From Salipiger thiooxidans (lineage in GTDB: Bacteria > Pseudomonadota > Alphaproteobacteria > Rhodobacterales > Rhodobacteraceae), in contig NZ_FNAV01000014.1 of assembly GCF_900102075.1 (NCBI RefSeq), forward strand, positions 62,001 through 126,000: 64,000 nt of DNA, in the 5' to 3' direction. Both the position numbers and the translations under genes were made by a program. The notes beneath the pieces are model-generated. The model was not told where the DNA came from, searched no databases, and saw only the letters and a list, made by a program, of their open reading frames with translations. This document shows positions 1 to 64,000 of the stretch, in pieces (position 1 is the first letter of the stretch; every line of letters starts with the position of its first letter).

Positions 1-699
1 GGTGCCCTCGCTGGTCACGAAGGAGGAATGGCCCTCGGCAATGACCCCCTCGATCTCGCGCAGGACGGCGGTGGGCAGGGACTTGACCGCGCGGATCACC
101 CGCCATGCGTTCCAACCGTGCTTCGTCACCTTCATCGCGACGTCGCGGCGGCGCCAGAGCCAGAGCAGCGTGCCCACCGAGATGCTGTCCGAGAACGGCA
201 CCTTGTCGCGGATGTCCGAGCGCAGGCGCACGGCGACACGGTCAATGAGCAGCAGCGCCTCAGGGACGGTGAAGTCGAGCACGCCCCTGTCGCCCTTGCC
301 CGAGGCCTCTGCGACGCGGCGCACCACCTCCTGCGCGATCGGCTGCAGCTCGTCCCATGGCAGCGGACCCGAGGTCTTTTCCTCGATAAACAGCTGCGCG
401 GCCTCGAAGGCGGCGACCTCGGGCGCGTTCCACGACGGATCGACCCGCGCGTGCAGCTGGTCGGGGCGCGGCGCCCGCCCGGCCTCGCGCCCCCGCATCC
501 AGAGCCGCGTGAGCCGGATGAGCGCAACCAGCCCCCCGAGCGAGATCGAGGCCACGATGAACTCGATCAGCCAGCCGTGTTCGACCATCCATGCGAAGCC
601 GGCGAGCATCGAGGCCACAAAGGGCAGCGCGAGGGCGATGACTGCGAGCAGGCGGTCCCAGCGCAGCAGCGCCGGGCGGAGGCGCTCAGTCAGCTTCAT
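1..699 (-). CDS. membrane-associated partner protein of the DUF697 GTPase (3' end outside window)
   Basis: An open frame on the minus strand starts with ATG at 699 and runs off the window start, giving at least 233 residues. It overlaps the end of the upstream GTPase gene by 14 bp in a different frame, so the two are almost certainly co-transcribed. Residues about 15-35 and 40-65 are hydrophobic (two likely membrane segments), followed by a basic stretch and a soluble helical part containing RVDPSWNAPE. I do not recognise a catalytic motif. The pairing suggests a membrane stress or envelope function together with the GTPase, but that is inference. The C-terminus is not visible. Confidence 0.6.
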   Translation of the reverse strand, partial: MKLTERLRPALLRWDRLLAVIALALPFVASMLAGFAWMVEHGWLIEFIVASISLGGLVALIRLTRLWMRGREAGRAPRPDQLHARVDPSWNAPEVAAFEAAQLFIEEKTSGPLPWDELQPIAQEVVRRVAEASGKGDRGVLDFTVPEALLLIDRVAVRLRSDIRDKVPFSDSISVGTLLWLWRRRDVAMKVTKHGWNAWRVIRAVKSLPTAVLREIEGVIAEGHSSFVTSEGT

Positions 700-1759
700 C
701 CGAAGACCTCCTGAACGCCCGCTGGTAGACCTTGCGCAGTTCCTCCTCGCTGGGCGCACTGCCATGCGCGCTCCGGTAGAGATAGTAGGCCGCGGCCCGG
801 CCGAGCGCGTAGGTCGTGGCGAAGCTGATCGCCCCCGCGGTGGCCGCCCCCACGGTCTGGCCGTAGACCGGAATTAGCTTCGCCAGCTCGCGCAGGCCGA
901 AGTTCGTGGCATAGCGCGCGCCGACGCTGACCCCCATGGTGCTGAGGAAGGCCGCGGCGATCTTGCGATCCCATTTCACCCCGTAGCGCAGGCCCAGCTC
1001 GTGCAGCATCTTGAGCTGCGTCGCGGGCACCGCCACCAGGCCGACGACCGGCGCGAGATCGCTGGTCAGCGCGACACCGGCGTAGGACAGGACGCAGCGC
1101 TTGTGCCTCTGGAATTCCAGATGCTCTGCGTCGCCGGCGCGGGATTTCTCGAGCAGCAGCCCCGCCGCCGGCAGTGCCTCGAGCAGGTGTCCCCTCAGCG
1201 CGTCGAGCCCCTCGACATCGGTCGCCTCGCTCGGAGCCAGCGAGAGGCTGACCGCGGGAAGCTCGCGCCCGGCAGCCCGGTTCATCCTCGCGGCAATGGT
1301 GCGCTCGGCGCGCTCGCGCGCATCCGGGTCGGGCACCAGATCCTTGCCGGTGAGCACGAGGATGGCGCGCATCCGGCTGTCCGAACCGGCGATGTCCGAG
1401 ACCGCATCGGCGAGCATGCCCTGCACCGGATCGTCGAGCCGGCAGACGATCAGCAGCACGTGGCTGCGGTCAAGACAGGCGGCGAGGTCCTCGGCCGGAT
1501 CATAACCCGCCTCGCCCAGGCCGCGGGTGTCGAGGAACCGCACGAGCGGCTGTTCGGGCGGAAAATCGTAGCTGCGTGCGGTGCGTGTGCAGGGCTGGAA
1601 CCCGTTGCCGATCTCGACGTCCGACTGCTCGGTGAGGGCCCCGACCAGCGACGACTTCCCCGCGCCGGTCTTGCCCAGCAGCCAGACCACCGGCAGCACG
1701 ATCTCGTCGTTTCCCTCGGGTGTTGGACGCCTGGAGCGCCTGAATAGTCGGTTCAGCAT
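686..1759 (-). CDS. GTPase with C-terminal DUF697-like membrane domain
   Basis: The 357-residue protein has a G domain of the Era/TrmE-like class. The P-loop GKTGAGKSS is at residues 29-37, the G3 motif DTRG at 77-80 and a G4-like TGKD at 137-140 in place of NKxD. The C-terminal third (about 215-340) is rich in glycine, alanine and small hydrophobic residues and resembles the DUF697/YcjF-type membrane-interacting domain. The following gene overlaps by 14 bp. Family members are often tied to envelope stress, but no specific function can be given. The T-for-N change in G4 is noted; it could alter guanine specificity. Confidence 0.75.
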   Translation of the reverse strand: MLNRLFRRSRRPTPEGNDEIVLPVVWLLGKTGAGKSSLVGALTEQSDVEIGNGFQPCTRTARSYDFPPEQPLVRFLDTRGLGEAGYDPAEDLAACLDRSHVLLIVCRLDDPVQGMLADAVSDIAGSDSRMRAILVLTGKDLVPDPDARERAERTIAARMNRAAGRELPAVSLSLAPSEATDVEGLDALRGHLLEALPAAGLLLEKSRAGDAEHLEFQRHKRCVLSYAGVALTSDLAPVVGLVAVPATQLKMLHELGLRYGVKWDRKIAAAFLSTMGVSVGARYATNFGLRELAKLIPVYGQTVGAATAGAISFATTYALGRAAAYYLYRSAHGSAPSEEELRKVYQRAFRRSSDEAD

Positions 1760-2218
1760 CTCGGTTCCGATCCGCGGCTCGCCTCGTCCGCCTTGCCGGA
1801 ACGTTCCGCCAAAAAGCCGCTCATTTCAACATGATCTGTCGGAGTGGCTGAGCGGATCGCTTCGGGCGTGACATCTTGCTCTCACCGCCTTCGATACAGT
1901 GACGACACAGCGCTTGCGAATCCCAAGGCGCGCCAAGCAGTCCGACTGAAGTCGCGCAGTTTACCGGGAAACGGCCAGCAGCGTGACGCCTCCTGCGCCA
2001 TATTGAGCGACTTCTCGAAACTAGGTGTTCCCATTTGCCCAAGACGCCGTCTTCGCCAAATTTGAGGCAAGGAGACCATGATGAGAAATTAGGATTTCAG
2101 TGATGGGTCAATCGGGGTGACCTGCTCCCGCGAAATCCCTCATCGTAGTGTAGAGTCTGAGCCAACTTGCGCTGCTCCCTAACCTTGGACCGCCGAATTC
2201 TGGAGTTTTTCGGCCTGG
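1760..2218. other. intergenic stretch upstream of the GTPase, no gene seen
   Basis: About 460 bases without a convincing coding frame. Short frames on both strands lack codon bias and recognisable motifs. It must hold the promoter of the minus-strand GTPase operon. Its right part (about 2110-2218) borders the IS remnants and may include IS terminal sequence, but I could not match both ends of any element. Confidence 0.4.
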
Positions 2219-2540
2219 TCATGGCGACGGGCTGGCTGCGCCGCCGGGATAATGCAGGGCGATCGGGAGGTTGTATCCGATGGCGCTGTGGGGTCGGTCT
2301 TCGTTATAGTGTCTACGCCAATCCTCCAGTTCTTCTTGCGCGTTCGCAAGGCTCATGAACCAGTGCGCGTTCAGGCATTCCGACCGGAGCTTGCTGTTGA
2401 AGGCCTCAATGAAGCCATTGTCGGTTGGCTTGCCAGGGCGTGAGAAGTCCAAAGTGACCTCGTTGGCATAAGCCCACAGGTCGAGATCGCGAGAGATAAA
2501 TTCGCTGCCATAACCTGTCGGCAGCGCTTGTTCCCGACGT
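2219..2540 (-). pseudogene. IS3-family transposase (orfB), C-terminal fragment
   Basis: The minus-strand frame ending at 2219 contains the typical end of an IS3-group integrase-core transposase: GSEFISRDLDLWAYA, then SRPGKPTDNGFIEAFNSKLR with the catalytic glutamate region, and finally EDWRRHYNEDRPHSAIGY. The N-terminal two thirds, with the first catalytic Asp, are missing. The second Asp region is also damaged: YGSEF stands where DNGSEF is expected. The homology stops near 2540, where a second IS fragment begins on the opposite strand. It cannot encode an active transposase. Confidence 0.85.
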
Positions 2541-2956
2541 GCTACGGCATCCAATTCGCAAAGCAGCCCCGAAACCGAAATACTGCCTACTCCAGGCCCA
2601 TGCGCTTCGGCATGATCTGCAAAGCCAACGGCATTGAGCATCGCCTCACGAAGCCCAACCATCCTTGGGGTTGGGAGGATTGGGAAGCAGTCCCGGGCAC
2701 TGTTTCTCCGACAAACGGTCAGGTTGAGCGGATGAACCGAACGATCAAGGAGGCCACCGTCGGGCGTTTCCACTACGATAGCCACGACCAGATCCGCACC
2801 CACCTCGCGGACTTCATCGCTGCCCACAATTCCGCTCGCCGGCTCAAGTCGCTCAGCGGTCTCACACCTTGTGAATACGTCTGCAAGGTCTGGATTTCAG
2901 AGCCGGACAGATTCATCTTAAACCCGATCCACCAAATGCCGGGACTGAACACCTAA
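2541..2956 (+). pseudogene. IS481-family transposase, C-terminal fragment with internal insertion
   Basis: The plus-strand frame carries YGIQFAKQPRNRNTAYSR, GIEHRLTKPNHP, TNGQVERMNRTIKEAT and a C-terminus ending ILNPIHQMPGLNT, all typical of IS481-type transposases. The start of the gene is absent. About 15 extra residues (roughly 2665-2710) are inserted between NHPW and TNGQ, next to a catalytic region. Like its neighbour it begins at the (D)NG catalytic segment with Tyr replacing Asn. It is dead, and the two fragments meet tail-outward near 2540. Confidence 0.85.
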
Positions 2957-2998
2957 CGGGCGACTGTGCGCAGAAGCCGGGTCGTGGCCCCTACCAGT

Positions 2999-3433
2999 TC
3001 ATCCCATTTGCCTGAAACCCTCATTGATCGCTTCGAAGGGCAGCATGATCGAGCCAAACCGCGTCGGAAATCCGCGGGCGGCGGAAAAAACTGACAACTC
3101 TTCCCACGGAGCGGCAAAGACCTGCTCCTGCCCATGCAAAAGGTCCCAGAGTGCCGCCCCGGCCGCAGCCACTTCGGCCCGGCACTGACCGACGGCGACT
3201 TCGGTGACGAGGCCCAGCGAGGCCATGCCCAGGGTGCAGGCCCGCGACCGCCAGCCAAGAGCGCTGATGCGGCCCTGCTCGCGCATCAGGTCCAGGGTAA
3301 TCATGCTGCCGCAAACCTGGCTTCTGCGGGAAACCGTAGCCTCCGGGTTCTTCAGCCGCCGATCGGAACGCACCCGAGCGGCAAGCTCTCGGATGCGCGG
3401 TCTGTAGAGTGCGGCCAGTTCCGCCTCATTCAT
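2999..3433 (-). CDS. IscU/NifU-like iron-sulfur cluster scaffold protein
   Basis: The 144-residue protein resembles the N-terminal IscU/NifU scaffold fold. Two of the usual ligand positions are seen, in QVCGSMITLD and SRACTLGMAS. The third, C-terminal cysteine is absent, since the end reads ARGFPTRFGSIMLPFEA. I chose the ATG at 3433, which follows the upstream gene by 8 bp. The longer frame to 3622 would overlap DUF1641 extensively. It is the last gene of a three-gene operon with a flavoprotein and DUF1641. A role in cluster assembly or sulfur handling is likely but not proven. Confidence 0.7.
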   Translation of the reverse strand: MNEAELAALYRPRIRELAARVRSDRRLKNPEATVSRRSQVCGSMITLDLMREQGRISALGWRSRACTLGMASLGLVTEVAVGQCRAEVAAAGAALWDLLHGQEQVFAAPWEELSVFSAARGFPTRFGSIMLPFEAINEGFRQMG

Positions 3434-3441
3434 AGACACGG

Positions 3442-3873
3442 TCAATCCACGTCGGGCTCGGGCGTCACCTGACGGCCCAGCACGGCAAGAAACTGAAGCG
3501 CAAAATGCAGCCCTCGCCGCACATCCTCGTCGCCTGCCGCCCGCAGCAGACCCAGCCGCGACGGCACTGGCGCGGTCGCCGCCTGATTGGCCGCATAACG
3601 CGCAGCATTGCCGAGCGCCCACGCGGTACCGGTGATGTCTTCATACGCGGTCATCATCTTCTGGATCATGGCATCATCCGCCATGTCCACACCGTCCGAA
3701 GCGAGCGACATCAGATCGATGACATTGTGCAGGCGTCGGCCTTGGATCAACGGTGCGAGCTTGTTGGCAAGATCGATCAGGCCCTCCTCCGTCGCTGCGT
3801 CGGAAAAGGCGCTCTCTTGATTGATGCGCTCGAGCAGCGGGGTTTCCGCGCCGTTTGCTGTGGGGTTCGCCAT
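3442..3873 (-). CDS. DUF1641 family protein
   Basis: A 143-residue, mostly helical acidic protein. The block ANKLAPLIQGRRLHNVIDLMSL and the helical C-terminus match what I recall of DUF1641, a family often encoded beside sulfide:quinone reductases and formate dehydrogenase genes in Alphaproteobacteria. It sits between the flavoprotein gene (30 bp upstream) and the IscU-like gene (8 bp downstream). Biochemical function is unknown. No signal peptide or membrane segment is seen. Confidence 0.7.
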   Translation of the reverse strand: MANPTANGAETPLLERINQESAFSDAATEEGLIDLANKLAPLIQGRRLHNVIDLMSLASDGVDMADDAMIQKMMTAYEDITGTAWALGNAARYAANQAATAPVPSRLGLLRAAGDEDVRRGLHFALQFLAVLGRQVTPEPDVD

Positions 3874-3902
3874 GGCGCCCTCCTGTTCTTAAGCTTCAGA
3901 TC

Positions 3903-5093
3903 TCAGATGATGCCGCGCGCGACAGACCAATAGATGCCGCGGTTGAATGCCTTGCGCAGCAGTCCGCCGACCTTGGTCGGCGGCGTCGGATACACATCCT
4001 CATCGTAGTTGTAGAAAAGCGGCATGCCCGCTTCCAATCCCATCTGCGCCACGGCCTGCACCTTGCCGTCATAGTGCTCGACGATGCGGCCCAGCCGCAT
4101 ATCCCCGGCGATATTGTTGACGATCACCGGGCACTGGTTGTGGCAGGAGCCGCCGGCCTTGGAGATCGGCAGATCGACCGTATCGCCCATCACGTAGGCA
4201 TTTGGATAGCCTTCGAGTTGCAGCGTGTCCCGGTCGGTTGGCAGCCAGCCCTCGTTGTTCGCCGCTTGCGAGAGACCGCTGTTGATCACCGCATCCACAG
4301 CGCGGATCGGCGGGGTCGACATCAGAATGTCGAACTCTTCTTCCTCGCCCTCTCTGGAGATCGCGACCTTGCGTTCCGGATCGACCTTGGCCAGCGTGAA
4401 GCTACGCTTGTATTTGATATCGCGCTCTTCGAAGATCGGCGGCAGGACAGAACACACCTCTTCCTGCATGAACAGGCAGTTGCGCAGAAGCTGAGAAACG
4501 GTCGGATAGGTATAGACGATCTCGATCTGGTCGCGCACACCCTTGCGGCGCAAATACTCGTCGAGCATCAGCGTGGTTTCCATCGGCGCGATGCCGCATT
4601 GGTGCGGGACGTTCGGCGTTTCGGGGAAGTTCACGGTGACAAACACCCGGCCCTTTTCAAGCGTCAGCAGTTTGTCCGATAGTTTCCGGGCCGGCTCGTA
4701 TTGATAGAAATAGTCTCCGCCTTCCTTCAGCCCCTCGATCCGTTCAGGCGCGGGCAGACAGCCGGTGGAAACCACGATGTAATCGTAGCTGATCGTCTTG
4801 CCGCTGGCGGTCTTCACCTTGGAGCCCTTGAAATCGAAGGCTTCAACCTTGTCGAGCTGAAAGTCGATCTCGGGACGCAGAAGGGACTGCTGTTTCCTGC
4901 GCAGTTCACCTTTAAAATACATGTCAAAGGCAACATACATGAACGCCGGCTTGTAGTAGTGCCACGGATTGTCCGAAAGCATGGTCACCTTGACCTTGCC
5001 GTTTGCGATCTCTCTGTAGAACTTGGTGACAAGGCTGTTTGCGGTCATCGTACCGCCGATACCGCCACCGACCACGAGTATATGCTTTTGCAT
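3903..5093 (-). CDS. sulfide:quinone oxidoreductase-like FAD-dependent flavoprotein
   Basis: The 396-residue protein begins with an FAD-binding Rossmann motif GGGIGG at residues 9-14 and has a second conserved FAD segment, AYVMGDTVDLP, near 299-309. Cysteines occur at 112 (STGCLPAP), 166 (HQCGIAP), 206, 214, 317 and 321 (CHNQC). SQR enzymes use two or three such cysteines to take sulfide to polysulfide while reducing quinone. The C-terminal segment (GLLRKAFNRGIYWSVARG) could be the amphipathic membrane anchor. The start at 5093 is set by GGGAGGG just upstream; the longer frame to 5252 crosses the promoter region. DUF1641 and an IscU-like protein follow. The substrate could be another sulfur species. 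Confidence 0.8.
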   Translation of the reverse strand: MQKHILVVGGGIGGTMTANSLVTKFYREIANGKVKVTMLSDNPWHYYKPAFMYVAFDMYFKGELRRKQQSLLRPEIDFQLDKVEAFDFKGSKVKTASGKTISYDYIVVSTGCLPAPERIEGLKEGGDYFYQYEPARKLSDKLLTLEKGRVFVTVNFPETPNVPHQCGIAPMETTLMLDEYLRRKGVRDQIEIVYTYPTVSQLLRNCLFMQEEVCSVLPPIFEERDIKYKRSFTLAKVDPERKVAISREGEEEEFDILMSTPPIRAVDAVINSGLSQAANNEGWLPTDRDTLQLEGYPNAYVMGDTVDLPISKAGGSCHNQCPVIVNNIAGDMRLGRIVEHYDGKVQAVAQMGLEAGMPLFYNYDEDVYPTPPTKVGGLLRKAFNRGIYWSVARGII

Positions 5094-5238
5094 GATCCCT
5101 CCCCTGGAATACTGGAACCCTCCACCCACCAGTGCAGTGGACTTCGGACCAGGGGTCCAAATACGAGCAGATTTGGCTTGCGACCAAGCACCAACCTTTC
5201 CATTTTGGAAAACAGGGGTGCGTGGGAGGGGCCAAAAA
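5094..5238. promoter_or_regulatory. divergent promoter region with palindromic operator candidates
   Basis: The 145-bp gap between the divergent SQR-like operon and the winged-helix regulator holds two perfect inverted repeats. TTTCCA-TTT-TGGAAA lies at 5197-5211 and GGACC-AGG-GGTCC at 5146-5158. A near-perfect 12-mer (CCAgTGCAgTGG) lies around 5130-5140. The 5197 site is about 28 bp from the regulator start and is the best candidate for its binding site. That the regulator binds here is inference from position. Confidence 0.55.
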
Positions 5239-5661
5239 ATGAACGACGCCATCAGCTCTCAGCAAGAGCCCGACGCGATGCGGGCGGCGGTTCAGTCACA
5301 GATCATCGACTGTCTCAACCGGTTCTATGCGATGGAATCGGGGATGTGGGGCAAGCCGCTCGACAGCCTGATCATCCGTACGGTTGTGCAGGGCCGGATG
5401 CAGGGCAAGCTCTATGATTTTTCGGCTCTGTCAGAGGCGCTCGACCTTCCGATCAGCACCCTACACCGCAAGATCAACAGCTTGGTCGAAAGCGGCTACC
5501 TGCGGCGCGAGCCCGTCGGAAAATCGATCTATATCGCGCCAACCGAGCGCACCTCGGTCAGGTTCGATGAGTCTTTCGAGGCGATGGTCACGACCCTGCG
5601 GCGGCTCTACCGAGGCGAATACAACTTCGACGGCGCGCCGAACCTCTGCGACGAGCCATGA
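5239..5661 (+). CDS. winged helix-turn-helix transcriptional regulator
   Basis: The 140-residue protein has a central winged-helix region: LSEALDLPISTLHRKINSLVESGYLRREPVGKSIYIAPT (about 60-105) contains a recognition helix and a beta wing. This arrangement is MarR/IclR-like. A run GGAGGGG precedes the ATG at 5239. It is divergent from the SQR-like operon with palindromes in the shared promoter, so it probably controls that operon and itself. No ligand-binding domain is evident; two cysteines (in IIDCLNRFY and NLCDEP) could sense redox or sulfur signals, which is speculation. Confidence 0.75.
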   Translation: MNDAISSQQEPDAMRAAVQSQIIDCLNRFYAMESGMWGKPLDSLIIRTVVQGRMQGKLYDFSALSEALDLPISTLHRKINSLVESGYLRREPVGKSIYIAPTERTSVRFDESFEAMVTTLRRLYRGEYNFDGAPNLCDEP

Positions 5662-5965
5662 GCGCCCCCATAAAGCCGGATGCTGACGTAAGCGAGAATG
5701 TGCTCTGTGCCGATCTTCGACGAGAAGCAGATCAGAGGTATTCAAACGGAAACAGCATGCGCCTGAAGTCAGGGCGAAGGCAGCGCTTAAAGCGCTTGTC
5801 CGTTAATCTGTCATGGTCGGCCGTTCCAGATCGATCCCGTCCCGAGAGTGGATCTGCCTTTGGCCACGGCGCTCTTCCACGGAATGCTCCCGTGCCGTTT
5901 CATCTCGACAGGACGTTGTTGCGCGACGCATGCCTGAGACCTGATGGCCCCTTTCGCCGCCGGCG

Positions 5966-6147
5966 TCATGCCACGCGGACGATTCCAGCGGTGCCCGGCG
6001 CATTGAACCGGTTGATGAGGAAGCGGTTGATAAGGGCGATGCGGATCTGGATTTCGGCGGTTTGTCGGCCCGGGTCTCTTGACGCGACGCGCTCGCCGAA
6101 GGCCTTGAGGCACCGCATTTTCGCCTCGATCCGGCTTCGGACGTGGC
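5966..6147 (-). pseudogene. IS5-family transposase, C-terminal remnant
   Basis: Reading the minus strand from about 6147 gives RIEAKMRCLKAFGERVASRD, then RQTAEIQIRIALINRF and a stop at 5966. This matches the C-terminal end of IS5/IS903-type transposases, where the same residues cover the last catalytic Glu region. A short local duplication (INRFLINRF) is present. Nothing upstream continues the homology, so only about 60 codons survive. Confidence 0.75.
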
Positions 6148-6980
6148 ATCCGGTTCATCCCCTGCCCTCTCGGTGACTGCGTGCACTCATCGAGAGGGGC
6201 GGCCGGGGTTGCCGTCATGCGCCGCGAGCCAAGTCAACTCCTTGTCCAGCCAGATCAGTCGCGACCCGCGATTGAGAAGCGAAGCCGTGTAGCTCGACCA
6301 GTTCGTCGCGCGATAGCGGGCGGCTGCAGGCTTGCTCATCCACCCTGTCTAAGCGATTGGATTCACGAGGTGAATCCTTCGCAGACAGAGTTCTGCAACA
6401 ACGCCAGCTCGCTGGAAGAACAGGTGCGCAACGCTTTCGCGGAAGGTCACACCGCCGAGACCGCCCGTCAAGCATGGCCAATCAGTGCTGGCGCGACATG
6501 GCGCTTTCAAGCTTCGCGGGAACTGGGGACTTGTATTGAGTGACAGCAGTGTTGCTGATCACGGGCTGATTCCTCGACGGCACCATCGCGGGTTCGTCGC
6601 CGTTCCTGGCTGCTCGGTACGCTCGCTCGAGCTGACACTAGGCCCATTCGTGCCGCGACTCGCCAAGGCCGGCTCGTCCGCTCGGGATACTGCGCGTTGC
6701 CCTGCCTCGTGCCCGCGATCGCCCTGGCTTTCCCGACCGATATGCACGGGATTCATAACTCTCAACAAATGAAGGGCTACACGATCCTGAGCGAAACACT
6801 CGCCTTGCGCGGGCAGAAAACCCGACCGAAACGATTGGCATCCGATCCCGACAATATCAATCAACCATTTGTTTTTATTCGGTTTTATCTTGCCAACTCC
6901 GCGAGTTGCAACCATATCCCCTTCATGGCGAGGGACGCTGGACCACGGCCCTTACCAACAGAGATACATAGGAGAAAGCC
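6148..6980. other. decayed intergenic DNA, no gene recognised
   Basis: About 830 bases without a coding frame that shows family motifs or consistent codon use. Base composition is lower in GC than the neighbourhood between about 6740 and 6900. It follows the IS5 remnant and is probably residual DNA from past insertion and deletion events. The promoter of the small cysteine protein at 6981 must lie at its right end. Confidence 0.4.
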
Positions 6981-7175
6981 ATGTCCAACGAGCATAACTG
7001 CGCAACCTGTGCCTTCTTCGAAGACCACAAGGCGAACACCACTGCGGTTCCGGATGATGCCGGCCTCTGCCGCTTCAACCCGCCGGTCACCCAGCCCGAA
7101 GCCAACGCCCGCGGCCTCTGGCCGGTGGTGAAATCCGACGACTGGTGCGGCCACTTCGAAGCCGAAGCCGCCTGA
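6981..7175 (+). CDS. small cysteine-containing protein, possible metal site
   Basis: A 64-residue protein preceded by AGGAGA seven bases before the ATG. It has CATCAFF near the N-terminus, then GLCRFNPP and finally DDWCGHFE, so four cysteines and a histidine are placed as in small zinc or iron-sulfur proteins. The motif GLWPVVKSDDWCGHF recurs in small Rhodobacteraceae proteins as I recall, but the function is unknown to me. It stands alone, about 250 bp upstream of the candidate two-hairpin sRNA on the same strand; co-transcription is possible. Confidence 0.7.
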   Translation: MSNEHNCATCAFFEDHKANTTAVPDDAGLCRFNPPVTQPEANARGLWPVVKSDDWCGHFEAEAA

Positions 7176-7421
7176 GCGGCCCGGAACAGGGCGACGCCAT
7201 CCATCCCCCCAGCAAGGCAGCCCGCGCGGGCGACCCAGCAAGGCAGACAGACAGCCAAGCCGAAGAGGAAGAGCGGATCGACGATCCGTCCTTTCTTGCG
7301 TTTCAGGTCGCGAAAAGCCAATGCCATGCGCCAGCGGCAAGGCGGCCTTGCAGCCGCGTCCCTTGTTCTGCACCGCAGCACTGCGTAGGTAGGGGCAACG
7401 GCGCAGCGATGTGCCACAGAG

Positions 7422-7499
7422 TTTCCTGGGGTTCTCTCCTCCTCCCTGAGCCCCGGAAATCAGCGGCGACCCTCTCTCCTCCTCCCTGAGGGTCGCCGC
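7422..7499 (+). ncRNA. two-hairpin anti-Shine-Dalgarno RNA, CcsR ('cuckoo')-like
   Basis: Two adjacent hairpins carry the same 13-nt loop, TCTCCTCCTCCCT. Hairpin 1 spans 7422-7459 with the loop at 7435-7447; its stem has 12 pairs including one G-U, plus a single bulge. Hairpin 2 spans 7463-7499 with a perfect 12-bp stem and the loop at 7475-7487. The arrangement matches what is known of the CcsR RNAs of Rhodobacter sphaeroides, which expose CCUCCUCCC and act on C1 genes such as flhR. No strong promoter or U-run terminator was located, so exact ends are unknown. RNA-seq support is not available here. Confidence 0.65.
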
Positions 7500-7560
7500 G
7501 CCCCTACCCTCCCCCTCGCATTCACCAGCAGTCCGCCCCCTTGCATATGCCCTGCGCATG

Positions 7561-7595
7561 AAAAGACCCGCCTGGCACACGGGCCGGGCGGGTCT
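7561..7595 (-). terminator. Rho-independent terminator of the 56-aa gene
   Basis: On the minus strand AGACCCGCC and GGCGGGTCT pair perfectly (9 bp; plus-strand arms 7564-7572 and 7587-7595), followed by a TTTT run at 7564-7561. It lies about 30 bp after the stop of the minus-strand gene ending at 7625. Confidence 0.75.
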
Positions 7596-7624
7596 GTCTG
7601 TCGTGGTCAGCGTCCCTCGAGGGA

Positions 7625-7795
7625 TCAGGCGGCGGTGCTGCGGTCCATGCGCTCGCGCTCGGCGGAGACCGCCTCGAGGTACAGCTCCGGATCATCGTCC
7701 GAGCCGCAGACCTTCGTCGCGATGTCGAAGTCCGACATGCCACGCAGCAGCAGAAGCTCGACCTTGTTGGCCTGCTCGCGGTTCAGAAGGTTCAT
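7625..7795 (-). CDS. small conserved protein of unknown function
   Basis: A 56-residue acidic, helical protein starting MNLLNREQANKVELLLLRGM. The ATG at 7795 has GGGAGAGGA just upstream and a clear terminator follows, which together argue that this short frame is real. The longer frame to 8347 has no supporting start signal. No domain is recognised. No signal peptide or membrane segment is present. Confidence 0.6.
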   Translation of the reverse strand: MNLLNREQANKVELLLLRGMSDFDIATKVCGSDDDPELYLEAVSAERERMDRSTAA

Positions 7796-8358
7796 GGTGT
7801 CCTCTCCCTTGGCTTCGGTCGGCACAGGCCCCCAGAGAGGGCGGGACGGCCGTCCATCGGTGTCATCCAGTTGTTCGGATCCCCGCCCGAGTGCGCGGCG
7901 GGTGCCTCTTCTTAGCACAGTCCGGTAGCGCAACCAAGCGGCATGACCGGGCGTTGCCCGGGACGTTGCGACACAGGGTCGTACATCGCCAGATCGCCGG
8001 ACGGGCAGATGCTCAGGAAGTGAGCAAAAGATGAGCGCCGGATATGCCAATTGGTCGCATATGGCGGGTTTCACCACCCGCTGCCATTGCGCCGCCTTCT
8101 GACACCTATATCTCGGTAAGAGAGACGCCCGGTCGCCCCACACCTCCCCTGGAGGCGACCGGTTCCAGACTGGATGGGCCTTTACTCTTTCGCGCCATCC
8201 GTCTTCAGGGTCGGCCCGCCCTCCTCCTCCCGGCGGGTCGACCACGAATTCCCTTGCGCGTGCTACGTCACATGACAACGGGCTCCGTGTCCAGAAAATT
8301 CGACGCTGCGTTGCGGCGCAGTCGCAGTCACTCGCGTCAGCCGGCAATCACCCAGACG
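7796..8358. other. non-coding stretch with a 9-bp inverted repeat
   Basis: No convincing gene is seen in about 560 bases between two minus-strand genes. It includes the promoter of the 56-aa gene at its left end. A perfect inverted repeat, CCGGTCGCC (8129-8137) and GGCGACCGG (8154-8162), encloses a 16-nt loop containing CACCTCCCCTGG. It could be an RNA hairpin or a terminator without a U-run. Confidence 0.35.
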
Positions 8359-8395
8359 AAAAGACCCCCGACGCGGTACGCGCCGGGGGCCGGTC
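8359..8395 (-). terminator. Rho-independent terminator of the RTX gene
   Basis: The minus strand reads GACC-GG-CCCCCG, a loop of about 13 nt, then CGGGGGTC followed by TTTT (8362-8359). It lies 25 bp past the stop of the RTX gene. Confidence 0.7.
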
Positions 8396-8419
8396 TTGCG
8401 TTGCGATCGCCTCGCGGGA

Positions 8420-11400
8420 TCAGAAGAACGACAGGTCGTCCACCATGTCCTGCTTGTCGGTCACCCCGTCGAGCGCCACGATCCGGCCTCCGCCGAAATC
8501 GAAAATGGTGTCGCCGGAGCTGTCGTCGGCGAAGGTGTTCACCACCTGCTGCGCCGTCATGCCACCGCCCCAGAGCGTTGCGTCAAGTCGCAGCGTGTCG
8601 ATGTCGTCCTGGAAGTCGAGGATGGTATCCACCTCGGAGCTCAGCCCGAAGATGAAGGTGTCGGCCCCGGAACCGCCAGCGACGGTATCGTTGCCACCAT
8701 TGGCCCGGATGATGTCGTTGCCCGACCCGCCGAGGATGGTGTCGTCGCCATTGGCACCGGCCAGCACGTCATTGCCCGACCCACCCTCGATGCTGTCGAG
8801 CGTCGAGGTCGACGCGGGGTTGCCACCCGAGTAGCCGGTGATGGTGTCGTTGCCGCCACCGCCACGTAGCGTCTGGAAGTTGCCGCCACCGATGATGATG
8901 TCGTTGCCGCCACCGCCTTCGATGGTCACCGTGTTGATGCTATTGGCGTCGAGGACATCCCCGAAGGCGGAACCGACCAGCCGGTCGAAACCCTCGAGAA
9001 TGTCGCCGTCGGCGTGGCCGCCGGTGTTGGTGGCGGAGTTCATCAGCACCTGCACCCCGGCGTTGGAGTTGGCGTAGCTCACCGTATCCTTGCCGTTGTT
9101 CCCCACGAGGCTGTCTGCCCCGGCGTTGCCCGCGATCACGTCGTCGCCGAGCCCACCGATGATGGTATCGTCGCCAGCCGCGCCCGCGAGCACGTCGTCG
9201 CCGTTGCCGCCTTCGATCACGTCCGCTGTCGAGGTCGAGTTGAAGTTGGCACCGGCATAGGCGGTGATGGTGTCGTTGCCGCCGCCACCGCGCATGGTCT
9301 GGGTGTTGCCGCCACCGATGATGCGGTCATTGCCGCCGCCGGCTTCAATCGTGGTCAGGTTGCGGTTGTTGGCGTTGATCACGTCATTGAAGGACGAGCC
9401 CACGACGCGCTCGAAGCCGGTGATGAAGTCGCCCTGCGCATGGCCGCCGGTGTTGGCACCGGATTCCAGCAGCACGTTCACCGCGGCGTTCGAGTTGGCA
9501 TAGCTGAGTGTATCCCGGCCGTTGCCGCCTTCCATGCTGTCGGCACCTGCGTTGCCGGCGACCACGTCGTCGCCGAGACCGCCGATGATGGTGTCGTCGC
9601 CCGCCGCACCGGCCAGCACGTCTCTGCCCGAACCGCCGTCGAGAAAGTCCGCGACGCTGGTCGAATTGAAGTTCGCACCGGCATAGGCGGTGATCGTGTC
9701 GTTGCCACCCTGGCCACGCATGGTCTGGGTGTTGGCACCACCGATGATGCGGTCGTTGCCGCCACCGGCTTCGACCGTGGTCAGGTTGCGGCTGTTGGCG
9801 TCGATGGTGTCGGCGAAGGCCGAGCCCACGATGCGCTCGAAGCCGGTGATGAAGTCACCCTGCGCGTGACCGCCGGTGTTTGCGCCGGTCTCGAGCGTGA
9901 TGTTGATGCCGGCGTTGGAGGCGGAGTAAGACAGCGTGTCGCGGCCGTTGTTGCCGAACATGCTGTCCGCGCCCTGGGCGCCCGCGATCACGTCATCTCC
10001 GAGCCCGCCGATGATGGTGTCATTGCCGAGGCCGCCGTTGATCGTGTCCGCGCCTCCACGGCCGTTGATGCTGTCGTCCCCGCCGTTGCCAAGGAAGATG
10101 TTGTCAGCGCCGTCGCCGAAGAGGTTGTCATGCTCGTTCGAGCCGAAGACGTTCTCGACGCTCTGGATATCGAACGAGGCGCCATAGGCCGTACGTGTCG
10201 AAGTATAGAGATAGTCATAGGTCTCGGTGGCAAGATCGACGAGCATCCCGAGCGTGCCATAGGTCGTGCCCGAGAAGTCCGCGGTATCCCTTCCGGCGCC
10301 ACCGAAGAAGTTGAAGCTCCAGCCGATGCCGGTCTGGGCGACGGTGTCGTTGCCGCCACCGCCGGTGATCGTGTCGCCGTCCTCGTTGAGCCCGCCGAGG
10401 TGGTTCACGAGGTCGTTGCCGGCCCCGAGGATGAGCTCGTTGTTCTCAGTCACGGCGTCGGTCACGGTATCGTCACCCGCGGTGCCGATCGCGTTCTCGA
10501 AGCTGATCATCTGCTCCGTGTTGGCGTTGGTGTCGGTTACGAGCTCCGCGGTCAGGTCGATTTCGAGGCCGTTTTCACCCGAATTCGAGAAGTCGATCCA
10601 GTCATTACCGGAGCCACCGTCATGCAGGTCGGAGTTGATCGCCGACGAGACGCGCAGCGTGTCGTTGCCGGCATCGCCGAAGTAGTTGCGGATGGCACCG
10701 AGCTCGGTGATGTCGTCATTCCCGGCGCCGCCACGGACGTCACCAGCGCCGCTGTCGACGGTGAAGGTGTCGTTGCCGACCGTGCCCGCCCAGTAGTCGA
10801 ACTGAGAACCGGACAGCGGCATATCGCCCTCGCTCGCGGCATCGCGGACGTCGAGGATCTGGGTGTAGATCCGGCTGTTGAGCGTATAGGTCACCTGCAC
10901 CCGGCCATCCGCGAGTAGCGTCGCATCGGGCTGCGAGGCGTTCGCCTCGTCGGAGATGACGAAGTTGCTTCCGACCTGCGCACCGCTGGCGTTGAAACGC
11001 TGCGCGATGAGCTGGTCGAGCGTGTCCTCGTCGTAGATGACCATGAAGCCGCCATCGTCGAGCGCGACCACGACCGGCTCGTTGGCATCGTCGACCCCGC
11101 CGAGGTTGGACACCACGATGACGCCCGACGTGGCAGACCCGGACGCGTCGAAGACCTGTGCGAGAATGTCATCGTCGGTGTCGAAGTTGCGCCACGCCAC
11201 GACGAAGCCGCCACCCGCGAGCGCCGTCACCGACGGATCGTAGTCAAGCTCGGAGTCCCCGGCGGTGCCGGCGATCGAGGTGATGCTGAGCACGTTGGCA
11301 CCGGTGGGGCTGAGGATCCGGATGACGATGTCGGTATCGCCGGTGCCATTGTTGCGACCGGCCGCCACGACGTAGTTGCCGTTCGAGAGCACATCGATGT

Positions 11401-11965
11401 CGATGTAGGGATAGGTGGTGACCGAGCCGCCGCCGAGGATCAGGGTCGCGGCCCCGGTGAAGGACTCGGTGTCGGAGTTCCAGATCCGGGCGTAGACGTC
11501 GCTCTCGGTGGCGCTCTCCTGCTGCGACCAGATCACCATGGCCGAGGTGCTGCTCGACACGGCGATCTCGGGCACGAAGCCGTTGGGCACCCCGTTGCTG
11601 CCATCGAAGAACGCGTAGGCAAGGGCCTCCTGCACGCCTTCCGCATCGAACTGACGCACGCGAATGTCGTCGAAGCTGCCGGTGTCGACCTCGTGCGCGA
11701 TCAGGAAGCCACCGTCGGGCAATGCGGCGACGGCAGGGAAATCGTCAGCGTTGTCGGTCTCGCCGAGATAAAGCTCGGCCGAGACGACGTTGCCGAACGG
11801 ATCGAGGATGCGGCCCCATACGTCGTAGTCGCCGTCGTCAAAGGCAGTCCAGACGATGAGGACGTTGCCGTTGGACAGCTGGACGACGTGGGAGTCGGCG
11901 TCGGTGCCTGAGCTCGTGCTGGGAATGAGTGTCTCGGGGAGCCAGGCGACTGGGGTATTGGGCAT
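8420..11965 (-). CDS. large RTX-type calcium-binding repeat protein, probably secreted by type I system
   Basis: The 1,181-residue protein starts at 11965, where GGAGA lies about eight bases before ATG. Residues about 1-390 hold six or seven blocks of the form GGFVVAWRNFDTDDD...AQVFDASG, a beta-propeller-like region. From about 415 onward come many GGxGxD nonapeptides that bind calcium in RTX proteins. Three near-identical 142-residue units (about 645-1070) form the core. The C-terminus has SSEVDTILDFQDDIDTLRLD and a short hydrophobic tail typical of type I secretion substrates. No T1SS genes are in the window. An adhesin or surface-layer-like role is possible. Confidence 0.85.
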   Translation of the reverse strand: MPNTPVAWLPETLIPSTSSGTDADSHVVQLSNGNVLIVWTAFDDGDYDVWGRILDPFGNVVSAELYLGETDNADDFPAVAALPDGGFLIAHEVDTGSFDDIRVRQFDAEGVQEALAYAFFDGSNGVPNGFVPEIAVSSSTSAMVIWSQQESATESDVYARIWNSDTESFTGAATLILGGGSVTTYPYIDIDVLSNGNYVVAAGRNNGTGDTDIVIRILSPTGANVLSITSIAGTAGDSELDYDPSVTALAGGGFVVAWRNFDTDDDILAQVFDASGSATSGVIVVSNLGGVDDANEPVVVALDDGGFMVIYDEDTLDQLIAQRFNASGAQVGSNFVISDEANASQPDATLLADGRVQVTYTLNSRIYTQILDVRDAASEGDMPLSGSQFDYWAGTVGNDTFTVDSGAGDVRGGAGNDDITELGAIRNYFGDAGNDTLRVSSAINSDLHDGGSGNDWIDFSNSGENGLEIDLTAELVTDTNANTEQMISFENAIGTAGDDTVTDAVTENNELILGAGNDLVNHLGGLNEDGDTITGGGGNDTVAQTGIGWSFNFFGGAGRDTADFSGTTYGTLGMLVDLATETYDYLYTSTRTAYGASFDIQSVENVFGSNEHDNLFGDGADNIFLGNGGDDSINGRGGADTINGGLGNDTIIGGLGDDVIAGAQGADSMFGNNGRDTLSYSASNAGINITLETGANTGGHAQGDFITGFERIVGSAFADTIDANSRNLTTVEAGGGNDRIIGGANTQTMRGQGGNDTITAYAGANFNSTSVADFLDGGSGRDVLAGAAGDDTIIGGLGDDVVAGNAGADSMEGGNGRDTLSYANSNAAVNVLLESGANTGGHAQGDFITGFERVVGSSFNDVINANNRNLTTIEAGGGNDRIIGGGNTQTMRGGGGNDTITAYAGANFNSTSTADVIEGGNGDDVLAGAAGDDTIIGGLGDDVIAGNAGADSLVGNNGKDTVSYANSNAGVQVLMNSATNTGGHADGDILEGFDRLVGSAFGDVLDANSINTVTIEGGGGNDIIIGGGNFQTLRGGGGNDTITGYSGGNPASTSTLDSIEGGSGNDVLAGANGDDTILGGSGNDIIRANGGNDTVAGGSGADTFIFGLSSEVDTILDFQDDIDTLRLDATLWGGGMTAQQVVNTFADDSSGDTIFDFGGGRIVALDGVTDKQDMVDDLSFF
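8753..10030 (-). repeat. three tandem 426-bp repeats inside the RTX gene
   Basis: The same coding block recurs with a period of exactly 426 bp. For example the segment encoding GGLGDDV is found near 9140, 9566 and 9992. Each unit encodes 142 residues containing GADS..GN.G.DT.SY, NTGGHAQGD and GGGNDRIIGG. The unit nearest the C-terminus has diverged most. Such repeats can expand or contract by recombination. Confidence 0.8.
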
Positions 11966-12583
11966 ATCAAAATCTCCATAAAAAATTGCGCGTGGCGCCA
12001 TGGGCGGTACGCACACCTGCAGTCACTGGGTAACAGGGAAGAGTCGACTTGCCGCCTAAAACGGGTGTGGTCGCCGGGGACTCAAAGGCGACGGGGGCTC
12101 TGTAATAGGCTAAAAAACTCTCCTACCGCTAATGTTGATCAGCCTAACACGCGCGTGATTGACCTGCATAGCCCTTCGAGCGTGTTGCTTTCCGTACTTG
12201 ACAGGCGTTTTTTCTCAACAAAGTCTCTGCGCTCGCGCGCCGGGAACGACCGCCACATGCGGGCCTCAAAGCCGCAGAAATTCCAGCGTAATTACATGAT
12301 AATATTCGGTTCGTCCGCGCATTCGCCTGACCGCCCTGGGATCGGGCCGAATCGCCGTCCGGTATTCACGCACCACCGCAGCCGCGAAGTTGACGCGACA
12401 CCGCCCGCGCGCGGCCATCGGCGATGGTTCGCGGAGGATTCGCCCGCCAAAAAATCTGACGCGAAAGAGCGTCTGCCGCGACTCTCCTCACATCCAAGTG
12501 AGCCGCCCCGGCGGGCCGCCGGGGTTGACCGCAGCGCCAATATCGTTACCTAGGCAATCATTAGCAGGGTAACGTATCACGCC
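11966..12583. promoter_or_regulatory. 618-bp divergent intergenic region with a MarR-type operator candidate
   Basis: This gap separates the RTX gene (minus) from the marR gene (plus) and must hold both promoters. CGTTACC (12544-12550) and GGTAACG (12568-12574) form a perfect 7-bp inverted repeat ten bases before the marR start, a typical place for MarR autoregulation. The remainder shows no gene. Confidence 0.45.
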
Positions 12584-13021
12584 ATGACCGATCCGGTTCA
12601 CAAAGACTTCCTGCCCGCGGTGTTCGGGCTCGTGCGGGGGATCCGCAAACGCTTCAACGCGCGCGCCGCAGCGATGGAGATGACCTACGCCCGAGCGCAG
12701 GCCCTGCTGCACATTTCCGCCTGCGAGGGGCTCAGTCAGGCCGAGCTTGCCGAACGGCTCGAGATCCGCACGCCGTCGATGAACCGCACGCTCGACCATC
12801 TCGAGGCGGCGGAGCTGATCGAGCGGCGCAGCGATCCCGACGACAAGCGCCTGCGCCGGCTGTTCCTCACCCCGCAAGCCCATGCCAAGGCCGAGCGCAT
12901 CGTGGGCTTCACCGAAGAACTGCGCCGCGAGGTCTACCACGACGTCACGCCCGAAGAGCTTGCGCAGGCGCTCGAGACGCTGCGCCGGATCCAGCAGAAC
13001 CTAGACCGGATGGAAGGCTGA
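12584..13021 (+). CDS. MarR family transcriptional regulator
   Basis: The 145-residue protein has the MarR fold: a dimerisation helix at the start, the DNA-binding winged helix QAELAERLEIRTPSMNRTLDHLEAAELIERR (about 52-82) with DPDDKRLRRLFLT as the wing, and a C-terminal helix. The stop overlaps the first base of the efflux gene. As in emrRAB-type operons it probably represses the pump and releases on binding of a phenolic or lipophilic compound. An inverted repeat lies ten bases upstream. Confidence 0.9.
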   Translation: MTDPVHKDFLPAVFGLVRGIRKRFNARAAAMEMTYARAQALLHISACEGLSQAELAERLEIRTPSMNRTLDHLEAAELIERRSDPDDKRLRRLFLTPQAHAKAERIVGFTEELRREVYHDVTPEELAQALETLRRIQQNLDRMEG

Positions 13022-14649
13022 TGTCCGAGAGCTCCGCCACCCCCGGGGCAGCCGCGACGCCGCCCCGCCCCGCCTTCGTGCCGAAACCGCCGCTGCTCGC
13101 GGCGGCCTACATGCTGGCGTCCACCTTCATCGCGCTGTCCCAGTCGCTCGGGCAGGGGTTCCTGTCGGCCAATCTGACTACCCTTGGCGGCGAGCTCGGC
13201 GCCACCCAGACCGAAACGATGTGGCTGATGGTGGTGTTCATGGCGCCGCGGGCGGTGCTGCCGCTGATGCTCATCAAGATCCGCATGCAGTTCGGCCTGC
13301 GCCGCTTTGCCGAGGTCTCGATCATCGTCTACGTGGCGGTGGCGCTGCTGAGCCTGCTGGCCACCGACCTGCGCTCGGCGCTGGTGGTCGAGCTGCTCTC
13401 GGGTATCGCCGCCGCGCCGCTCTCGACGCTGGCCTTCCTTTACATGCTCGAGCCCCTGCCCCCCGAGAAGAAACTGACCATCGGCCTGCCGCTGGCACTG
13501 ACCATGATCTCGCTCGGCACGCCGCTGGCAAGGGCGATCAACCCGCTGATCCTCACCGACGGCAGCTGGACCAACATCCTGATGCTGAAGCTCGGCATGT
13601 CGATGATCTGCCTGGTCCTGGTCTACCGCCTGCCGCTGGTGGCTGCCGAGACCATGAAGGTGATCAAGGGCATGGACCTCGTCAGCTTCGGGCTGATCGC
13701 CGCCTCGTTCGGCGGTTTCGTCGCCTGCTTCACCACCGGCGCGACCTACTGGTGGGTCGAGGTGCCGTGGCTCGGGCAGGCCATCGCCGCAAGTATCGCC
13801 GCCCTTGTCCTCGCGCTGGTGATAGAGCTGCACCGGCGCACGCCGCTCCTCGACGTGCGCTGGCTGACCTCGCCCGCAATGCTGCACCTGACCGCGGCGC
13901 TGCTGATCTTCCGCATCATCCTCTCCGAGCAGTCGTCTGGCGCGCCGGGGCTCTTCCAGACGCTGGGCTTCGCGCAGGAACAGGTCGCGCCCCTGTTCTG
14001 GGCAATTGCCGCCGCGACCCTTGGCGGCGGCATCGCCTGCGCGCTGGTGCTGCGGCCCGACCGGGTGCCCTTCATCCACGTGGGTGCGCTGCTGCTGATC
14101 GCCGCCGGCGCCGGCATGGACGCGCATTCCAACAGCGGCCTTGCGCCCCGCGACCTTATCCTGAGCCAGAGCCTCATCGGTTTCGCCTCGACGCTGTTCC
14201 TGCCCTCGGCCATGGCCACGGGGCTGCTGACCGCGCTCAGCAAGGGCCCGCAGTACCTGCTGAGCTTCATCATCGTGTTCCTGTCGAGCCAGATCCTTGG
14301 CGGCACCATCGGGGCCGGGCTGTTCCGCAGCATCGTCACGGCACGCACCGCCGCCCACGCGGAGTGGATTGCCGAAGAGCTGACCACCGGCGACCCGCTG
14401 GTCAGCGCCCGGATCTCAGGCCTCGCGCAGCAGCTCTCGGCGCAGCTGACCGATGCCGCCCAGCTCAAGGCGCAGGCCGCAGCGCAGCTTGCGGCCACCG
14501 TCCAGCGCGAGGCGACCGTCGCCGCCTACAACGACGTGTTCGCCGCCATCTCCTTTCTCGCCCTCGCAGCCCTCGCGGTGCTGACGGGCCATATTCTCCT
14601 GAACTTCCTGCGCGCCCGGATGGCTCCCCCCGTCCCCGCCGCGCATTGA
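13021..14649 (+). CDS. EmrB/QacA-type (DHA2) multidrug MFS permease
   Basis: The 542-residue protein is strongly hydrophobic with about 14 predicted membrane segments, in line with the DHA2 family of drug:proton antiporters. The early segment LTTLGGELGATQTETMWLMVVFMAP resembles the conserved EmrB region between TM1 and TM2. A long loop near 440-500 is helical and alanine-rich. The start overlaps the marR stop by 1 bp. With the downstream HlyD-like protein it would form a two-part pump that needs an outer-membrane channel, which is not in the window. Confidence 0.88.
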   Translation: MSESSATPGAAATPPRPAFVPKPPLLAAAYMLASTFIALSQSLGQGFLSANLTTLGGELGATQTETMWLMVVFMAPRAVLPLMLIKIRMQFGLRRFAEVSIIVYVAVALLSLLATDLRSALVVELLSGIAAAPLSTLAFLYMLEPLPPEKKLTIGLPLALTMISLGTPLARAINPLILTDGSWTNILMLKLGMSMICLVLVYRLPLVAAETMKVIKGMDLVSFGLIAASFGGFVACFTTGATYWWVEVPWLGQAIAASIAALVLALVIELHRRTPLLDVRWLTSPAMLHLTAALLIFRIILSEQSSGAPGLFQTLGFAQEQVAPLFWAIAAATLGGGIACALVLRPDRVPFIHVGALLLIAAGAGMDAHSNSGLAPRDLILSQSLIGFASTLFLPSAMATGLLTALSKGPQYLLSFIIVFLSSQILGGTIGAGLFRSIVTARTAAHAEWIAEELTTGDPLVSARISGLAQQLSAQLTDAAQLKAQAAAQLAATVQREATVAAYNDVFAAISFLALAALAVLTGHILLNFLRARMAPPVPAAH

Positions 14650-14659
14650 GGACCCTCCG

Positions 14660-15700
14660 ATGAACGTACTGAAACACCACGTCCCCACCTTTCTCATCGT
14701 CCTGCTCGGCGTGCTGGGCATCGGCCTCGTGCTCTGGGCCTGGCACCTGCCGCCCTTCGACGGCGCCGAGGTCCGCACCTCGAACGCCTACGTGCGTGGG
14801 CAGGTCACCACGCTGTCGGCGCAGGGCGCGGGCGAAGTGACCGAGGTTCCGGTCTCGGATTTTGCCACCGTCGCGAAGGGCGAGGTGCTGGTGCAGCTCG
14901 ACGACCGCAGCGCCCGACAGGCGCTGGCGCAGGCCGAGGCGCAGCTTGCGTCGGCACGCTCGGCGCTCGAGGCCAACACCCAGTCGATCCGCTCCGCCGA
15001 GGCGACGCTGCAATCGCGCGAGGCCTCCGCACGGGCCGCCAAGGCCGCGCTCGACACCACGCAGGCGTCCTGGACCCGGCTGCACAAGCTGCAGGAAAAG
15101 GGCGTCGTCTCGACCAGCGATGTCGAGGACGCCGACCTCGCGCTGCGTCAGGCCGAGGCTTCGCTGACCGAGGCCAGCAGCAACACCGACGTGGCGCGCG
15201 AGGCCGTGGCCTCGGCCAAGGTGCAGACCGACACGCTCAACGCGCAGATCTCGAGTGCCGAGGCCGCCGTCGCGCTGGCGCGCATCGACCTCGAGCACCG
15301 GGTGATCCGGGCGCCCTCGGACGGGCGACTGGGGCAGATCGGCGTGCGCGTCGGGCAATACGTGACCGCCGGCACCGCGCTGGTGTCGCTGGTGCCGCCG
15401 AAGGTCTGGGTCATCGCCAACGTCAAGGAGACCGAGTTTGCCGATCTCCGGCAGGGGCAGCGGGTCAGCTTCACCGTCGATGCCCTGCACGATCGCGCCT
15501 TCGCCGGGCATATCACGCAGTTCTCGCCCGCCACGGCGTCGGAATACAGCGTGCTCGGCAACTCGACCGCGACCGGCAACTTCACCAAGATCGCCCAGCG
15601 TCTGCCGGTGCGCATCGAGATCGACCCCGACCAGCCCGGCGGCGCCGAGCTTGCCCCCGGCATGTCGGTGGTACTGCACGCGCCCCGGCAGGAGTCCTGA
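14660..15700 (+). CDS. HlyD/EmrA-type membrane fusion protein
   Basis: The 346-residue protein has one N-terminal membrane anchor (about 10-28), a biotinyl-lipoyl-like part (GEVTEVPVSDFATVAKGEVLVQLDD), a long alanine-rich coiled coil (about 85-210), and a second lipoyl half with VIRAPSDGRLGQIGVRVGQYV. This order is typical of EmrA. It begins 10 bp after the MFS gene and completes the marR-emrB-emrA-like operon. Its job is to bridge the inner-membrane pump to the outer membrane. Confidence 0.9.
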   Translation: MNVLKHHVPTFLIVLLGVLGIGLVLWAWHLPPFDGAEVRTSNAYVRGQVTTLSAQGAGEVTEVPVSDFATVAKGEVLVQLDDRSARQALAQAEAQLASARSALEANTQSIRSAEATLQSREASARAAKAALDTTQASWTRLHKLQEKGVVSTSDVEDADLALRQAEASLTEASSNTDVAREAVASAKVQTDTLNAQISSAEAAVALARIDLEHRVIRAPSDGRLGQIGVRVGQYVTAGTALVSLVPPKVWVIANVKETEFADLRQGQRVSFTVDALHDRAFAGHITQFSPATASEYSVLGNSTATGNFTKIAQRLPVRIEIDPDQPGGAELAPGMSVVLHAPRQES

Positions 15701-15722
15701 CCGGCCGGCAAGGCAGCGCCGC

Positions 15723-16184
15723 TCAGTCGAGCGGCACGCCCACGTGGTCCTTCAGCGTCTTGAGCACGATCTCGGAGCGCACCTGCGCTACCTGCGGGTG
15801 CGGCAGCAGCTTGAGGTGGATGAAATCGGCGAAGGCCTGAAGGTCGGCCACCCGGATGTCGAGGATGTAATCCGCATCCCCCGACACCGAGAAGGCGGCG
15901 CAGATCTGCGGATGGGTCGCCACGAAGCGGGCGAAATCGCTCTCCATGTCGGCGCCGTGGCTGCGCAGGTTTACCCGCGTCACTGCCCGGAGGCCGAAGC
16001 CCAGCCGCGCCGCGTCGAGCCGGGCGCCGTAGCCGCGGATGATCCCCGCCTTCTCGAGCGCGACGCGGCGGCGTGAGATCTGGCTGGCCGACAGGTTCAC
16101 CACCTCGGCCAGCGCCGCGTTGGTGAGCGATGCGTCCTCCTGAAGTGCCGCGAGAATTGCATGGTCGAATTGATCTATGCGCAT
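15723..16184 (-). CDS. Lrp/AsnC family transcriptional regulator
   Basis: The 153-residue protein has an N-terminal helix-turn-helix (FDHAILAALQEDASLTNAALAEVVNLSASQISRRRVALEKAGIIRGY split over residues 5-50) and a C-terminal RAM ligand-binding fold with FSVSGDADYILDIRVAD. I prefer ATG 16184 over GTG 16193 because the GGGGGAGGGG tract sits at the right distance for ATG. It is divergent from hpd with 136 bp between them, so it likely controls tyrosine catabolism in response to an aromatic amino acid. Confidence 0.88.
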   Translation of the reverse strand: MRIDQFDHAILAALQEDASLTNAALAEVVNLSASQISRRRVALEKAGIIRGYGARLDAARLGFGLRAVTRVNLRSHGADMESDFARFVATHPQICAAFSVSGDADYILDIRVADLQAFADFIHLKLLPHPQVAQVRSEIVLKTLKDHVGVPLD

Positions 16185-16320
16185 TTCGTGCACCCCTCCC
16201 CCGTTTTCACCAGAGTCTCATGCATGAAGATGCGTCCGCAAGACACATTATGCGCGCACCCTGCATCGCGGCGCTGGCATGCTGGTGCCAGACACGCATT
16301 CCACGAGGAGGAGACGCGCA

Positions 16321-17433
16321 ATGGGACCCTTCCCGCACGACGCCCCGAAGGCCACGATCAGCGACCGCAACCCCGCCGGCACCGATGGTTTCGAATTCGT
16401 CGAGTTCGCCCACCCGGAGCCCGGGGTGCTGGACACCATCTTCCGGCAGATGGGCTTTGTGCCCGTGGCAAAACACCGAACCAAGGAGATCACGCTCTAC
16501 CGGCAGGGTGACATCACCTACGTCCTGAACGCCGAGCCCGACAGCCAAGCAGCGCAGTTCGTGCGCGATCACGGCCCCTGCGCCCCGGCCATGGCCTGGC
16601 GCGTGGTCGACGCGCAGCACGCGCTGAAGCGCGCGCTGGAGCTCGGCGCCACCGAATACACCGGCGCAGGCAAGTCGCTCGACGTGCCGGCGGTCGTGGG
16701 CATCGGCGGCTCGCTGCTCTATTTCGTCGACACCTACGGCGACAAGGGCAGCTGCTACGGCGACGAGTACGACTGGCTGGGCGAGACCGACCCGCGCCCC
16801 GAGGGCTTCGGCTTCTACTACCTGGACCACCTCACCCACAACGTGATCCGCGGCAACATGGACACGTGGTACCGGTTCTACGCCGAGACCTTCAACTTCC
16901 GCGAGATCAAGTATTTCGACATCAAGGGCAAGCAGACCGGGCTGGTGAGCCGGGCCCTGACCTCGCCCGACGGCAAGATCCGCATCCCGATCAACGAGAG
17001 CACCGACGAGCATTCTCAGATCGAGGAGTACCTGCGCGAGTACAAGGGCGAAGGCATCCAGCACATCGCCATCGCGACCGAGGACATCTACGGCAGCACC
17101 GACCGCATCGCCGACGCCGGGATGGAGTTCATGCCCGCCCCGCCCGCGACCTATTACGAGATGTCGCATCGCCGGGTGAAAGGCCACGAAGAGCCGCTCG
17201 ACCGGATGCAGGCGCGCGGCATCCTGATCGACGGCGAGGGTGTGGTGGATGGCGGCATGACCCGCATCCTGCTGCAAATCTTCTCGAAGACCGTGATCGG
17301 CCCGATCTTCTTCGAGTTCATCCAGCGCAAGGGCGATGACGGCTTCGGCGAGGGCAATTTCAAGGCGCTCTTCGAGTCGATCGAGGAAGACCAGATCCGC
17401 CGCGGCGTGCTGAAGAGCGAACCCGCCGAGTGA
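16321..17433 (+). CDS. hpd: 4-hydroxyphenylpyruvate dioxygenase
   Basis: The 370-residue non-haem iron enzyme turns 4-hydroxyphenylpyruvate into homogentisate in tyrosine and phenylalanine breakdown. The iron ligands of the family are visible: His in DHLTHNV (169-175), His in IQHIAI (248) and Glu in PIFFEFIQRKGD (332). The last motif and the helix at 340-360 cap the active site. GAGGAGGAG lies upstream of the ATG at 16321. It is divergent from an Lrp-type regulator and is followed by a Rieske-type protein. Homogentisate dioxygenase is not in the window. Confidence 0.95.
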   Translation: MGPFPHDAPKATISDRNPAGTDGFEFVEFAHPEPGVLDTIFRQMGFVPVAKHRTKEITLYRQGDITYVLNAEPDSQAAQFVRDHGPCAPAMAWRVVDAQHALKRALELGATEYTGAGKSLDVPAVVGIGGSLLYFVDTYGDKGSCYGDEYDWLGETDPRPEGFGFYYLDHLTHNVIRGNMDTWYRFYAETFNFREIKYFDIKGKQTGLVSRALTSPDGKIRIPINESTDEHSQIEEYLREYKGEGIQHIAIATEDIYGSTDRIADAGMEFMPAPPATYYEMSHRRVKGHEEPLDRMQARGILIDGEGVVDGGMTRILLQIFSKTVIGPIFFEFIQRKGDDGFGEGNFKALFESIEEDQIRRGVLKSEPAE

Positions 17434-17473
17434 TCTTGCCTGACACGGCCTGATGACCTGACAAGATGTCCTG

Positions 17474-17497
17474 CAAGGGGCGCCCGCGCGCCCCTTG
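17474..17497 (+). terminator. stem-loop after hpd
   Basis: CAAGGGGCGC, four bases, GCGCCCCTTG: a perfect 10-bp stem between hpd and the Rieske gene. There is no U-run after it, so it may weaken read-through or stabilise the hpd message rather than end it. It lies only about 10 bp before the ribosome binding site of the next gene. Confidence 0.5.
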
Positions 17498-17515
17498 CCC
17501 TTGCCGGAGTGCCCG

Positions 17516-17869
17516 ATGGCCTGGACCGACTATTCCTCCGCCCCGCCCGCGGGCACCCCCGTCTGCGCCTCGTCCAAGGTGACCGGCACCCTGACGCTCG
17601 AGGTCTCGAGCGAGGCGGGCCGTTTCCCGATGATCCTCGTGCAGAGCCCCGACGGCCTGCGCGGCTACGTCAACGCCTGCCCGCACCAGTACCTGCCGCT
17701 CGACTATCGCGGCGCACAGCTTTTGTCGGCGGATGGGACCATGCTGCTTTGCACCGCGCATGGCGCCCGCTTCGACGCTTCCAGCGGCGCGGTGATCGGC
17801 GGTGCCGACTGCGGGCTCGACGCGGTGCCGCTCTGCGAGCGGAACGGCCAGATCCTGATCGGCGACTGA
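17516..17869 (+). CDS. Rieske-type [2Fe-2S] ferredoxin-like protein
   Basis: The 117-residue protein is a free-standing Rieske domain. The cluster motif is CPHQYLPLDY (Cys-x-His, about 55-64) and CTAHGARFD (Cys-x2-His, about 83-91), with the following proline/glycine loop. The start at 17516 follows GGAG. It sits 82 bp after hpd, and the two may be linked as an electron donor and a dioxygenase-dependent aromatic pathway, although hpd itself needs no ferredoxin. A donor role to another ring-hydroxylating enzyme is possible. Confidence 0.85.
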   Translation: MAWTDYSSAPPAGTPVCASSKVTGTLTLEVSSEAGRFPMILVQSPDGLRGYVNACPHQYLPLDYRGAQLLSADGTMLLCTAHGARFDASSGAVIGGADCGLDAVPLCERNGQILIGD

Positions 17870-17872
17870 CCC

Positions 17873-17895
17873 GGGCTGAGCCGGGCGCTCAGCCC
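17873..17895. terminator. bidirectional stem-loop between convergent genes
   Basis: GGGCTGAG, seven bases, CTCAGCCC: a perfect 8-bp stem between the converging Rieske and GGDEF/EAL genes. It overlaps the last bases of the GGDEF/EAL gene. It lacks a clear U-run. Confidence 0.45.
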
Positions 17896-20318
17896 ACCAC
17901 CCCACCCTCGCGGGCCCCCTGCATGGCCTGACCGAGACGCAGCACCTCGGCACCGCGGTCGCTGTCCCGAAGCAGCCGCACGACCTCGTCGGCGCGCTGC
18001 GGCAGGTGCAGGAAGTAGCCCTGCAGGTAGTCGACCCCGGCACGCTCCAGCACCCTGAGCTGCCCCTCGGTCTCTATCCCCCCCGCCACCACCGCCCGGC
18101 CATCCGCCTGCGCCGTCTCGACCAGCGAGTGGATGATCGAGCGCGCCGTGGCGTGGCTCTCGCAATCGCGGATCAGCGAGCGGTCGAGCTTGATGATGTC
18201 GCAATCGCTCCGCGCGAGGCTGGCGATGCACGCGTAGCACGAGCCGAAATCGTCCAGCGCCACCGTCACCCCCGCCTCGCGCAGCCGTGCGATGTTGTCG
18301 AGGACGGCCCGGCTCTGGCTCAGCGACTCGGAGTCGGTGATCTCGATGAAGAGCCGCGCGGTCGGCATGCTCCGCCCCAGCAGCTCCGCCAGCACCCGCT
18401 CGGCGAAGTCGGGGCGCTCGAACTCCCAGGGACAGATGTTCACCGAGACCGCGATCTCGGCGGGCCAGTCCGCCGCCAGTTCGATGGAGCGGTGGAGCAC
18501 GTGCTCCCCGATCTCGCCCAGCAGCCCCTCGGAAGTGCCAAGCTCGATCACCTCGCGCGGATTCACCGGCCCCAGCACCGGGTGACGCCAGCGCAACAGG
18601 CTCTCCATCGCGCGGATCCGGTAGTCGCCACCCGAGACGATGGGCTGGAACTCAAGCTCGATGCCACCGTCGCGCAGTGCCGCGCGCAGATCCTCGGCCA
18701 GCCCCATGGACCGGCGTTTGCGCTGCGCCAGCCCCTCCGAGAAGAACCCCACCTGCCCACGCCGCTTGGCCTTGTTCGCCCGGAGCGCCAGCTCGGCCTC
18801 GCGCAGCAGCTCGGCGATCTCCTTTCCGCCCACCGGCCCACAGGAGGCGCCCAGGGTGCAGGTCAGCCCGAAGACCCGGCCGTCATGCACGAAGCTCTCA
18901 TTGAGCACCGCCTGCATCTCGGCACCGCGGCGCTCGAAGGCACGGCGCGAGGGGAAGAGCCCGGCGAAGAGGAATTCGTCCCCGCCCTTTCGGCAGGTCA
19001 CCCCGGTGGCGCCGGCGAAGGACGCCAGCCGGCAGGCCATGGTGGTGAGCAGCGCGTCGCCCACCGCGTAGCCGAAGGTGTCGTTCGACCACTTGAGATT
19101 GTCCGCGTCGACGAAGAACACCCCGAGTTGACTGTTCGATGCCCCCGCCTGCGCGCCGCCGCAAAGCGCCGCGACCCGCGTCAGGAATTCACGGTAGTTC
19201 GGCAGCCCGGTCATGGCGTCATGGCTCGCGAGCCTCTGCACCTCCGCCATCGCGGCGGCCTCGTCGGTGACATCCTTGATGTAGCCGTTGAAGTAGACGC
19301 CCTCGCGCCCCTCGAGCGTGGCGCAGCGTCCGCCGATCTCGAGCGTGCGGGGCCGCGACACGCGACCCTCGTCGCCCACCCTGAAGCAGAAGCTCTCCGG
19401 CGGCGCGGCTTTCCGGCGCGACAGTTGCGCCAGCGTACACCGGTCGGCGTCCGTCACGCCCCCGAGCCGCGACAGCTCGAGCAGGGCCGACAGGTTGCGC
19501 GGGTGGCCGGGCATGGCATCGACCCCGAGGATGCGGCGCACCGGCACGTCCGAGGTCACCAGATCGAGGTTGCCCCGGGTCTGCCAGATGCAGTTGTCGT
19601 GGCGCTCGTGATCGTTGCCGATCAGCAGGTCGAGCAGCGAGATCTGCGATTCCGCCCGCAACTTCTGCGCGTACTCGTGCGCGAAGATCCGGAGCTGCCG
19701 GTGCAGCGCCGCGGTGATCATCAGGAAGAACGAGCAGGTGATGAGCAGGAAGGGGACCGCCAGCGCTGGCAGTCCGATGAAGATCGCCGGCGGCACCGCG
19801 ACCGCGAAGACCGCGACGTAGGCCAGCGCCGCGAGCGGCACCGGGTACAGCGCCAGCCCGCCGGCCGCGATGATGCCGCTGGTGAGCGCTCCGATGAAAC
19901 CGATCTCCTCCAGCGAATTGTGGGAGACGAATTTGAGCAACGGATAGGTCCAGACCAGCCCGAGCAGCATCGAGAACACCACCAGCTTGCCGATGCTGCC
20001 GGCGCTGGCGGTATGCCGCTTTTGCCGCTGGTGCACGAAGCGGTGCCGGTAGGCCGCCCGCGCAATCATCAGCAGCACCAGCACGACCCACGCCATGTCG
20101 ACCGAGTTCAGATGGCCAGCGCGCGCTTCAAGCAGCACATAGGAGGAAACGTTGACGAGGTTCGCGAACATCACCAGCGGCGTCAGCGAGGTGATGGCCG
20201 CAAGCTGGTGTTTCCGCAGCAGCGGCAGAAAATCGTCCGGCAGCGCCTCGGCCGAATCCAGGCCTCGCAGCACGATCCGGTCTGACCAGGCACCGAGCCT
20301 GTTATAGAGCCACTTCAT
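17889..20318 (-). CDS. membrane GGDEF-EAL protein with degenerate EAL half
   Basis: The 809-residue protein has an N-terminal block of about six membrane segments (about 40-215), a PAS-like linker, a GGDEF domain with an intact RKGGDEFLF signature and HDAMTGLPNYREF, and an EAL domain. The EAL half has ESLLRW in place of EALLRW, DDFGSCYA in place of DDFGTGYS, and VAGGIET in place of VAEGVET, so an acidic active-site residue is lost. It likely makes cyclic di-GMP and has weak or no phosphodiesterase activity. I chose ATG 20318 (GGAG upstream) over GTG 20345. Confidence 0.85.
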   Translation of the reverse strand: MKWLYNRLGAWSDRIVLRGLDSAEALPDDFLPLLRKHQLAAITSLTPLVMFANLVNVSSYVLLEARAGHLNSVDMAWVVLVLLMIARAAYRHRFVHQRQKRHTASAGSIGKLVVFSMLLGLVWTYPLLKFVSHNSLEEIGFIGALTSGIIAAGGLALYPVPLAALAYVAVFAVAVPPAIFIGLPALAVPFLLITCSFFLMITAALHRQLRIFAHEYAQKLRAESQISLLDLLIGNDHERHDNCIWQTRGNLDLVTSDVPVRRILGVDAMPGHPRNLSALLELSRLGGVTDADRCTLAQLSRRKAAPPESFCFRVGDEGRVSRPRTLEIGGRCATLEGREGVYFNGYIKDVTDEAAAMAEVQRLASHDAMTGLPNYREFLTRVAALCGGAQAGASNSQLGVFFVDADNLKWSNDTFGYAVGDALLTTMACRLASFAGATGVTCRKGGDEFLFAGLFPSRRAFERRGAEMQAVLNESFVHDGRVFGLTCTLGASCGPVGGKEIAELLREAELALRANKAKRRGQVGFFSEGLAQRKRRSMGLAEDLRAALRDGGIELEFQPIVSGGDYRIRAMESLLRWRHPVLGPVNPREVIELGTSEGLLGEIGEHVLHRSIELAADWPAEIAVSVNICPWEFERPDFAERVLAELLGRSMPTARLFIEITDSESLSQSRAVLDNIARLREAGVTVALDDFGSCYACIASLARSDCDIIKLDRSLIRDCESHATARSIIHSLVETAQADGRAVVAGGIETEGQLRVLERAGVDYLQGYFLHLPQRADEVVRLLRDSDRGAEVLRLGQAMQGAREGGVVG

Positions 20319-20443
20319 GTATCTCCGACCCAGAATCCCCTGCACTCTGGACGTCAGCCTTTCTTAAACTCGGTTAACATCGCGTTAAATTCTGCCCGGC
20401 TGCGCGAATCCTTTCAGCAAATCGCGCACGCGACCCGGACCGA

Positions 20444-21343
20444 TCAACCCTTGAGTGCGTCGATGAACAGCTCGAAATGCCTTTTGGCGAGAACCGAGGC
20501 CAGCGCCGACGAGCTGTCGCGTGGCGAGATCAGCGCCATCGTGAGATCCGGCAGCGCCGCCCCGCGCAGCGGCAGCGCCGCCAGCCCCGCCCCCGCGCCC
20601 TCGAAAGCATCGGGGCAGACCGCGATGACCCCATGGCCGCAACCCTCGCGCACCAGCTGGCGCAGCAGCTCGAGACTGTTCGAGGTCATCACCGGCGCCA
20701 GCTCGACCCCGGCCCGGGCCGCGGCGATGTCGAGCACGTCGCGCAGGTGGCTCGTGGCGTCCGGGACCAGAACGGGGCGCGAGAAGAAACGGTCGAGAGA
20801 CACGCTCTTGCGGCCGTCCTCGGGCATCAGCGCGAGCACCCGGAAGGGCAGCTCGCGCAGGACCGAGACCCCCGGCAGCGGGCGCGGGCTGAAGGTCAGG
20901 CCGAAATCCGCCTCGCCCGCGATGACCATCTGCCGGACCCGGTCGGACTCGGCCACCCGAACCGAGGTGAAAATGCGGGGGTTCTCGCGGAGAAAGCCGC
21001 TCAGCGCCTGCGGCAGGAAGCTCGTGACCGCCTCCTGCGGCACCGCGATGCGCACCTCGCCCCGGCGCAGCCCCTTCAGTTCCTCGATCTCGAAGGCGGC
21101 GGCGCGCATGTCCTTTTGCCAGGCCCGCATCCGGTACATGAGCAGTTCCCCCGCCGAGGTCAGCCGCACACCGCGTGGGTGACGCTCGAACAGTGGAACA
21201 CCCAGTTCCTCCTCGGCGCGGAGCAGCTGCTTGTCGATGGCCGAGGCGGAAACGTTCAGAACTTCTGCCGCACGACGGATGCTGCCGAGCCGGGAGATCT
21301 CTTCCATATAACTGAAAAACCTTGTGAAAAAGACCCGCTGCAT
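20444..21343 (-). CDS. LysR family transcriptional regulator
   Basis: The 299-residue protein has the N-terminal winged helix (GSIRRAAEVLNVSASAIDKQLLRAEEELGVPLFER, about 20-54) and the periplasmic-binding-like effector domain. It is divergent from the phosphoribosyltransferase/ECF operon with 152 bp between the starts, and therefore probably regulates it, perhaps in response to a nucleobase or its precursor. The effector is not known. Confidence 0.88.
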   Translation of the reverse strand: MQRVFFTRFFSYMEEISRLGSIRRAAEVLNVSASAIDKQLLRAEEELGVPLFERHPRGVRLTSAGELLMYRMRAWQKDMRAAAFEIEELKGLRRGEVRIAVPQEAVTSFLPQALSGFLRENPRIFTSVRVAESDRVRQMVIAGEADFGLTFSPRPLPGVSVLRELPFRVLALMPEDGRKSVSLDRFFSRPVLVPDATSHLRDVLDIAAARAGVELAPVMTSNSLELLRQLVREGCGHGVIAVCPDAFEGAGAGLAALPLRGAALPDLTMALISPRDSSSALASVLAKRHFELFIDALKG

Positions 21344-21495
21344 GCCCGATCGCCCTGTTTCACCGACCTCCCGCGGGCATCTTCCCAGAGCGTTGAGAAA
21401 AATTCAACGCTGTGTTGGATTCTTGGCGTTTGTAACGGCTCCGTGACCGGGCCATCCTTCGCCGCAACGCAGCAGTCCCACTCACGGAGCCGCCC

Positions 21496-22149
21496 TTGCG
21501 CCTGATCGCGCCCGACTATTACGACGTCGACATCGCCGGCGAGACCACCTCGCTGCCGATGCTCCAACTCGACGACCAGCGCGCCATCGCGCTGCTCATG
21601 GACATCGACATGGGCCTCGCCTTCGCCGACCGCGTGGGCCGGGCACTGGCCGCGCGCTTCGCCGCCATGACGCCCGAGATCGTGGTCGGCAGCGCCACGC
21701 TGGGCATCCCGGTGGCGATGGAGGTGAGCCGCCACCTCGGGCTCGACAAGTACCTGATCCTGCAGAAGTCGCCGAAGTTCCACCTTGCCGACGCGCTCGA
21801 GGAGCCGGTGCGCTCGATCACCTCGGACAAGCCGCAGCGCCTGCTGCTCGACCGCCGCCAGATCCCGCTGCTGCAGGGGCGTCGCGTGGTGGTGGTCGAC
21901 GATGTGATCGCCACGGGCGCCAGCATGGCCGCCGCGATGCGGCTGGTGCGCCGGGCGGGCGCCACGGTGCTCGGGGCCGGCACCATCCTGACCGAGGGCA
22001 TCGCCTGGCGCGAGGCGCTGGCCGAGGACGCCGCGCTGGTGCAGCGGCTCGGGCGGATCCCGCAATTCCGCGTCGTCGACGGCGAGGCGCGCCTCGACCC
22101 CGCCAGCGTCGAGGCAGAGATGACCCGCCCGGAGCCCGTTTCGGGCTGA
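21496..22149 (+). CDS. phosphoribosyltransferase of the purine/pyrimidine salvage type (first paralog)
   Basis: The 217-residue protein carries the PRPP-binding signature VVVVDDVIATGAS (about 134-146) and the hood-like segment VVGSATLGIPVAMEV, as in adenine and xanthine phosphoribosyltransferases. A TTG start at 21496 is preceded by GGAG. It opens an operon with an ECF transporter and a second paralog at the far end. It probably traps an imported base as its nucleotide in the cytoplasm. Base specificity cannot be read from the sequence. Confidence 0.8.
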   Translation: MRLIAPDYYDVDIAGETTSLPMLQLDDQRAIALLMDIDMGLAFADRVGRALAARFAAMTPEIVVGSATLGIPVAMEVSRHLGLDKYLILQKSPKFHLADALEEPVRSITSDKPQRLLLDRRQIPLLQGRRVVVVDDVIATGASMAAAMRLVRRAGATVLGAGTILTEGIAWREALAEDAALVQRLGRIPQFRVVDGEARLDPASVEAEMTRPEPVSG

Positions 22150-22293
22150 TCTCGCCGCGCGGCAGACGGTCGGGGAGGAGGCCAGACGCCGCGCCACATC
22201 GCAACCACCGTCCCGCGTGCCATGACGGTGCCGGGTCGCAACCAGAGGGGCACCCGGCCCCCGCCTCACCGCAAACCGACAGGGATCTGACCC

Positions 22294-22866
22294 ATGACAA
22301 CCCAAACTCTCCCCAAGGACAGCGGCTCGTCGCTGTTCCCGCTCGTCCTCTCCATCGTCGCCGCTGCCGCCACCGGCGTGCTCTGGGCCTACGCCAACCC
22401 GATCCAGCTGGTGCCCGGCGTCATCCAGTGGCGAATCTTCGCCTTCCTGCCGCCGCTGATCGGCATCCTGCTCGGCTGGAAGAGCGGCTTCATCTGCGGC
22501 TATCTCGGCACCATCGTCTGGTCGCTGCTCGCGGGCACCTTCATCCCCGCGCATTCGCTGATCGTCGACGGCATCATGGTGGGGCTCACCGGGCTCGTGC
22601 CGGGGCTGCTGTTCAACCCGGCCACCACCACCTTCGACAAGTCTGCGCTGGTGCGCATCGCGCTGGTCTGCCTCGTCGTCGGCCTCGTGATGGTCGCGGC
22701 GGTTTCGGCGAGCCTCGCCTTCCTCGGCATCTTCCCGTTCTGGTGGGCGGTCGGCTACCTCGGACTCTCGGACATCGTGCCGATGCTGATCGGCACGCCG
22801 CTGCTCGTGGTGCCAGCGCTCAAGATCCTCAACGCGGCACACCCGGCGAGCTTCAAGCGCTTCTGA
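22294..22866 (+). CDS. ECF transporter substrate-binding (S) component
   Basis: The 190-residue membrane protein has about six hydrophobic segments and glycine-rich loops (FLPPLIGILLGWKSGFICGYLGT) typical of ECF S components. It is followed without gap by the fused ATPase and then the T component, which completes a dedicated (group I) ECF importer. The 144-bp leader between the first phosphoribosyltransferase and this gene showed no recognisable riboswitch. The substrate is unknown; flanking phosphoribosyltransferases suggest a nucleobase. Confidence 0.8.
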   Translation: MTTQTLPKDSGSSLFPLVLSIVAAAATGVLWAYANPIQLVPGVIQWRIFAFLPPLIGILLGWKSGFICGYLGTIVWSLLAGTFIPAHSLIVDGIMVGLTGLVPGLLFNPATTTFDKSALVRIALVCLVVGLVMVAAVSASLAFLGIFPFWWAVGYLGLSDIVPMLIGTPLLVVPALKILNAAHPASFKRF

Positions 22867-24371
22867 TGCTGCTCGCCGCCGACAAACTCACGCTGGGGTT
22901 CGGCACGTCCGAACCCCTTCTCCGCGACGCGACGCTTGCGCTCGCGCCGGGCGGGCGCCTGCTGGTCTGCGGCGCCACCGGCAGTGGCAAGACGACGCTG
23001 ATGATGACCCTCGCCGGCGTCATCCCGCAGATCACCCCCATCGCCCGTTACGAGGGCCGTGTCGCGCTGAACGGCGAGGACGTCGCCACGCTGCTCCGCG
23101 ACGCCCTGTTCTCGCGCGTGGGCTACGTGGCGCAATCGGCCGAGGACCAGCTCTGGGATCTCTCGGTCGAGGACATCATCGCCTTCCCGCTCGAGAACCG
23201 CGCCACCCCGCGCGACGAGGTGCGGGCACGGGTCCGCTACCTCATGGAGGATCTCGAGCTCACCGAGCTTGCCGGCCGGCGGGTGCTGACCCTGTCCGGC
23301 GGAGAGCGGCGCATGGTCGTGCTCGCCGCGGCGCTGGCCTCGCGGCCCGAGCTGCTGGTGCTCGACGAACCCACCACCGGCCTCGACCCGGCGGCGCGCG
23401 AACGGCTCTGCCGGGCGCTGGAACAGGCCGCCGAGCATGTCTCGGGCGTGGTGATCGCCGAACAGGATCCCGCGCATCTGGCCCCGGTCACGCAAAGCCT
23501 TGCGCTGATCGCCGAGGGAACGCTTTCCGCCGTCACCCCGCTGGCGCCCGCGCTCGACGATGCGGCGCTCTGGACCCGCGCCGGGCTGCTGCCGCCGCGC
23601 AAGCCCTCGGGCCTGCGCCCGGCGGTGACGCCGGGTCGCGAGCTGCTCCGCGTCCGGGGCCTGCAAACCAGGCTTGCCCGCGCCTCGGGCAAGCCGGTGC
23701 TTGACGGGCTCGACCTGACGCTGCGCGCGGGCGAGGTGCTGGGCGTGATCGGCCGCAACGGCGCCGGCAAGACCACCCTGATGAAGTCGGTGCTGGGCCT
23801 GATGCCCGTCGCAGCGGGCGAGATCGCGCTCGACGGTCAGGCCGCGCAGGGCTGGACCACCGCCCGCCGCGCCCGCCACATCGCCTACGTGCCGCAATCC
23901 ATGCGGCAGATCCTCTTCCACATGACCGCCGCCGAGGAGGTCGCCTTTGCCCGCTCCATGGGCGAGGGCCACGAGGATACCGAGACCGTGCTTGCCCGCT
24001 ACGGGCTCGGCGGACAGGGCGAGACCAACCCCTTCGCGCTTTCGGCCCGCCAGCAGGGGCAGCTCGGCCTTGCCTGTGCCGAGGCCTCGGGCGCCGCCAT
24101 TGCCATCGTCGACGAGCCGCTGCTGGCGCGCGATCTGGCCGGGCGCGCATTGCTCGAGACCTTCCTCGGGCGGATGACCTCACAGGGGCGCGCGGTGATG
24201 CTGATCTCGCATGACCTCGAGCTGGTCGACGACGTGGCCACCCGACTGGCGCTCGTGGGCGAGGGGCACATCCCCTATGACGGTCCGGTCGGCGAGGGTT
24301 GGCAGAGCCGCGCCTTCGCGGCGCTCGGCTGGCCCGCCCCCTATGGCACCGCACGGGAGTCCGCCGCATGA
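22866..24371 (+). CDS. fused ECF transporter ATPase (A-A' tandem)
   Basis: The 501-residue protein holds two ABC ATPase domains in tandem. The first has Walker A GATGSGKTT (36-44), signature LSGGERR and Walker B LLVLDEPTTGLD. The second has GRNGAGKTT (about 296-304), a degenerate signature LSARQQGQ, and IAIVDEPLLARD, where the last part also departs from consensus. One good and one weak ATP site is common in ECF pairs. The start overlaps the S-component stop by 1 bp. Confidence 0.88.
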   Translation: MLLAADKLTLGFGTSEPLLRDATLALAPGGRLLVCGATGSGKTTLMMTLAGVIPQITPIARYEGRVALNGEDVATLLRDALFSRVGYVAQSAEDQLWDLSVEDIIAFPLENRATPRDEVRARVRYLMEDLELTELAGRRVLTLSGGERRMVVLAAALASRPELLVLDEPTTGLDPAARERLCRALEQAAEHVSGVVIAEQDPAHLAPVTQSLALIAEGTLSAVTPLAPALDDAALWTRAGLLPPRKPSGLRPAVTPGRELLRVRGLQTRLARASGKPVLDGLDLTLRAGEVLGVIGRNGAGKTTLMKSVLGLMPVAAGEIALDGQAAQGWTTARRARHIAYVPQSMRQILFHMTAAEEVAFARSMGEGHEDTETVLARYGLGGQGETNPFALSARQQGQLGLACAEASGAAIAIVDEPLLARDLAGRALLETFLGRMTSQGRAVMLISHDLELVDDVATRLALVGEGHIPYDGPVGEGWQSRAFAALGWPAPYGTARESAA

Positions 24372-25042
24372 GCCGCCTGCACGACCTCAATTTCTTCGTG
24401 AAGCTCGGCACCGCCTTCGCGCTGATGATCGTGGCCTGGCTGGCCCCCGACTGGCGCTGGGGCATCCCCTTCGCGGCGCTGGTGCTGGCGCTTCTCTGGG
24501 TGACGCGGGTGCCCAAGCTCGGCGGCTACCTCAAGGGCGCGGGGCTGCTGACGCTCATGGTCATCGTGAGCTGGATGATCAACCTGCTGCTGCAGGGCAT
24601 CGCCCCGCTCGACGCGCTGGCCATCGCCGCCAAGATGGCCGCCCGGCTGGTCGCCACCACGGCGCTCTTCTACTTCGTGATGGAGACCTCGACCCCCGGC
24701 GCAATCCTCGCCGCCTGCTCCGCCGCGCGGCTGCCGGCGGTGGCGACGCTGGTGCTGTCGCTGCTCTTCGGCATCATCCCGATGCTGCGCGACGAGTTCG
24801 AGCGCATCGCCGACGCGCAGCGCGCCCGCGGCATGGAGATTGACGACGTGAGCTTCCTCAAGAAGCTGCGTTTCGCGCTCGCCCGCGGCGTGCCGCTTCT
24901 GGTGCAGGCGATCCGCACCGCCCACGCCATCAGCTTCTCGCTGACCCTCTATGGCTTCGACCTGTCCCGCAAGCGCACGACGTGGCGCGACGTGGGCCTG
25001 ATGGTAGAGCCCCGCATGACATGGAAGGACCCCATCCGATGA
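24368..25042 (+). CDS. ECF transporter energy-coupling (T) component
   Basis: The 224-residue membrane protein has about five membrane segments and the cytosolic coupling region with FERIADAQRARGMEIDD; the A-R-G motif here is the hallmark that docks the ATPase. ATGA overlaps link it to the ATPase gene and to the next phosphoribosyltransferase, so translation is coupled. Confidence 0.88.
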   Translation: MSRLHDLNFFVKLGTAFALMIVAWLAPDWRWGIPFAALVLALLWVTRVPKLGGYLKGAGLLTLMVIVSWMINLLLQGIAPLDALAIAAKMAARLVATTALFYFVMETSTPGAILAACSAARLPAVATLVLSLLFGIIPMLRDEFERIADAQRARGMEIDDVSFLKKLRFALARGVPLLVQAIRTAHAISFSLTLYGFDLSRKRTTWRDVGLMVEPRMTWKDPIR

Positions 25043-25659
25043 CGGACCAAGCCGGACGCCAGACCTGGCGCGTCGATGTCGAGGGCTACCCGCTCGACCT
25101 GCCCATCGTGCCGATCAACCCCGAGTTCGCCATTTCGCTGATGATGGTCATCGACCTCGGCGTGACGTTCGGCGAGCACATAGGCAAGGAATTGGCCCGC
25201 AAGATCGCGCCGCTTCAGCCGGACATCATCGTGGGACCCGCGACGCTGGGCATTCCCGTCGCCATCGAGGTCACCCGGGCGCTCGGGCTCGACGACTACG
25301 TCGTGCTGCAGAAATCGCCCAAGCTCCACCTCGGCGACGCGCTGGTGCAGACGCTGACTTCGATCACCTCCAAGGGCGAGCAGCGCATCCTGCTCGACCG
25401 CGCGGCGATCCCACTGATCGAGGGCAAGCGCGTGGTGGTGGTCGACGACGTGGTGGCCTCGGGCTCGAGCCTCAAGGGCGCGCTGGACCTCGTGCGGCAG
25501 GCCGGCGGCAACGTGGTGGGCGCGGGCGTCATCCTCACCGAGGCGCAGGACTGGCGCGAGACGCTGGGCGCCGATGCCGAGACGCTGGTCTCGCTCGCGC
25601 ATATCCCGCAGTTCGCCCCCGGTGCGGACGGGGTCTGGCAGCCGATCCCCGGCACCTGA
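25039..25659 (+). CDS. phosphoribosyltransferase of the purine/pyrimidine salvage type (second paralog)
   Basis: The 206-residue protein is clearly paralogous to the one at 21496: both share IVGxATLGIPVAxEV, the LQKSPK segment, RxLLDR and the PRPP site, here VVVVDDVVASGSS. An ATGA overlap couples it to the T component. Two related enzymes enclosing a single importer suggests that they handle two bases, or act as a heteromer. It lacks a signal peptide, so acts in the cytoplasm. Confidence 0.8.
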   Translation: MTDQAGRQTWRVDVEGYPLDLPIVPINPEFAISLMMVIDLGVTFGEHIGKELARKIAPLQPDIIVGPATLGIPVAIEVTRALGLDDYVVLQKSPKLHLGDALVQTLTSITSKGEQRILLDRAAIPLIEGKRVVVVDDVVASGSSLKGALDLVRQAGGNVVGAGVILTEAQDWRETLGADAETLVSLAHIPQFAPGADGVWQPIPGT

Positions 25660-25720
25660 AGGGCCCCTGCCCCGCCGCTCGCGACCATGCCGCGAAGCTG
25701 CAAGCACCTATCGGCCCGCT

Positions 25721-26230
25721 TCATGAATGGCCCCGGTGCCGGGCAACGGCCTGCCCGGCCCGCTCGCGCGGGATGAGTGTCCAGGCCAGCATGAAGGCGA
25801 GAATGAGCAGCGCGGCGCCGGCGATCAGCACCTCGTGACAGGCCCGCACGAAATCCTGTGTCGGGGTTCCGTCGCCCTTCGCCAGCGCCGTCACGGCAAC
25901 CAGCAGCGCCAGCCCGAAGGCGAGGCTCATCTGGTGCGCCACGTTCACGAGCCCCGATGCCGCGGCCGCGTCGTCCTTGCGCGTCCTGGCGATGCCCGAG
26001 GTGGCGAGCGCGCCGGAGCCGAGCCCCGCCTGCAGCGGCGAGAAGCCGTGGGCGCCCTGCAGGAACTGCCTGGCGAAGAAAAAGACCCCCACCATCACCG
26101 CGAAGTCGAGAAAGCGCGCAGCAGCCCCCCCCGCCCTGCCACGATTCGATGTGATCACGGGCCCTGCCGCCTCTGTCCGATCCCGCGCCTCGGCCTCTTT
26201 CGGGCGCAACAAACGCGAAATGCATGACAT
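25721..26230 (-). pseudogene. DHA2-type MFS transporter, internally deleted remnant
   Basis: The 169-codon frame has pieces typical of the last membrane segments of EmrB/QacA-type transporters: VMVGVFFFARQFLQ...HGFSPLQAGL and SGLVNVAHQMSLAFGLALLV, then a final hydrophobic segment. The N-terminal ten segments are absent, and the pieces are joined with a deletion (the region around IARTRKDDAAAASG). The first 40 codons look unrelated. It directly borders the replication region and probably marks a past rearrangement. Confidence 0.7.
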
Positions 26231-26250
26231 TTCTTCAACAAGTCAGCGAC

Positions 26251-26259
26251 TTATCCACA
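26251..26259 (+). promoter_or_regulatory. DnaA box
   Basis: TTATCCACA is a perfect match to the DnaA-box consensus and lies about 170 bp upstream of repA. It may help link plasmid replication to the host cycle. Confidence 0.6.
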
Positions 26260-26358
26260 GCCGGTGATCCAAAGCCTGAAGCTGCGCATGGGGTCCGCTC
26301 GGCTTATGCGCGAAAAAACTGTTGTCTGGCGATGAGTTGCGTGTCATGAGTTCTGTAG

Positions 26359-26372
26359 TCGCAAGATTGCGA
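26359..26372. promoter_or_regulatory. palindromic repA operator candidate
   Basis: TCGCAA-GA-TTGCGA is a perfect 14-bp palindrome 58 bp before the repA start. RepA proteins of repABC systems repress their own promoter with RepB, so this is a plausible binding site. The assignment is by position only. Confidence 0.45.
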
Positions 26373-26430
26373 AATTCCCGCGGTTTAGCGACAAAACCCC
26401 GAAGACCCACCAAGAGGTCGCGAGAGCAGT

Positions 26431-27633
26431 ATGGATACGACAACCGAGATTTCCGAATCCAATTCGATCGCGGCCTTCATCGCCGCAAACGCGACCCGGC
26501 TTTCGGAGGCGCTCAATCATCATATGCGCAACAGCTTTCAGCCCGAAAGCCGAAAGACGCTGCGCAAGTTTCATCCGGCCGAGGTCTCGGAGCTGACCGG
26601 CATCAGCATGTCGAACCTCCGCACCCGGCACCAGGACGGAGACTTCCCCGAGGTCGAGACCGACTCCCGCGGGCGAAGGCTCTATTCCGCCGAGGAAATC
26701 GAGCAGATCCGCCACGTCATGGCCCGCACCGGCCGCAACGGCGACGCCTATCTTCCCGGTCGGCGCGAGGACGACAAGCTGCAGATCATCTCGATCGTCA
26801 ACTTCAAGGGCGGCTCGAGCAAGACCACCACCGCGATCCACCTCGCGCAACGCTATGCGCTGCGCGGTTATCGCGTTCTGGCCATCGACATGGACCCGCA
26901 GGCGAGCCTCACCACCATGTTCGGCTACCGACCCGAGATCGAATTCGCCGAAAGCGGTACGGTCTACGACGCACTGCGTTACGAGGACCCGGCACCGTTG
27001 AGCCAGGTGGTGCGGAAGACCTACTTCCACAACCTTGACCTTGCGCCAGCGGGCCTCCTGCTCTCGGAATACGAGACCGAGACCGCCTATGCGCTGCAGC
27101 ACAAGATCGACCCGCCCTTCACCCAGCGGTTGGCCATCGCCCTGGACGAGATCGAGGACCGCTACGACCTCGTGATCATCGACTGCCCGCCGCAACTGGG
27201 CTTCACCACGATGACCGCCCTTCTGGCGTCGACGGGGCTTCTGATCACGGTTGTGCCCAGCATGCTCGACGTGGCATCCATGGCGCAATTCCTTGAAATG
27301 GCAGGAGAAACTGTCCGCACGCTGGAAGAGGCGACCGGCCCCATCGACTGGAACTTTCTGAAGTTCCTGGTGGCCCGCTACGAGCCCACGGACGTGCCAC
27401 AGTCGCAGATGGCAGGCTTCCTGCGGTCGATCCTGCTTGACCAGGTGCTGACCACGCCGATGCTGAAATCCACCGCGATCTCGGATGCCGGCATGACCCA
27501 GCAGACGATCTACGAGCTCGATCCCGGGCAGGTGGTGAAGAAGACGCTCGACCGGATCATGGAAAGCGTCAACGGCGTCGCCGACGAATTCGAGAAGACG
27601 ATCCAGCAGGCTTGGGGACGGGAGGTCGACTGA
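26431..27633 (+). CDS. repA: RepA, ParA-like partition ATPase of a repABC plasmid
   Basis: The 400-residue protein has an N-terminal helix-turn-helix region (FHPAEVSELTGISMSNLRTRHQDGDFP split about 48-74) and a ParA ATPase domain with the deviant Walker A FKGGSSKTT (125-133), the DMDPQASLT motif and VIIDCPPQLG. It drives segregation with RepB and represses the repABC promoter. The stop overlaps the repB start (TGATGG). The order and spacing of repA, repB and repC are those of the standard repABC cassette. Confidence 0.93.
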   Translation: MDTTTEISESNSIAAFIAANATRLSEALNHHMRNSFQPESRKTLRKFHPAEVSELTGISMSNLRTRHQDGDFPEVETDSRGRRLYSAEEIEQIRHVMARTGRNGDAYLPGRREDDKLQIISIVNFKGGSSKTTTAIHLAQRYALRGYRVLAIDMDPQASLTTMFGYRPEIEFAESGTVYDALRYEDPAPLSQVVRKTYFHNLDLAPAGLLLSEYETETAYALQHKIDPPFTQRLAIALDEIEDRYDLVIIDCPPQLGFTTMTALLASTGLLITVVPSMLDVASMAQFLEMAGETVRTLEEATGPIDWNFLKFLVARYEPTDVPQSQMAGFLRSILLDQVLTTPMLKSTAISDAGMTQQTIYELDPGQVVKKTLDRIMESVNGVADEFEKTIQQAWGREVD

Positions 27634-28610
27634 TGGCACGCAGGAACCTGTTCCAGCCCCCTCCCCTGCCCTCCGCCTCGGCGCCGGAACCTGCGCCGGC
27701 CGAGAGCAAGCCGCGCTTCCCTAACACCGGCGCAATGAGCGGCGTGAAGTCGACGCTCAAGGACCTGTCGAGCAACGCCGTGCGCGAGATCGCCGTCGAG
27801 ACCATCGAGGAAGGCGGCCCCAAGGACCGGCTGGCCTTCTCGGACGCGGACGTGGCGCAGCTGGCGGAGAGCATCCGGCAGCACGGCCAGCAGGTGCCCA
27901 TCATGGTGCGCCCGATCACCGAGAAGCCGGGCTACTACCGCGTGGTCTACGGCCGCCGGCGCCTGCGGGCGCTGCGCACCCTCCGCATCCCCGCCAAGGC
28001 ATTGGTACGCTCGCTCAGCGACGAGGAGGCGATCCTTGCGCAGGGCCAGGAGAACTCGCAGCGGCTCGACCCGAGCTTCATCGAGAAGGCGCTTTTCGCC
28101 GCCGAACTCAGCGACAGCGGCTACGAGCCCGCAGTGATCCTCGACGCGCTCGCCATCGACCGGCCGATGCTGTCGCGCATGACCAAGGTGGCGCGCACCA
28201 TTCCCGAGGCAGTGGTGCAGCTCATTGGTTCGGCGCATGGCATCGGGCGCCGGCGCTGGGAAGAGCTCGCCGACAAGGTGCGCGGCCATGACGTCGATCT
28301 GAAGCAGGTCGCGGATGGGGCGGACCTTGGCGCGGTAGCGACCTCGGACGACCGCTTCGCGCGGGTGAGCGATGCCGTGACCGCGCTGCTGTCTGCAGTG
28401 CCCGAGGCCAAGACGCCCCCCTACCCTGCCCGCGCGTTCCGCCATCGTGACGGAACGCCGCTGGCCGAGGTCAAGGAAACCGCGCGCGCATTGACTTTGA
28501 AGGTGTCCAAGAGCGATCAGCCCGACTTTGCCCGCTGGCTGCGGGACAATGCGGAAGCCGAGCTGACGCGTCTCTACGAGGCATGGCGGTCGGACAAGAC
28601 GTCCGGCTGA
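27633..28610 (+). CDS. repB: RepB, ParB-like centromere-binding protein
   Basis: The 325-residue protein has a ParB N-terminal domain with VAQLAESIRQHGQQVPIMVRP and GRRRLRALR, then a DNA-binding helix-turn-helix (AVILDALAIDRPMLSRMTKVARTIP, near 170-195) and a C-terminal dimerisation region. It should bind parS; the repeated TGTCCGCGGACA palindromes at 28905, 29963 and 30443 are the best candidates. Translation is coupled to repA by overlapping stop and start. Confidence 0.92.
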   Translation: MARRNLFQPPPLPSASAPEPAPAESKPRFPNTGAMSGVKSTLKDLSSNAVREIAVETIEEGGPKDRLAFSDADVAQLAESIRQHGQQVPIMVRPITEKPGYYRVVYGRRRLRALRTLRIPAKALVRSLSDEEAILAQGQENSQRLDPSFIEKALFAAELSDSGYEPAVILDALAIDRPMLSRMTKVARTIPEAVVQLIGSAHGIGRRRWEELADKVRGHDVDLKQVADGADLGAVATSDDRFARVSDAVTALLSAVPEAKTPPYPARAFRHRDGTPLAEVKETARALTLKVSKSDQPDFARWLRDNAEAELTRLYEAWRSDKTSG

Positions 28611-28659
28611 CCCGACAACGAGCAGAAACCACAACAGACAGGAGCACGACCAGCAGCCC

Positions 28660-28714
28660 GAAAAAGAGAGAGCCCCCCAAGGTCACCCCCGGAGAGCCCA
28701 ATCTGTGCTTAGCA
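28660..28714 (-). ncRNA. candidate antisense RNA (ctRNA) controlling repC
   Basis: In repABC plasmids a short antisense RNA lies between repB and repC on the opposite strand. Here the minus strand shows TTGACT (28748-28743), a 16-bp spacer and TAAATC (28726-28721) as a promoter. A transcript from about 28714 would reach CTCTCTCTTTTT at about 28670-28660. A clear terminator stem was not found, so ends are estimates. Confidence 0.45.
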
Positions 28715-28751
28715 CCCTCAGATTTACCAGCTTCTCCCACACAGTCAACAA

Positions 28752-28801
28752 CAACCGAATCGGTTGAACGAAGAATTGCGGCCTTTTCACTGAAAAAGCC
28801 G
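28752..28801 (+). promoter_or_regulatory. repC leader hairpins (S-element candidate)
   Basis: Two hairpins sit between the ctRNA promoter and repC. CAACCG-AAT-CGGTTG is perfect at 28752-28766. CGGCcTTTT...AAAAGCCG spans 28779-28801 with one bulge. In repABC systems such a leader structure hides the repC start when the antisense RNA is bound. The role is inferred from position. Confidence 0.5.
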
Positions 28802-28856
28802 TGAGCGCTTCGTCGTGCGGTGGGGACTTTCCCGATCAGGTTGCCGTGACAGGCAC

Positions 28857-29951
28857 ATGACATTCATTCAGGCATCCGCGCCCACCGGGCAGCGGAGTGT
28901 TTCCCCGTTGTCCGCGGACAACGGCTACCCGGACCGTCACATCGTGATGGAGACGCTGCGAACGGCTGCGCCGCTCCTGGGGCTTCGCGCCCCGGTGCTC
29001 GCGACACTGGACGCCCTGCTCTCCTGCCTCCCCCCGAAGCGGACGCACCACACAGTCTTCGCCTCGAACGCGACGCTGACGTTCCGGCGCAACGGCATCT
29101 CGGATCGAACCCTGCGGCGGCACGTGGCGCTCCTGCAGGACGCCGGTCTGCTGACGCGCCACGACAGCCCCAACCGCAAGCGCTACTCCCGTCACAACCG
29201 CGAAGACGGCATGGCTCTGCGCTTCGGCTTCGACCTCACCCCGCTCTTTCGGCGCATGACCGAGCTCGTACGTGTCGCCTGTGACGCCCGAACCCTGCAG
29301 GAGCGCATAGCCTACCTCACCTGCAAGATCCGCGCCGCCGCCAACGACCTTCTGATGTCCGACCCAAAGCACGAGGCCGCAGCCCTTGCTCGTGCCGCCC
29401 TGCGTCGGAAGCTCACGGTCTCGGAGTGCGAAGCCTTGCTCGAGGGGCTCGAACAGACCCCCGCCGAGGGGGCATCGGATCCCGGTGAGACGATGGATAT
29501 GACCGGCAGAAACGGCCAAAATGTCCGGCACCATCAGAACTCAACAAAAGAAAATATTGATAGAACCGCAGAGACCAGCACGCAGCCCTCGCGACAGGAC
29601 ACCAGCCCTCCGGACCAAGGGAGAGAAATCCCGGTGAACGAGATCGTCCGGCTCTGCCCGGAGGCAGCGCAGTTCGAGCAGGCTCCGACAGAGACCGTTG
29701 GCGATGTGGTCGCCCATGCGAGGTTCCTTGCCCCGATGATGGGCATCGACGCCTGCAGCTATGATGCCGCCAGGTCCCGGCTTGGAGAGACCGGGGCCGC
29801 GTTGACGGTCTGGGGGCTGATGCAGATCCAGCACCGCATCCGTAAGCTCGGAGCTTATTTCCGCTCAATCACCAGCGGCGCCAGAAGCGACGGTTTCGAC
29901 CCCATCGGCCTGATCCTGTCTCTGGATCGCGAGCGCATACCCACGACCTGA
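28857..29951 (+). CDS. repC: RepC, replication initiator of the repABC plasmid
   Basis: The 364-residue protein has the RepC core: a winged-helix region with FASNATLTFRRNGISDRTLRRHVALLQDAGLLTRHDSPNRKRYSRH split over about 62-108, and a C-terminal region with AQFEQAP and GAYFRSIT. The central linker DNA near 29530-29570 is A/T-rich (encoding HHQNSTKENIDRT), which fits the known location of the origin inside repC. The start at 28857 is weakly supported by AGG; an earlier in-frame start at 28815 is possible. One candidate parS lies in its 5' end. Confidence 0.92.
   Translation: MTFIQASAPTGQRSVSPLSADNGYPDRHIVMETLRTAAPLLGLRAPVLATLDALLSCLPPKRTHHTVFASNATLTFRRNGISDRTLRRHVALLQDAGLLTRHDSPNRKRYSRHNREDGMALRFGFDLTPLFRRMTELVRVACDARTLQERIAYLTCKIRAAANDLLMSDPKHEAAALARAALRRKLTVSECEALLEGLEQTPAEGASDPGETMDMTGRNGQNVRHHQNSTKENIDRTAETSTQPSRQDTSPPDQGREIPVNEIVRLCPEAAQFEQAPTETVGDVVAHARFLAPMMGIDACSYDAARSRLGETGAALTVWGLMQIQHRIRKLGAYFRSITSGARSDGFDPIGLILSLDRERIPTT
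28905..28924. promoter_or_regulatory. candidate parS site 1
   Basis: CCGTTGTCCGCGGACAACGG is a perfect 20-bp palindrome inside the 5' end of repC. It shares TTGTCCGCGGACAA with site 2 and TGTCCGCGGACA with site 3. Confidence 0.65.
29530..29572 (+). other. A/T-rich tract inside repC, origin candidate
   Basis: A stretch rich in A and T (around AAAAGAAAATATTGAT) contrasts with the high GC of the whole window. repABC origins lie within repC at such a tract, so this is the likely oriV. No iterons were seen. Confidence 0.5.
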
Positions 29952-29962
29952 GGGGCGGACAT

Positions 29963-29976
29963 TGTCCGCGGACAAC
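29963..29976. promoter_or_regulatory. candidate parS site 2
   Basis: TTGTCCGCGGACAA is a perfect 14-bp palindrome 12 bp after repC. A half-site GTCCGG follows at about 29984. Confidence 0.65.
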
Positions 29977-30125
29977 ACGGCTTGTCCGGTCCTCCCGACA
30001 GCGCCGATGTTGCGACCTAGGGCTGTGTTCCGGGGGCCCACGCCATCCGGTAGACTTCCGGGAACACCAAACGAAGAGGGGCATGACATGCAGGCGCATC
30101 CGCATCTTTCGCCCGCAGTTCCGGG

Positions 30126-30776
30126 ATGACCGCGGCCATCGACATTGCCGGCGCCACGCTGCGCGCAGACGATCTGTCCCAGCTCCGTGCGCTGGTCGAG
30201 GCAGGCATTTCCACGAGCCTCCCGCGCCGCGTTCTGCTCGTCGCGGATTTCCGCCCCTCGATGCTGCAGGGTCGGAGCCGGGCCTTCCGCTCCGTCGCCG
30301 CGGCCGAAGCACTCACGGTGCTCGGCTGGCAGGTGTCCGAGGCCGGTGGCTCCGTCGGGCTGATGACGCTCGGGACCGGGGCGCCGGTTCGGGTGCCGCT
30401 GGACGCGGGAGCCGAGGGCATGCGGCAGGTGGTTTCGGGATTTGTCCGCGGACACGAAGCAGCCGCCGCTCATGCCACCGCCGGCTGCCTTGACGACGTG
30501 CCGCTCGACCGGCTGCTCTCGGATCTCGACCTGAGCGGGGACGAGATCCGCGCTGTCGTCATCGCCTCCGGCTTCGAGTTTCCCGGTGGAGGATGTGCCG
30601 CGCTGCTACAGGCGCTGTCCGCCAAACACCCCGTCCGGTTGGTCCATGTTACCGATGCCGCCGAGGCCGACGAAACAACGGGACAGGGCAGGGCGCTCGG
30701 ACTGCCAGTCGTGACGCTCGACGCCGGGCTTCTGCCCGAAGCCATGCCGTCCGTTCTCGCCGAAGTGTTCCGGTAA
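30126..30776 (+). CDS. DUF58/vWA-like protein encoded next to repABC
   Basis: The 216-residue protein has RVLLVADFRPSMLQGRSRAF (about 35-54), which mirrors the (V/L)D.S.SM....R.F motif of DUF58/vWA proteins, then AEALTVLGW and GGSVGLMTLG. Compared with full DUF58 proteins it is short and the DxSxS metal site reads DFRPS. Its gene contains a third copy of the parS-like palindrome. The function is unclear; it may be an accessory of plasmid maintenance or a MoxR-linked chaperone factor. Confidence 0.5.
   Translation: MTAAIDIAGATLRADDLSQLRALVEAGISTSLPRRVLLVADFRPSMLQGRSRAFRSVAAAEALTVLGWQVSEAGGSVGLMTLGTGAPVRVPLDAGAEGMRQVVSGFVRGHEAAAAHATAGCLDDVPLDRLLSDLDLSGDEIRAVVIASGFEFPGGGCAALLQALSAKHPVRLVHVTDAAEADETTGQGRALGLPVVTLDAGLLPEAMPSVLAEVFR
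30442..30455. promoter_or_regulatory. candidate parS site 3 (inside a gene)
   Basis: TTGTCCGCGGACAC carries the perfect 12-bp core TGTCCGCGGACA (30443-30454). One outer base differs from sites 1 and 2. Confidence 0.55.
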
Positions 30777-30860
30777 GCGGGCTTTTCCGACCCTGATGAC
30801 CCGCCAGAACGCCGAATTGACGACGTTCTGCCCGCCTAAGATGATCCCCAAGTCAAATAA

Positions 30861-30886
30861 GACCTCAGTTTGTCCATTATGAGGTC
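30861..30886. promoter_or_regulatory. inverted repeat upstream of gfa
   Basis: GACCTCA (30861-30867) and TGAGGTC (30880-30886) form a perfect 7-bp inverted repeat with a 12-nt spacer. It lies about 130 bp before gfa and 85 bp after the previous gene. It could be an operator for the FlhR-like regulator or a weak terminator. Confidence 0.4.
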
Positions 30887-31017
30887 GTTTCTCCCGCGAT
30901 GGACCCCAAACGCAGCCGATACTTACGGCTGCATTGCCAGAATCCTGCTCTGCCCGCACCCTTTGGCGCGAGAGCGCCTTGGGAAGGGCGCGTCTCTCAG
31001 GGAGGAGTGAAACGAAG

Positions 31018-31644
31018 ATGGGAATTCTAGGAAAGCTCTTTGGTGGCGATGAGGGAACCCCTCCGCCGTCCTATTCACATGTGAAAATTCACCCCCAGGT
31101 GGACAACGGCGTGGGTTCGGCCACGCCCGGTTTCTCGGGGGGAACACTGAAATGCAAGTGCGCGACCAATCCGGTCGTTGTCGTCGTGAGTGCGCAGACC
31201 GCGCATAACCATGTCTGCGGCTGCACCAAGTGCTGGAAACCCGACGGCGCGATCTTCAGCCAGATCGCGGTGGTCTCGCGCGACAAGGTCGAGGTGACCG
31301 AGAACGCGGACAAGCTCGAGATCGTTGACCCCAGCGCCGCCATCCAGCGCCACGCCTGCAAGGAGTGCGGCGTGCACATGTATGGCCGGATCGAGAATAC
31401 CGGCCATCCGTTCCACGGCCTCGACTTCGTGCACACCGAGCTCTCGACCCAGAAGGGATGGTCGCCGGCGGAATTCGCGGCCTTCGTCTCATCGATCATC
31501 GAGTCCGGTGTCGATCCCTCGCGCATGGACGAGATCCGCGGCCGGCTGCGGGCGCTTGGGCTCGAGCCCTACGACTGCCTTTCGCCGCCGCTGATGGACG
31601 CCATCGCGACGCACGTGGCCAAGACGAGTGGCGCGCTGAAGTGA
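31018..31644 (+). CDS. gfa: S-(hydroxymethyl)glutathione synthase (glutathione-dependent formaldehyde-activating enzyme)
   Basis: The 208-residue protein speeds the joining of formaldehyde and glutathione, the first step of the glutathione pathway completed by flhA and fghA downstream. The two zinc sites of the GFA family are visible: LKCKCATNP (Cys46, Cys48), HVCGCTKCW (67, 69, 72) and [11 protein letters not shown] (114, 117). The Shine-Dalgarno region is AGGGAGGAG (30999-31007), the perfect complement of part of the cuckoo-like RNA loop at 7435. The N-terminal 15 residues are longer than in Paracoccus Gfa. Confidence 0.95.
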
Positions 31645-31847
31645 CGCCGCGCGGGCATATCCGGCCCCGCCGGGGTCGCGCTTCGCGCCCCACCGAGTAG
31701 GGGGCGTGCGCGGCCAAACGCGATGCGGGATATGCTCGACGCACCATGTCCGGGGACAGGCCATGGGCCGGTCCGGCCCCGCGAAAAACTCGCCCGCCGG
31801 GCCGGACCGGAACAACACCGTTGCGCGAACGAAAATTTCTGCGTTAA

Positions 31848-31862
31848 CCTCCCGGAGGGAGG
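31848..31862 (+). promoter_or_regulatory. hairpin that covers the flhR Shine-Dalgarno sequence
   Basis: CCTCCC (31848-31853), a 3-nt loop and GGGAGG (31857-31862) form a perfect 6-bp hairpin. The right arm is the ribosome binding site of the response regulator gene that starts at 31871. The region also holds AGGGAGGA (31856-31863), complementary to the cuckoo-like RNA loops. Confidence 0.55.
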
Positions 31863-31870
31863 ACATTTCA

Positions 31871-32596
31871 ATGAAGGACATGAACGACGCCCCGTCGGTC
31901 GGCATGATCCGATCCGTCGTGATCGTTGACGATCATCCGCTCTACAGCGACGCCCTGGCCGCGGCGCTTCAGCTCGTGTTCGAGGGGGTGAAGGTTTCGA
32001 AGGCGCAGACTCTTGGCGCCGCGCTGGACCTGATCGAGTCGGGCGAACTTCCCGACCTCGTCATGTTCGACCTCAAGCTTCCGGACGTCTGCGGCATCTC
32101 GGGCTTCCAGCGTCTGCGGGCCGCGCTGCCCGATGCGCCCATCCTCGTCATCTCGTCGCTGACCTCGGTGCAGGTGGTGCAGGCCCTGATGGAGGAGGGG
32201 GCCGCCGGATTCCTGCCCAAGGACGCCTCGGCGCAGCTTCTGCGCGCCGCGCTGCAGGAGATCGCCTCGGGCCGGAAATACGTGCACTCAGGATACCAGA
32301 GCTGCCCCGTCGCCATGGGCCCCGAGGATCGCTTCGACGCCTCGCACCCGAAGCTGGCGGAACTCACGCCGCAGCAGAAGCGCATCATGAAACTGATTTG
32401 CGCAGGCAAGCCCAACAAACAGATCGCCTATGAGTTGTCCCTTGCCGAGGCGACGGTGAAGGCCCACATCACTGCGCTGCTGCGCCGTCTCGGGGTTCAG
32501 AACCGGACCCAGGCCGCGGTGCTGGTGGAGAGCGCGCAGCCCGCAACGGCCATCGGGTCGGGCGAGGCGGACGCGCAGGCCTTCCTGAGCCACTGA
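31871..32596 (+). CDS. flhR: FlhR-like LuxR-type response regulator of C1 metabolism
   Basis: The 241-residue protein has a receiver domain with the acidic pair DD at 20-21, phospho-acceptor Asp67 (VMFDLKLPD) and Lys in FLPKDAS, then a LuxR-type helix-turn-helix (AELTPQQKRIMKLICAGKPN and EATVKAHITALLRRLGVQNRTQA, about 165-225). In Paracoccus, FlhSR activates methanol and formaldehyde oxidation genes. Its place between gfa and a hybrid kinase gene supports the same role. The SD is covered by a hairpin. The name is by context and similarity. Confidence 0.8.
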   Translation: MKDMNDAPSVGMIRSVVIVDDHPLYSDALAAALQLVFEGVKVSKAQTLGAALDLIESGELPDLVMFDLKLPDVCGISGFQRLRAALPDAPILVISSLTSVQVVQALMEEGAAGFLPKDASAQLLRAALQEIASGRKYVHSGYQSCPVAMGPEDRFDASHPKLAELTPQQKRIMKLICAGKPNKQIAYELSLAEATVKAHITALLRRLGVQNRTQAAVLVESAQPATAIGSGEADAQAFLSH

Positions 32597-32600
32597 CGCC

Positions 32601-33758
32601 ATGATCCAGGACCGGACGCGCCCGCGCTTCGTGCAGATTGCCGTCTCGCGCGCGGCGGGCGCTGCCGCCGCGGTGGACGAGGCGCTGGCAGGCATCGACC
32701 TTGCCGAGGCGTGCTTCCTGCTGGCCTTCGTGCCCGAGGGGCTCAACCTTGGCCGCGTCGCCGAGGCGCTCGAGAGCGGGGCAGGGGGGGTGCCGGTCTT
32801 CGGCTGCACCACCGCGGGCACCATCACCACCGAGGGCTACGAGACCGAGGCGCTGCTGATCCTCGCCTTCCCGCGCGAGCACTTCCGCTGCGCCTCGATG
32901 CTCATCGAGCCGCTGAAGCCGATGACGATGAAATCCATCGCCGCCGACGTGCGCGCCCATGCGGCCCGCTTCAGGCGCACCGCAGGGTGGAACCGGCTGG
33001 CGCTGATCTTCGCCGACGGGCTCTCCAAGCAGGAGGACCTGCTGGTCGCCACGCTCGAGGCGGCGCTGGGGGAGGTGCCGGTGTTCGGTGGCTCCGCGGG
33101 CGACAACCTTGCCTTCCGCGAGACCTTTGTCCTGCACGAGGGCGGCTCTCACACCAACGCGGCGCTGCTGCTGCTGATCGAGACCGACCTCGGCTTCCAG
33201 GGGCTGGGGTTCGACCACTTCCTGCCCACCGGCTGCCAGGTGGTGGTGACCGAGGCGCTGCCGGACGAGCGGCTGGTGCTCGAGATCAACGGCGCGCCTG
33301 CCGCGCTGGAATATGCCCGGATCGTCGGTTGTCCGGTCGAGGATCTCTCGCCGCAGGTCTTCGCCGAGAACCCGATGCTGGTGCGGCAGAACATGAACTA
33401 CCACGTGCGCGCCATCCACGACGCTCCGGGGGCCCACGCGCTGAGCTTCCTCGGGGCCATCGACGACGGGCTGATCCTGACGCTCGGGCGGGGCAAGGAG
33501 ATCATCGAGACCCTGCGCTCGGAGCTCGACGTGCGCGGGCCGCATGACGAGGCGCCGGATTTCGTGCTGGGCTTCGACTGCGTGCTGCGCAAGCTCGAGA
33601 TCGAGCAGAAGCAGCTCTCGGGTCCGGTCAGCGAGATCTTCCGCGACCGCCGCGTCGTCGGTTTCAACACCTACGGCGAGCAGCATTGCGGCGTGCACGT
33701 GAACCAGACCTTCGTGGGCGTCGCCTTCTTCGACCCGGCGCAGAGGGAATTCGCATGA
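32601..33758 (+). CDS. FIST domain sensory protein
   Basis: The 385-residue protein has the FIST N-terminal domain (VFGCTTAGTITTEGY near 65-80; PVFGGSAGDNLAF near 155-167) and the C-terminal FIST part (GFDCVLRKLE, VVGFNTYGEQHCGVHVNQTF). FIST proteins are thought to bind small ligands such as amino acids. It lies 5 bp after flhR and overlaps the hybrid kinase start by 4 bp (ATGA), so it probably feeds a signal to that kinase. No signal peptide is present, so it is cytoplasmic. Confidence 0.88.
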   Translation: MIQDRTRPRFVQIAVSRAAGAAAAVDEALAGIDLAEACFLLAFVPEGLNLGRVAEALESGAGGVPVFGCTTAGTITTEGYETEALLILAFPREHFRCASMLIEPLKPMTMKSIAADVRAHAARFRRTAGWNRLALIFADGLSKQEDLLVATLEAALGEVPVFGGSAGDNLAFRETFVLHEGGSHTNAALLLLIETDLGFQGLGFDHFLPTGCQVVVTEALPDERLVLEINGAPAALEYARIVGCPVEDLSPQVFAENPMLVRQNMNYHVRAIHDAPGAHALSFLGAIDDGLILTLGRGKEIIETLRSELDVRGPHDEAPDFVLGFDCVLRKLEIEQKQLSGPVSEIFRDRRVVGFNTYGEQHCGVHVNQTFVGVAFFDPAQREFA

Positions 33759-35989
33759 TCGATCCCGACGAACCGCTCGAGACCCAGGTCGCCCGTCAGG
33801 CCAAGATCATCGACGCGCTGATGCGCCGCGCCAACCGCCAGCACGAGGTCGGCGGCTCGGCCTATGGCGCCTTCCAGTCCGCCATCGCGCTGCAGGGGCA
33901 GATCTGGGCCAAGACCCGCGACCTCGAACGCACCACCGACGAGCTGCGTCACGCCCGCGACGACACCCAGCGCATGCGCAAGAACCTCGCGGATGCGCTG
34001 TCGGCCATGGACGGCGGCGTTGCGCTTTTCACCGCCGGGCGGCTCGAGGTCTGCAACGACATCTTCCTGAAGCTGTTGCCCGACGTGTCCGAGCGGCTGC
34101 AGCCGGGGCTCACGGTCGAGGACTGTTTCGCCGCCATGTCCGAGAGCCGCCACCTGTCGAGTGTCGAGGGCAACTTCGACGCGGCGCTGGCGCAGGCGCG
34201 GCGGGGCAGGGTGGGCACGTCGGTGGTCTCTCTGGTGATCGAACTCGCGGGCGATCGCTGGTACCAGATCAACCTCCAGCGCACGAGCGCCGAGAACCTC
34301 GTGCTGCTGCTCACCGAGATCACCCCCATCGTGCGCCGCAACCGGTCCGAGAAGGAAAGCCTGATCGATCGGCAGGCGGACTACCTGCAGGCGGTGTTCG
34401 AGAACATGACCTCGGGGGTCTGCACCTTCTCGCCGGCGGGCGAGGTGATGATGTACAACCAGCAGTTCCGCCAGCTGCTGGGGCTGCCCTACACCATGCT
34501 GCAACACGGCACCGACCTGCAGCGGCTGCTGGACTTCGTCGCCCAGCACCGGCTCATCGCCGAGGCCGCCGAGCACGACATCCACCACTGGCTCGACCGG
34601 CTCGAACGGCAGGGCCGGCTGCGGCGGCGGGTGCGCCACGCCACTGGACGGATGCTGGACCTGCACGCCCACCGGCTGCCGGACGGCGGCGTGCTGCTCG
34701 AGCTCAAGGACGTGACGCTCGAGAGCCGTGCCACCGAGATGCTTGAGAACCGCGTGACCGAGCGCACCGCCGAGCTGACCCGCGCCAACGCCCAGCTGCG
34801 CGAGCAGTTCGACGAGATGGCGAGGGTCGAGGAAGAGCTGCGCGTCGCCAAGGAGCGCGCCGAGGCCGCGGTGTCCTCGAAGACCCGTTTCCTCGCCGCG
34901 GCGAGCCACGACCTGCTGCAGCCGATCAACGCCGCGAAGCTGTTGATCGCGACACTGATGGACACGACTGCCGACACGCGCTTCGCCCCTATGGTTGAGC
35001 GCCTCGACGGTTCCTTCTGCTCGATCGAGCAGCTGCTGCATTCGCTGCTCGACATCTCGCGGCTCGAAAGCACCGATCAGGCGCTGACCCCGACCGAGGT
35101 CTGTCTTGGCGCGCTGATGCGCTCGGTCTGGGAGGACCAGACTCCGCTGGCGCAGCGCAAGGGGGTGCAGCTCGACGTGGTGCCGAACATGTGCTTCGTG
35201 CGCTCGGACCCGGTCTACCTGCTGCGCTCGATCCAGAACCTCGTGGTCAACGCGATCCAGTACACCGCGCCCGGCGGCCGGGTGCTGGCCGGATGCCGGC
35301 GTCGCGGGAACACGGTCGAGCTGCAGGTCTGGGACACAGGCATCGGGATCTCGCGCAAGGACCAGAAGCGCATCTTCGAGGAATTCGCGCGGGCCGACAA
35401 CGTGCCGCTGGGTTCGGGCGTGGGGCTCGGGCTGTCGGTGGTCGACCGCACCTGCCGCCACCTCGGGCATAAGGTGCGCGTTCGATCGAAACCCGGTGTG
35501 GGCTCGGTCTTCTCCATCGAGATGGAGAGGGTGGCGGGCCGCGTTGTCGACGAGCAGGAGGGCTGCAACGTCGCGACCCCCGCAGAGTGCGAGATGGACC
35601 ACATCGTGCTGGTGATCGAGAACGACCCGGACGTGCTCTTCGCGCTTACGGGAAAGCTCGAACAATGGGGGGCAAGCGTGCTGGCCGCGCGCTCGCTCGA
35701 CGAGGCGCTGGGGCATGTGCGCGACATGGGCATGGCGCCGGACATCATCCTCGCCGATTACCAGCTCGACAATGGCGAGACCGGCGACCGGGCGATCCGC
35801 GCGCTGCGCGACGAGACCGGCGTGCGTATCCCGGCCATCATGATCACCGCAAACCGCGGCAATGCGCTTCTGAAGAAGGGCGCGACCGAGGGGTTTTCGG
35901 TGCTTACCAAACCGGTGCAGCTGTCGCGGCTGCGTCCGCTGATGGAATGGAAGATCCGCTGGCAGGCCCCGGAGGAGGCGGCGGAGTGA
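33755..35989 (+). CDS. NahK/ErcS-like hybrid sensor histidine kinase/response regulator (FlhS-like)
   Basis: The 744-residue protein lacks membrane segments. It starts with a coiled coil (about 35-80), then PAS-like domains (about 85-200 and 210-330), a second coiled coil, HisKA with His385 (AAASHDLLQP), HATPase with NAIQYT and GLGLSVVDRT, and a C-terminal receiver with Asp668 (LADYQLD). This order is known from NahK/ErcS-type kinases tied to alcohol oxidation in Pseudomonas. The neighbouring FIST and FlhR genes make it the likely partner kinase of flhR. Confidence 0.85.
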   Translation: MIDPDEPLETQVARQAKIIDALMRRANRQHEVGGSAYGAFQSAIALQGQIWAKTRDLERTTDELRHARDDTQRMRKNLADALSAMDGGVALFTAGRLEVCNDIFLKLLPDVSERLQPGLTVEDCFAAMSESRHLSSVEGNFDAALAQARRGRVGTSVVSLVIELAGDRWYQINLQRTSAENLVLLLTEITPIVRRNRSEKESLIDRQADYLQAVFENMTSGVCTFSPAGEVMMYNQQFRQLLGLPYTMLQHGTDLQRLLDFVAQHRLIAEAAEHDIHHWLDRLERQGRLRRRVRHATGRMLDLHAHRLPDGGVLLELKDVTLESRATEMLENRVTERTAELTRANAQLREQFDEMARVEEELRVAKERAEAAVSSKTRFLAAASHDLLQPINAAKLLIATLMDTTADTRFAPMVERLDGSFCSIEQLLHSLLDISRLESTDQALTPTEVCLGALMRSVWEDQTPLAQRKGVQLDVVPNMCFVRSDPVYLLRSIQNLVVNAIQYTAPGGRVLAGCRRRGNTVELQVWDTGIGISRKDQKRIFEEFARADNVPLGSGVGLGLSVVDRTCRHLGHKVRVRSKPGVGSVFSIEMERVAGRVVDEQEGCNVATPAECEMDHIVLVIENDPDVLFALTGKLEQWGASVLAARSLDEALGHVRDMGMAPDIILADYQLDNGETGDRAIRALRDETGVRIPAIMITANRGNALLKKGATEGFSVLTKPVQLSRLRPLMEWKIRWQAPEEAAE

Positions 35990-36040
35990 GCGCGTTCAGA
36001 GTGTGGGGGCGGAGTTGGTCCGTGGATGGTGAGCGGGGCA

Positions 36041-36075
36041 GGGGGGCGCTGCCCCCCGTCCGCGCAGGCGCGGAC
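36041..36075. repeat. REP-like double hairpin
   Basis: GGGGGGC-GCT-GCCCCCC (36041-36057) is followed directly by GTCCGCGC-AG-GCGCGGAC (36058-36075), then CCCCCGGGATATTTCGG. A related element lies at 46441-46494 in the opposite orientation, and a partial one near 39205. It can also serve as terminator of the flhR-FIST-kinase operon. Confidence 0.6.
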
Positions 36076-36182
36076 TCCCCCGGGATATTTCGGGCCATTG
36101 GAAACACGCGCCCGCACCGACAAAAGTCGGCAATGACAGGCGGGGCAGGGGGGGTAGGCTCGGGCCAGGGAGGATTCGAACC

Positions 36183-36854
36183 ATGCGCAAGACACTGGCC
36201 CTGATCGCGGCCGTGGCCTGTCTCGGGCTGCCCGGCTGGGCGGCGACCACCGAGGCGACCCAGACCTTCGACCTGCTGTTCCGGCAGGGCACACTGGATG
36301 AGGTCGGCCGCGACGCGGTTCTGCACTACAACCGTACCGTCACCAACGCGGCCAAGCCCGAGGCGGCCGAGCGCGACACCGGCGCCGTGGCGTTGTCCTT
36401 CGAGGACGGACCGCAGGCGCTGCAGGCGAACTTGCAGTTCCTGCAGGACGGCAAGCACCGCAATCTCGGCAGCTTTCCCGCCAGCGTCGGCAACCCGATG
36501 ATCATGTATTTCTACGAGAGCGTGATCCGCGACATGGCCGAGACCGCCGGCGGCTCGCCCTTCTACATCCGCAACCGGGTGAAGGAGGCACTGGTGCAGC
36601 CCGCCGAGATCGTCACCGGCGAGGCCAGCTTCGGCGGGTCCGAGGTGCCGACCCAGACCGTGATCCTGCGGCCCTTCGAGGGCGATCCGAACGCCGGGAA
36701 GATGCAGGGCTTCGGCGGTCTCGAGCTCAGCGTCACCATGTCCGAGGAGGTGCCAGGCTGGTATCTCAGCCTCGTTGCCACGGCGCCGGGGGCCGATGGC
36801 GCGCCGGGAGCCTATGTCTCGGAGCTGCGCTTCGACACGGTCGCGGCGCAATGA
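36183..36854 (+). CDS. secreted protein of unknown function in the C1 island
   Basis: The 223-residue protein has a clear signal peptide (MRKTLALIAAVACLGLPGWA). The mature part is mixed with no cysteines and no metal motif that I recognise. It is followed by another small secreted protein with an ATGA overlap. Both occur in this island between the regulators and the quinoprotein accessory genes, so a periplasmic role in methanol oxidation is likely by context only. Confidence 0.65.
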   Translation: MRKTLALIAAVACLGLPGWAATTEATQTFDLLFRQGTLDEVGRDAVLHYNRTVTNAAKPEAAERDTGAVALSFEDGPQALQANLQFLQDGKHRNLGSFPASVGNPMIMYFYESVIRDMAETAGGSPFYIRNRVKEALVQPAEIVTGEASFGGSEVPTQTVILRPFEGDPNAGKMQGFGGLELSVTMSEEVPGWYLSLVATAPGADGAPGAYVSELRFDTVAAQ

Positions 36855-37207
36855 TCCGGCTGGCGACGGCGCTTCTGCTGCTGGCCGGGGCGGTCCAGTC
36901 CGCTTCGGCGCAGGGCGTGGCGGAGCGACTCAACGACTACCCGACCGAGGCGCGGGCGGACTACGTCTTCGGCTGCATGGCCGCCAACGGCCAGAGCCGC
37001 GACGTGCTGCGCAAGTGCTCCTGTTCCATCGACGAGATCGCGACGATCCTGCCATACGACAAGTATGTCGAGGCCGAGACGGTGCTGTCGATGCGGCTGA
37101 CCGGCGGCGAGCGCATGGCGATCTTCAACAGCTCGGTCGCGGCGAACACCATCGTGGCCGACCTGCGACGGGCGCAGGCCGAGGCCGAGGTGGTCTGTTT
37201 CTTCTGA
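36851..37207 (+). CDS. small secreted cysteine-containing protein
   Basis: A 118-residue protein with a signal peptide (cut near SASAQG). The mature part has FGCMAANG, then KCSCSIDEIA, and ends VVCFF, giving four cysteines that could form disulfides or bind a metal. It overlaps the previous gene by 4 bp. I do not recognise the family; it probably acts with its partner in the periplasm. Confidence 0.65.
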   Translation: MIRLATALLLLAGAVQSASAQGVAERLNDYPTEARADYVFGCMAANGQSRDVLRKCSCSIDEIATILPYDKYVEAETVLSMRLTGGERMAIFNSSVAANTIVADLRRAQAEAEVVCFF

Positions 37208-37231
37208 CCCCTGTGCGAGACGCCGGGGGCT

Positions 37232-38038
37232 TTAGCCCTCGGCCTTCGGCAGCTCGCTCTCGAAGCGGTTGCCCTCGGTGTCGGTGGCCAGGACCCGCAG
37301 CGTCTCGGAGCCATTGTCGGCATAGGAGAAGCGGAAGCTCGGGTTCTCGCTGATCGAGATGCCGCCATCCATCGAGAACAGCATCTCATTGCCCTGCCAG
37401 ACCTCGAGGTGGTCGACGAAATGCGCGGGGATGAAAAGTTGGGTGATCTGATCGCGCTGCAGCCCCGAGTAGTTCGGGTGCCGGATCATGATCTGCGCCT
37501 CGCGCCGGGGTGTCGAGATCGCCGGGGCCGCGTCCCCGAAGAGCCGCAGCTTCATCTGACCGATGCCGGCAAGCGCCTGCGCCGGGTCCTTGGTGGCGGG
37601 TGCCGAGCAGCCGCCCGAGGCCTTGATGAAACGCCCGTCCATGCGCAGCCCCTCGGGGGTGCCGGCGATGACCCGCACGTTCGAATACTGGTTCACCCGG
37701 ATCCGCATCTCGAAATCCACCGGCGCCATGGCGCTGCCGAAGGCGAACTCCGCGGCCACCGGCGAAGGATTCTCGTCGATCACGACGGTCGCCGTCTCGA
37801 TGGCCAGCGCATCGTCGGTCTGCACGATGTGGATGGGCACGGTGGCCGCATCCTCGGCGCGGTAGGGCGCCTCGATGGTGAAGAGCCCGGCGGCGGGGGC
37901 GATGTCGGCGTCGCCGACGACATCGCCGCGCAGCTCCTCCCAGGTCGGGCTGTCGGTCAGCGGGTTGGTCTCGGCCGCGGCGAGCGGTGCCGCCAGCCAC
38001 AGGGCCAGCAGGGTGGCGGATTTCCAGGTCCGGTCCAT
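37232..38038 (-). CDS. SoxYZ-like carrier protein associated with quinoprotein dehydrogenases (first copy)
   Basis: The 268-residue protein has a signal peptide (LLALWLAAPLAAA), a SoxY-like N-terminal half (IDENPSPVAAEFAFG) with Cys in SGGCSAP in place of the SoxY C-terminal GGCGG swinging arm, and a SoxZ-like half (RHPNYSGLQRDQIT, SISENPSFRF). This fused form is known next to PQQ-dependent alcohol dehydrogenases. GAGGAGGAGAGG precedes ATG 38038. A paralog is at 46522. It is divergent from the metallo-hydrolase gene. Confidence 0.85.
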   Translation of the reverse strand: MDRTWKSATLLALWLAAPLAAAETNPLTDSPTWEELRGDVVGDADIAPAAGLFTIEAPYRAEDAATVPIHIVQTDDALAIETATVVIDENPSPVAAEFAFGSAMAPVDFEMRIRVNQYSNVRVIAGTPEGLRMDGRFIKASGGCSAPATKDPAQALAGIGQMKLRLFGDAAPAISTPRREAQIMIRHPNYSGLQRDQITQLFIPAHFVDHLEVWQGNEMLFSMDGGISISENPSFRFSYADNGSETLRVLATDTEGNRFESELPKAEG

Positions 38039-38163
38039 GCCTCTCCTCCTCGCATGGGATATCGCGCGAGTGTGCCACATCTTCCGGAGTCGCGATACCG
38101 AGCGGATCGTCGGTGTGGATCACGGTGCCGTGCGGCGCGAGGCTCCCGGCGGGAGGATCGGGC

Positions 38164-39165
38164 ATGTTCGAAGCGGTGATGTTGGTCTGCGCGCTGGAGG
38201 GCCCGCCGTGCCGTGACGCGCTGTTGCCAGGGTTCGAGGCGGAAAGCGCCGAGGCCTGCGTCGCGTTGCTGCGTCGCGGGGGCGCCCCCGCCGGTGCCCG
38301 TTGTCGCGGGGCAGGCGAGGCGCTGGCGATGGACGAGGTGGCGCCTGGCGTTTTCGTGCACCGAGGTCTCGTCGAAGAGCCCGACGCGTCCAACCGGGGA
38401 GACGTCGCGAATCTGGGCTTCGTGGTGGGCGAGCGGTCCGTGGCGGTGATCGACACCGGCTCTGCGGCGTGGATCGGCGAGGCGCTCTGGCGTGCGATCC
38501 GGCAGCGGAGCGAGCTTCCCGTCAGCCACGTCGTCCTGACCCATGTCCACCCGGATCACGTCTTCGGCGCTGGTGTCTTTGCCGGGGCCGAGGTGGTGGG
38601 GCATGACGGGCTGGGGCGGGCGCTGGCGGAGCGGCAGGAGAATTACCTCGAGAGCTTTTCGCGGCTCCTGGGCGACGCCTTCCTCGGCACGACCGCGCCC
38701 GTGGTGGACCGCGAGATCGCCGAGAGCGGAGAGATCGACCTTGGCGGGCGGGTGCTCGAGCTGCGGGCCTGGCCGACCTCGCACACCAGCACCGACCTCA
38801 CCGTTGTGGACCGCGCCACCGGGACGCTCTTCGCCGGGGACCTTGTCTTTGATGAACATATCCCGGCGCTCGACGGAAGCCTGCGCGGCTGGCAGGCGGT
38901 GCTGGCGGATCTGCAGGGCATCGAGGCCGCGCGGCTGATTCCCGGGCATGGCGGGCCGGTGCTCGAATGGCCCGAGGGCGGCGAGCCGATGGCGCTTTAT
39001 CTCGACCTGCTGGCCTCGGACACCCGCGCCGCCATCGACGCGGGCGAGCGGCTTGCCGGGGCGGTACAGCACATCGCGCAGGGCGAGGCCGGAGCGTGGC
39101 AGCTCTTCGAGGCCTTCAACGCCCGCAACGCCACGGTGGCCTTCACCGAGCTGGAATGGGAGTGA
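38164..39165 (+). CDS. quinoprotein relay system metallo-beta-lactamase-fold hydrolase
   Basis: The 333-residue protein has the MBL zinc motif THVHPDHVFG (about 123-132), a second His in SHTSTDLTV, the bridging Asp in FAGDLVFDEH and the last His in IPGHGG. It resembles SoxH-like hydrolases found beside SoxYZ-like proteins in quinoprotein islands (quinoprotein relay system). Its exact substrate is not known; a thiol ester or sulfur adduct on the SoxYZ-like carrier is a fair guess. The start at 38164 is chosen at MFEAV. Confidence 0.85.
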   Translation: MFEAVMLVCALEGPPCRDALLPGFEAESAEACVALLRRGGAPAGARCRGAGEALAMDEVAPGVFVHRGLVEEPDASNRGDVANLGFVVGERSVAVIDTGSAAWIGEALWRAIRQRSELPVSHVVLTHVHPDHVFGAGVFAGAEVVGHDGLGRALAERQENYLESFSRLLGDAFLGTTAPVVDREIAESGEIDLGGRVLELRAWPTSHTSTDLTVVDRATGTLFAGDLVFDEHIPALDGSLRGWQAVLADLQGIEAARLIPGHGGPVLEWPEGGEPMALYLDLLASDTRAAIDAGERLAGAVQHIAQGEAGAWQLFEAFNARNATVAFTELEWE

Positions 39166-39204
39166 CCTCCACAAGGGACGCGGGCACGCCCAAAGGCGCC
39201 AGCC

Positions 39205-39255
39205 CTTCATCTTGCCAGACAAACTCCCGCCGGAGGCATCCGGCGTCCGGGTCCC
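39205..39255. repeat. partial REP-like element
   Basis: The stretch with CATCTTGCCAG-ACAAACTCC and GGAGGCATCCGGCGTCC matches one flank of the element at 46436-46460 (CATCTTGCCAG-CTAAACTCC), but its hairpin core differs. It lies between convergent genes. Confidence 0.4.
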
Positions 39256-39264
39256 CGCGCGGCA

Positions 39265-39885
39265 TCAGCCCCCGTCGGGCTGACCGGCCTCGTGCAGCAT
39301 CTGCGCGATGGCGTAGAGCCGCTTCTCGAGCAGCTGCGGTGTCTCGCAGAGATAGGTGATGGTCCGCTGGCGGTCGGTGAAGATTCGCTGGTCCCAGTCC
39401 ACCTGTTCCTCAAGCGCATCGACCCGGTCGTAATCCGGCGAGTCGGTCGCCATCTGCGCGTCCATCTCGGCGCGGGCGCCGTCGATGCGCTCCGACAGCG
39501 CGATCTGGCTCAGCGAGAACTTCCCGATTCCGTCGATGATCCGGGTCCGCCGGTGCGACAGCGTGTCGAAGACCCGGCTGAACACCTCGCCCATCAGCGC
39601 CTGATCGTGCCCCTGCGAGTCGGCGAAGCTCTCGACCTCGGCCCGGGCGCTGTCGAGATCGACCCGGCGCAGCACGAGGGTCTCGGCCAGCTCTTCTGCG
39701 GCACGGTCCCGGTCGTCTTCCAGGGCCATCTCCTCAAGCGGCGCAGGCCACATCAGCCCGGGCGACAGACGGTCTACCTTGCGCTGGATGCAGGGCCAGC
39801 TCGGGTCCGAGAAATCGGCCGCGGCAAGGGGTGTTGCACAGGTGATGAGCAGCACACCAATCGTGATAAAGCGATATGTCCACAT
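39265..39885 (-). CDS. secreted helical protein of unknown function
   Basis: The 206-residue protein has a signal peptide ([12 protein letters not shown]) and a highly helical, charged mature part ([24 protein letters not shown], with paired cysteines at WPCIQ and YLCETPQ). The ribosome binding site is AGGGAGGA (39900-39893 on the minus strand), the same octamer seen before flhR and gfa. It is divergent from flhA. I do not recognise the family, but homologs in methanol islands of Rhodobacteraceae are expected. Confidence 0.7.
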
Positions 39886-40047
39886 CGTTCTTTCCTCCCT
39901 CGGCCAACTATGAAACAGCGTGCGCGCGAGGTCCATTCCGGGGAATACCCACCATTGGCTGTATTGTTCGGTATGCAACCGCGCACCCATACTCTGGGCA
40001 AACGCCGCAGAGCGTCAGAAACGTTGTCTAGTCAGGAGGGAGCCTGC

Positions 40048-41174
<1,127 letters not shown>

Positions 41175-41175
<1 letters not shown>

Positions 41176-41999
41176 TGGAGATCGTTTCCGAAAACCGGAG
41201 CTTCGGCGGAACGCAGGGCGTCTACCGCCACGCTTCGGAAACCTGCGGCTGCGACATGACCTTCGCGGTCTACCTGCCGCCGCAGGCCAAGGTCGGCCCC
41301 GTTCCGGTGCTGTGGTATCTCTCGGGTCTCACCTGCACCCACGAGAACGCCATGACCAAGGGCGGTTTCCAGGAACACGCGGCGAAACACGGCCTTGCGG
41401 TCGTGTTTCCCGACACCTCGCCGCGCGGCGAAGGTGTTGCCAACGACGAGGCCTATGACCTCGGGCAGGGGGCCGGGTTCTACGTCAACGCCAAGCGCGA
41501 CCCGTGGAAGCCGCACTACCGGATGTACGACTACGTCGTCTCCGAGCTGCGCGGCATCGTGTCGGGTATGGACGGCATCGGCGATCGCCACGGCATCACC
41601 GGCCACTCCATGGGCGGACACGGGGCGCTGACCATCGCCATGCGCAACCCGGAGCTGTACGACAGCCTGTCGGCCTTCGCTCCGATCGCGCATCCCACCC
41701 AGTCGGACTGGGGGCGCAAGCAGCTCTCGGCCTATCTCGGCGACGACGAGGGCTGCTGGGCGGAACACGATTCCACGCTGCTGCTGGAGGAGCACGGCTG
41801 GAAGAGCGACATCCTCGTGGACCAGGGGGCGAGCGACCAGTTCCTCGACCTGCTGAAGCCCGAGGCACTGGCCGCGGCCATCGCAAAACGTCGGCAGCCG
41901 GGCACCGTCCGGATGCAGGCGGGCTACGACCACTCGTATTTCTTCGTGAATTCGTTCGCGGGGGATCACGTGGCCTGGCACGCCGAAAGACTGAAGTAG
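41175..41999 (+). CDS. fghA: S-formylglutathione hydrolase
   Basis: The 274-residue esterase splits S-formylglutathione into formate and glutathione. The nucleophile elbow GHSMGGHG places Ser145; the segments YLSGLTCTHENAM and the late His (YDHSYFFV) complete the family picture. The start codon overlaps the flhA stop (TGATGG), so the two are translationally coupled. Together with gfa upstream, all three steps of the glutathione pathway to formate are present. Confidence 0.96.
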
Positions 42000-42029
42000 C
42001 AAGAGCCCGATTAAGGGGGGAGGAAAGTA

Positions 42030-42410
42030 ATGATCGACAAACTGCTCGCGACTGCGTGCCTTTTGAGCCTGTCGGCCGGGGTTGCCTTGGCCGACGGCGA
42101 CGCGGCGAAGGGCGAGAAGATTTTTCGCAAATGCGCGGCCTGCCATGCGGTGGGCGAGGGCGCTGAGAACAAGGTCGGCCCGGAGTTGAACAACATCCTC
42201 GGGCGCGGCATCGCGGCAGAAGCCGATTTCACCTATTCGGACGCGCTCACCGCGCTGGCGGAAGCCGAAGGCGAGTGGACGCCCGAGAAACTCGCAACCT
42301 TCCTCGAGAAGCCGCGCGACTATGCCAAGGGCACGAAGATGTCCTTCGCCGGCCTGCGCAAGGAAGACGAGCGGGCAGACGTGATCGCCTACCTGGCGAC
42401 CTTCCAATAG
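42030..42410 (+). CDS. class I c-type cytochrome (c2/c550-like)
   Basis: The 126-residue protein has a signal peptide (cut near ALADG), a single haem motif CAACH (35-39) and the distal Met104 in GTKMSF. It is small, like c2/c550. It lies between fghA and xoxF, with GGGGGAGGAAAG before the ATG. It probably passes electrons from XoxG to the terminal oxidase. A cytochrome c553i-type role as known in Paracoccus methanol clusters is an alternative. Confidence 0.88.
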   Translation: MIDKLLATACLLSLSAGVALADGDAAKGEKIFRKCAACHAVGEGAENKVGPELNNILGRGIAAEADFTYSDALTALAEAEGEWTPEKLATFLEKPRDYAKGTKMSFAGLRKEDERADVIAYLATFQ

Positions 42411-42572
42411 GAGCGAAAGGAGAGACAGCGACAGCAGCTCAGATGGAATTCCGGATCCGGCGGGAGGAATTGAGGCGCCGGTCCGGTGTGGCCCGAAACG
42501 GTGGGGTCCCCGATTGGGGAGACACACCCGGGGCAGCAAGGCGGCATTGCCGCATATCCAAGGGAGAAGGAA

Positions 42573-44375
42573 ATGAAGAGACTGACGCTCATGACGTCAG
42601 GGGTCGCCCTGTTCGCAGCTTCGATGGCGATGGCGAACGACGACCTCATGGCCCAGATGGACAACGCCTCGCAATGGGCGATCCAGACGGGCGACTATTC
42701 GAACCAGCGCTATTCCGAACTGGACAAGATCAACAAGGACAACGTCGGTGACCTCCAGGTCGCATGGACGTTCTCCACCGGCGTCCTGCGCGGCCACGAG
42801 GGCTCGCCCCTTGTCGTCGGCGACACCATGTTCGTGCACACCCCGTTCCCGAACATCGTCTATGCGCTCGACCTGAACGAGCAGGGCAAGATCAAGTGGC
42901 GCTACGAGCCCAAGCAGGATCCGAACGTGATCCCGGTGATGTGCTGCGACACGGTGAACCGTGGCGTCGCCTATGCCGACGGCAAGATCTTCCTGCACCA
43001 GGCGGACACCAAGGTCGTGGCGCTCGACGCCGAGACCGGGGAAGTGCTCTGGGAAGTGATGAACGGCGACGCCTCGAAGGGCGAGACCAACACCGCCACC
43101 GTGCTTCCGGTCAAGGACAAGGTGATCGTCGGCATCTCGGGCGGCGAATTCGGTGTGCGCGGCCATGTGACCGCCTACAACATGGAAACCGGCGAGCAGG
43201 AATGGCGGGCCTATTCCATGGGTCCCGACAGCGACATCCTGATGGACCCCGAGAACACCACGCATCTCGGCAAGCCGGTGGGCGCGGACTCGGGCACCAA
43301 CACCTGGGAAGGCGACCAGTGGATGATCGGTGGCGGCACCACCTGGGGCTGGTATTCCTATGACCCCGAGGCCGACCTGATCTACTACGGCACCGGCAAC
43401 CCCTCGACCTGGAACCCGGCGCAGCGCCCGGGCGACAACCGCTGGTCGATGACTGTCATGGCGCGTGACCCCGACGACGGCATGGCCAAGTGGGTCTACC
43501 AGATGACGCCCCATGACGAGTGGGACTTCGACGGCGTCAACGAGATGATCCTCACGGATCAGGAGATGGACGGCGAGATGCGCAAGCTTCTCACCCACTT
43601 CGACCGGAACGGCCTGGCCTACACCCTGGACCGGATCTCGGGCGAACTGCTCGTGGCCGAGAAGTACGACCCGGCGGTGAACTGGACCACCGGCGTCGAC
43701 ATGGACCCCGAATCCGAGACCTTTGGTCGCCCGGCGGTCGTCGCCGAGTACTCGACCGAGCAGAACGGCGAGGACGTCAACTCCACCGGCATCTGCCCGG
43801 CGGCGCTTGGCACCAAGGACCAGCAGCCTGCATCCTTCTCGCCCAAGACCGGCCTGTTCTACGTGCCGACCAACCACGTCTGCATGGACTACGAGCCGTT
43901 CCGCGTGAGCTACACCGCAGGTCAGCCCTACGTGGGTGCGACGCTGGCGATGTACCCGGCCCCCGACAGCCATGGCGGCATGGGCAACTTCATCGCCTGG
44001 GACAACCTCGCGGGCGAGATCAAGTGGTCGATCCCCGAGCAGTTCTCGGTCTGGTCGGGCGCTCTGGCCACCGCGGGCGACGTGGTGTTCTACGGCACGC
44101 TCGAGGGCTACCTCAAGGCCGTGGACTCCGAGACGGGCGACGAACTGTACAAGTTCAAGACCCCCTCGGGCATCATCGGCAACGTGATGACCTACGAGCA
44201 TGACGGCAAGCAGTATATCGGCATCCTCTCGGGCGTCGGCGGCTGGGCCGGCATCGGACTGGCGGCAGGTCTCACCAACCCCAACGACGGGCTCGGTGCG
44301 GTCGGCGGCTACTCCGCGCTCTCCGACTACACCGCGCTTGGTGGTCAGCTGACAGTCTTCGCCCTTCCCGACTGA
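42573..44375 (+). CDS. xoxF: lanthanide-dependent PQQ methanol dehydrogenase
   Basis: The 600-residue periplasmic protein is an eight-bladed PQQ propeller with a signal peptide. The adjacent disulfide Cys124-Cys125 (VMCCDTVN) sits over the PQQ. Metal ligands are Glu192 (GGEFGVRG) and Asn276 ([10 protein letters not shown]). The stretch [11 protein letters not shown] holds catalytic Asp318 and the additional Asp320, which is the hallmark of lanthanide-binding XoxF; calcium-type MxaF has Ala there. No mxaF or mxaI is in the window. xoxG and xoxJ follow. It makes formaldehyde or formate from methanol. Confidence 0.96.
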
Positions 44376-44452
44376 TCCGCAGCCATCAACCGGGCCGGGG
44401 GAGTCTTCGGACACCGCCGGCCCGACCCTCACAGATTTCCAGGACATCTCAC

Positions 44453-44983
44453 ATGACCCGACCCCATATCCTTCTCGCGGCGACTGCAGGACTCCTGTCG
44501 GCTACCGCCCTGTGCGCGGCAGACACCGTGTCGATGGACGACCCGAACATTGCAGTGGGCTACGAGGAAGACGGGCGCTATTACACCGAGGACGGCGTAC
44601 CCACCTTCAACGTGGCCGAGGATGGCACCGTGGACTGGCCGACCTTCTCGGGCTTCCGCCGCTACCACGCAGAATGTCACGTGTGCCACGGCCCCGACGG
44701 CGAGGGCTCGACCTACGCGCCCGCGCTGAAGAAGTCCGCCCTCACCATGGATTATTACGATTTCGTCGACGTCGTCACCAACGGCCGGCAGAAGGTCGGC
44801 GCGGCCGAGAACTCGGTGATGCCCGCCTTCGGCACCAACCCGAACGTGATGTGCTACCTCGACGACATCTACACCTACCTGAAGGCGCATGGCTCCGAAG
44901 CCATCGGACGCGGACGCCCTGCCAAGAAGGAAGCCAAGAGCGATGTCTTCTCCGAGAATGAAAACGCCTGCATGGGGTCGTGA
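44453..44983 (+). CDS. xoxG: XoxG, cytochrome c electron acceptor of XoxF
   Basis: The 176-residue protein has a signal peptide, one haem motif CHVCH (75-79) and a candidate distal Met in NSVMPAFGTN. Size, position directly after xoxF and the N-terminal block DDGRYYTEDGVPTFNV-like region agree with cytochrome c_L/XoxG. It takes electrons from reduced PQQ. Its end overlaps the xoxJ start by 41 bp. Confidence 0.92.
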   Translation: MTRPHILLAATAGLLSATALCAADTVSMDDPNIAVGYEEDGRYYTEDGVPTFNVAEDGTVDWPTFSGFRRYHAECHVCHGPDGEGSTYAPALKKSALTMDYYDFVDVVTNGRQKVGAAENSVMPAFGTNPNVMCYLDDIYTYLKAHGSEAIGRGRPAKKEAKSDVFSENENACMGS

Positions 44984-45815
44984 CCGGCGCCACCTTCTCG
45001 CGGTGGCGCTGACGGCCCTGATGGCCTTCAATGCAGGGCCGGGCGAGGCGCAAACCTCTGATCTTGTCTCCCGGACGTCCTTCAGGGTTTGCGCCGACCC
45101 CGCCAACGATCCGATGTCGACCGAGGACGGCTCGGGCTTCGAGAACGCGCTGGCCGAGCTCATCGCGTCGAAGCTCGAGCTGCCGGTGAGCTACACCTGG
45201 TATCCTATGGCGACGGGCTTCATCCGCAACACGCTGAAGGCGGGCAAATGCGACGTGGTGATGGGCTACGCGCAGGGGCACGAGCTGGTGCTGAACACCA
45301 ACCACTACATGACCTCGACCTACGTGCTGGTGGTGCCGAAGGACGGCGCGCTGGCCAAGGTGCAGCGTTTCGCCGACCCGGCGCTCGCCGAGGCGCGCAT
45401 CGGGGTCATCGCGGGCTCGCCGCCGGCGACGCACATGGCCAAGGCCGGGCTCATCGGCAAGGCGCGGCCCTACCACCTCGTGGTCGACCGCCGGCACGAG
45501 AACCCCGCCGCCGACATGCTGAACGACCTCGCCGCGGGCGAGATCGACGCGGCCGTGCTCTGGGGCCCGATCGGAGGCCCGCTGGTCAAGCGCGACCACC
45601 CGGATCTCGCGGTGATCCCGCTGCTGCACGAGACCGCCTTCCCCAAGCTCTTCTACCGCATCACCATGGGGGTGCGGCAGGGCGAGAAGGTCTGGCAGCG
45701 CAAGCTCAACTCGCTGATCCGCCGGCATCAGGACGAAATCGACCACCTGCTTGCGGATGCCGGCGTGCCGCTGGTGCGCGACATGGGCGACGGCATGCTC
45801 GAGGTCGGCCAATGA
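44943..45815 (+). CDS. xoxJ: XoxJ, periplasmic binding-like methanol dehydrogenase factor
   Basis: The 290-residue protein has a signal sequence and the MxaJ/XoxJ fold of extracellular solute-binding family 3: FRVCADPANDPMST, KCDVVMGY, IGVIAGSPPATHMA and DAAVLWGPIGG. XoxJ is thought to help activate XoxF. I use ATG 44943, supported by GGAAG upstream; ATG 44958 is possible. It overlaps xoxG at the start and the CXXCW gene at the end, so the block is a tight operon. Confidence 0.9.
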   Translation: MSSPRMKTPAWGRDRRHLLAVALTALMAFNAGPGEAQTSDLVSRTSFRVCADPANDPMSTEDGSGFENALAELIASKLELPVSYTWYPMATGFIRNTLKAGKCDVVMGYAQGHELVLNTNHYMTSTYVLVVPKDGALAKVQRFADPALAEARIGVIAGSPPATHMAKAGLIGKARPYHLVVDRRHENPAADMLNDLAAGEIDAAVLWGPIGGPLVKRDHPDLAVIPLLHETAFPKLFYRITMGVRQGEKVWQRKLNSLIRRHQDEIDHLLADAGVPLVRDMGDGMLEVGQ

Positions 45816-46357
45816 GGCGCGGGGCGGCGGTGCTGTTCGCGCTGCTGCCGGTCCTCGCTCCCCTTGCCGCCGTGGCGCAGGCGCCCGAGCCCGACGGCTA
45901 CCGCATGGAGGAGTACCGCGCCCCGGTCCCCGCCACCCTGGCGGGTGCCACAGTGGTCGGCCCCGAGGAGGCGCATGCGCTCTGGCAGGCGGGCGAGACG
46001 GCGTTCATCGACGTGCTGCCACAGGCACCGCGCCCGCCGAACCTGCCCGAGGACACGATCTGGCGCGACAAGCCCCGCGAGTCCATCCCCGGCGCGACCT
46101 GGCTTCCCAACGTGGGCTACGGCGCCATCGCCGAGGTGACCGAGACATACTTTCGCGACGGCCTCGCCGCCGCCACCGACAGCGACCTCGCACACCCGGT
46201 GCTGTTCTTTTGCCTCGAAGACTGCTGGATGAGCTGGAACGCCGCCAAACGTGCGCTCGGCTTCGGCTACGAGACGGTCTACTGGCTCCCCGAAGGCACC
46301 GACGGCTGGACCCTCTGGGACTACCCGACCGAACGGGTGACCCCTCGTCCGGATTGA
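45812..46357 (+). CDS. PQQ-dependent catabolism-associated CXXCW motif protein (rhodanese-like)
   Basis: The 181-residue secreted protein has a rhodanese-like fold with IDVLPQAPRPPNLP and the hallmark FFCLEDCWMSWNAAKRAL, giving CLEDCW. This family is known from PQQ alcohol dehydrogenase islands and has no proven activity; the CxxC pair suggests thiol redox chemistry, possibly acting on the adjacent disulfide of the dehydrogenase. It overlaps xoxJ by 4 bp (ATGA). Confidence 0.9.
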   Translation: MRRGAAVLFALLPVLAPLAAVAQAPEPDGYRMEEYRAPVPATLAGATVVGPEEAHALWQAGETAFIDVLPQAPRPPNLPEDTIWRDKPRESIPGATWLPNVGYGAIAEVTETYFRDGLAAATDSDLAHPVLFFCLEDCWMSWNAAKRALGFGYETVYWLPEGTDGWTLWDYPTERVTPRPD

Positions 46358-46440
46358 CCCTCACTGCCTGCCTGGCGCCGCTGAAATGCCATATGGCGCG
46401 AAATCGACGGCCACCCCGGGATCCGGCCCCGTCCTGCATC

Positions 46441-46494
46441 TTGCCAGCTAAACTCCGGGGGTGAGGCGCAAAGCGCCGAGGGGGCAGCGCCCCC
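46441..46494. repeat. REP-like double hairpin (inverted relative to the one at 36041)
   Basis: GGCGC-AAA-GCGCC (46465-46477) is followed by GGGGGC-AGC-GCCCCC (46480-46494). The reverse complement resembles the element at 36041-36085. It lies between the convergent CXXCW and SoxYZ-like genes and may act as a terminator. Confidence 0.55.
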
Positions 46495-46521
46495 GTCTTC
46501 CCTGACCTCCATTCGAAAATC

Positions 46522-47319
46522 TCAGTACCCCGCGAGGTCCTTCTCCGCGGTCGTGACGGTCCCCGAGGTGTCGGTCATCGTCACCCCGACGCGTCGGGTG
46601 GCGCCTGGGACCGAGAGGCTGATCTGCGGGTTTTCCGAAAGCGAGATGCTGCCGGTCATCTCGACATAGCCGCCGCCGTCGGTGGCGATGTCCAGGGTCT
46701 CGACGTAGCGCATGGGAATGAAGAGCAGGGTGATCTGGTCCATCTGCATGCCCGAATGCGACGGGTGCGAGATGTCGACGTCGAGCCGCCGCGGGCCCTG
46801 CGTCAGGCCGGCCAGCCGGTCGCGCAGGTCCTCGTCCCGCGTGACCGAGAGCACCATGTCTCCGAGCGTCGCCAGCGCTTCCTCCGGGTCGCTTCCGGGG
46901 GGCGCGGCGCAGGCACCCTGGCCCGAGGTCTTCACGTAGGCCTCGGTGACGAAAAGCCGCCCGTCGGTGGTCTCGGCGATCACGTGCACCGGGGTCGGGC
47001 CGTTGATGCGGAAGGTGGTCTCGAAGAAGAACCGCGGCTGCGGCTGCCTCAGCGCGAAGACCGCGGAGACCGGCATCGGGTTCTCGTCGATCACCACCGA
47101 AACGGCGGCGATCGCGGCGCCGTCGGGTGCCGCCACCTGCGCCGCGATGTCGGTGCGCGAGTCATTGGCAGTGCGGTAGGGCGTGTCAAGCGCGATCACC
47201 CCGTCGCCGGGCAGCATCGGGCGGGCGCCGTAGAGCTGGTCCCGGATCGAGTCCCAGGCCTCGCCGGCCGAGGCGGTTCCGGCGGCAAGGCCGAGCAGCA
47301 GCGCGAGCGACATCTTCAT
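46522..47319 (-). CDS. SoxYZ-like carrier protein associated with quinoprotein dehydrogenases (second copy)
   Basis: The 265-residue protein has a signal peptide (LALLLGLAAGTASA) and the same two-part architecture as the copy at 37232: VVIDENPMPVSAVFAL, a single Cys in SGQGACAAPP, HPSHSGMQMDQITLLFIP and SISLSENPQISL. The start at 47319 overlaps the beta-propeller gene by 4 bp. The two copies have clearly diverged, so each may serve a different dehydrogenase or step. Confidence 0.85.
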   Translation of the reverse strand: MKMSLALLLGLAAGTASAGEAWDSIRDQLYGARPMLPGDGVIALDTPYRTANDSRTDIAAQVAAPDGAAIAAVSVVIDENPMPVSAVFALRQPQPRFFFETTFRINGPTPVHVIAETTDGRLFVTEAYVKTSGQGACAAPPGSDPEEALATLGDMVLSVTRDEDLRDRLAGLTQGPRRLDVDISHPSHSGMQMDQITLLFIPMRYVETLDIATDGGGYVEMTGSISLSENPQISLSVPGATRRVGVTMTDTSGTVTTAEKDLAGY

Positions 47320-48284
47320 GGCAGGACTCCAGGCGGGTTTCCGGGCAGGATGAACGCGCCGAAGGCGCGGGGGCCGTCGCAAGTCTCGTAGGTGGCGGTG
47401 ACCTCGAGCGTGCGGGCGTCGATCAGGCTGAGGCTGTTGTCGAACCAGTTGGCAACGGCCACATGCCCGTCGCCGGTCGCGGCGATGCCCTCGGGGTACT
47501 CGCCCACGTCGATGGTCGCCAGCGCGCTGAGGTCGCCCAAGTCGAACACCGTCACGGTGCTGGCGTACTGGTTGGTGACAAACGCGCGACCGGCAGCGAA
47601 CCCGACGCCGTAGGGGCGATCGCCCACCGGAAGGGTGGCAAGCACCTCGCCCAAGGGCGCGTCGAGCACCGTGACGTCGTTGCTGCCGACGTTGCCCACG
47701 AAGAGCCGCCCGTCGGGGGCGAAGCCGAGGCCGAAGGGGCGGGTGCCGACGCCCACCACCCGGGCGACTGTGAGCGTTTCGGTGTGGTAGATCCGCACCG
47801 CGTCGGCGTCGCGCTCGGCCGCGGCGAGCCATGCGCCGTCGGGCGACACGGCCAGCCCGGCGGGGGCGGCATCGGCGGGCAGGGTGGCCAGCGTCTCGAG
47901 CGTCTCGGACGAGAGCACCCAGAGCCGGGCGTTGTACCAGTCCGAGACGAAGATCCGGCCCCGGGCCGGGTCAACGGCGACGCCGATCGGGCCGCCGTCG
48001 AGCCGGGTCTCGGCCAGCACTTCGCCCGCGGTCGAATAGCGGCGCACCTGCTTGCTGCCCGGCGACACGACGAAGACATCCCCGTCGGGGACCACTGCCA
48101 CGCCCGCGGGCTTTCCGGGAACGCTCCAGCGGGCGCGCTCCTCGCCGGTGACAAGGTCGAGGACGCTCAGCGCGTCGCCGTTCTGGCAGGTTACGAAGCC
48201 GGTGTCCGCCGCCGCGGGAAGCGCGGCAGCGGCCATCGCGAGGGCGAGCGCGAGGCCCGCGGGGGCGTCAGGACGCGGGCGCAC
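47316..48284 (-). CDS. YVTN-type beta-propeller protein of quinoprotein islands (first copy)
   Basis: The 322-residue secreted protein has about seven repeats of the type PAGLAVSPDGAWLAAAERDADAVRIYHTET. A GTG start at 48284 overlaps the preceding SRPBCC gene by 17 bp. Such propellers are known beside PQQ-dependent catabolic genes; their substrate is not known. A signal peptide (LALALAMAAAALPAAA) sends it to the periplasm. A second one lies at 50665. Confidence 0.85.
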   Translation of the reverse strand: MRPRPDAPAGLALALAMAAAALPAAADTGFVTCQNGDALSVLDLVTGEERARWSVPGKPAGVAVVPDGDVFVVSPGSKQVRRYSTAGEVLAETRLDGGPIGVAVDPARGRIFVSDWYNARLWVLSSETLETLATLPADAAPAGLAVSPDGAWLAAAERDADAVRIYHTETLTVARVVGVGTRPFGLGFAPDGRLFVGNVGSNDVTVLDAPLGEVLATLPVGDRPYGVGFAAGRAFVTNQYASTVTVFDLGDLSALATIDVGEYPEGIAATGDGHVAVANWFDNSLSLIDARTLEVTATYETCDGPRAFGAFILPGNPPGVLP

Positions 48285-48819
48285 CGAAGCGCTCGACCAG
48301 CGCGTCGAGCCCGGCCTTGTAGACCCCGCCGACCGCTTCCAGCGCCGCCTCGTCGCTGAGCTCGGGGGGCGGATCGTTGTTGGGATAGCCGCGGTAGAAG
48401 GCGCCGCGCCACTCGACCACCGAGCCGCCGCCGTCCCGCGCCGTCACCGTCAGATGCGACGAGTAGTTGGTCACCGGCAGCACTTCCACCGCGACATCGG
48501 TGATGCGGTAGGAATAGGTCATCTTCGACGCGTCGTACTTGTAGAGCACCTCGGCGATCTTCGGGCCCGCATCGCCCTGGTCCGAGAGGTAGAGCACGCG
48601 GGTGGCGTCGATCTCGTTGCCGCCTTCGCCGGTCTGCGAGACCACGGCCGGATGCCAGCTCATGTCCTGGAAATCGCCGATCACGGCCCAGACATCGGCG
48701 GGTTCGGCCGCGACCTCGACGCTCGTCGTCAGCTTCTGGCGGGTCGGCCCGTGGGCCAGCGCCGCGCCGGGAAGCAGCGCCGCGGCCGCCCCCGTCATCA
48801 GCAGGGTTCGTCTGTTCAT
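48268..48819 (-). CDS. SRPBCC/MxaD-like periplasmic protein
   Basis: The 183-residue protein has a signal peptide (MTGAAAALLPGAALA) and an SRPBCC (START-like) fold: PADVWAVIGDFQDMSWHPAV, then a hydrophobic pocket and EWRGAFYRGY, ending in a long helix GGVYKAGLDALVERF. MxaD proteins of this family aid electron transfer between methanol dehydrogenase and its cytochrome, so this is a good candidate for that role with XoxF/XoxG. It overlaps both neighbours. Confidence 0.8.
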   Translation of the reverse strand: MNRRTLLMTGAAAALLPGAALAHGPTRQKLTTSVEVAAEPADVWAVIGDFQDMSWHPAVVSQTGEGGNEIDATRVLYLSDQGDAGPKIAEVLYKYDASKMTYSYRITDVAVEVLPVTNYSSHLTVTARDGGGSVVEWRGAFYRGYPNNDPPPELSDEAALEAVGGVYKAGLDALVERFGAPAS

Positions 48820-49310
48820 TCTTCCTCCTCCTTGAAGAACGTGTTGTCGAGAATGTAGCTCATGCCGCGCCGCCAGCTCTCGTCCGTGTTGGACCGGATG
48901 TCGACGACGCGTCCCTTCACCATGTCGCCGGTCTCGGCGCTGCGCATCTGCAGGTTCATGGTCAGGATCAGGTTCGAGACCTTCTGCACTTCTCCCACCA
49001 GCGAGTAGTCCGCCCCGAGCTTGGTGGCCATGCGGGTGTCGCAGCCGTAGCACTTGGCGGGGTTGACGATCCGGTCGCGCTCGGTGGCGACCGGCTCCAG
49101 ATCGGCGAACTCGTAGCCCTCGGCGGTGAACCGCGTGCGCACCAGATCCTCGAGCATGGCGATGCGGGCGATTTCCGCGGGATCCTGCCCCAGCTCGGCG
49201 GTCTGCAGCGAGCTGTCGAGGAAGGTGATCCCGAAGAACGCTACCGTCTCGCCGGCCGTGGCAGGGCCGGAGAGCGCCAGGATCAGAAGGGTTGCGCGGC
49301 TAAGCATCAC
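48816..49310 (-). CDS. DUF3280 family secreted protein
   Basis: The 164-residue protein has a signal peptide and reads FFGITFLDSSLQTAELGQDPAEIARIAMLEDLVR, then NPAKCYGCDTRMATKLGADYSLVGEVQKVSNLI split across 80-115. This matches DUF3280/DUF2380 proteins that occur in quinoprotein islands. A CYGC pair is visible. It is the first gene of a four-gene minus-strand operon (DUF3280, SRPBCC, propeller, SoxYZ-like). Function unknown. Confidence 0.75.
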   Translation of the reverse strand: MMLSRATLLILALSGPATAGETVAFFGITFLDSSLQTAELGQDPAEIARIAMLEDLVRTRFTAEGYEFADLEPVATERDRIVNPAKCYGCDTRMATKLGADYSLVGEVQKVSNLILTMNLQMRSAETGDMVKGRVVDIRSNTDESWRRGMSYILDNTFFKEEEE

Positions 49311-49366
49311 ATCTTCTTAGAAATTAAGAGTCGCGAACAATGGTGCCGCCGCTACCGTCATGACTG

Positions 49367-49390
49367 CAACCGATCCGGAAGTATCGGTTG
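49367..49390. promoter_or_regulatory. inverted repeat in the divergent accessory promoter
   Basis: CAACCGAT (49367-49374) and ATCGGTTG (49383-49390) form a perfect inverted repeat with an 8-nt spacer, between the divergent DUF3280 operon and the binding-protein operon. It is a fair operator candidate for a regulator of the island. Confidence 0.5.
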
Positions 49391-49467
49391 GCAGAAACTG
49401 CGCGAGGATCGAGGTTTCGGGCCGTGGACGGGCTGGGAGGTACCGTCCAGATCATGGGAGGAAGATC

Positions 49468-50655
49468 GTGTCCAAGAGGATCGTGCCGCTGCTGGCAGCG
49501 GCCTGTCTTGCCGTCATCGCAGGCGGCGCCGAGGCGGTCGACGTGCGGGCGGGCGTGCTGCGGGTGGATTACCCCGCGCTGCTGCCGATCTCGCGCTACG
49601 ACCTGCGCCCGGACGATCTGGCCTTCGCCGGGGCGGTGCTCGCGGACGAGGACAACGCCACCACCGGGCGCTTCATGGGCCACAGCTTCGAGACCACGAC
49701 CCTCGCGGTGCCGCCCGAGGGCGCGACCGAGGCGCTGGCCGGGCTGCTCGACGACGGCGTCCGCTACATCGTCGTGGACGCGATGCGCGAGGAACTGGCG
49801 GCGCTGTCGGACCAGGCGGCCGAGGCCGGCGCGCTGGTGTTCAACGCCCGCGCCGCGGACGTGGACCTGCGCAGCGAGAGCTGCCGTGCCAACCTCCTGC
49901 ACATCGCGCCCTCCTACGCCATGCAGGCCGAGGCAGTGGCCCAGTTCGCGGTCTGGAAGCAGTGGAAGCGCTGGTTGCTGGTCTCGGGCTCGAACCCCGC
50001 CGACCGTGCGCTGGCCGAGGCCTACCGCCACGCCGCCCGCAAGTTCGGTGCGCAGATCGTCGAGGAGCGCGAGTTCGAGGACACAGGCGGATCTCGCCGC
50101 ACTGACAGCGGCCACGTGCTGGTGCAGCGCCAGCTGCCGACCTTCATGCAGCGGACCGAGCCGCATGACGTGGTGATCGCCGCCGACGCCACCGACTATT
50201 TCGCCGCTTACCTGCCGTATCACCTCTGGACGCCGCGCCCGGTGATGGGCAGCGCCGGGCTGCGCCCCGTCACCATGCACGGCGCCCACGAGGCCTGGGG
50301 CGCGACGCAGTTCCAGACCCGCTTCGAGAAGCTCGCCCGCCGCCACGTGCAGGAAGAGGACTACAACACCTGGCTGGCCCTTCGGGTGCTGGGCGAGGCG
50401 GTGACCCGCACCGGCTCGGCCGATCCCGCGAAGATCGAGACGTACGTGCTCTCGGACGCCTTCGAACTCGCCGCCTTCAAGGGGCAGAAGGTCACCTTCC
50501 GCCCGTGGAACGGCCAGCTCCGGCAGCCGATCCTGCTTTACGACGGGCGCATCACCGTGAGCGTGAGCCCGCAGGAGGGGTTCCTGCACCAGGTCTCTCC
50601 GCTTGATACCCTCGGGCTCGACCGTCCCGAGTCCAGTTGCACCGCCTTCGACTAG
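49468..50655 (+). CDS. periplasmic ABC-type binding protein of PQQ-dependent catabolism
   Basis: The 395-residue protein starts at GTG 49468 behind GGGAGGAAG and has a signal peptide (cut near GGAEA). It looks like the branched-chain amino acid type of type I binding fold: GLLDDGVRYIVVDAMREELAAL, HIAPSYAMQAEAVAQF, EDTGG. This form is known from PQQ-linked alcohol ABC genes. It opens an operon with a propeller, a PepSY-like protein and a second ABC set. Confidence 0.82.
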   Translation: MSKRIVPLLAAACLAVIAGGAEAVDVRAGVLRVDYPALLPISRYDLRPDDLAFAGAVLADEDNATTGRFMGHSFETTTLAVPPEGATEALAGLLDDGVRYIVVDAMREELAALSDQAAEAGALVFNARAADVDLRSESCRANLLHIAPSYAMQAEAVAQFAVWKQWKRWLLVSGSNPADRALAEAYRHAARKFGAQIVEEREFEDTGGSRRTDSGHVLVQRQLPTFMQRTEPHDVVIAADATDYFAAYLPYHLWTPRPVMGSAGLRPVTMHGAHEAWGATQFQTRFEKLARRHVQEEDYNTWLALRVLGEAVTRTGSADPAKIETYVLSDAFELAAFKGQKVTFRPWNGQLRQPILLYDGRITVSVSPQEGFLHQVSPLDTLGLDRPESSCTAFD

Positions 50656-50664
50656 GGGACCGAC

Positions 50665-51636
50665 ATGATCCGACCGCTTCTGACCGCCACGCTCTGCCTC
50701 GCCGCTTCCGGTGCCTTCGCCGGCAAGGCCTTTGTCTCGAACGAGCGCGGCAACACCATCACCGTGCTCGACACCGAGACCTGGGAGGTGCTCGAGGAGT
50801 TTCCCGGCGGCAACCGGCCGCGCGGCATCACGCTCTCGCCGGACGGGACGCTGCTCTATGTCTGCGCCTCGGACGACGACACGGTGCGGGTCTTCGACAC
50901 CGCGAGCTATGAAGAGCTCTACACGCTGCCCTCGGGCCCGGACCCCGAGCTCTTCGTGATCCATCCCTCGGGCAACCCGCTCTATACCGCCAACGAGGAC
51001 GACAACCTGGTGACGGTGACGGACACCGAGAGCCACAGCATCCTTGCCGAGGTGCCGGTGGGGGTGGAGCCCGAGGGCATGGCGATCTCGCCCGACACGA
51101 AGTGGGTGGTGAACACCTCCGAGACCACCAACATGGCGCACTTCATCTCGACCGAGGATTACGAGATCAAGCACAACGTGCTCGTCGACCAGCGGCCGCG
51201 CTACGCGGAATACACCGCCGATGGCACCCGGCTCTACGTCAGCGCCGAGATCGGCGGCACGGTGAGCGTCATCGACATCGCCGAGGACGGCACCCCGACC
51301 CTGCGCCAGAAGATCGGCTTCGAGGTGCCGGGGGTGCTGCCCGAGTGGCTGCAGCCCGTGGGCATCAGGACCACGCAGGACGGCAGCCGCATCTTCGTGG
51401 CGCTGGGGCCGGCCAACCGCGTGGCGGTGATCGACGGCGAGAGCCTTGAGGTGATCGACTACATCATGGTGGGGCAACGGGTCTGGCAGATGGCCTTCAC
51501 CCCCGACGAGAAGTTCCTCGTCACCACCAACGGGAATTCCAACGACGTGACGGTGATCGACGTCGAAAAGGAAGAAGCGATCAAGTCGGTGCAGGTCGGC
51601 CAGCAGCCGTGGGGCGTGGCGATCACACCGAACTGA
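50665..51636 (+). CDS. YVTN-type beta-propeller protein of quinoprotein islands (second copy)
   Basis: The 323-residue protein has a signal peptide (LCLAASGAFA) and seven blade repeats such as RPRGITLSPDGTLLYVCASDDDTVRVFDT and PVGVEPEGMAISPDTKWVVN. It starts 9 bp after the binding protein. It is a paralog of the one at 47316 but longer in the sixth blade (EVPGVLPEWLQPVG). PQQ itself is not expected to bind, as the tryptophan docking motifs are absent. Confidence 0.87.
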   Translation: MIRPLLTATLCLAASGAFAGKAFVSNERGNTITVLDTETWEVLEEFPGGNRPRGITLSPDGTLLYVCASDDDTVRVFDTASYEELYTLPSGPDPELFVIHPSGNPLYTANEDDNLVTVTDTESHSILAEVPVGVEPEGMAISPDTKWVVNTSETTNMAHFISTEDYEIKHNVLVDQRPRYAEYTADGTRLYVSAEIGGTVSVIDIAEDGTPTLRQKIGFEVPGVLPEWLQPVGIRTTQDGSRIFVALGPANRVAVIDGESLEVIDYIMVGQRVWQMAFTPDEKFLVTTNGNSNDVTVIDVEKEEAIKSVQVGQQPWGVAITPN

Positions 51637-51734
51637 TCCGGGCCACCTTCGCCTTTGGTCGAATGGACCGGGCGTGGCAGACACCGGAAGGTCGAGGCAA
51701 CGGCGGCGCTGCCGCCAACGGGAGGAAAGACGAC

Positions 51735-51989
51735 ATGAGGACACTGGCAATCGCGCTGGTCGCGCTGTGCCTGGCGGCACCGGCGATGGCCGACGACATG
51801 GTCTCGGACGAGGCCAAGGAGAAGATCGCTGCCAAGCTGACCGAGATGAGATGCGAGGTCGATCCGGACGACATCGAGATGACCGACGAGGGCGGCTACG
51901 ACCTCGACGACGTGATCTGCGAGGGCACCGGGCAGTTCGACATCGAGCTCGACGCCGAATTCAACGAGGTGAACCGGCGGGCGGAATGA
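51735..51989 (+). CDS. small secreted PepSY-like protein
   Basis: The 84-residue protein has a signal peptide (cut at AMADD). The remaining 60 residues read SDEAKEKIAAKLTEMRCEVDPDDIEMTDEGGYDLDDVIC, the pattern of a single PepSY-like domain with two cysteines. GGGAGGAAAG precedes the ATG. It is acidic and could bind a metal ion such as calcium or a lanthanide. That last idea is speculation from charge and context. Confidence 0.7.
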   Translation: MRTLAIALVALCLAAPAMADDMVSDEAKEKIAAKLTEMRCEVDPDDIEMTDEGGYDLDDVICEGTGQFDIELDAEFNEVNRRAE

Positions 51990-52060
51990 CGGCGGCGCGG
52001 CGGCCCCGGCGCGCGGGGCCGTCGGCACGACGGCAGGCGCGCCTTTGGGGGGAGGGGACC

Positions 52061-53026
52061 ATGAAGACATTCGTTGCAGCACTCGTCGCCGGCTGCGTAA
52101 TCGCGGCCGGCGCCGTCGCGCAGGACCTGCCGGTGATCCGGGCCGCGACGCTCAAGATCGGCACCGTGAACTGGGAGCTGTCGACCATCACCGAGATGGG
52201 GCTCGACGAGAAGCACGGCTTCCATCTCGAGATGCAGCCCTACGCCGACAACGGCGCCACCCGCATTGCGGTCGAGGGCGACGAGGCCGACATGGCGGTG
52301 GCCGACTGGATCTGGGTCGCCCGCCAGCGCGCAGAGGGCAGGGATTACGTGGTGATCCCCTATTCCCGCGCCGTGGGCGGGCTGGTGGTGCCGCAGGACT
52401 CCGGGGCCGAGACGCTCCGCGACATCGCCGGTGGCAAGATCGGCATCGCGGGCGGGCCGCTCGACAAGAGCTGGCTGATCCTGCGCGCCTACGCGGCACA
52501 GGAATATGACATGGACCTGAAGGCCGAGACCGAGCAGGTCTTCGGCGCACCGCCGCTGATCTTCAAGTCGGGGCTTGGCGGCGACTATGCCGGGGCAATC
52601 AACTTCTGGCACTTCCTCGCCAAGATGAAGGCCGAGGGCATGCGCGAGCTGGTCTCTGTCGAGACCGCCGCCGAGGCGCTGGGGCTCGACCCGGACGTGC
52701 CGCTGCTGGGCTACTACTTCAAGTCGTCGTTCTTCGAGGCGAACCCCGGGCTGGCACAGGCCTTCTACGAAGCCTCGCGCGAGGCCAAGGACCTGCTTTC
52801 GGGCGATGACGCCGCGTGGGAGGCGCTGCGCCCGCAGATGAACGCCGGCAGCGACGCCGAGTTCGAGCAACTCCGCACCGACTGGATCGCTGGCATCCCC
52901 GCGCGCGGCCCGGTGGACGGGGCGGCGGCCGACAAGCAGCTGTCGCTGATGGCAGATCTCGGCGGCGCCGAGCTCGTTGGCTCGGCCACCAGCCTGCCCG
53001 AGGGGCTCTTCGTGGAGGTGCAATGA
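52061..53026 (+). CDS. NMT1/SsuA-like ABC substrate-binding protein
   Basis: The 321-residue protein has a signal peptide (VIAAGAVA) and the NMT1/THI5-like fold: LKIGTVNWELSTITEMGLDEKHGF, GDEADMAVADWIWVARQRAEG, AGGKIGIAGGPLDKSWLIL. The family binds sulfonates, pyrimidine precursors and similar compounds; here it belongs to a C1 operon. Its stop overlaps the ATPase start by 4 bp, leaving no space for the expected permease gene. Confidence 0.85.
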   Translation: MKTFVAALVAGCVIAAGAVAQDLPVIRAATLKIGTVNWELSTITEMGLDEKHGFHLEMQPYADNGATRIAVEGDEADMAVADWIWVARQRAEGRDYVVIPYSRAVGGLVVPQDSGAETLRDIAGGKIGIAGGPLDKSWLILRAYAAQEYDMDLKAETEQVFGAPPLIFKSGLGGDYAGAINFWHFLAKMKAEGMRELVSVETAAEALGLDPDVPLLGYYFKSSFFEANPGLAQAFYEASREAKDLLSGDDAAWEALRPQMNAGSDAEFEQLRTDWIAGIPARGPVDGAAADKQLSLMADLGGAELVGSATSLPEGLFVEVQ

Positions 53027-53694
53027 CGCCCGGGATACGGCAGGACGGGGCGCGCGTGGTGCCCCTGCGCCCGCTCAGGCACGAGGAGGGGGCGATCCGC
53101 GTGGACGTCCGCGCCAAGCACTTCGGGCGCACGCAGGTGCTGCGCGACGTGCATTTCTCGGTGTCGCGCGGCGAGACGGTGGCCCTGCTGGGGCCGTCGG
53201 GGATCGGCAAGTCGACGCTTCTGCGCATCGTCGCCGGTCTCGACCGCGATTTCGACGGCAGCGTCCAGCGTCCCGAGGAGATGGCCATGGTGTTCCAGGA
53301 GCCGACCCTGCTACCGTGGCGCTCGGCGCTTCAGAACCTGCTGCTGGTGCATCCCGGCCTGACCCCCAGTGAGGCCCGCGCGGCGCTCGACCGGGTCGGG
53401 CTCAAGGGCCGCGAGGACGCCTTTCCGCGTGCGCTCTCGCTCGGCCAGCAGCGGCGGCTGGCGCTGGCCCGCGCCTTTGCCGGGCGGCCCCGGATGCTGA
53501 TCATGGACGAGCCCTTCGTCTCGCTCGACCCCAGGCTTGCTAATGCCATGCTGTCGCTGGCCGAGGATCTCATCGCCGAGCAGCGCCCGGCGACCATTTT
53601 CGTCACCCATGCCAGAGCCGAGGCCGACCGCCTTGCCAGCCGGGTGCTCGAACTGCGCGGCACCCCCGCCACGCTTACCCCCCATCCGATCTGA
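53023..53694 (+). CDS. ABC transporter ATPase without a permease gene
   Basis: The 223-residue protein has Walker A GPSGIGKST (about 57-65), Q-loop FQEPTLLPW, a signature reading LSLGQQRRLALARA (second residue of LSGGQ changed to L-G) and Walker B MLIMDEPFVSLD, His switch in VTHAR. It would drive import with the binding protein at 52061. The permease normally found in the order permease-ATPase-binding protein is missing from this operon and from the whole window. Confidence 0.88.
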   Translation: MTPGIRQDGARVVPLRPLRHEEGAIRVDVRAKHFGRTQVLRDVHFSVSRGETVALLGPSGIGKSTLLRIVAGLDRDFDGSVQRPEEMAMVFQEPTLLPWRSALQNLLLVHPGLTPSEARAALDRVGLKGREDAFPRALSLGQQRRLALARAFAGRPRMLIMDEPFVSLDPRLANAMLSLAEDLIAEQRPATIFVTHARAEADRLASRVLELRGTPATLTPHPI

Positions 53695-53707
53695 AGGAGG
53701 TCATTCC

Positions 53708-54136
53708 ATGAAGGCACCGCTTTTCGCGGCCGCGCTCGCCGTGCTTGCCATTCCCGCCAGCGCCCACGAGTTCGGCTTTGCCGGCGTCCTGTCGAATTCC
53801 AACAAGGGCGAGATGCCCGGCATCACGCTCTCGGTGGGCAAGCCGCTGACCGACGGGCCGATCGCGCTCAAGTCCGGGATGCTCTACGAGCTCGAGATCG
53901 AGGCCGACGGCACCGGCGAGCTGGCGCTCGAGGGCTCGGGCTTTTTCCGCGCGATCTGGGTTAACGAGGTGGTGGTGAACGGGCTCGAGATCCGTCCCTT
54001 CGGGCTGGAATCCGTCGAGTTCGACGAGGAGGGCACCATGGAAATCGAGTTCCTGGCGATCAAGCCCGGCCAGTATTTCCTCAAGATCCCCGGCTCCAAG
54101 GGCGAGAGCCAGCGCGTCGACATCACGATCCAGTAG
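53708..54136 (+). CDS. secreted cupredoxin-like protein
   Basis: The 142-residue protein has a signal peptide (AVLAIPASA) followed by a beta-rich domain with LKSGMLYELEIEADG, AIWVNEVVVNGLEI, and IKPGQYFLKIPG near the C-terminus. The shape is cupredoxin-like, but the Cys ligand of a type 1 copper site is absent. It therefore probably does not carry electrons. GGAGG precedes the ATG. It is the last gene of the accessory operon. Confidence 0.75.
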   Translation: MKAPLFAAALAVLAIPASAHEFGFAGVLSNSNKGEMPGITLSVGKPLTDGPIALKSGMLYELEIEADGTGELALEGSGFFRAIWVNEVVVNGLEIRPFGLESVEFDEEGTMEIEFLAIKPGQYFLKIPGSKGESQRVDITIQ

Positions 54137-54190
54137 ACCGCGCGTCGAAATCCGCGGGGGCGCGCATGACACGCGCCCCCGCGGCAGAGC

Positions 54191-56476
54191 TCATTCGCCG
54201 ACGCAATCGGCGAAGTAGCGGGTCTGCCCGTCCTCGCCGGTTTCCACCACCAGACCGTGGATGTCGGTCTCGAAGCCCGGGCATTCGCGCGCGAACTCGC
54301 GGTTGAAGCGCAGGTAGTCGACGATCTTGGTGTTGAACACCTCGCCCGGGATCAGCAGCGGGATGCCCGGCGGGTAGGGGGTCACGAGGCTGGTGGTCAC
54401 GCGGCCCTCGAGATCGTCGATGGCGACCCGCTCGGTCTTGCGCCGCGCAATATGCGCGAAGGCATCCGAGGGCGTCATCGCCGGGCGGTGATCGCTGAGG
54501 TAGATCTCGGTCGACAGCCGCGCCACGTCGTACTTGGCGTAAAGCGCGTGCACGTGCTGGCAGAGATCGTAGAGCCCCATCTTCTCGTACCGCGACTGCT
54601 TGGCGCAGAACTCGGGCATCACCCGCCACAGCGGCTGGTTCTTGTCGTAGTCGTCCTTGAACTGCTGCAGCGCCGCCAGCAGGGTGTTCCAGCGGCCCTT
54701 GGTGATGCCGATGGTGAACATGATGAAGAAGCTGTAAAGCCCGGTCTTCTCGACCACCACGCCATGCTCGGTCAGGTACTTCGACACGATCGAGGCGGGA
54801 ATGCCGGTGTCGCCGAAGTTGCCCTCGATATCGAGCCCAGGTGTTATGATCGTCGCCTTGATCGGGTCGAGCATGTTGAAGCCCGGCGCCATGTCGCCGA
54901 AGCCGTGCCACGCATCCGCGCCCGAGCTCTCGACGCCCTCGCTGTCGGTCTTCTTGAGCTCCCAGTCGCGGGTGCGGCCGATGCCTTCCTCGGCCAGCTG
55001 GTCAGGGCCCCAGACCTTGAACCACCAGTCGTTGCCGTATTCCTCGTCGACCTTGCGCATCGCCCGGCGGAAATCGAGCGCCTCGTCGAGGCTTTCCTCC
55101 ACCAGCGCGGTGCCGCCCGGAGGCTCCATCATCGCCGCCGCCACGTCGCAGCTCGCGATGATCGAGTATTGCGGCGAGGTCGAGGTGTGCATCAGGTAGC
55201 TCTCGTTGAAGAGGTGCCGGTCGAGCTTGGTCTCCTCGCTGTCCTGCACCAGCACGTGGCTGGCCTGGCTGATGCCGGCGAGCAGCTTGTGCACCGACTG
55301 GGTGGCATAGGTCACCGAGTGCTTGGTGCGGCCCCGCTTGCGGCCCATCGAGTGGTAGCTGCCGTAGAACGGGTGGAAGGCCGCGTGCGGCAGCCATGCC
55401 TCGTCGAAGTGCAGGTTTTCGACCCAGCCGTCGAGCATCCGCTTGATCTCTTCGGTGTTGTAGAGAACCCCGTCGTAGGTCGACTGGGTCAGCGTCATGA
55501 TCCGCGGCTGCACCGCGTCGGCGTCATAGCCCTCGAGCAGCGGGTTCTCGCGGATCTTGGCCTTGATGGTCTCGGGCTCGAACTCGGAATGCGGGATCGG
55601 GCCGATGATGCCGAAGTGGTTCCGCGTCGGGCGCAAGAACACAGGGATCGCGCCGGTCATGATGATCGAATGCAGGATCGACTTGTGGCAGTTGCGGTCC
55701 ACGACGACCACGTCGCCGGGCGCCACGGTGTGGTGCCAGACCATCTTGTTCGAGGTCGAGGTGCCGTTGGTCACGAAGAAGCAGTGATCGGCGTTGAAGA
55801 TCCGCGCGGCGTTGCGCTCGGAGGCGCCGATGGCGCCGTTGTGGTCGAGCAGCTGGCCCAGTTCCTCGACCGCGTTGCAGACGTCGGCGCGCAGCATGTT
55901 CTCGCCGTAGAACTGGTGGTACATCTGTCCGATCGGCGATTTCAGGAACGCCACGCCGCCGGAGTGGCCGGGACAGTGCCACGAGTACGACCCGTCCTCG
56001 GCGTAATCCAGAAGCTCCTTGAAGAACGGCGGCTGGATGCCCTCGAGATACCCCTTGGCCTCGCGGATGATGTGGCGGGCGACGAACTCGGGCGTATCCT
56101 CGAACATGTGGATGAAGCCGTGCAGCTCGCGCAGGATGTCGTTGGGCAGGTGCCGCGAGGTCTTGGTCTCGCCGTAGACGTAGATCGGCACGTCGGCGTT
56201 CTTCCAGCGCACTTCCTCGATGAAGGTGCGCAGGCTCAGCACTGCCGGATCAAGATCGGGGCCGGGGGTGAACTCCTCGTCGTCGATCGAGAGGACAAAG
56301 GCGCTGGCACGGCTCTGCTGCTGCGCGAATTGCGACAGGTCGCCGTAGCTGGTGACGCCCAGCACCTCGAAGCCTTCTTTCTCTATGGCCTCGGCCAGCG
56401 CACGAATGCCCAGCCCCGAGGTGTTTTCGGAGCGGAAATCCTCGTCGATGATGACAATGGGGAAACGGAACTTCAT
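54191..56476 (-). CDS. Orn/Lys/Arg decarboxylase (PLP, AdiA/CadA type)
   Basis: The 761-residue protein has the N-terminal receiver-like wing domain (IVIIDEDFRSENTSGLGIRAL), the fold type I PLP domain with SVHK (Lys397), HFDEAWLPHAAFHPFY and the substrate loop, and the C-terminal domain with TPYPPGIPLLIPGE. This is the full-length inducible amino acid decarboxylase family. Which of arginine, lysine or ornithine is used cannot be told by eye. It makes an amine and carbon dioxide, often for acid tolerance. No antiporter is next to it. An 18-bp palindrome lies 47 bp upstream. Confidence 0.9.
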   Translation of the reverse strand: MKFRFPIVIIDEDFRSENTSGLGIRALAEAIEKEGFEVLGVTSYGDLSQFAQQQSRASAFVLSIDDEEFTPGPDLDPAVLSLRTFIEEVRWKNADVPIYVYGETKTSRHLPNDILRELHGFIHMFEDTPEFVARHIIREAKGYLEGIQPPFFKELLDYAEDGSYSWHCPGHSGGVAFLKSPIGQMYHQFYGENMLRADVCNAVEELGQLLDHNGAIGASERNAARIFNADHCFFVTNGTSTSNKMVWHHTVAPGDVVVVDRNCHKSILHSIIMTGAIPVFLRPTRNHFGIIGPIPHSEFEPETIKAKIRENPLLEGYDADAVQPRIMTLTQSTYDGVLYNTEEIKRMLDGWVENLHFDEAWLPHAAFHPFYGSYHSMGRKRGRTKHSVTYATQSVHKLLAGISQASHVLVQDSEETKLDRHLFNESYLMHTSTSPQYSIIASCDVAAAMMEPPGGTALVEESLDEALDFRRAMRKVDEEYGNDWWFKVWGPDQLAEEGIGRTRDWELKKTDSEGVESSGADAWHGFGDMAPGFNMLDPIKATIITPGLDIEGNFGDTGIPASIVSKYLTEHGVVVEKTGLYSFFIMFTIGITKGRWNTLLAALQQFKDDYDKNQPLWRVMPEFCAKQSRYEKMGLYDLCQHVHALYAKYDVARLSTEIYLSDHRPAMTPSDAFAHIARRKTERVAIDDLEGRVTTSLVTPYPPGIPLLIPGEVFNTKIVDYLRFNREFARECPGFETDIHGLVVETGEDGQTRYFADCVGE

Positions 56477-56522
56477 GTGCCTCTCCTCTCGGCCGGCGTG
56501 GGAAGTGTCCTTGTCCTTTCAT

Positions 56523-56540
56523 CGTTCGGGCGCCCGAACG
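56523..56540. promoter_or_regulatory. 18-bp perfect palindrome upstream of the decarboxylase
   Basis: CGTTCGGGCGCCCGAACG is perfectly symmetric and lies 47 bp before the start of the decarboxylase gene. It looks like a TetR- or LacI-class operator. No local regulator gene is next to it. Confidence 0.6.
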
Positions 56541-56643
56541 TCAAGGGCCGATGCCATGCGGTTCCTGCTGGCAGAGCCCGGCGCGATCACGAAAAAGGGC
56601 GCGCTGGTGGTGGCGCGCCCTCATCGGGGCCCGGAAGGGTCGT

Positions 56644-57210
56644 TCAGCGCGCCAGCCAGCCGCCGTCGACGTTGATGACGGCGCCGGTGACATCGGTCGC
56701 CGCGGGCGAGGCGAGGAAGGCGGCGGTGCCGCCGATGTCCGAAGGCTCGCCCCAGCGGCCCGCCGGGATGCGCCCGGGGATGGCCTTCGAGCGCCCGGGG
56801 TCGTCGCGCAGCGCCTCGGTGTTGTTGGTGGCGATGTAGCCCGGCGCGATGGCGTTCACGGTGATCCGGTGCGGCGCCCATTCGTTGGCGAGGATCTTGG
56901 TGACCCCCGCGACGCCGTGCTTGGAGGCGGTGTAGGCCGGCACCCGGATGCCGCCCTGGAAGGACAGCAGCGAGGCGATGTTGACGATGGCCATCTCGCG
57001 GGGGTCGAGGAAGCTTGGGGTTCTGGTCTCCTCGACCTTGTCGAGCGTCAGCGCCCCGCCGGCGGGCACCGCGCCGCCAAGGCTGAAGCGGTCGCAATGG
57101 GTGTAGATCAGCCGGATTTCACCGTCGCGGAACATGCGCTTGCCAATGAAATGCTCGCGCAGTTCTTCGGTCCACATGTCGCGGGCGTGGCGGGTCTCGA
57201 CGCTCAGCAT
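56644..57210 (-). pseudogene. kduI-kduD deletion chimera
   Basis: The intact 188-codon frame joins two genes. Residues 1-75 match the start of 5-keto-4-deoxyuronate isomerase KduI (MLSVETRHA, TYTH-like IYTHCDRF, GGAVPAG, LDKVEETRTPSFLD). Residues 76-188 match the end of 2-deoxy-D-gluconate 3-dehydrogenase KduD, an SDR (VNIASLLSFQGG, catalytic YTASK at 93-97, WGEPSDIGG, VDGGW). The Rossmann GxxxGxG half of the SDR and two thirds of KduI are gone. A ribosome site and start codon remain, so a product may be made but cannot be active as either enzyme. Confidence 0.85.
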
Positions 57211-57288
57211 GGTGCGTCCTCTCCGTCTGATCGCGTGGCGTTGCGGCCGGGCCCTTAGCTTGATGATGTCATACAATATGGCCAAACC

Positions 57289-57298
57289 ATCATATGAT
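57289..57298. promoter_or_regulatory. ATCATATGAT palindrome upstream of the kdu chimera
   Basis: A perfect 10-bp palindrome about 80 bp upstream of the chimera start, near a second partial element (GATGTCATAC). GntR/FCD-type regulators of uronate genes use similar A/T-rich sites, so it may be a leftover of kdu control. Confidence 0.4.
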
Positions 57299-57418
57299 AA
57301 GCAATCTGCGCTGTAATACATCTGACAGATCAAGCGCGTTATGGGGCGGATGCTGACCTGCGGCAGATCTGCAGGCAGCGCTGCGGAGCGGCTTGCTTGA
57401 CGAACGGGTTTCGAGATA

Positions 57419-57442
57419 CTATCTAGCCAGATAGCTAGATAG
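57419..57442. promoter_or_regulatory. toxin-antitoxin operator candidate
   Basis: CTATCTAG (57419-57426) and CTAGATAG (57435-57442) form a perfect 8-bp inverted repeat with an 8-nt spacer that itself contains AGATAG. It ends 12 bp before the antitoxin start, the usual place for autorepression. Confidence 0.65.
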
Positions 57443-57453
57443 GAGAGACTCCC

Positions 57454-57696
57454 ATGCTGACCCTGCAAGATGCAAAGAACCGCTTCAGCGCGGTGGTGGA
57501 CGCGGCGCTCGCCGGCCGTCCGCAGGAGGTCTCGCGCCGGGGCAAGCCCGCCGTCGTGGTGGTCTCGGCCGAGGAATACCACCGGCTGGTCCACGCCGCG
57601 CAGGCCCGCCGCGAGAGCTTTGCCGATCACCTCATGGCCTTCCCGGGCGACGAGTTGCCCCGGGCCGAAGTTGCGCCGCGGAACGTCACCTTTTGA
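57454..57696 (+). CDS. Phd/YefM-type antitoxin
   Basis: The 80-residue protein has the Phd/YefM N-terminal fold with LQDAKNRFSAVVDAALAGRPQEVSRRGKPAVVVVSAEEYHRL. The N-terminal half binds DNA and dimerises; the charged C-terminus would bind the toxin. GGAGAG lies upstream. It overlaps the toxin gene by 4 bp. Such pairs stabilise plasmids, which fits the repABC replicon. Confidence 0.88.
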   Translation: MLTLQDAKNRFSAVVDAALAGRPQEVSRRGKPAVVVVSAEEYHRLVHAAQARRESFADHLMAFPGDELPRAEVAPRNVTF

Positions 57697-58100
57697 TCCA
57701 CATCCTCGACACCAACGTGATCTCGGCGGTGCGTCGGGCCGACCGTGCGCCGCAGGTCGCCCGCTGGCTGGGCGCGCAGGCCGAGACCGACCTCTATCTC
57801 AGTGTGGTGACGCTGGGCGAGATCGAGCGTGGCATCCGCCTGCAGGAGCCGCGCAACCCCGATTTCGCCCGTGACCTCCGGCTCTGGCTCGAGCGCACGG
57901 TGACGGTCTTCGCCGACCGGCTGCTCGCGTTCGACGCCGCGGATGCGATGATCTGGGGGGAGCTCTCGGCGCGGCTCGGTCACAACGGAGCGGACCTGAT
58001 GATCGCCGCGCAGGCGCTGGCGCGCGACGCCGCCGTGGTCACCGGCAACGTCTCGGATTTCGAGCCCACGGGCGCGCGGGTGGTGAACCCGTTCGACTGA
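57693..58100 (+). CDS. PIN domain toxin (VapC/FitB type)
   Basis: The 135-residue protein is a PIN-fold RNase: the acidic residues of the site appear in HILDTNVISAV, TLGEIERGIR, AFDAADAMIWG and HNGADLMIAAQAL. A TTG start at 57693 lies inside the antitoxin stop region, so translation depends on the antitoxin. The C-terminus has the usual TGNVSDFE. As a toxin it would cut tRNA or other RNA. Confidence 0.88.
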   Translation: MIHILDTNVISAVRRADRAPQVARWLGAQAETDLYLSVVTLGEIERGIRLQEPRNPDFARDLRLWLERTVTVFADRLLAFDAADAMIWGELSARLGHNGADLMIAAQALARDAAVVTGNVSDFEPTGARVVNPFD

Positions 58101-58114
58101 CGCGGCACTGGGGC

Positions 58115-59353
58115 TCAGCTGGTGGCGATCCCTGCGCCGACGCGCTCGGCGAAGCGGTCGAAGAGATGCTCGGCCCCCATCTGCCCGCCCTTGAGCAGGA
58201 TGCGCATCCGGTCCCGGCGCGGGTCGGGATGGCCGGCGCGGCAGACGCTGACCCCGGCCCCGAGCGTGCTTTCGTAGTCGAGCGTGTCGAACCCCAGCCC
58301 CGAGCAGATGCGGCTGGAGGTGTCGCCCCCCGCAAGCCCGAGATAGCCGATCTCGGCCCGCGCCAGCACCGCCGCGATGAACGCGCAGGAACGGTCGGCG
58401 AGCGCGTCGGGGCTGAGCCCGTAGTCGAGCTCGGGCAGCAGGTGCGCGAGCACCGGGATGCCGTCCTTCAGAAGCCTCGCGGCGGTCTCGACGGGCTCGG
58501 CCGAGGCCAAAGCCTCGGGCGTCAGCGGCAGCTTGCGGTAGGCCCGCGCCCTGCCCACCTGCGCCTGCGTCACCGCCGAGCGGCTGCCCGCGAAGAACAG
58601 CAGCCCCGACGACTGCGGCGGCGGGGCAGGGACCGGCGGCGTGGAGCTCGCGTCACCGCCGAGGATCTCGGCCACGGAGCTGGCGCCGATCAGCAGTTGC
58701 CGCCCGCCCGCCGCGCGCAGGGCCTCGCCGATCTGCGCAAGGTCGGTATCCGAAACAGCATCGCACAGCACCGGTCCGGCGCGGAACCGCGCGACGCAGC
58801 CTGCGGTATCGGCAAGCTCGGCGTGGCCGAGCTTCGACAGCCCTTCCAGCCCCTGCCGCCCGAGATGCAGGGCAAGATCCGCCTCGCCCATCGGGGTGAC
58901 CGGGTGGCGGCTCATCACCGGGTGGCGGTCGCTGCGGTGAACGGCGCCGTCGGGCCCGCGCGCGAAGAGATTGCCGAAGACGCAGTAGCGCCCGAGGCTC
59001 GGCTGGCCGCCGATCACCGCCACGATGTCGGGGGCGAAACGCTCGGCCAGCGCCTGTGCGACCGCGCCGATGGAGCCGATATGCGGCGCGGAATCGAAGG
59101 TCGAGCAGACCTTGAGGTGCAGCACCCCGGGCGCCTCGGCGGCGATGCGGGGCCAGAGCCGGGCGACCTCGGTCCGCGCCCGCTCGGGCGGCAGCGAGCG
59201 CAGGTCCGTGGGCAGGCCCAGCACGTCGAGCCCGGTGGTCCCGGCCTGGGGCGACATCAGCATCCGCGTCCGCAGCCCGCCGCGCGCGTAGGTGGCGAGG
59301 CTGTCCGAGGCGCCGGTGAAGTCGTCGCCGACGAAGACGATCCGTGCGCCCAT
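58115..59353 (-). CDS. four-carbon acid sugar kinase family protein (DUF1537), OiaK-like
   Basis: The 412-residue protein has the family start VFVGDDFTGASDSLATYA, the central SRHPVTPMGEADL motif and the C-terminal nucleotide domain with FFAGSRSAVTQAQ and GLAGGDTSSRICSGLG. DUF1537 kinases act on tetronates and, when encoded beside a RuBisCO-like protein, on 3-oxo-isoapionate (OiaK). It starts one base after the RuBisCO-like gene. The specific substrate is inference. Confidence 0.82.
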   Translation of the reverse strand: MGARIVFVGDDFTGASDSLATYARGGLRTRMLMSPQAGTTGLDVLGLPTDLRSLPPERARTEVARLWPRIAAEAPGVLHLKVCSTFDSAPHIGSIGAVAQALAERFAPDIVAVIGGQPSLGRYCVFGNLFARGPDGAVHRSDRHPVMSRHPVTPMGEADLALHLGRQGLEGLSKLGHAELADTAGCVARFRAGPVLCDAVSDTDLAQIGEALRAAGGRQLLIGASSVAEILGGDASSTPPVPAPPPQSSGLLFFAGSRSAVTQAQVGRARAYRKLPLTPEALASAEPVETAARLLKDGIPVLAHLLPELDYGLSPDALADRSCAFIAAVLARAEIGYLGLAGGDTSSRICSGLGFDTLDYESTLGAGVSVCRAGHPDPRRDRMRILLKGGQMGAEHLFDRFAERVGAGIATS

Positions 59354-59354
59354 C

Positions 59355-60620
59355 TCAGCGCGCCCCGAAGAAGTCCAGCGCCCCGGCGAGCGCCTTGTGG
59401 GCGATGGCGCCGTCCTGCAGCGAGCGGCCCGCCTTCAGCACTTCATTGGCCTCGTGCAGCGAGGCAATGCCCGCCTGCGGCCCGCCGGGATGGGCGAGGA
59501 TGCCGCCGCCGCACATGAACATCAGGTCATGCGACTGCGCCGCCTGCAGCGTCTCCGGCAGGGTCCCGGCCCATTGCCCTGACGAGAAGGCGGGCATCAC
59601 CGCATCGGCGGGCCCGCCCTTGCAGAGCGGCTGCAGGCAGGCGCGGGCGGCCTCGGTGACCTCGTCTGCGGTGTCGACGAACTTGCCGCCGATGCCGTGT
59701 ACGTGCATGTGGTCGATCCCCGCGAGGCGGTAGAGCGCGTGGTAGGCTTGGAAGCCCATGCCCAGAAGCGGATGGCGGCTCATGGCGCCAAAGCCGTTGC
59801 GGTGGGCGTGGATCGCCAGATCGGTGTGGGCGCGCAGCGTCTGCATCCCCGAGAGGCCGCACCAGTTGAGGCTTGCCATGACGCAGGAGCCGCCCTCGTC
59901 CCGGACGAGATCGGCGTGGCGGCGCATGGCGTCGGTCTCGTCGGTGATGTTGAAGGCCATCATCACCCGGCGCCCGGTGCGGTCCTCCCAGTTGCGGATC
60001 ACCTCCATAACGGCGGGCACGCGCTCGGACAGGGGCGCAATGTCGGGATTGGCGCAGACCTCGTCATCCTTGATGAAGTCGACGCCCGCGGCGCAGAGCT
60101 GGTCGACCAGCGATGCGATCTCGACCGGGCGCATGCCGACGTTGGGCTTGATGATGGTGCCGAAGATCGGTCGGTCCGCGACGCCGAGGATCCTGCGCGT
60201 CCCGGCGATGCCGTGGACCGGCAGCGGGTAGCGGGCGCGATAGCTCCCCGGGATATCGAGCGACACAAGCTTCAGCCCGGTGATCTCGCCGATGTCGTAG
60301 AGGTTTCCCGAGACCGTCGCTGCCAGCGTCGGCAGGTTGCGCCCGATGTTGCCGGTCGGGAAGGCGATGCGCACGCGGGCGCGGCGGAAGGGGCCGGGGG
60401 GCGCCTTGCGGGCGACGTAGGCCGAGTGCAACGTCGGTGCCGCCGCCTCCTCCAGCAGCTCGACCGAGAGCACCTCGGCGGCGGCGCGGGCGCGCAGCTC
60501 GTCGGTCTCGCCCGCGACGCGGACGAAGGTACCCGAGGATTGCTCGCCCGCCATCATCGCTGCCACGTCTTCGGGCGGGTAGGGGGTCTCGAGCAGGTAT
60601 TCAGCGACGATCCGTTCCAT
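59355..60620 (-). CDS. RuBisCO-like protein, OiaX-like
   Basis: The 421-residue protein has the form III/IV RuBisCO large-chain fold. The N-terminal part ends with FPTGNIG; the TIM barrel has Lys158 in GTIIKPNVGM and the carbamylation/metal motif KDDE (184-187), and later HAHRNG, GKFVD and GGGILAHPGG. It lacks the full ribulose-bisphosphate set of true RuBisCO. In D-apionate catabolism OiaX of this type splits phosphorylated 3-oxo-isoapionate. Neighbouring TRAP genes and the kinase fit. I chose ATG 60620. Confidence 0.83.
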   Translation of the reverse strand: MERIVAEYLLETPYPPEDVAAMMAGEQSSGTFVRVAGETDELRARAAAEVLSVELLEEAAAPTLHSAYVARKAPPGPFRRARVRIAFPTGNIGRNLPTLAATVSGNLYDIGEITGLKLVSLDIPGSYRARYPLPVHGIAGTRRILGVADRPIFGTIIKPNVGMRPVEIASLVDQLCAAGVDFIKDDEVCANPDIAPLSERVPAVMEVIRNWEDRTGRRVMMAFNITDETDAMRRHADLVRDEGGSCVMASLNWCGLSGMQTLRAHTDLAIHAHRNGFGAMSRHPLLGMGFQAYHALYRLAGIDHMHVHGIGGKFVDTADEVTEAARACLQPLCKGGPADAVMPAFSSGQWAGTLPETLQAAQSHDLMFMCGGGILAHPGGPQAGIASLHEANEVLKAGRSLQDGAIAHKALAGALDFFGAR

Positions 60621-60628
60621 CGCCGGCC

Positions 60629-61168
60629 TCAGAGCTTCGACAGGTCCGGGAAGGGCCGCACCGGGTCGGAGCCGTCCCAGCCCTCGGAGGCGTCGCGGAT
60701 CATGTCGAACATGGTGCCCTTGGGGCCCAGCACCTCGGAGAGCTCGATGCAGGTGCCCGGGTGATGCTCTTCGGCGAAATAGGCGAAGCGGCCGTTCTGG
60801 CCGACGCAGCCCGACATCTTCACGGTGAAGCCGCGGTCCAGCATCATCTGCAGGTCGGCGTCGTAGTCCCTGGTCCAGAACGCCATGTGCTGCAGGCCGC
60901 GCAGGCCCTTCTGCATGTAGTCGCGGTACATCGACGGCACGTCGTTGCGGCACTGGATCAGCTCGACCTGCATCGGGCCGGAGTTCGCCAGTGCCACCGA
61001 GTTGTGCGGCTGGTAGCTTTCGCCGTCGAAGCGGTAATCCTCGATCGGAACCTGCGGATTGTAGAACCACGGGCCCACGCCCATGGTCTCGGACCAGTAT
61101 TTCATGCCCGCCTCGATGTCGTCGACGACGTAGCCGAGCTGGCGGATTGGGCCAAGAAAGGTGCTCAT
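60629..61168 (-). CDS. VOC (glyoxalase/dioxygenase fold) family protein
   Basis: The 179-residue protein begins IRQLGYVVDDIEAGMKYWSETMGVGPW, with the paired beta-alpha-beta-beta-beta units of the VOC superfamily. Candidate metal ligands are His in LQHMAFWTRD and Glu in TCIELSEVLG. It lies between the TRAP transporter and the RuBisCO-like gene, 8 bp from each. It might be an epimerase, isomerase or lyase in the same sugar-acid pathway. It does not appear in the known OiaK-OiaX scheme. Confidence 0.78.
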   Translation of the reverse strand: MSTFLGPIRQLGYVVDDIEAGMKYWSETMGVGPWFYNPQVPIEDYRFDGESYQPHNSVALANSGPMQVELIQCRNDVPSMYRDYMQKGLRGLQHMAFWTRDYDADLQMMLDRGFTVKMSGCVGQNGRFAYFAEEHHPGTCIELSEVLGPKGTMFDMIRDASEGWDGSDPVRPFPDLSKL

Positions 61169-61176
61169 GGGGAACC

Positions 61177-62454
61177 TCAGTTCATCAGGTTTTCGGGGAG
61201 CCAGGTGGACAGCGCAGGTACGGCGGAGACCACCAGCAGGGACAGGAGCAGCGGGATGAAGAAGGGCATCACCCCGGCGATCACCTTGGAGATGGGCATC
61301 TTGGTGATGATGGTGATCATGTAGAGGCTCATGCCGACGGGCGGGGTCAGCAGGCCGATCATCAGGTTCAGCACGAAGACGATGCCCAGCTGCAGCGGAT
61401 CCACCCCGGCGGCGGTCAGCGCCGGCGCCACGATGGGCGCGATGATCAGGATGGCGGCGATGCTCTCGAGCACCATGCCGACGATCAGCAGCAGGACGTT
61501 GACCAGCAGGAGCAGCACCAGCGGGTTCTCGGAGAGGCCGAGCAGCAGCGCCGAAGCCTTCATCGGAACCTGGTCCAGGGTCAGAACCCAGGCGAAGAGC
61601 GCGGCGGTGGCGACCACGAAGAGGATGTTCGCCGTGGCCTCGACCGTGTCGCGCAGCGCCTCGAGGATCGCCCGGCCGTTGAGCGATCGGTAGATGAAGA
61701 TGCCGATCAGCATGGCATAGGCCACGGTCACGCCCGCCACCTCGGTGGGCCCGAAGTAGCCGCTCATCAGCCCGCCGATCAGCAGCACCGGCGCCAAAAG
61801 CGCGGGGAACGAGATCGCGGCCTTTTTCGCCACGTCGCGGGGTCTGGCGCTGACGTCGTCGCGGGGCAGGCCCTTGACGCGGGCGACGATGGCGACCTGC
61901 GCCATCAGCAGCGCGGTCAGCAGAAGGGCCGGGACGATGCCCGCGAGCAGCAGCTTCACAGCCGAGACGTTGGCGACCGACGCGTAGATGATGATCGGGA
62001 TCGAGGGCGGGAAGATCGGGCCGATGGTGGCGGCTGCCACGGTGAGCCCGGCCGCGAAATCCTCGCGGTAGCCCTGTGCCTTCATCTGATTGATCTGGAT
62101 CGCCCCCAGCGCGCCGATGTCGGCCAGCGCCGCGCCGGAGACGCCCGAGAAGATCAGCGAGACGAAGACGCTCACCTGCGCCACGGCGCCCCGGATGCGG
62201 CCGAAGATCATCCGCACGAGGTCGAAGAGGTGGGTGGTCACGCCGGTCGCGTTGAGCAGCGAGGCGGCGAAGATGAACAGCGGCACCGCCAGCAGCGGCG
62301 AGCTGTCCAGCGCGTTCAGGCTGCGCTGCGCCAGCACCGAGACCGGCAGGCCCTGGGTGACGATCACCACGGCGGAGGACAGGCCGAGGCACACGGCGAT
62401 CGGTGCGCCGAGGGCCAGCAGCACGGCGAAAATGCTCAGAAGGAGAAGGCTCAT
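61177..62454 (-). CDS. dctM: TRAP transporter large permease (DctM)
   Basis: The 425-residue, very hydrophobic protein has about 12 membrane segments, with the DctM hallmarks PIAVCLGLSSAVVI, GVSGAALADIGALG and PPSIPIIIYASV. It forms the sodium-coupled permease of a TRAP importer with the DctQ and DctP genes directly upstream (4-bp and 1-bp overlaps). The substrate is probably the acid sugar handled by the following enzymes. Confidence 0.92.
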   Translation of the reverse strand: MSLLLLSIFAVLLALGAPIAVCLGLSSAVVIVTQGLPVSVLAQRSLNALDSSPLLAVPLFIFAASLLNATGVTTHLFDLVRMIFGRIRGAVAQVSVFVSLIFSGVSGAALADIGALGAIQINQMKAQGYREDFAAGLTVAAATIGPIFPPSIPIIIYASVANVSAVKLLLAGIVPALLLTALLMAQVAIVARVKGLPRDDVSARPRDVAKKAAISFPALLAPVLLIGGLMSGYFGPTEVAGVTVAYAMLIGIFIYRSLNGRAILEALRDTVEATANILFVVATAALFAWVLTLDQVPMKASALLLGLSENPLVLLLLVNVLLLIVGMVLESIAAILIIAPIVAPALTAAGVDPLQLGIVFVLNLMIGLLTPPVGMSLYMITIITKMPISKVIAGVMPFFIPLLLSLLVVSAVPALSTWLPENLMN

Positions 62455-62984
62455 ATGGGTAGTCCGGTCTCGTCCCGGTTGTCATGATAGGCGGCGCCGG
62501 GCAGCCGTCCGCGCAGGGCCGAGACGACCCGGGTGAGGGCTACGGCGGCAAGGAAGAGGCTGCCGGTGAGCGCGAGGCTGTAGTAGACCCAGTTCGGCAC
62601 CTGCATCGCGGGCGTCAGGAACTTGCCGGCGCGGGGCAGGAACTCGGCGAAGCTCCAGAGCATCAGCACGGCGAAGGCGAGCGTGGCGAGGTCGGCGATC
62701 AGCGTCATCGCCTTGCGGACGCCCTTGGGCGACATGTCGGGCAGCATCGTCACGGCGACCAGCACCTGGCGCCCGGCGAGGCAGGGCACCGACAGGAACA
62801 CCAGCCCGATGCACGAGAACCGCGCCAGCTCGTCCGCCCAGGGCAGCCCGAGGTCGAGGAAGTTGCGCGCCGCCACCTGCAGCACCACGAGGAGGGCCAT
62901 CAGCGCGAGCAACGCCATGCCAAGCCAGATGCCGCACTGGACGAGCCGCGCGAGTGACGCGCGGCCCGGAGTTTCCCGTGCCAT
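62451..62984 (-). CDS. dctQ: TRAP transporter small permease (DctQ)
   Basis: The 177-residue protein has four membrane segments and the DctQ motif WADELARFSCIGLVFLSV. It overlaps DctM by 4 bp. The cytosolic C-terminus is short and charged (AAYHDNRDETGLPI). Confidence 0.9.
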   Translation of the reverse strand: MARETPGRASLARLVQCGIWLGMALLALMALLVVLQVAARNFLDLGLPWADELARFSCIGLVFLSVPCLAGRQVLVAVTMLPDMSPKGVRKAMTLIADLATLAFAVLMLWSFAEFLPRAGKFLTPAMQVPNWVYYSLALTGSLFLAAVALTRVVSALRGRLPGAAYHDNRDETGLPI

Positions 62985-63997
62985 CAGGCGACCGCGTCGA
63001 TCTTGGCGTAGAGTTCGCCGTATTCGCTGCCGAAACGCTCGTCGACCAGCTTGCTGACCGAGGCGCGGAAGGCGTCGAGCTGCAGGCCCTCGGCCTCGCC
63101 GACCACCGTCATGCCGAGATCGCGCAGCTTCTGGGTCTCGGTCTCCTCGTTGTCGAGGATCGCCCTGGTGGCCTTTTCCCGGGTCATCCGGGCGGCCTCG
63201 CGCACGGCGTCCTTCTGGCTGTCGCTCATGTCCTGCCAGACGTCCTCGTTCATCACGACGACCTCGGCGTTGGACATGTGACCGGTCAGCATGAGATGCG
63301 ACTGCACCTCGTAGAGCTTGACGTTGAGCACCACATTGACAGGGTTCTCCTGCCCCTGCACGACGCCGGTGGCGAGCGCGGTTGGCACCTCGGACCAGTC
63401 GACCGGCACGGCCACGGCGCCCATGCCCTCGACCGCGGTGGTGTAGATCGGGAAGGGCACGGCGCGGATCTTCACGCCCGCCAGATCCTCGGGCGACATC
63501 ACCGCTTTGTTGCAGGTCAGGTTGCGGCGGCCGAAGTAGTGGGCGTAGATCACCCGCACGTTGGCGGCGGCGATCAGGCCTTCGTTCAGCTCCTGCATCA
63601 CCGGGCTTTCAACGTCGGTCACCTTCATCAGGTGGTCCACGTCACGGTAGAGGTAGGGCGTGTCGAGCGCCGCGAAGGGCTGGTAGAGCGAGCCGAGCGC
63701 GCCGGCGGTGTTGTGCGAGAAGGCGATGGTGCCGAGCGACACCGCCTCGGCCAGTTCCTGCAGCTTGCCGAGCTGGCTGTTGGGGAAGACCTGCACCGTG
63801 ACGTCGCCGCCCGAGGTCTGACCAAGCGCCTCGGCGAACCAGTCCGCCTGCGCGCCGGCGACCGAGGCCACCTCGTTGTTGTGGCCGTAGCGCAGCGTCG
63901 TCGCGGCCAAGGCCGGGCGCGCGATGAAGGGCGCCGCGAGGGCGCCTGCGCCGGTCAGCAGCAGGCTGCGGCGGGTCAGTCCGGGGGCGTTGTGCAT
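62984..63997 (-). CDS. dctP: TRAP transporter substrate-binding protein (DctP)
   Basis: The 337-residue protein has a twin-arginine-like signal (LTRRSLLLTGAGALAAPFIA). The mature part has LRYGHNNEVASVAGAQADWFAEAL, IRAVPFPIYTTAVEGMGA and the conserved VVQGQENPVNVVLN, in which the Arg/Asn carboxylate site lies. It begins three bases before the window end, so an earlier start cannot be excluded. It is the first gene of the six-gene catabolic operon. Confidence 0.9.
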   Translation of the reverse strand: MHNAPGLTRRSLLLTGAGALAAPFIARPALAATTLRYGHNNEVASVAGAQADWFAEALGQTSGGDVTVQVFPNSQLGKLQELAEAVSLGTIAFSHNTAGALGSLYQPFAALDTPYLYRDVDHLMKVTDVESPVMQELNEGLIAAANVRVIYAHYFGRRNLTCNKAVMSPEDLAGVKIRAVPFPIYTTAVEGMGAVAVPVDWSEVPTALATGVVQGQENPVNVVLNVKLYEVQSHLMLTGHMSNAEVVVMNEDVWQDMSDSQKDAVREAARMTREKATRAILDNEETETQKLRDLGMTVVGEAEGLQLDAFRASVSKLVDERFGSEYGELYAKIDAVA

Positions 63998-64000
63998 CTG

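Follow-up and report, generated by a model that had tools for sequence, protein, structure and literature searches.

What is a short RNA with two anti-Shine-Dalgarno (anti-SD) loops doing on a plasmid-like replicon of Salipiger thiooxidans, close to genes of C1 metabolism? An earlier note on this DNA had read the element as a CcsR-type RNA that travels with a C1 island and switches its genes after transcription. We have re-examined it in a 64,000-nucleotide stretch of contig C34, referred to here as the window, and in related genomes. Our preferred reading, to which we give a probability of roughly 70%, is that the element is a small-RNA gene in its own right, of the CcsR/ar14 ('cuckoo') kind; activated by a LysR-type regulator, it would belong to the regulon of the DUF1127-CcsR clusters and raise the dose of the RNA from secondary replicons.

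RNA structure and the solitary class

The element comprises two adjacent hairpins, A and B, whose loops consist of the same 13-mer, TCTCCTCCTCCCT, exactly as the earlier note had described (Table 1). That note held neither the additional hairpin at the 5' side nor the promoter block (7323-7391), the five sister copies, the DUF1127-CcsR array and the second element (~8125-8245) that are considered below. Across an alignment of 60 solitary copies (59 distinct), changes on both sides are seen in 20 of the 31 pairs of the three helices, and 94.4% of cells are paired, against 38-49% in controls slid by 1 to 3 columns. These slid controls are a better guide than a shuffle control, because shuffling does not keep relatedness. 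Judged by the compensatory changes across the 60 copies, both anti-SD hairpins and the third, 5' hairpin are real, and the element is very probably a true small-RNA gene whose loops copy the sequence with which the ribosome binds mRNA. The predicted transcript has an uncertain 3' end with a C-rich tail lacking a T run; no T-rich terminator was seen, which counts against our preferred reading.

Table 1. Positions of the features considered in the window.
Feature	Position	Strand	Remarks
64-aa cysteine-containing ORF	6981-7175	+	no family match
Conserved upstream block	7323..7352	+	LysR-type box ATGC-N7-GCA 7326-7339 (T-N11-A 7327..7339); second half-site TTGCA 7348-7352
Promoter-like core (predicted)	7363..7391	+	-35 TTGTTC 7363-7368, 17-base spacer, -10 TAGGTA 7386-7391; conserved in alignments
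Predicted transcript, ~110 nt	7398..7510	+	start ~7398 from the -10 position; extent from homology limits
Hairpin 1	7400..7415	+	GGCGCA-GCGA-TGTGCC, without anti-SD motif; 5/6 pairs change on both sides (60 copies)
Hairpin A	7421..7460	+	stem 7421-7434/7448-7460, anti-SD loop 7435-7447; 9/13 pairs change on both sides (60 copies)
Hairpin B	7463..7499	+	stem 7463-7474/7488-7499, anti-SD loop 7475-7487; 6/12 pairs change on both sides (60 copies)
56-aa small protein	7628-7795	-	
Second three-hairpin RNA-like element	~8125-8245	+	CCTCCCC loop in first hairpin, CCTCCTCCTCCC in third
Long ORF	8420-12016	-	glycine-aspartate-rich repeats, by eye like RTX calcium-binding repeats
RepC-type replication initiator	28815..29951	+	PF03428, 114.2 bits at 28920-29348 (C34:90920-91348)
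AGGGAGGAG in leader of GFA-family gene (gfa)	30999..31007	+	start 31018; GFA by Pfam
AGGGAGGA in leader of flhR (name from the earlier note)	31856..31863	+	start 31871; receiver and LuxR-type HTH by Pfam
AGGGAGGA before ORF 36183	36167..36174	+	absent from the earlier note
AGGGAGGA in leader of ORF called helical secreted protein	39893..39900	-	start 39885; no Pfam match

With at least two adjacent hairpins carrying CCUCCUCCC in the loop, the window RNA has the character of cuckoo/CcsR-type RNAs, and to this extent the earlier assignment as a CcsR-type RNA with anti-SD loops is borne out. Searching with the Rfam models recovered the likeness only in part: CcsR1 (RF02791) matches the window RNA at 46.2 bits, below its gathering cut-off of 65.3, and ar14 (RF02344) matches at 47.7 bits, below a cut-off of 58.8. 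None of 20 solitary loci reached the ar14 cut-off, and 12 array loci of the genus reached no cut-off at all; since the array loci also fall below it, the RF02791 cut-off does not separate the solitary and array classes. None of the papers available to a literature search contained Salipiger together with sRNA, each as a whole word.

Across the 5.87-Mb genome the 13-mer is found 22 times and its reversed pattern not at all. The end of contig C28 has nine of these occurrences, immediately following a 72-aa DUF1127 protein (Pfam, 44.8 bits), and that of contig C23 has three; we infer that the two contigs hold one canonical ccaF1-CcsR array split by assembly. The remaining ten belong to six dispersed elements sharing ~110 bases (two each on C26 and C49, one on C51, and the window copy on C34), and number ten rather than twelve because the second loop differs by one letter in the C51 copy and in one of the C49 copies. 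A model built from these six copies gave, by hand count of the matches listed (~74 bits and up, so that copies under this score may be missing), at least 57 solitary copies in at least 17 of the 20 genomes of the genus. Three more solitary matches came from two other genera, the weaker family matches being mostly tandem. In broader samples, searched with filters that lose weak matches, 106 of 198 genomes of the family had some match at E 0.001, and 2 of 289 genomes of the class, S. thiooxidans included, had one at E 1e-6.

The solitary loci form a class with consistent features. Using tblastn with a DUF1127 protein, we found no DUF1127 gene at any of 59 loci (60 copies), so that the arrangement that defines CIN1/ccaF1-CcsR, a DUF1127 gene directly upstream and cotranscribed, is absent from them. 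All but two of the 59 have one pair of exact motifs, the motif being changed in those two, and loci with a DUF1127 match have four or more motifs each. One of 61 copies (G098) was left out because it has an adjoining DUF1127 gene and four motifs. A further CCTCCTCCC lies within ~1.5 kb at six solitary loci (L020, L030, L059, L061, L062 and L085). In the family, tblastn gave no DUF1127 match at four loci that have five to seven motifs (L043, L044, L052 and L055); arrays are therefore not always seen with the gene. On its sequence, with a single loop pair and no DUF1127 gene within 1.5 kb by tblastn, as the earlier note had remarked of its immediate surroundings, the window RNA belongs to the solitary class.

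Promoter box and candidate regulator

Upstream of the 60 aligned solitary copies runs a block that reads CATGC-N8-CA ... TCTGCA ... TTGtnC ... TA; in the window, an inverted repeat, CTGC-ACC-GCAG (7368-7378), overlaps its predicted -35. Exact CATGC-N8-CA is present in 45 of the 60 solitary promoters compared with 13 of 1748 background windows. Its absence from the other 15, among them both C49 copies of S. thiooxidans, argues against the preferred reading. The DUF1127-CcsR loci show the box in a stricter form. ATGC-N7-GCAT is found in 84 of 86 (background windows, 0 of 1754), and 83 of the 86 have two TGC-N7-GCA boxes at a spacing of 39-41 (0 of 1754). The 86 are the distinct upstream sequences of 88 loci. 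These make up a biased sample: 80 of the 88 are the top-ranking ones among 109 relatives of a single query, and a few come from MAGs or from genomes also counted under another handle. The window box, ATGC-N7-GCAA, differs from the perfect ATGC-N7-GCAT of the 84.

A joint pattern, ATGC-N8-CA ... TTGnnC ... GCRGC, is matched by both the window copy and the array of the same genome. Its 8 sites across the whole genome fall at four solitary copies, at the array, at a small-protein operon and at two other places whose sequence looks coding by eye; the reversed control gave 1. As the pattern was built from small-RNA promoters, its five small-RNA matches arise by construction, and it misses both C49 copies. 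An earlier promoter pattern, with 1 mismatch allowed, recovered five solitary copies and four other places, again with 1 site for the reversed control. At locus L283 (G000 C25:23381-23434 and downstream), two small ORFs of 59 and 48 aa lie behind the joint pattern, and the first is weakly DUF1127-like (17.3 bits, below the Pfam cut-off of 23.3).

By these alignments and counts, a LysR-type box is common to the solitary copies and the DUF1127-CcsR clusters; the shared pattern, which the window RNA carries, was found here and lies outside the published CIN1 definition. The near-invariant box at 84 of 86 DUF1127-CcsR loci points to a layer of control beyond the RpoH factors. It is an evenly balanced question whether one operator, made up of ATGC-N7-GCAT and, 39-41 bases further along, a second box, would unite the DUF1127-CcsR loci that were sampled in Rhodobacteraceae, other small DUF1127-like genes and the dispersed solitary RNAs, with extra copies on accessory replicons of several genera, both plasmids and chromids, setting the dose of a host regulator.

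In the window, the T-N11-A core lies ~71 to 59 bases before the inferred start, a LysR box near -65 as in the VtlR/LsrB regulon. T-N11-A boxes are generic for LysR regulators, which weighs against our preferred reading. LsrB is described in PMC10746234 as binding TGCA-N6-GCAT at -72 to -60 of the small RNA NfeR1, and PMC12595884 has Brucella VtlR activating three DUF1127 genes together with AbcR2. We think that a VtlR/LsrB-type regulator may drive a regulon of the solitary and DUF1127-CcsR loci, because the site of the box matches that of LsrB on NfeR1, the DUF1127-CcsR loci share the box and VtlR controls DUF1127 genes. Among the papers listed by a literature search, PMC12501420 alone has CcaF1 together with LysR and LsrB. 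Two further points tell against this proposal. The usual trxB-lsrB/vtlR neighbourhood is absent from this genome, in which trxB, on C39, is followed by an ATP-sulfurylase-type gene (an unlinked orthologue is possible), and the ccaF1-CcsR promoter of R. sphaeroides is described, in a figure legend of PMC10253847, as RpoHI/RpoHII dependent. LysR-domain genes adjoin four of the six copies in the S. thiooxidans genome (L017, L019, L021 and L022); when one of these proteins was compared with the PDB, a TsaMBCD regulator came first among the matches listed, none of which was labelled LsrB.

Under our preferred reading, an activator from the LysR family, with VtlR/LsrB as its most likely type, would bind two half-sites, ~65 and 48 bases ahead of the start, and recruit a sigma-70-type polymerase, yielding an RNA of ~110 nt predicted to fold into the 5' hairpin and two hairpins that each expose an anti-SD loop. 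Alternatively, a longer mRNA that begins with the 64-aa ORF might be processed to give the RNA, as the ccaF1 mRNA is to give CcsR. That ORF shares the strand of the RNA and stops ~190 bases before the promoter-like core, yet tblastn found it at none of 60 other copies, and the promoter block can be recognised when solitary copies are aligned; we regard processing as very unlikely.

Replicons, neighbours and the C1 island

The description of this contig as plasmid-like in the earlier note agrees with the RepC match on C34, and RepC is also encoded on C26, the contig of two sister copies. Among solitary copies of three near-complete genomes (G208, G213 and G215), none of 14 lies on the largest contig, which holds about half the DNA (binomial 5e-5, or 0.002 with shared positions hand-merged to nine). 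Adding G212 and G201 gives 2 of 18 on the largest contig, one copy each, where ~62% would be expected (1e-5), and in G208, G213, G215 and G212 together 9 of 17 copies lie off the largest one or two contigs, against an expected ~20% (0.003). These figures come from genome sizes rounded to 0.1 Mb and from few independent loci, partly shared by descent, in genomes chosen for being near-complete; a further near-complete genome, G198, has no solitary copy above the score cut. In PLSDB, 20 plasmid records in five genera match the RNA; no gene of the database's incomplete table lies under the 20 matches, and all eight that were tested with the model were confirmed (64.5 to 118 bits). A search of a phage collection for the RNA gave no match. 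There are counter-examples, namely the G201 copy on a 4.08-Mb scaffold and one of two G094 copies on a 2.26-Mb contig. Overall, the solitary class is enriched on secondary replicons. Solitary copies in the same regulon as the DUF1127-CcsR cluster could thereby make plasmids and other secondary replicons a source of additional RNA dose.

The surroundings of the copies are diverse. Their flanks fall into 29 groups, with the window copy in a group of six, and no Pfam family occurs in more than 8 of the 86 flanking ORFs examined (from 120 chosen by script). LysR domains reach 8 of the 86, four of these from the S. thiooxidans genome. Within the window's own flank group, a 56-aa small protein stands beside the RNA in five of six genomes, the window included; it has no Pfam or NCBIfam match and is found on five Salipiger/Alloyangia plasmids. 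The second RNA-like element follows the first RNA at a distance of ~785-840 bases in the window, G201, G202 and G088, with its third loop exact in these four, and recurs in more divergent form in G212.

So many dispersed copies in so many flank groups, together with two G094 copies that are identical over the aligned stretch, might suggest a mobile repeat, or a structural DNA or terminator element, that has no function as RNA. The compensatory changes that keep pairing while loops are nearly fixed, the conserved promoter, the positions shared across species and the lack of a flanking family common to most loci (among the first 25 of 83 families listed) all oppose this explanation, which we regard as very unlikely.

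The leaders in which the earlier note saw complements of the loop, those of gfa, flhR and the helical secreted protein, do contain them (Table 1). For the response regulator called flhR, none of the best 25 NCBIfam matches reached its cut-off. Its leader (31848-31866) can, by eye, fold CCTCC-CGGA-GGGAGG onto its own ribosome-binding site. Across orthologues, GGGAGGA is present in 19 of 19 flhR leaders, that of S. thiooxidans included, and of 17 leaders of the gfa orthologues found, 16 match over 8 bases or more; the FIST gene that follows flhR reaches 7 or more in 1 of 18. Matches of at least 8 bases occur in 5 of 13 island leaders, whose genes and starts were hand-picked, compared with 4 of 99 background leaders (Fisher P 0.0009); background leaders with at least 7 bases number 11 of 100 or 10 of 99, depending on the region excluded. 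The loop is also favoured over the 16S tail more strongly in island leaders than in the background (P 0.02 for all 13, and P 0.0003 for nine hand-picked as having their own SD).

Pairing specific to C1 genes was nonetheless rejected as a candidate: the excess over background is genuine, yet C/U oligos with another order of bases share it. In duplex energy with island leaders, C/U oligos whose order is permuted or reversed are about level with the loop itself. Permutations that preserve GGAGG attain the exact-match counts in 9% and 18% of cases, and permutations of any kind in 3% and 7%. That oligos of other order do about as well means that the leaders are strongly purine-rich. At most, selection of island leaders for this loop is suggested.

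A dedicated switch, in which the RNA and its C1 targets (gfa, flhR and others) form one portable plasmid unit, could appeal to the excess of long matches and the stronger preference for the loop in island leaders, to gfa and flhR matches that are kept across the genus, and to the RepC gene on the same contig. Besides the permuted oligos (P 0.09-0.18 when GGAGG is kept), the distribution of the RNA stands against it. Of the 16 genomes having both, 6 place the RNA and flhR on one contig, which in one case is 4.6 Mb long; most of the 16 are drafts, and different contigs therefore need not mean different replicons. Of five near-complete genomes, two have the pair on one contig (G215 and G212) and three do not (G208, G213 and G201); in G201 the locus that corresponds to the window RNA is on the 4.08-Mb scaffold and flhR on another contig. 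Moreover, five sister copies and the CcsR array carry the same loop, so the idea of a private switch travelling with the island is not supported, and the proposed C1 island with its own switch finds support in part, from the gfa and flhR matches. We consider a C1-island switch possible but not favoured, and quite unlikely.

At the scale of the genome, AGGGAGGA-N4-10-ATG has 92 sites, compared with 3 for the reversed control, and from this set we argue for a broad target range. The RNA might then be a general competitor for ribosome-binding sites, damping translation without a specific target set and adding to the dose of the CcsR pool. The 92 sites and the near identity of loops across copies fit such a role, as does the redundancy of anti-SD motifs reported for NfeR1 in PMC10746234; the longer match kept in gfa and flhR leaders than in the background hints at some selection and speaks against it. 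We hold this explanation to be a credible one, with odds somewhat short of even. Another possibility is that the RNA titrates the DUF1127 protein CcaF1 instead of pairing with mRNAs. CcaF1 is presented in PMC10253847 as an RNA-binding protein that promotes CcsR maturation, and this genome has a DUF1127-CcsR locus with the common promoter box; however, the anti-SD loops are kept near letter-for-letter in nearly all copies, which a stem-binding protein would not need, and we think a role as protein sponge unlikely. Our preferred reading, of a LysR-activated RNA gene in the DUF1127-CcsR regulon, would have the loops pair redundantly with purine-rich ribosome-binding sites and so lower translation, with the C1 leaders as some among many candidate targets. 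That C/U oligos of other order pair with the island leaders about as strongly counts against it.

Comparison with known systems

The closest parallel is CcsR of Rhodobacter sphaeroides (ccaF1-CcsR, CIN1). Like the window RNA, CcsR has two anti-SD hairpins with CCUCCUCCC loops, the first stem starts with GUUUC in both, and the window RNA shares its promoter box with the DUF1127-CcsR loci. Unlike the CcsR locus, the window RNA has no DUF1127 gene and no tandem array, and it has an extra 5' hairpin, its own predicted promoter and dispersed copies with plasmid bias. The cuckoo family, which Reinkensmeier and Giegerich are said to have described in 2015, reportedly comprises 2 to 4 adjacent hairpins, each with a CCUCCUCCC loop; going by this definition, the adjacent CCUCCUCCC-loop hairpins of the window RNA resemble it.

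NfeR1/ar14 of rhizobia resembles the solitary class in being a stand-alone RNA with anti-SD loops and a LysR box. As described in PMC10746234, NfeR1 has three anti-SD hairpins, a sigma-70-type promoter and a LysR box at -72 to -60. The window RNA departs from it in having two anti-SD hairpins and a 5' hairpin that is not anti-SD. The NfeR1 box and the window box have a TGC-N7-GCA core in common; the box proposed for Brucella/Agrobacterium (GCAT-N3-TG-N3-T) is unlike the window box. The VtlR/LsrB regulon is known in Brucella, Agrobacterium and Sinorhizobium, where one LysR regulator controls DUF1127 genes (in Brucella) and anti-SD-type small RNAs. The LysR-type box would link the RNAs of Rhodobacteraceae to the VtlR/LsrB circuit of rhizobia and Brucella.

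More generally, our analysis suggests that the dose of a host small RNA is raised by copies of its gene on plasmids. If this is true, accessory replicons of several genera set the dose of a host translation regulator. Set against these known systems, the window RNA represents, by its sequence, a new form of the CcsR/ar14 kind, solitary and enriched on plasmids, that has a LysR-type box in common with the DUF1127-CcsR clusters.
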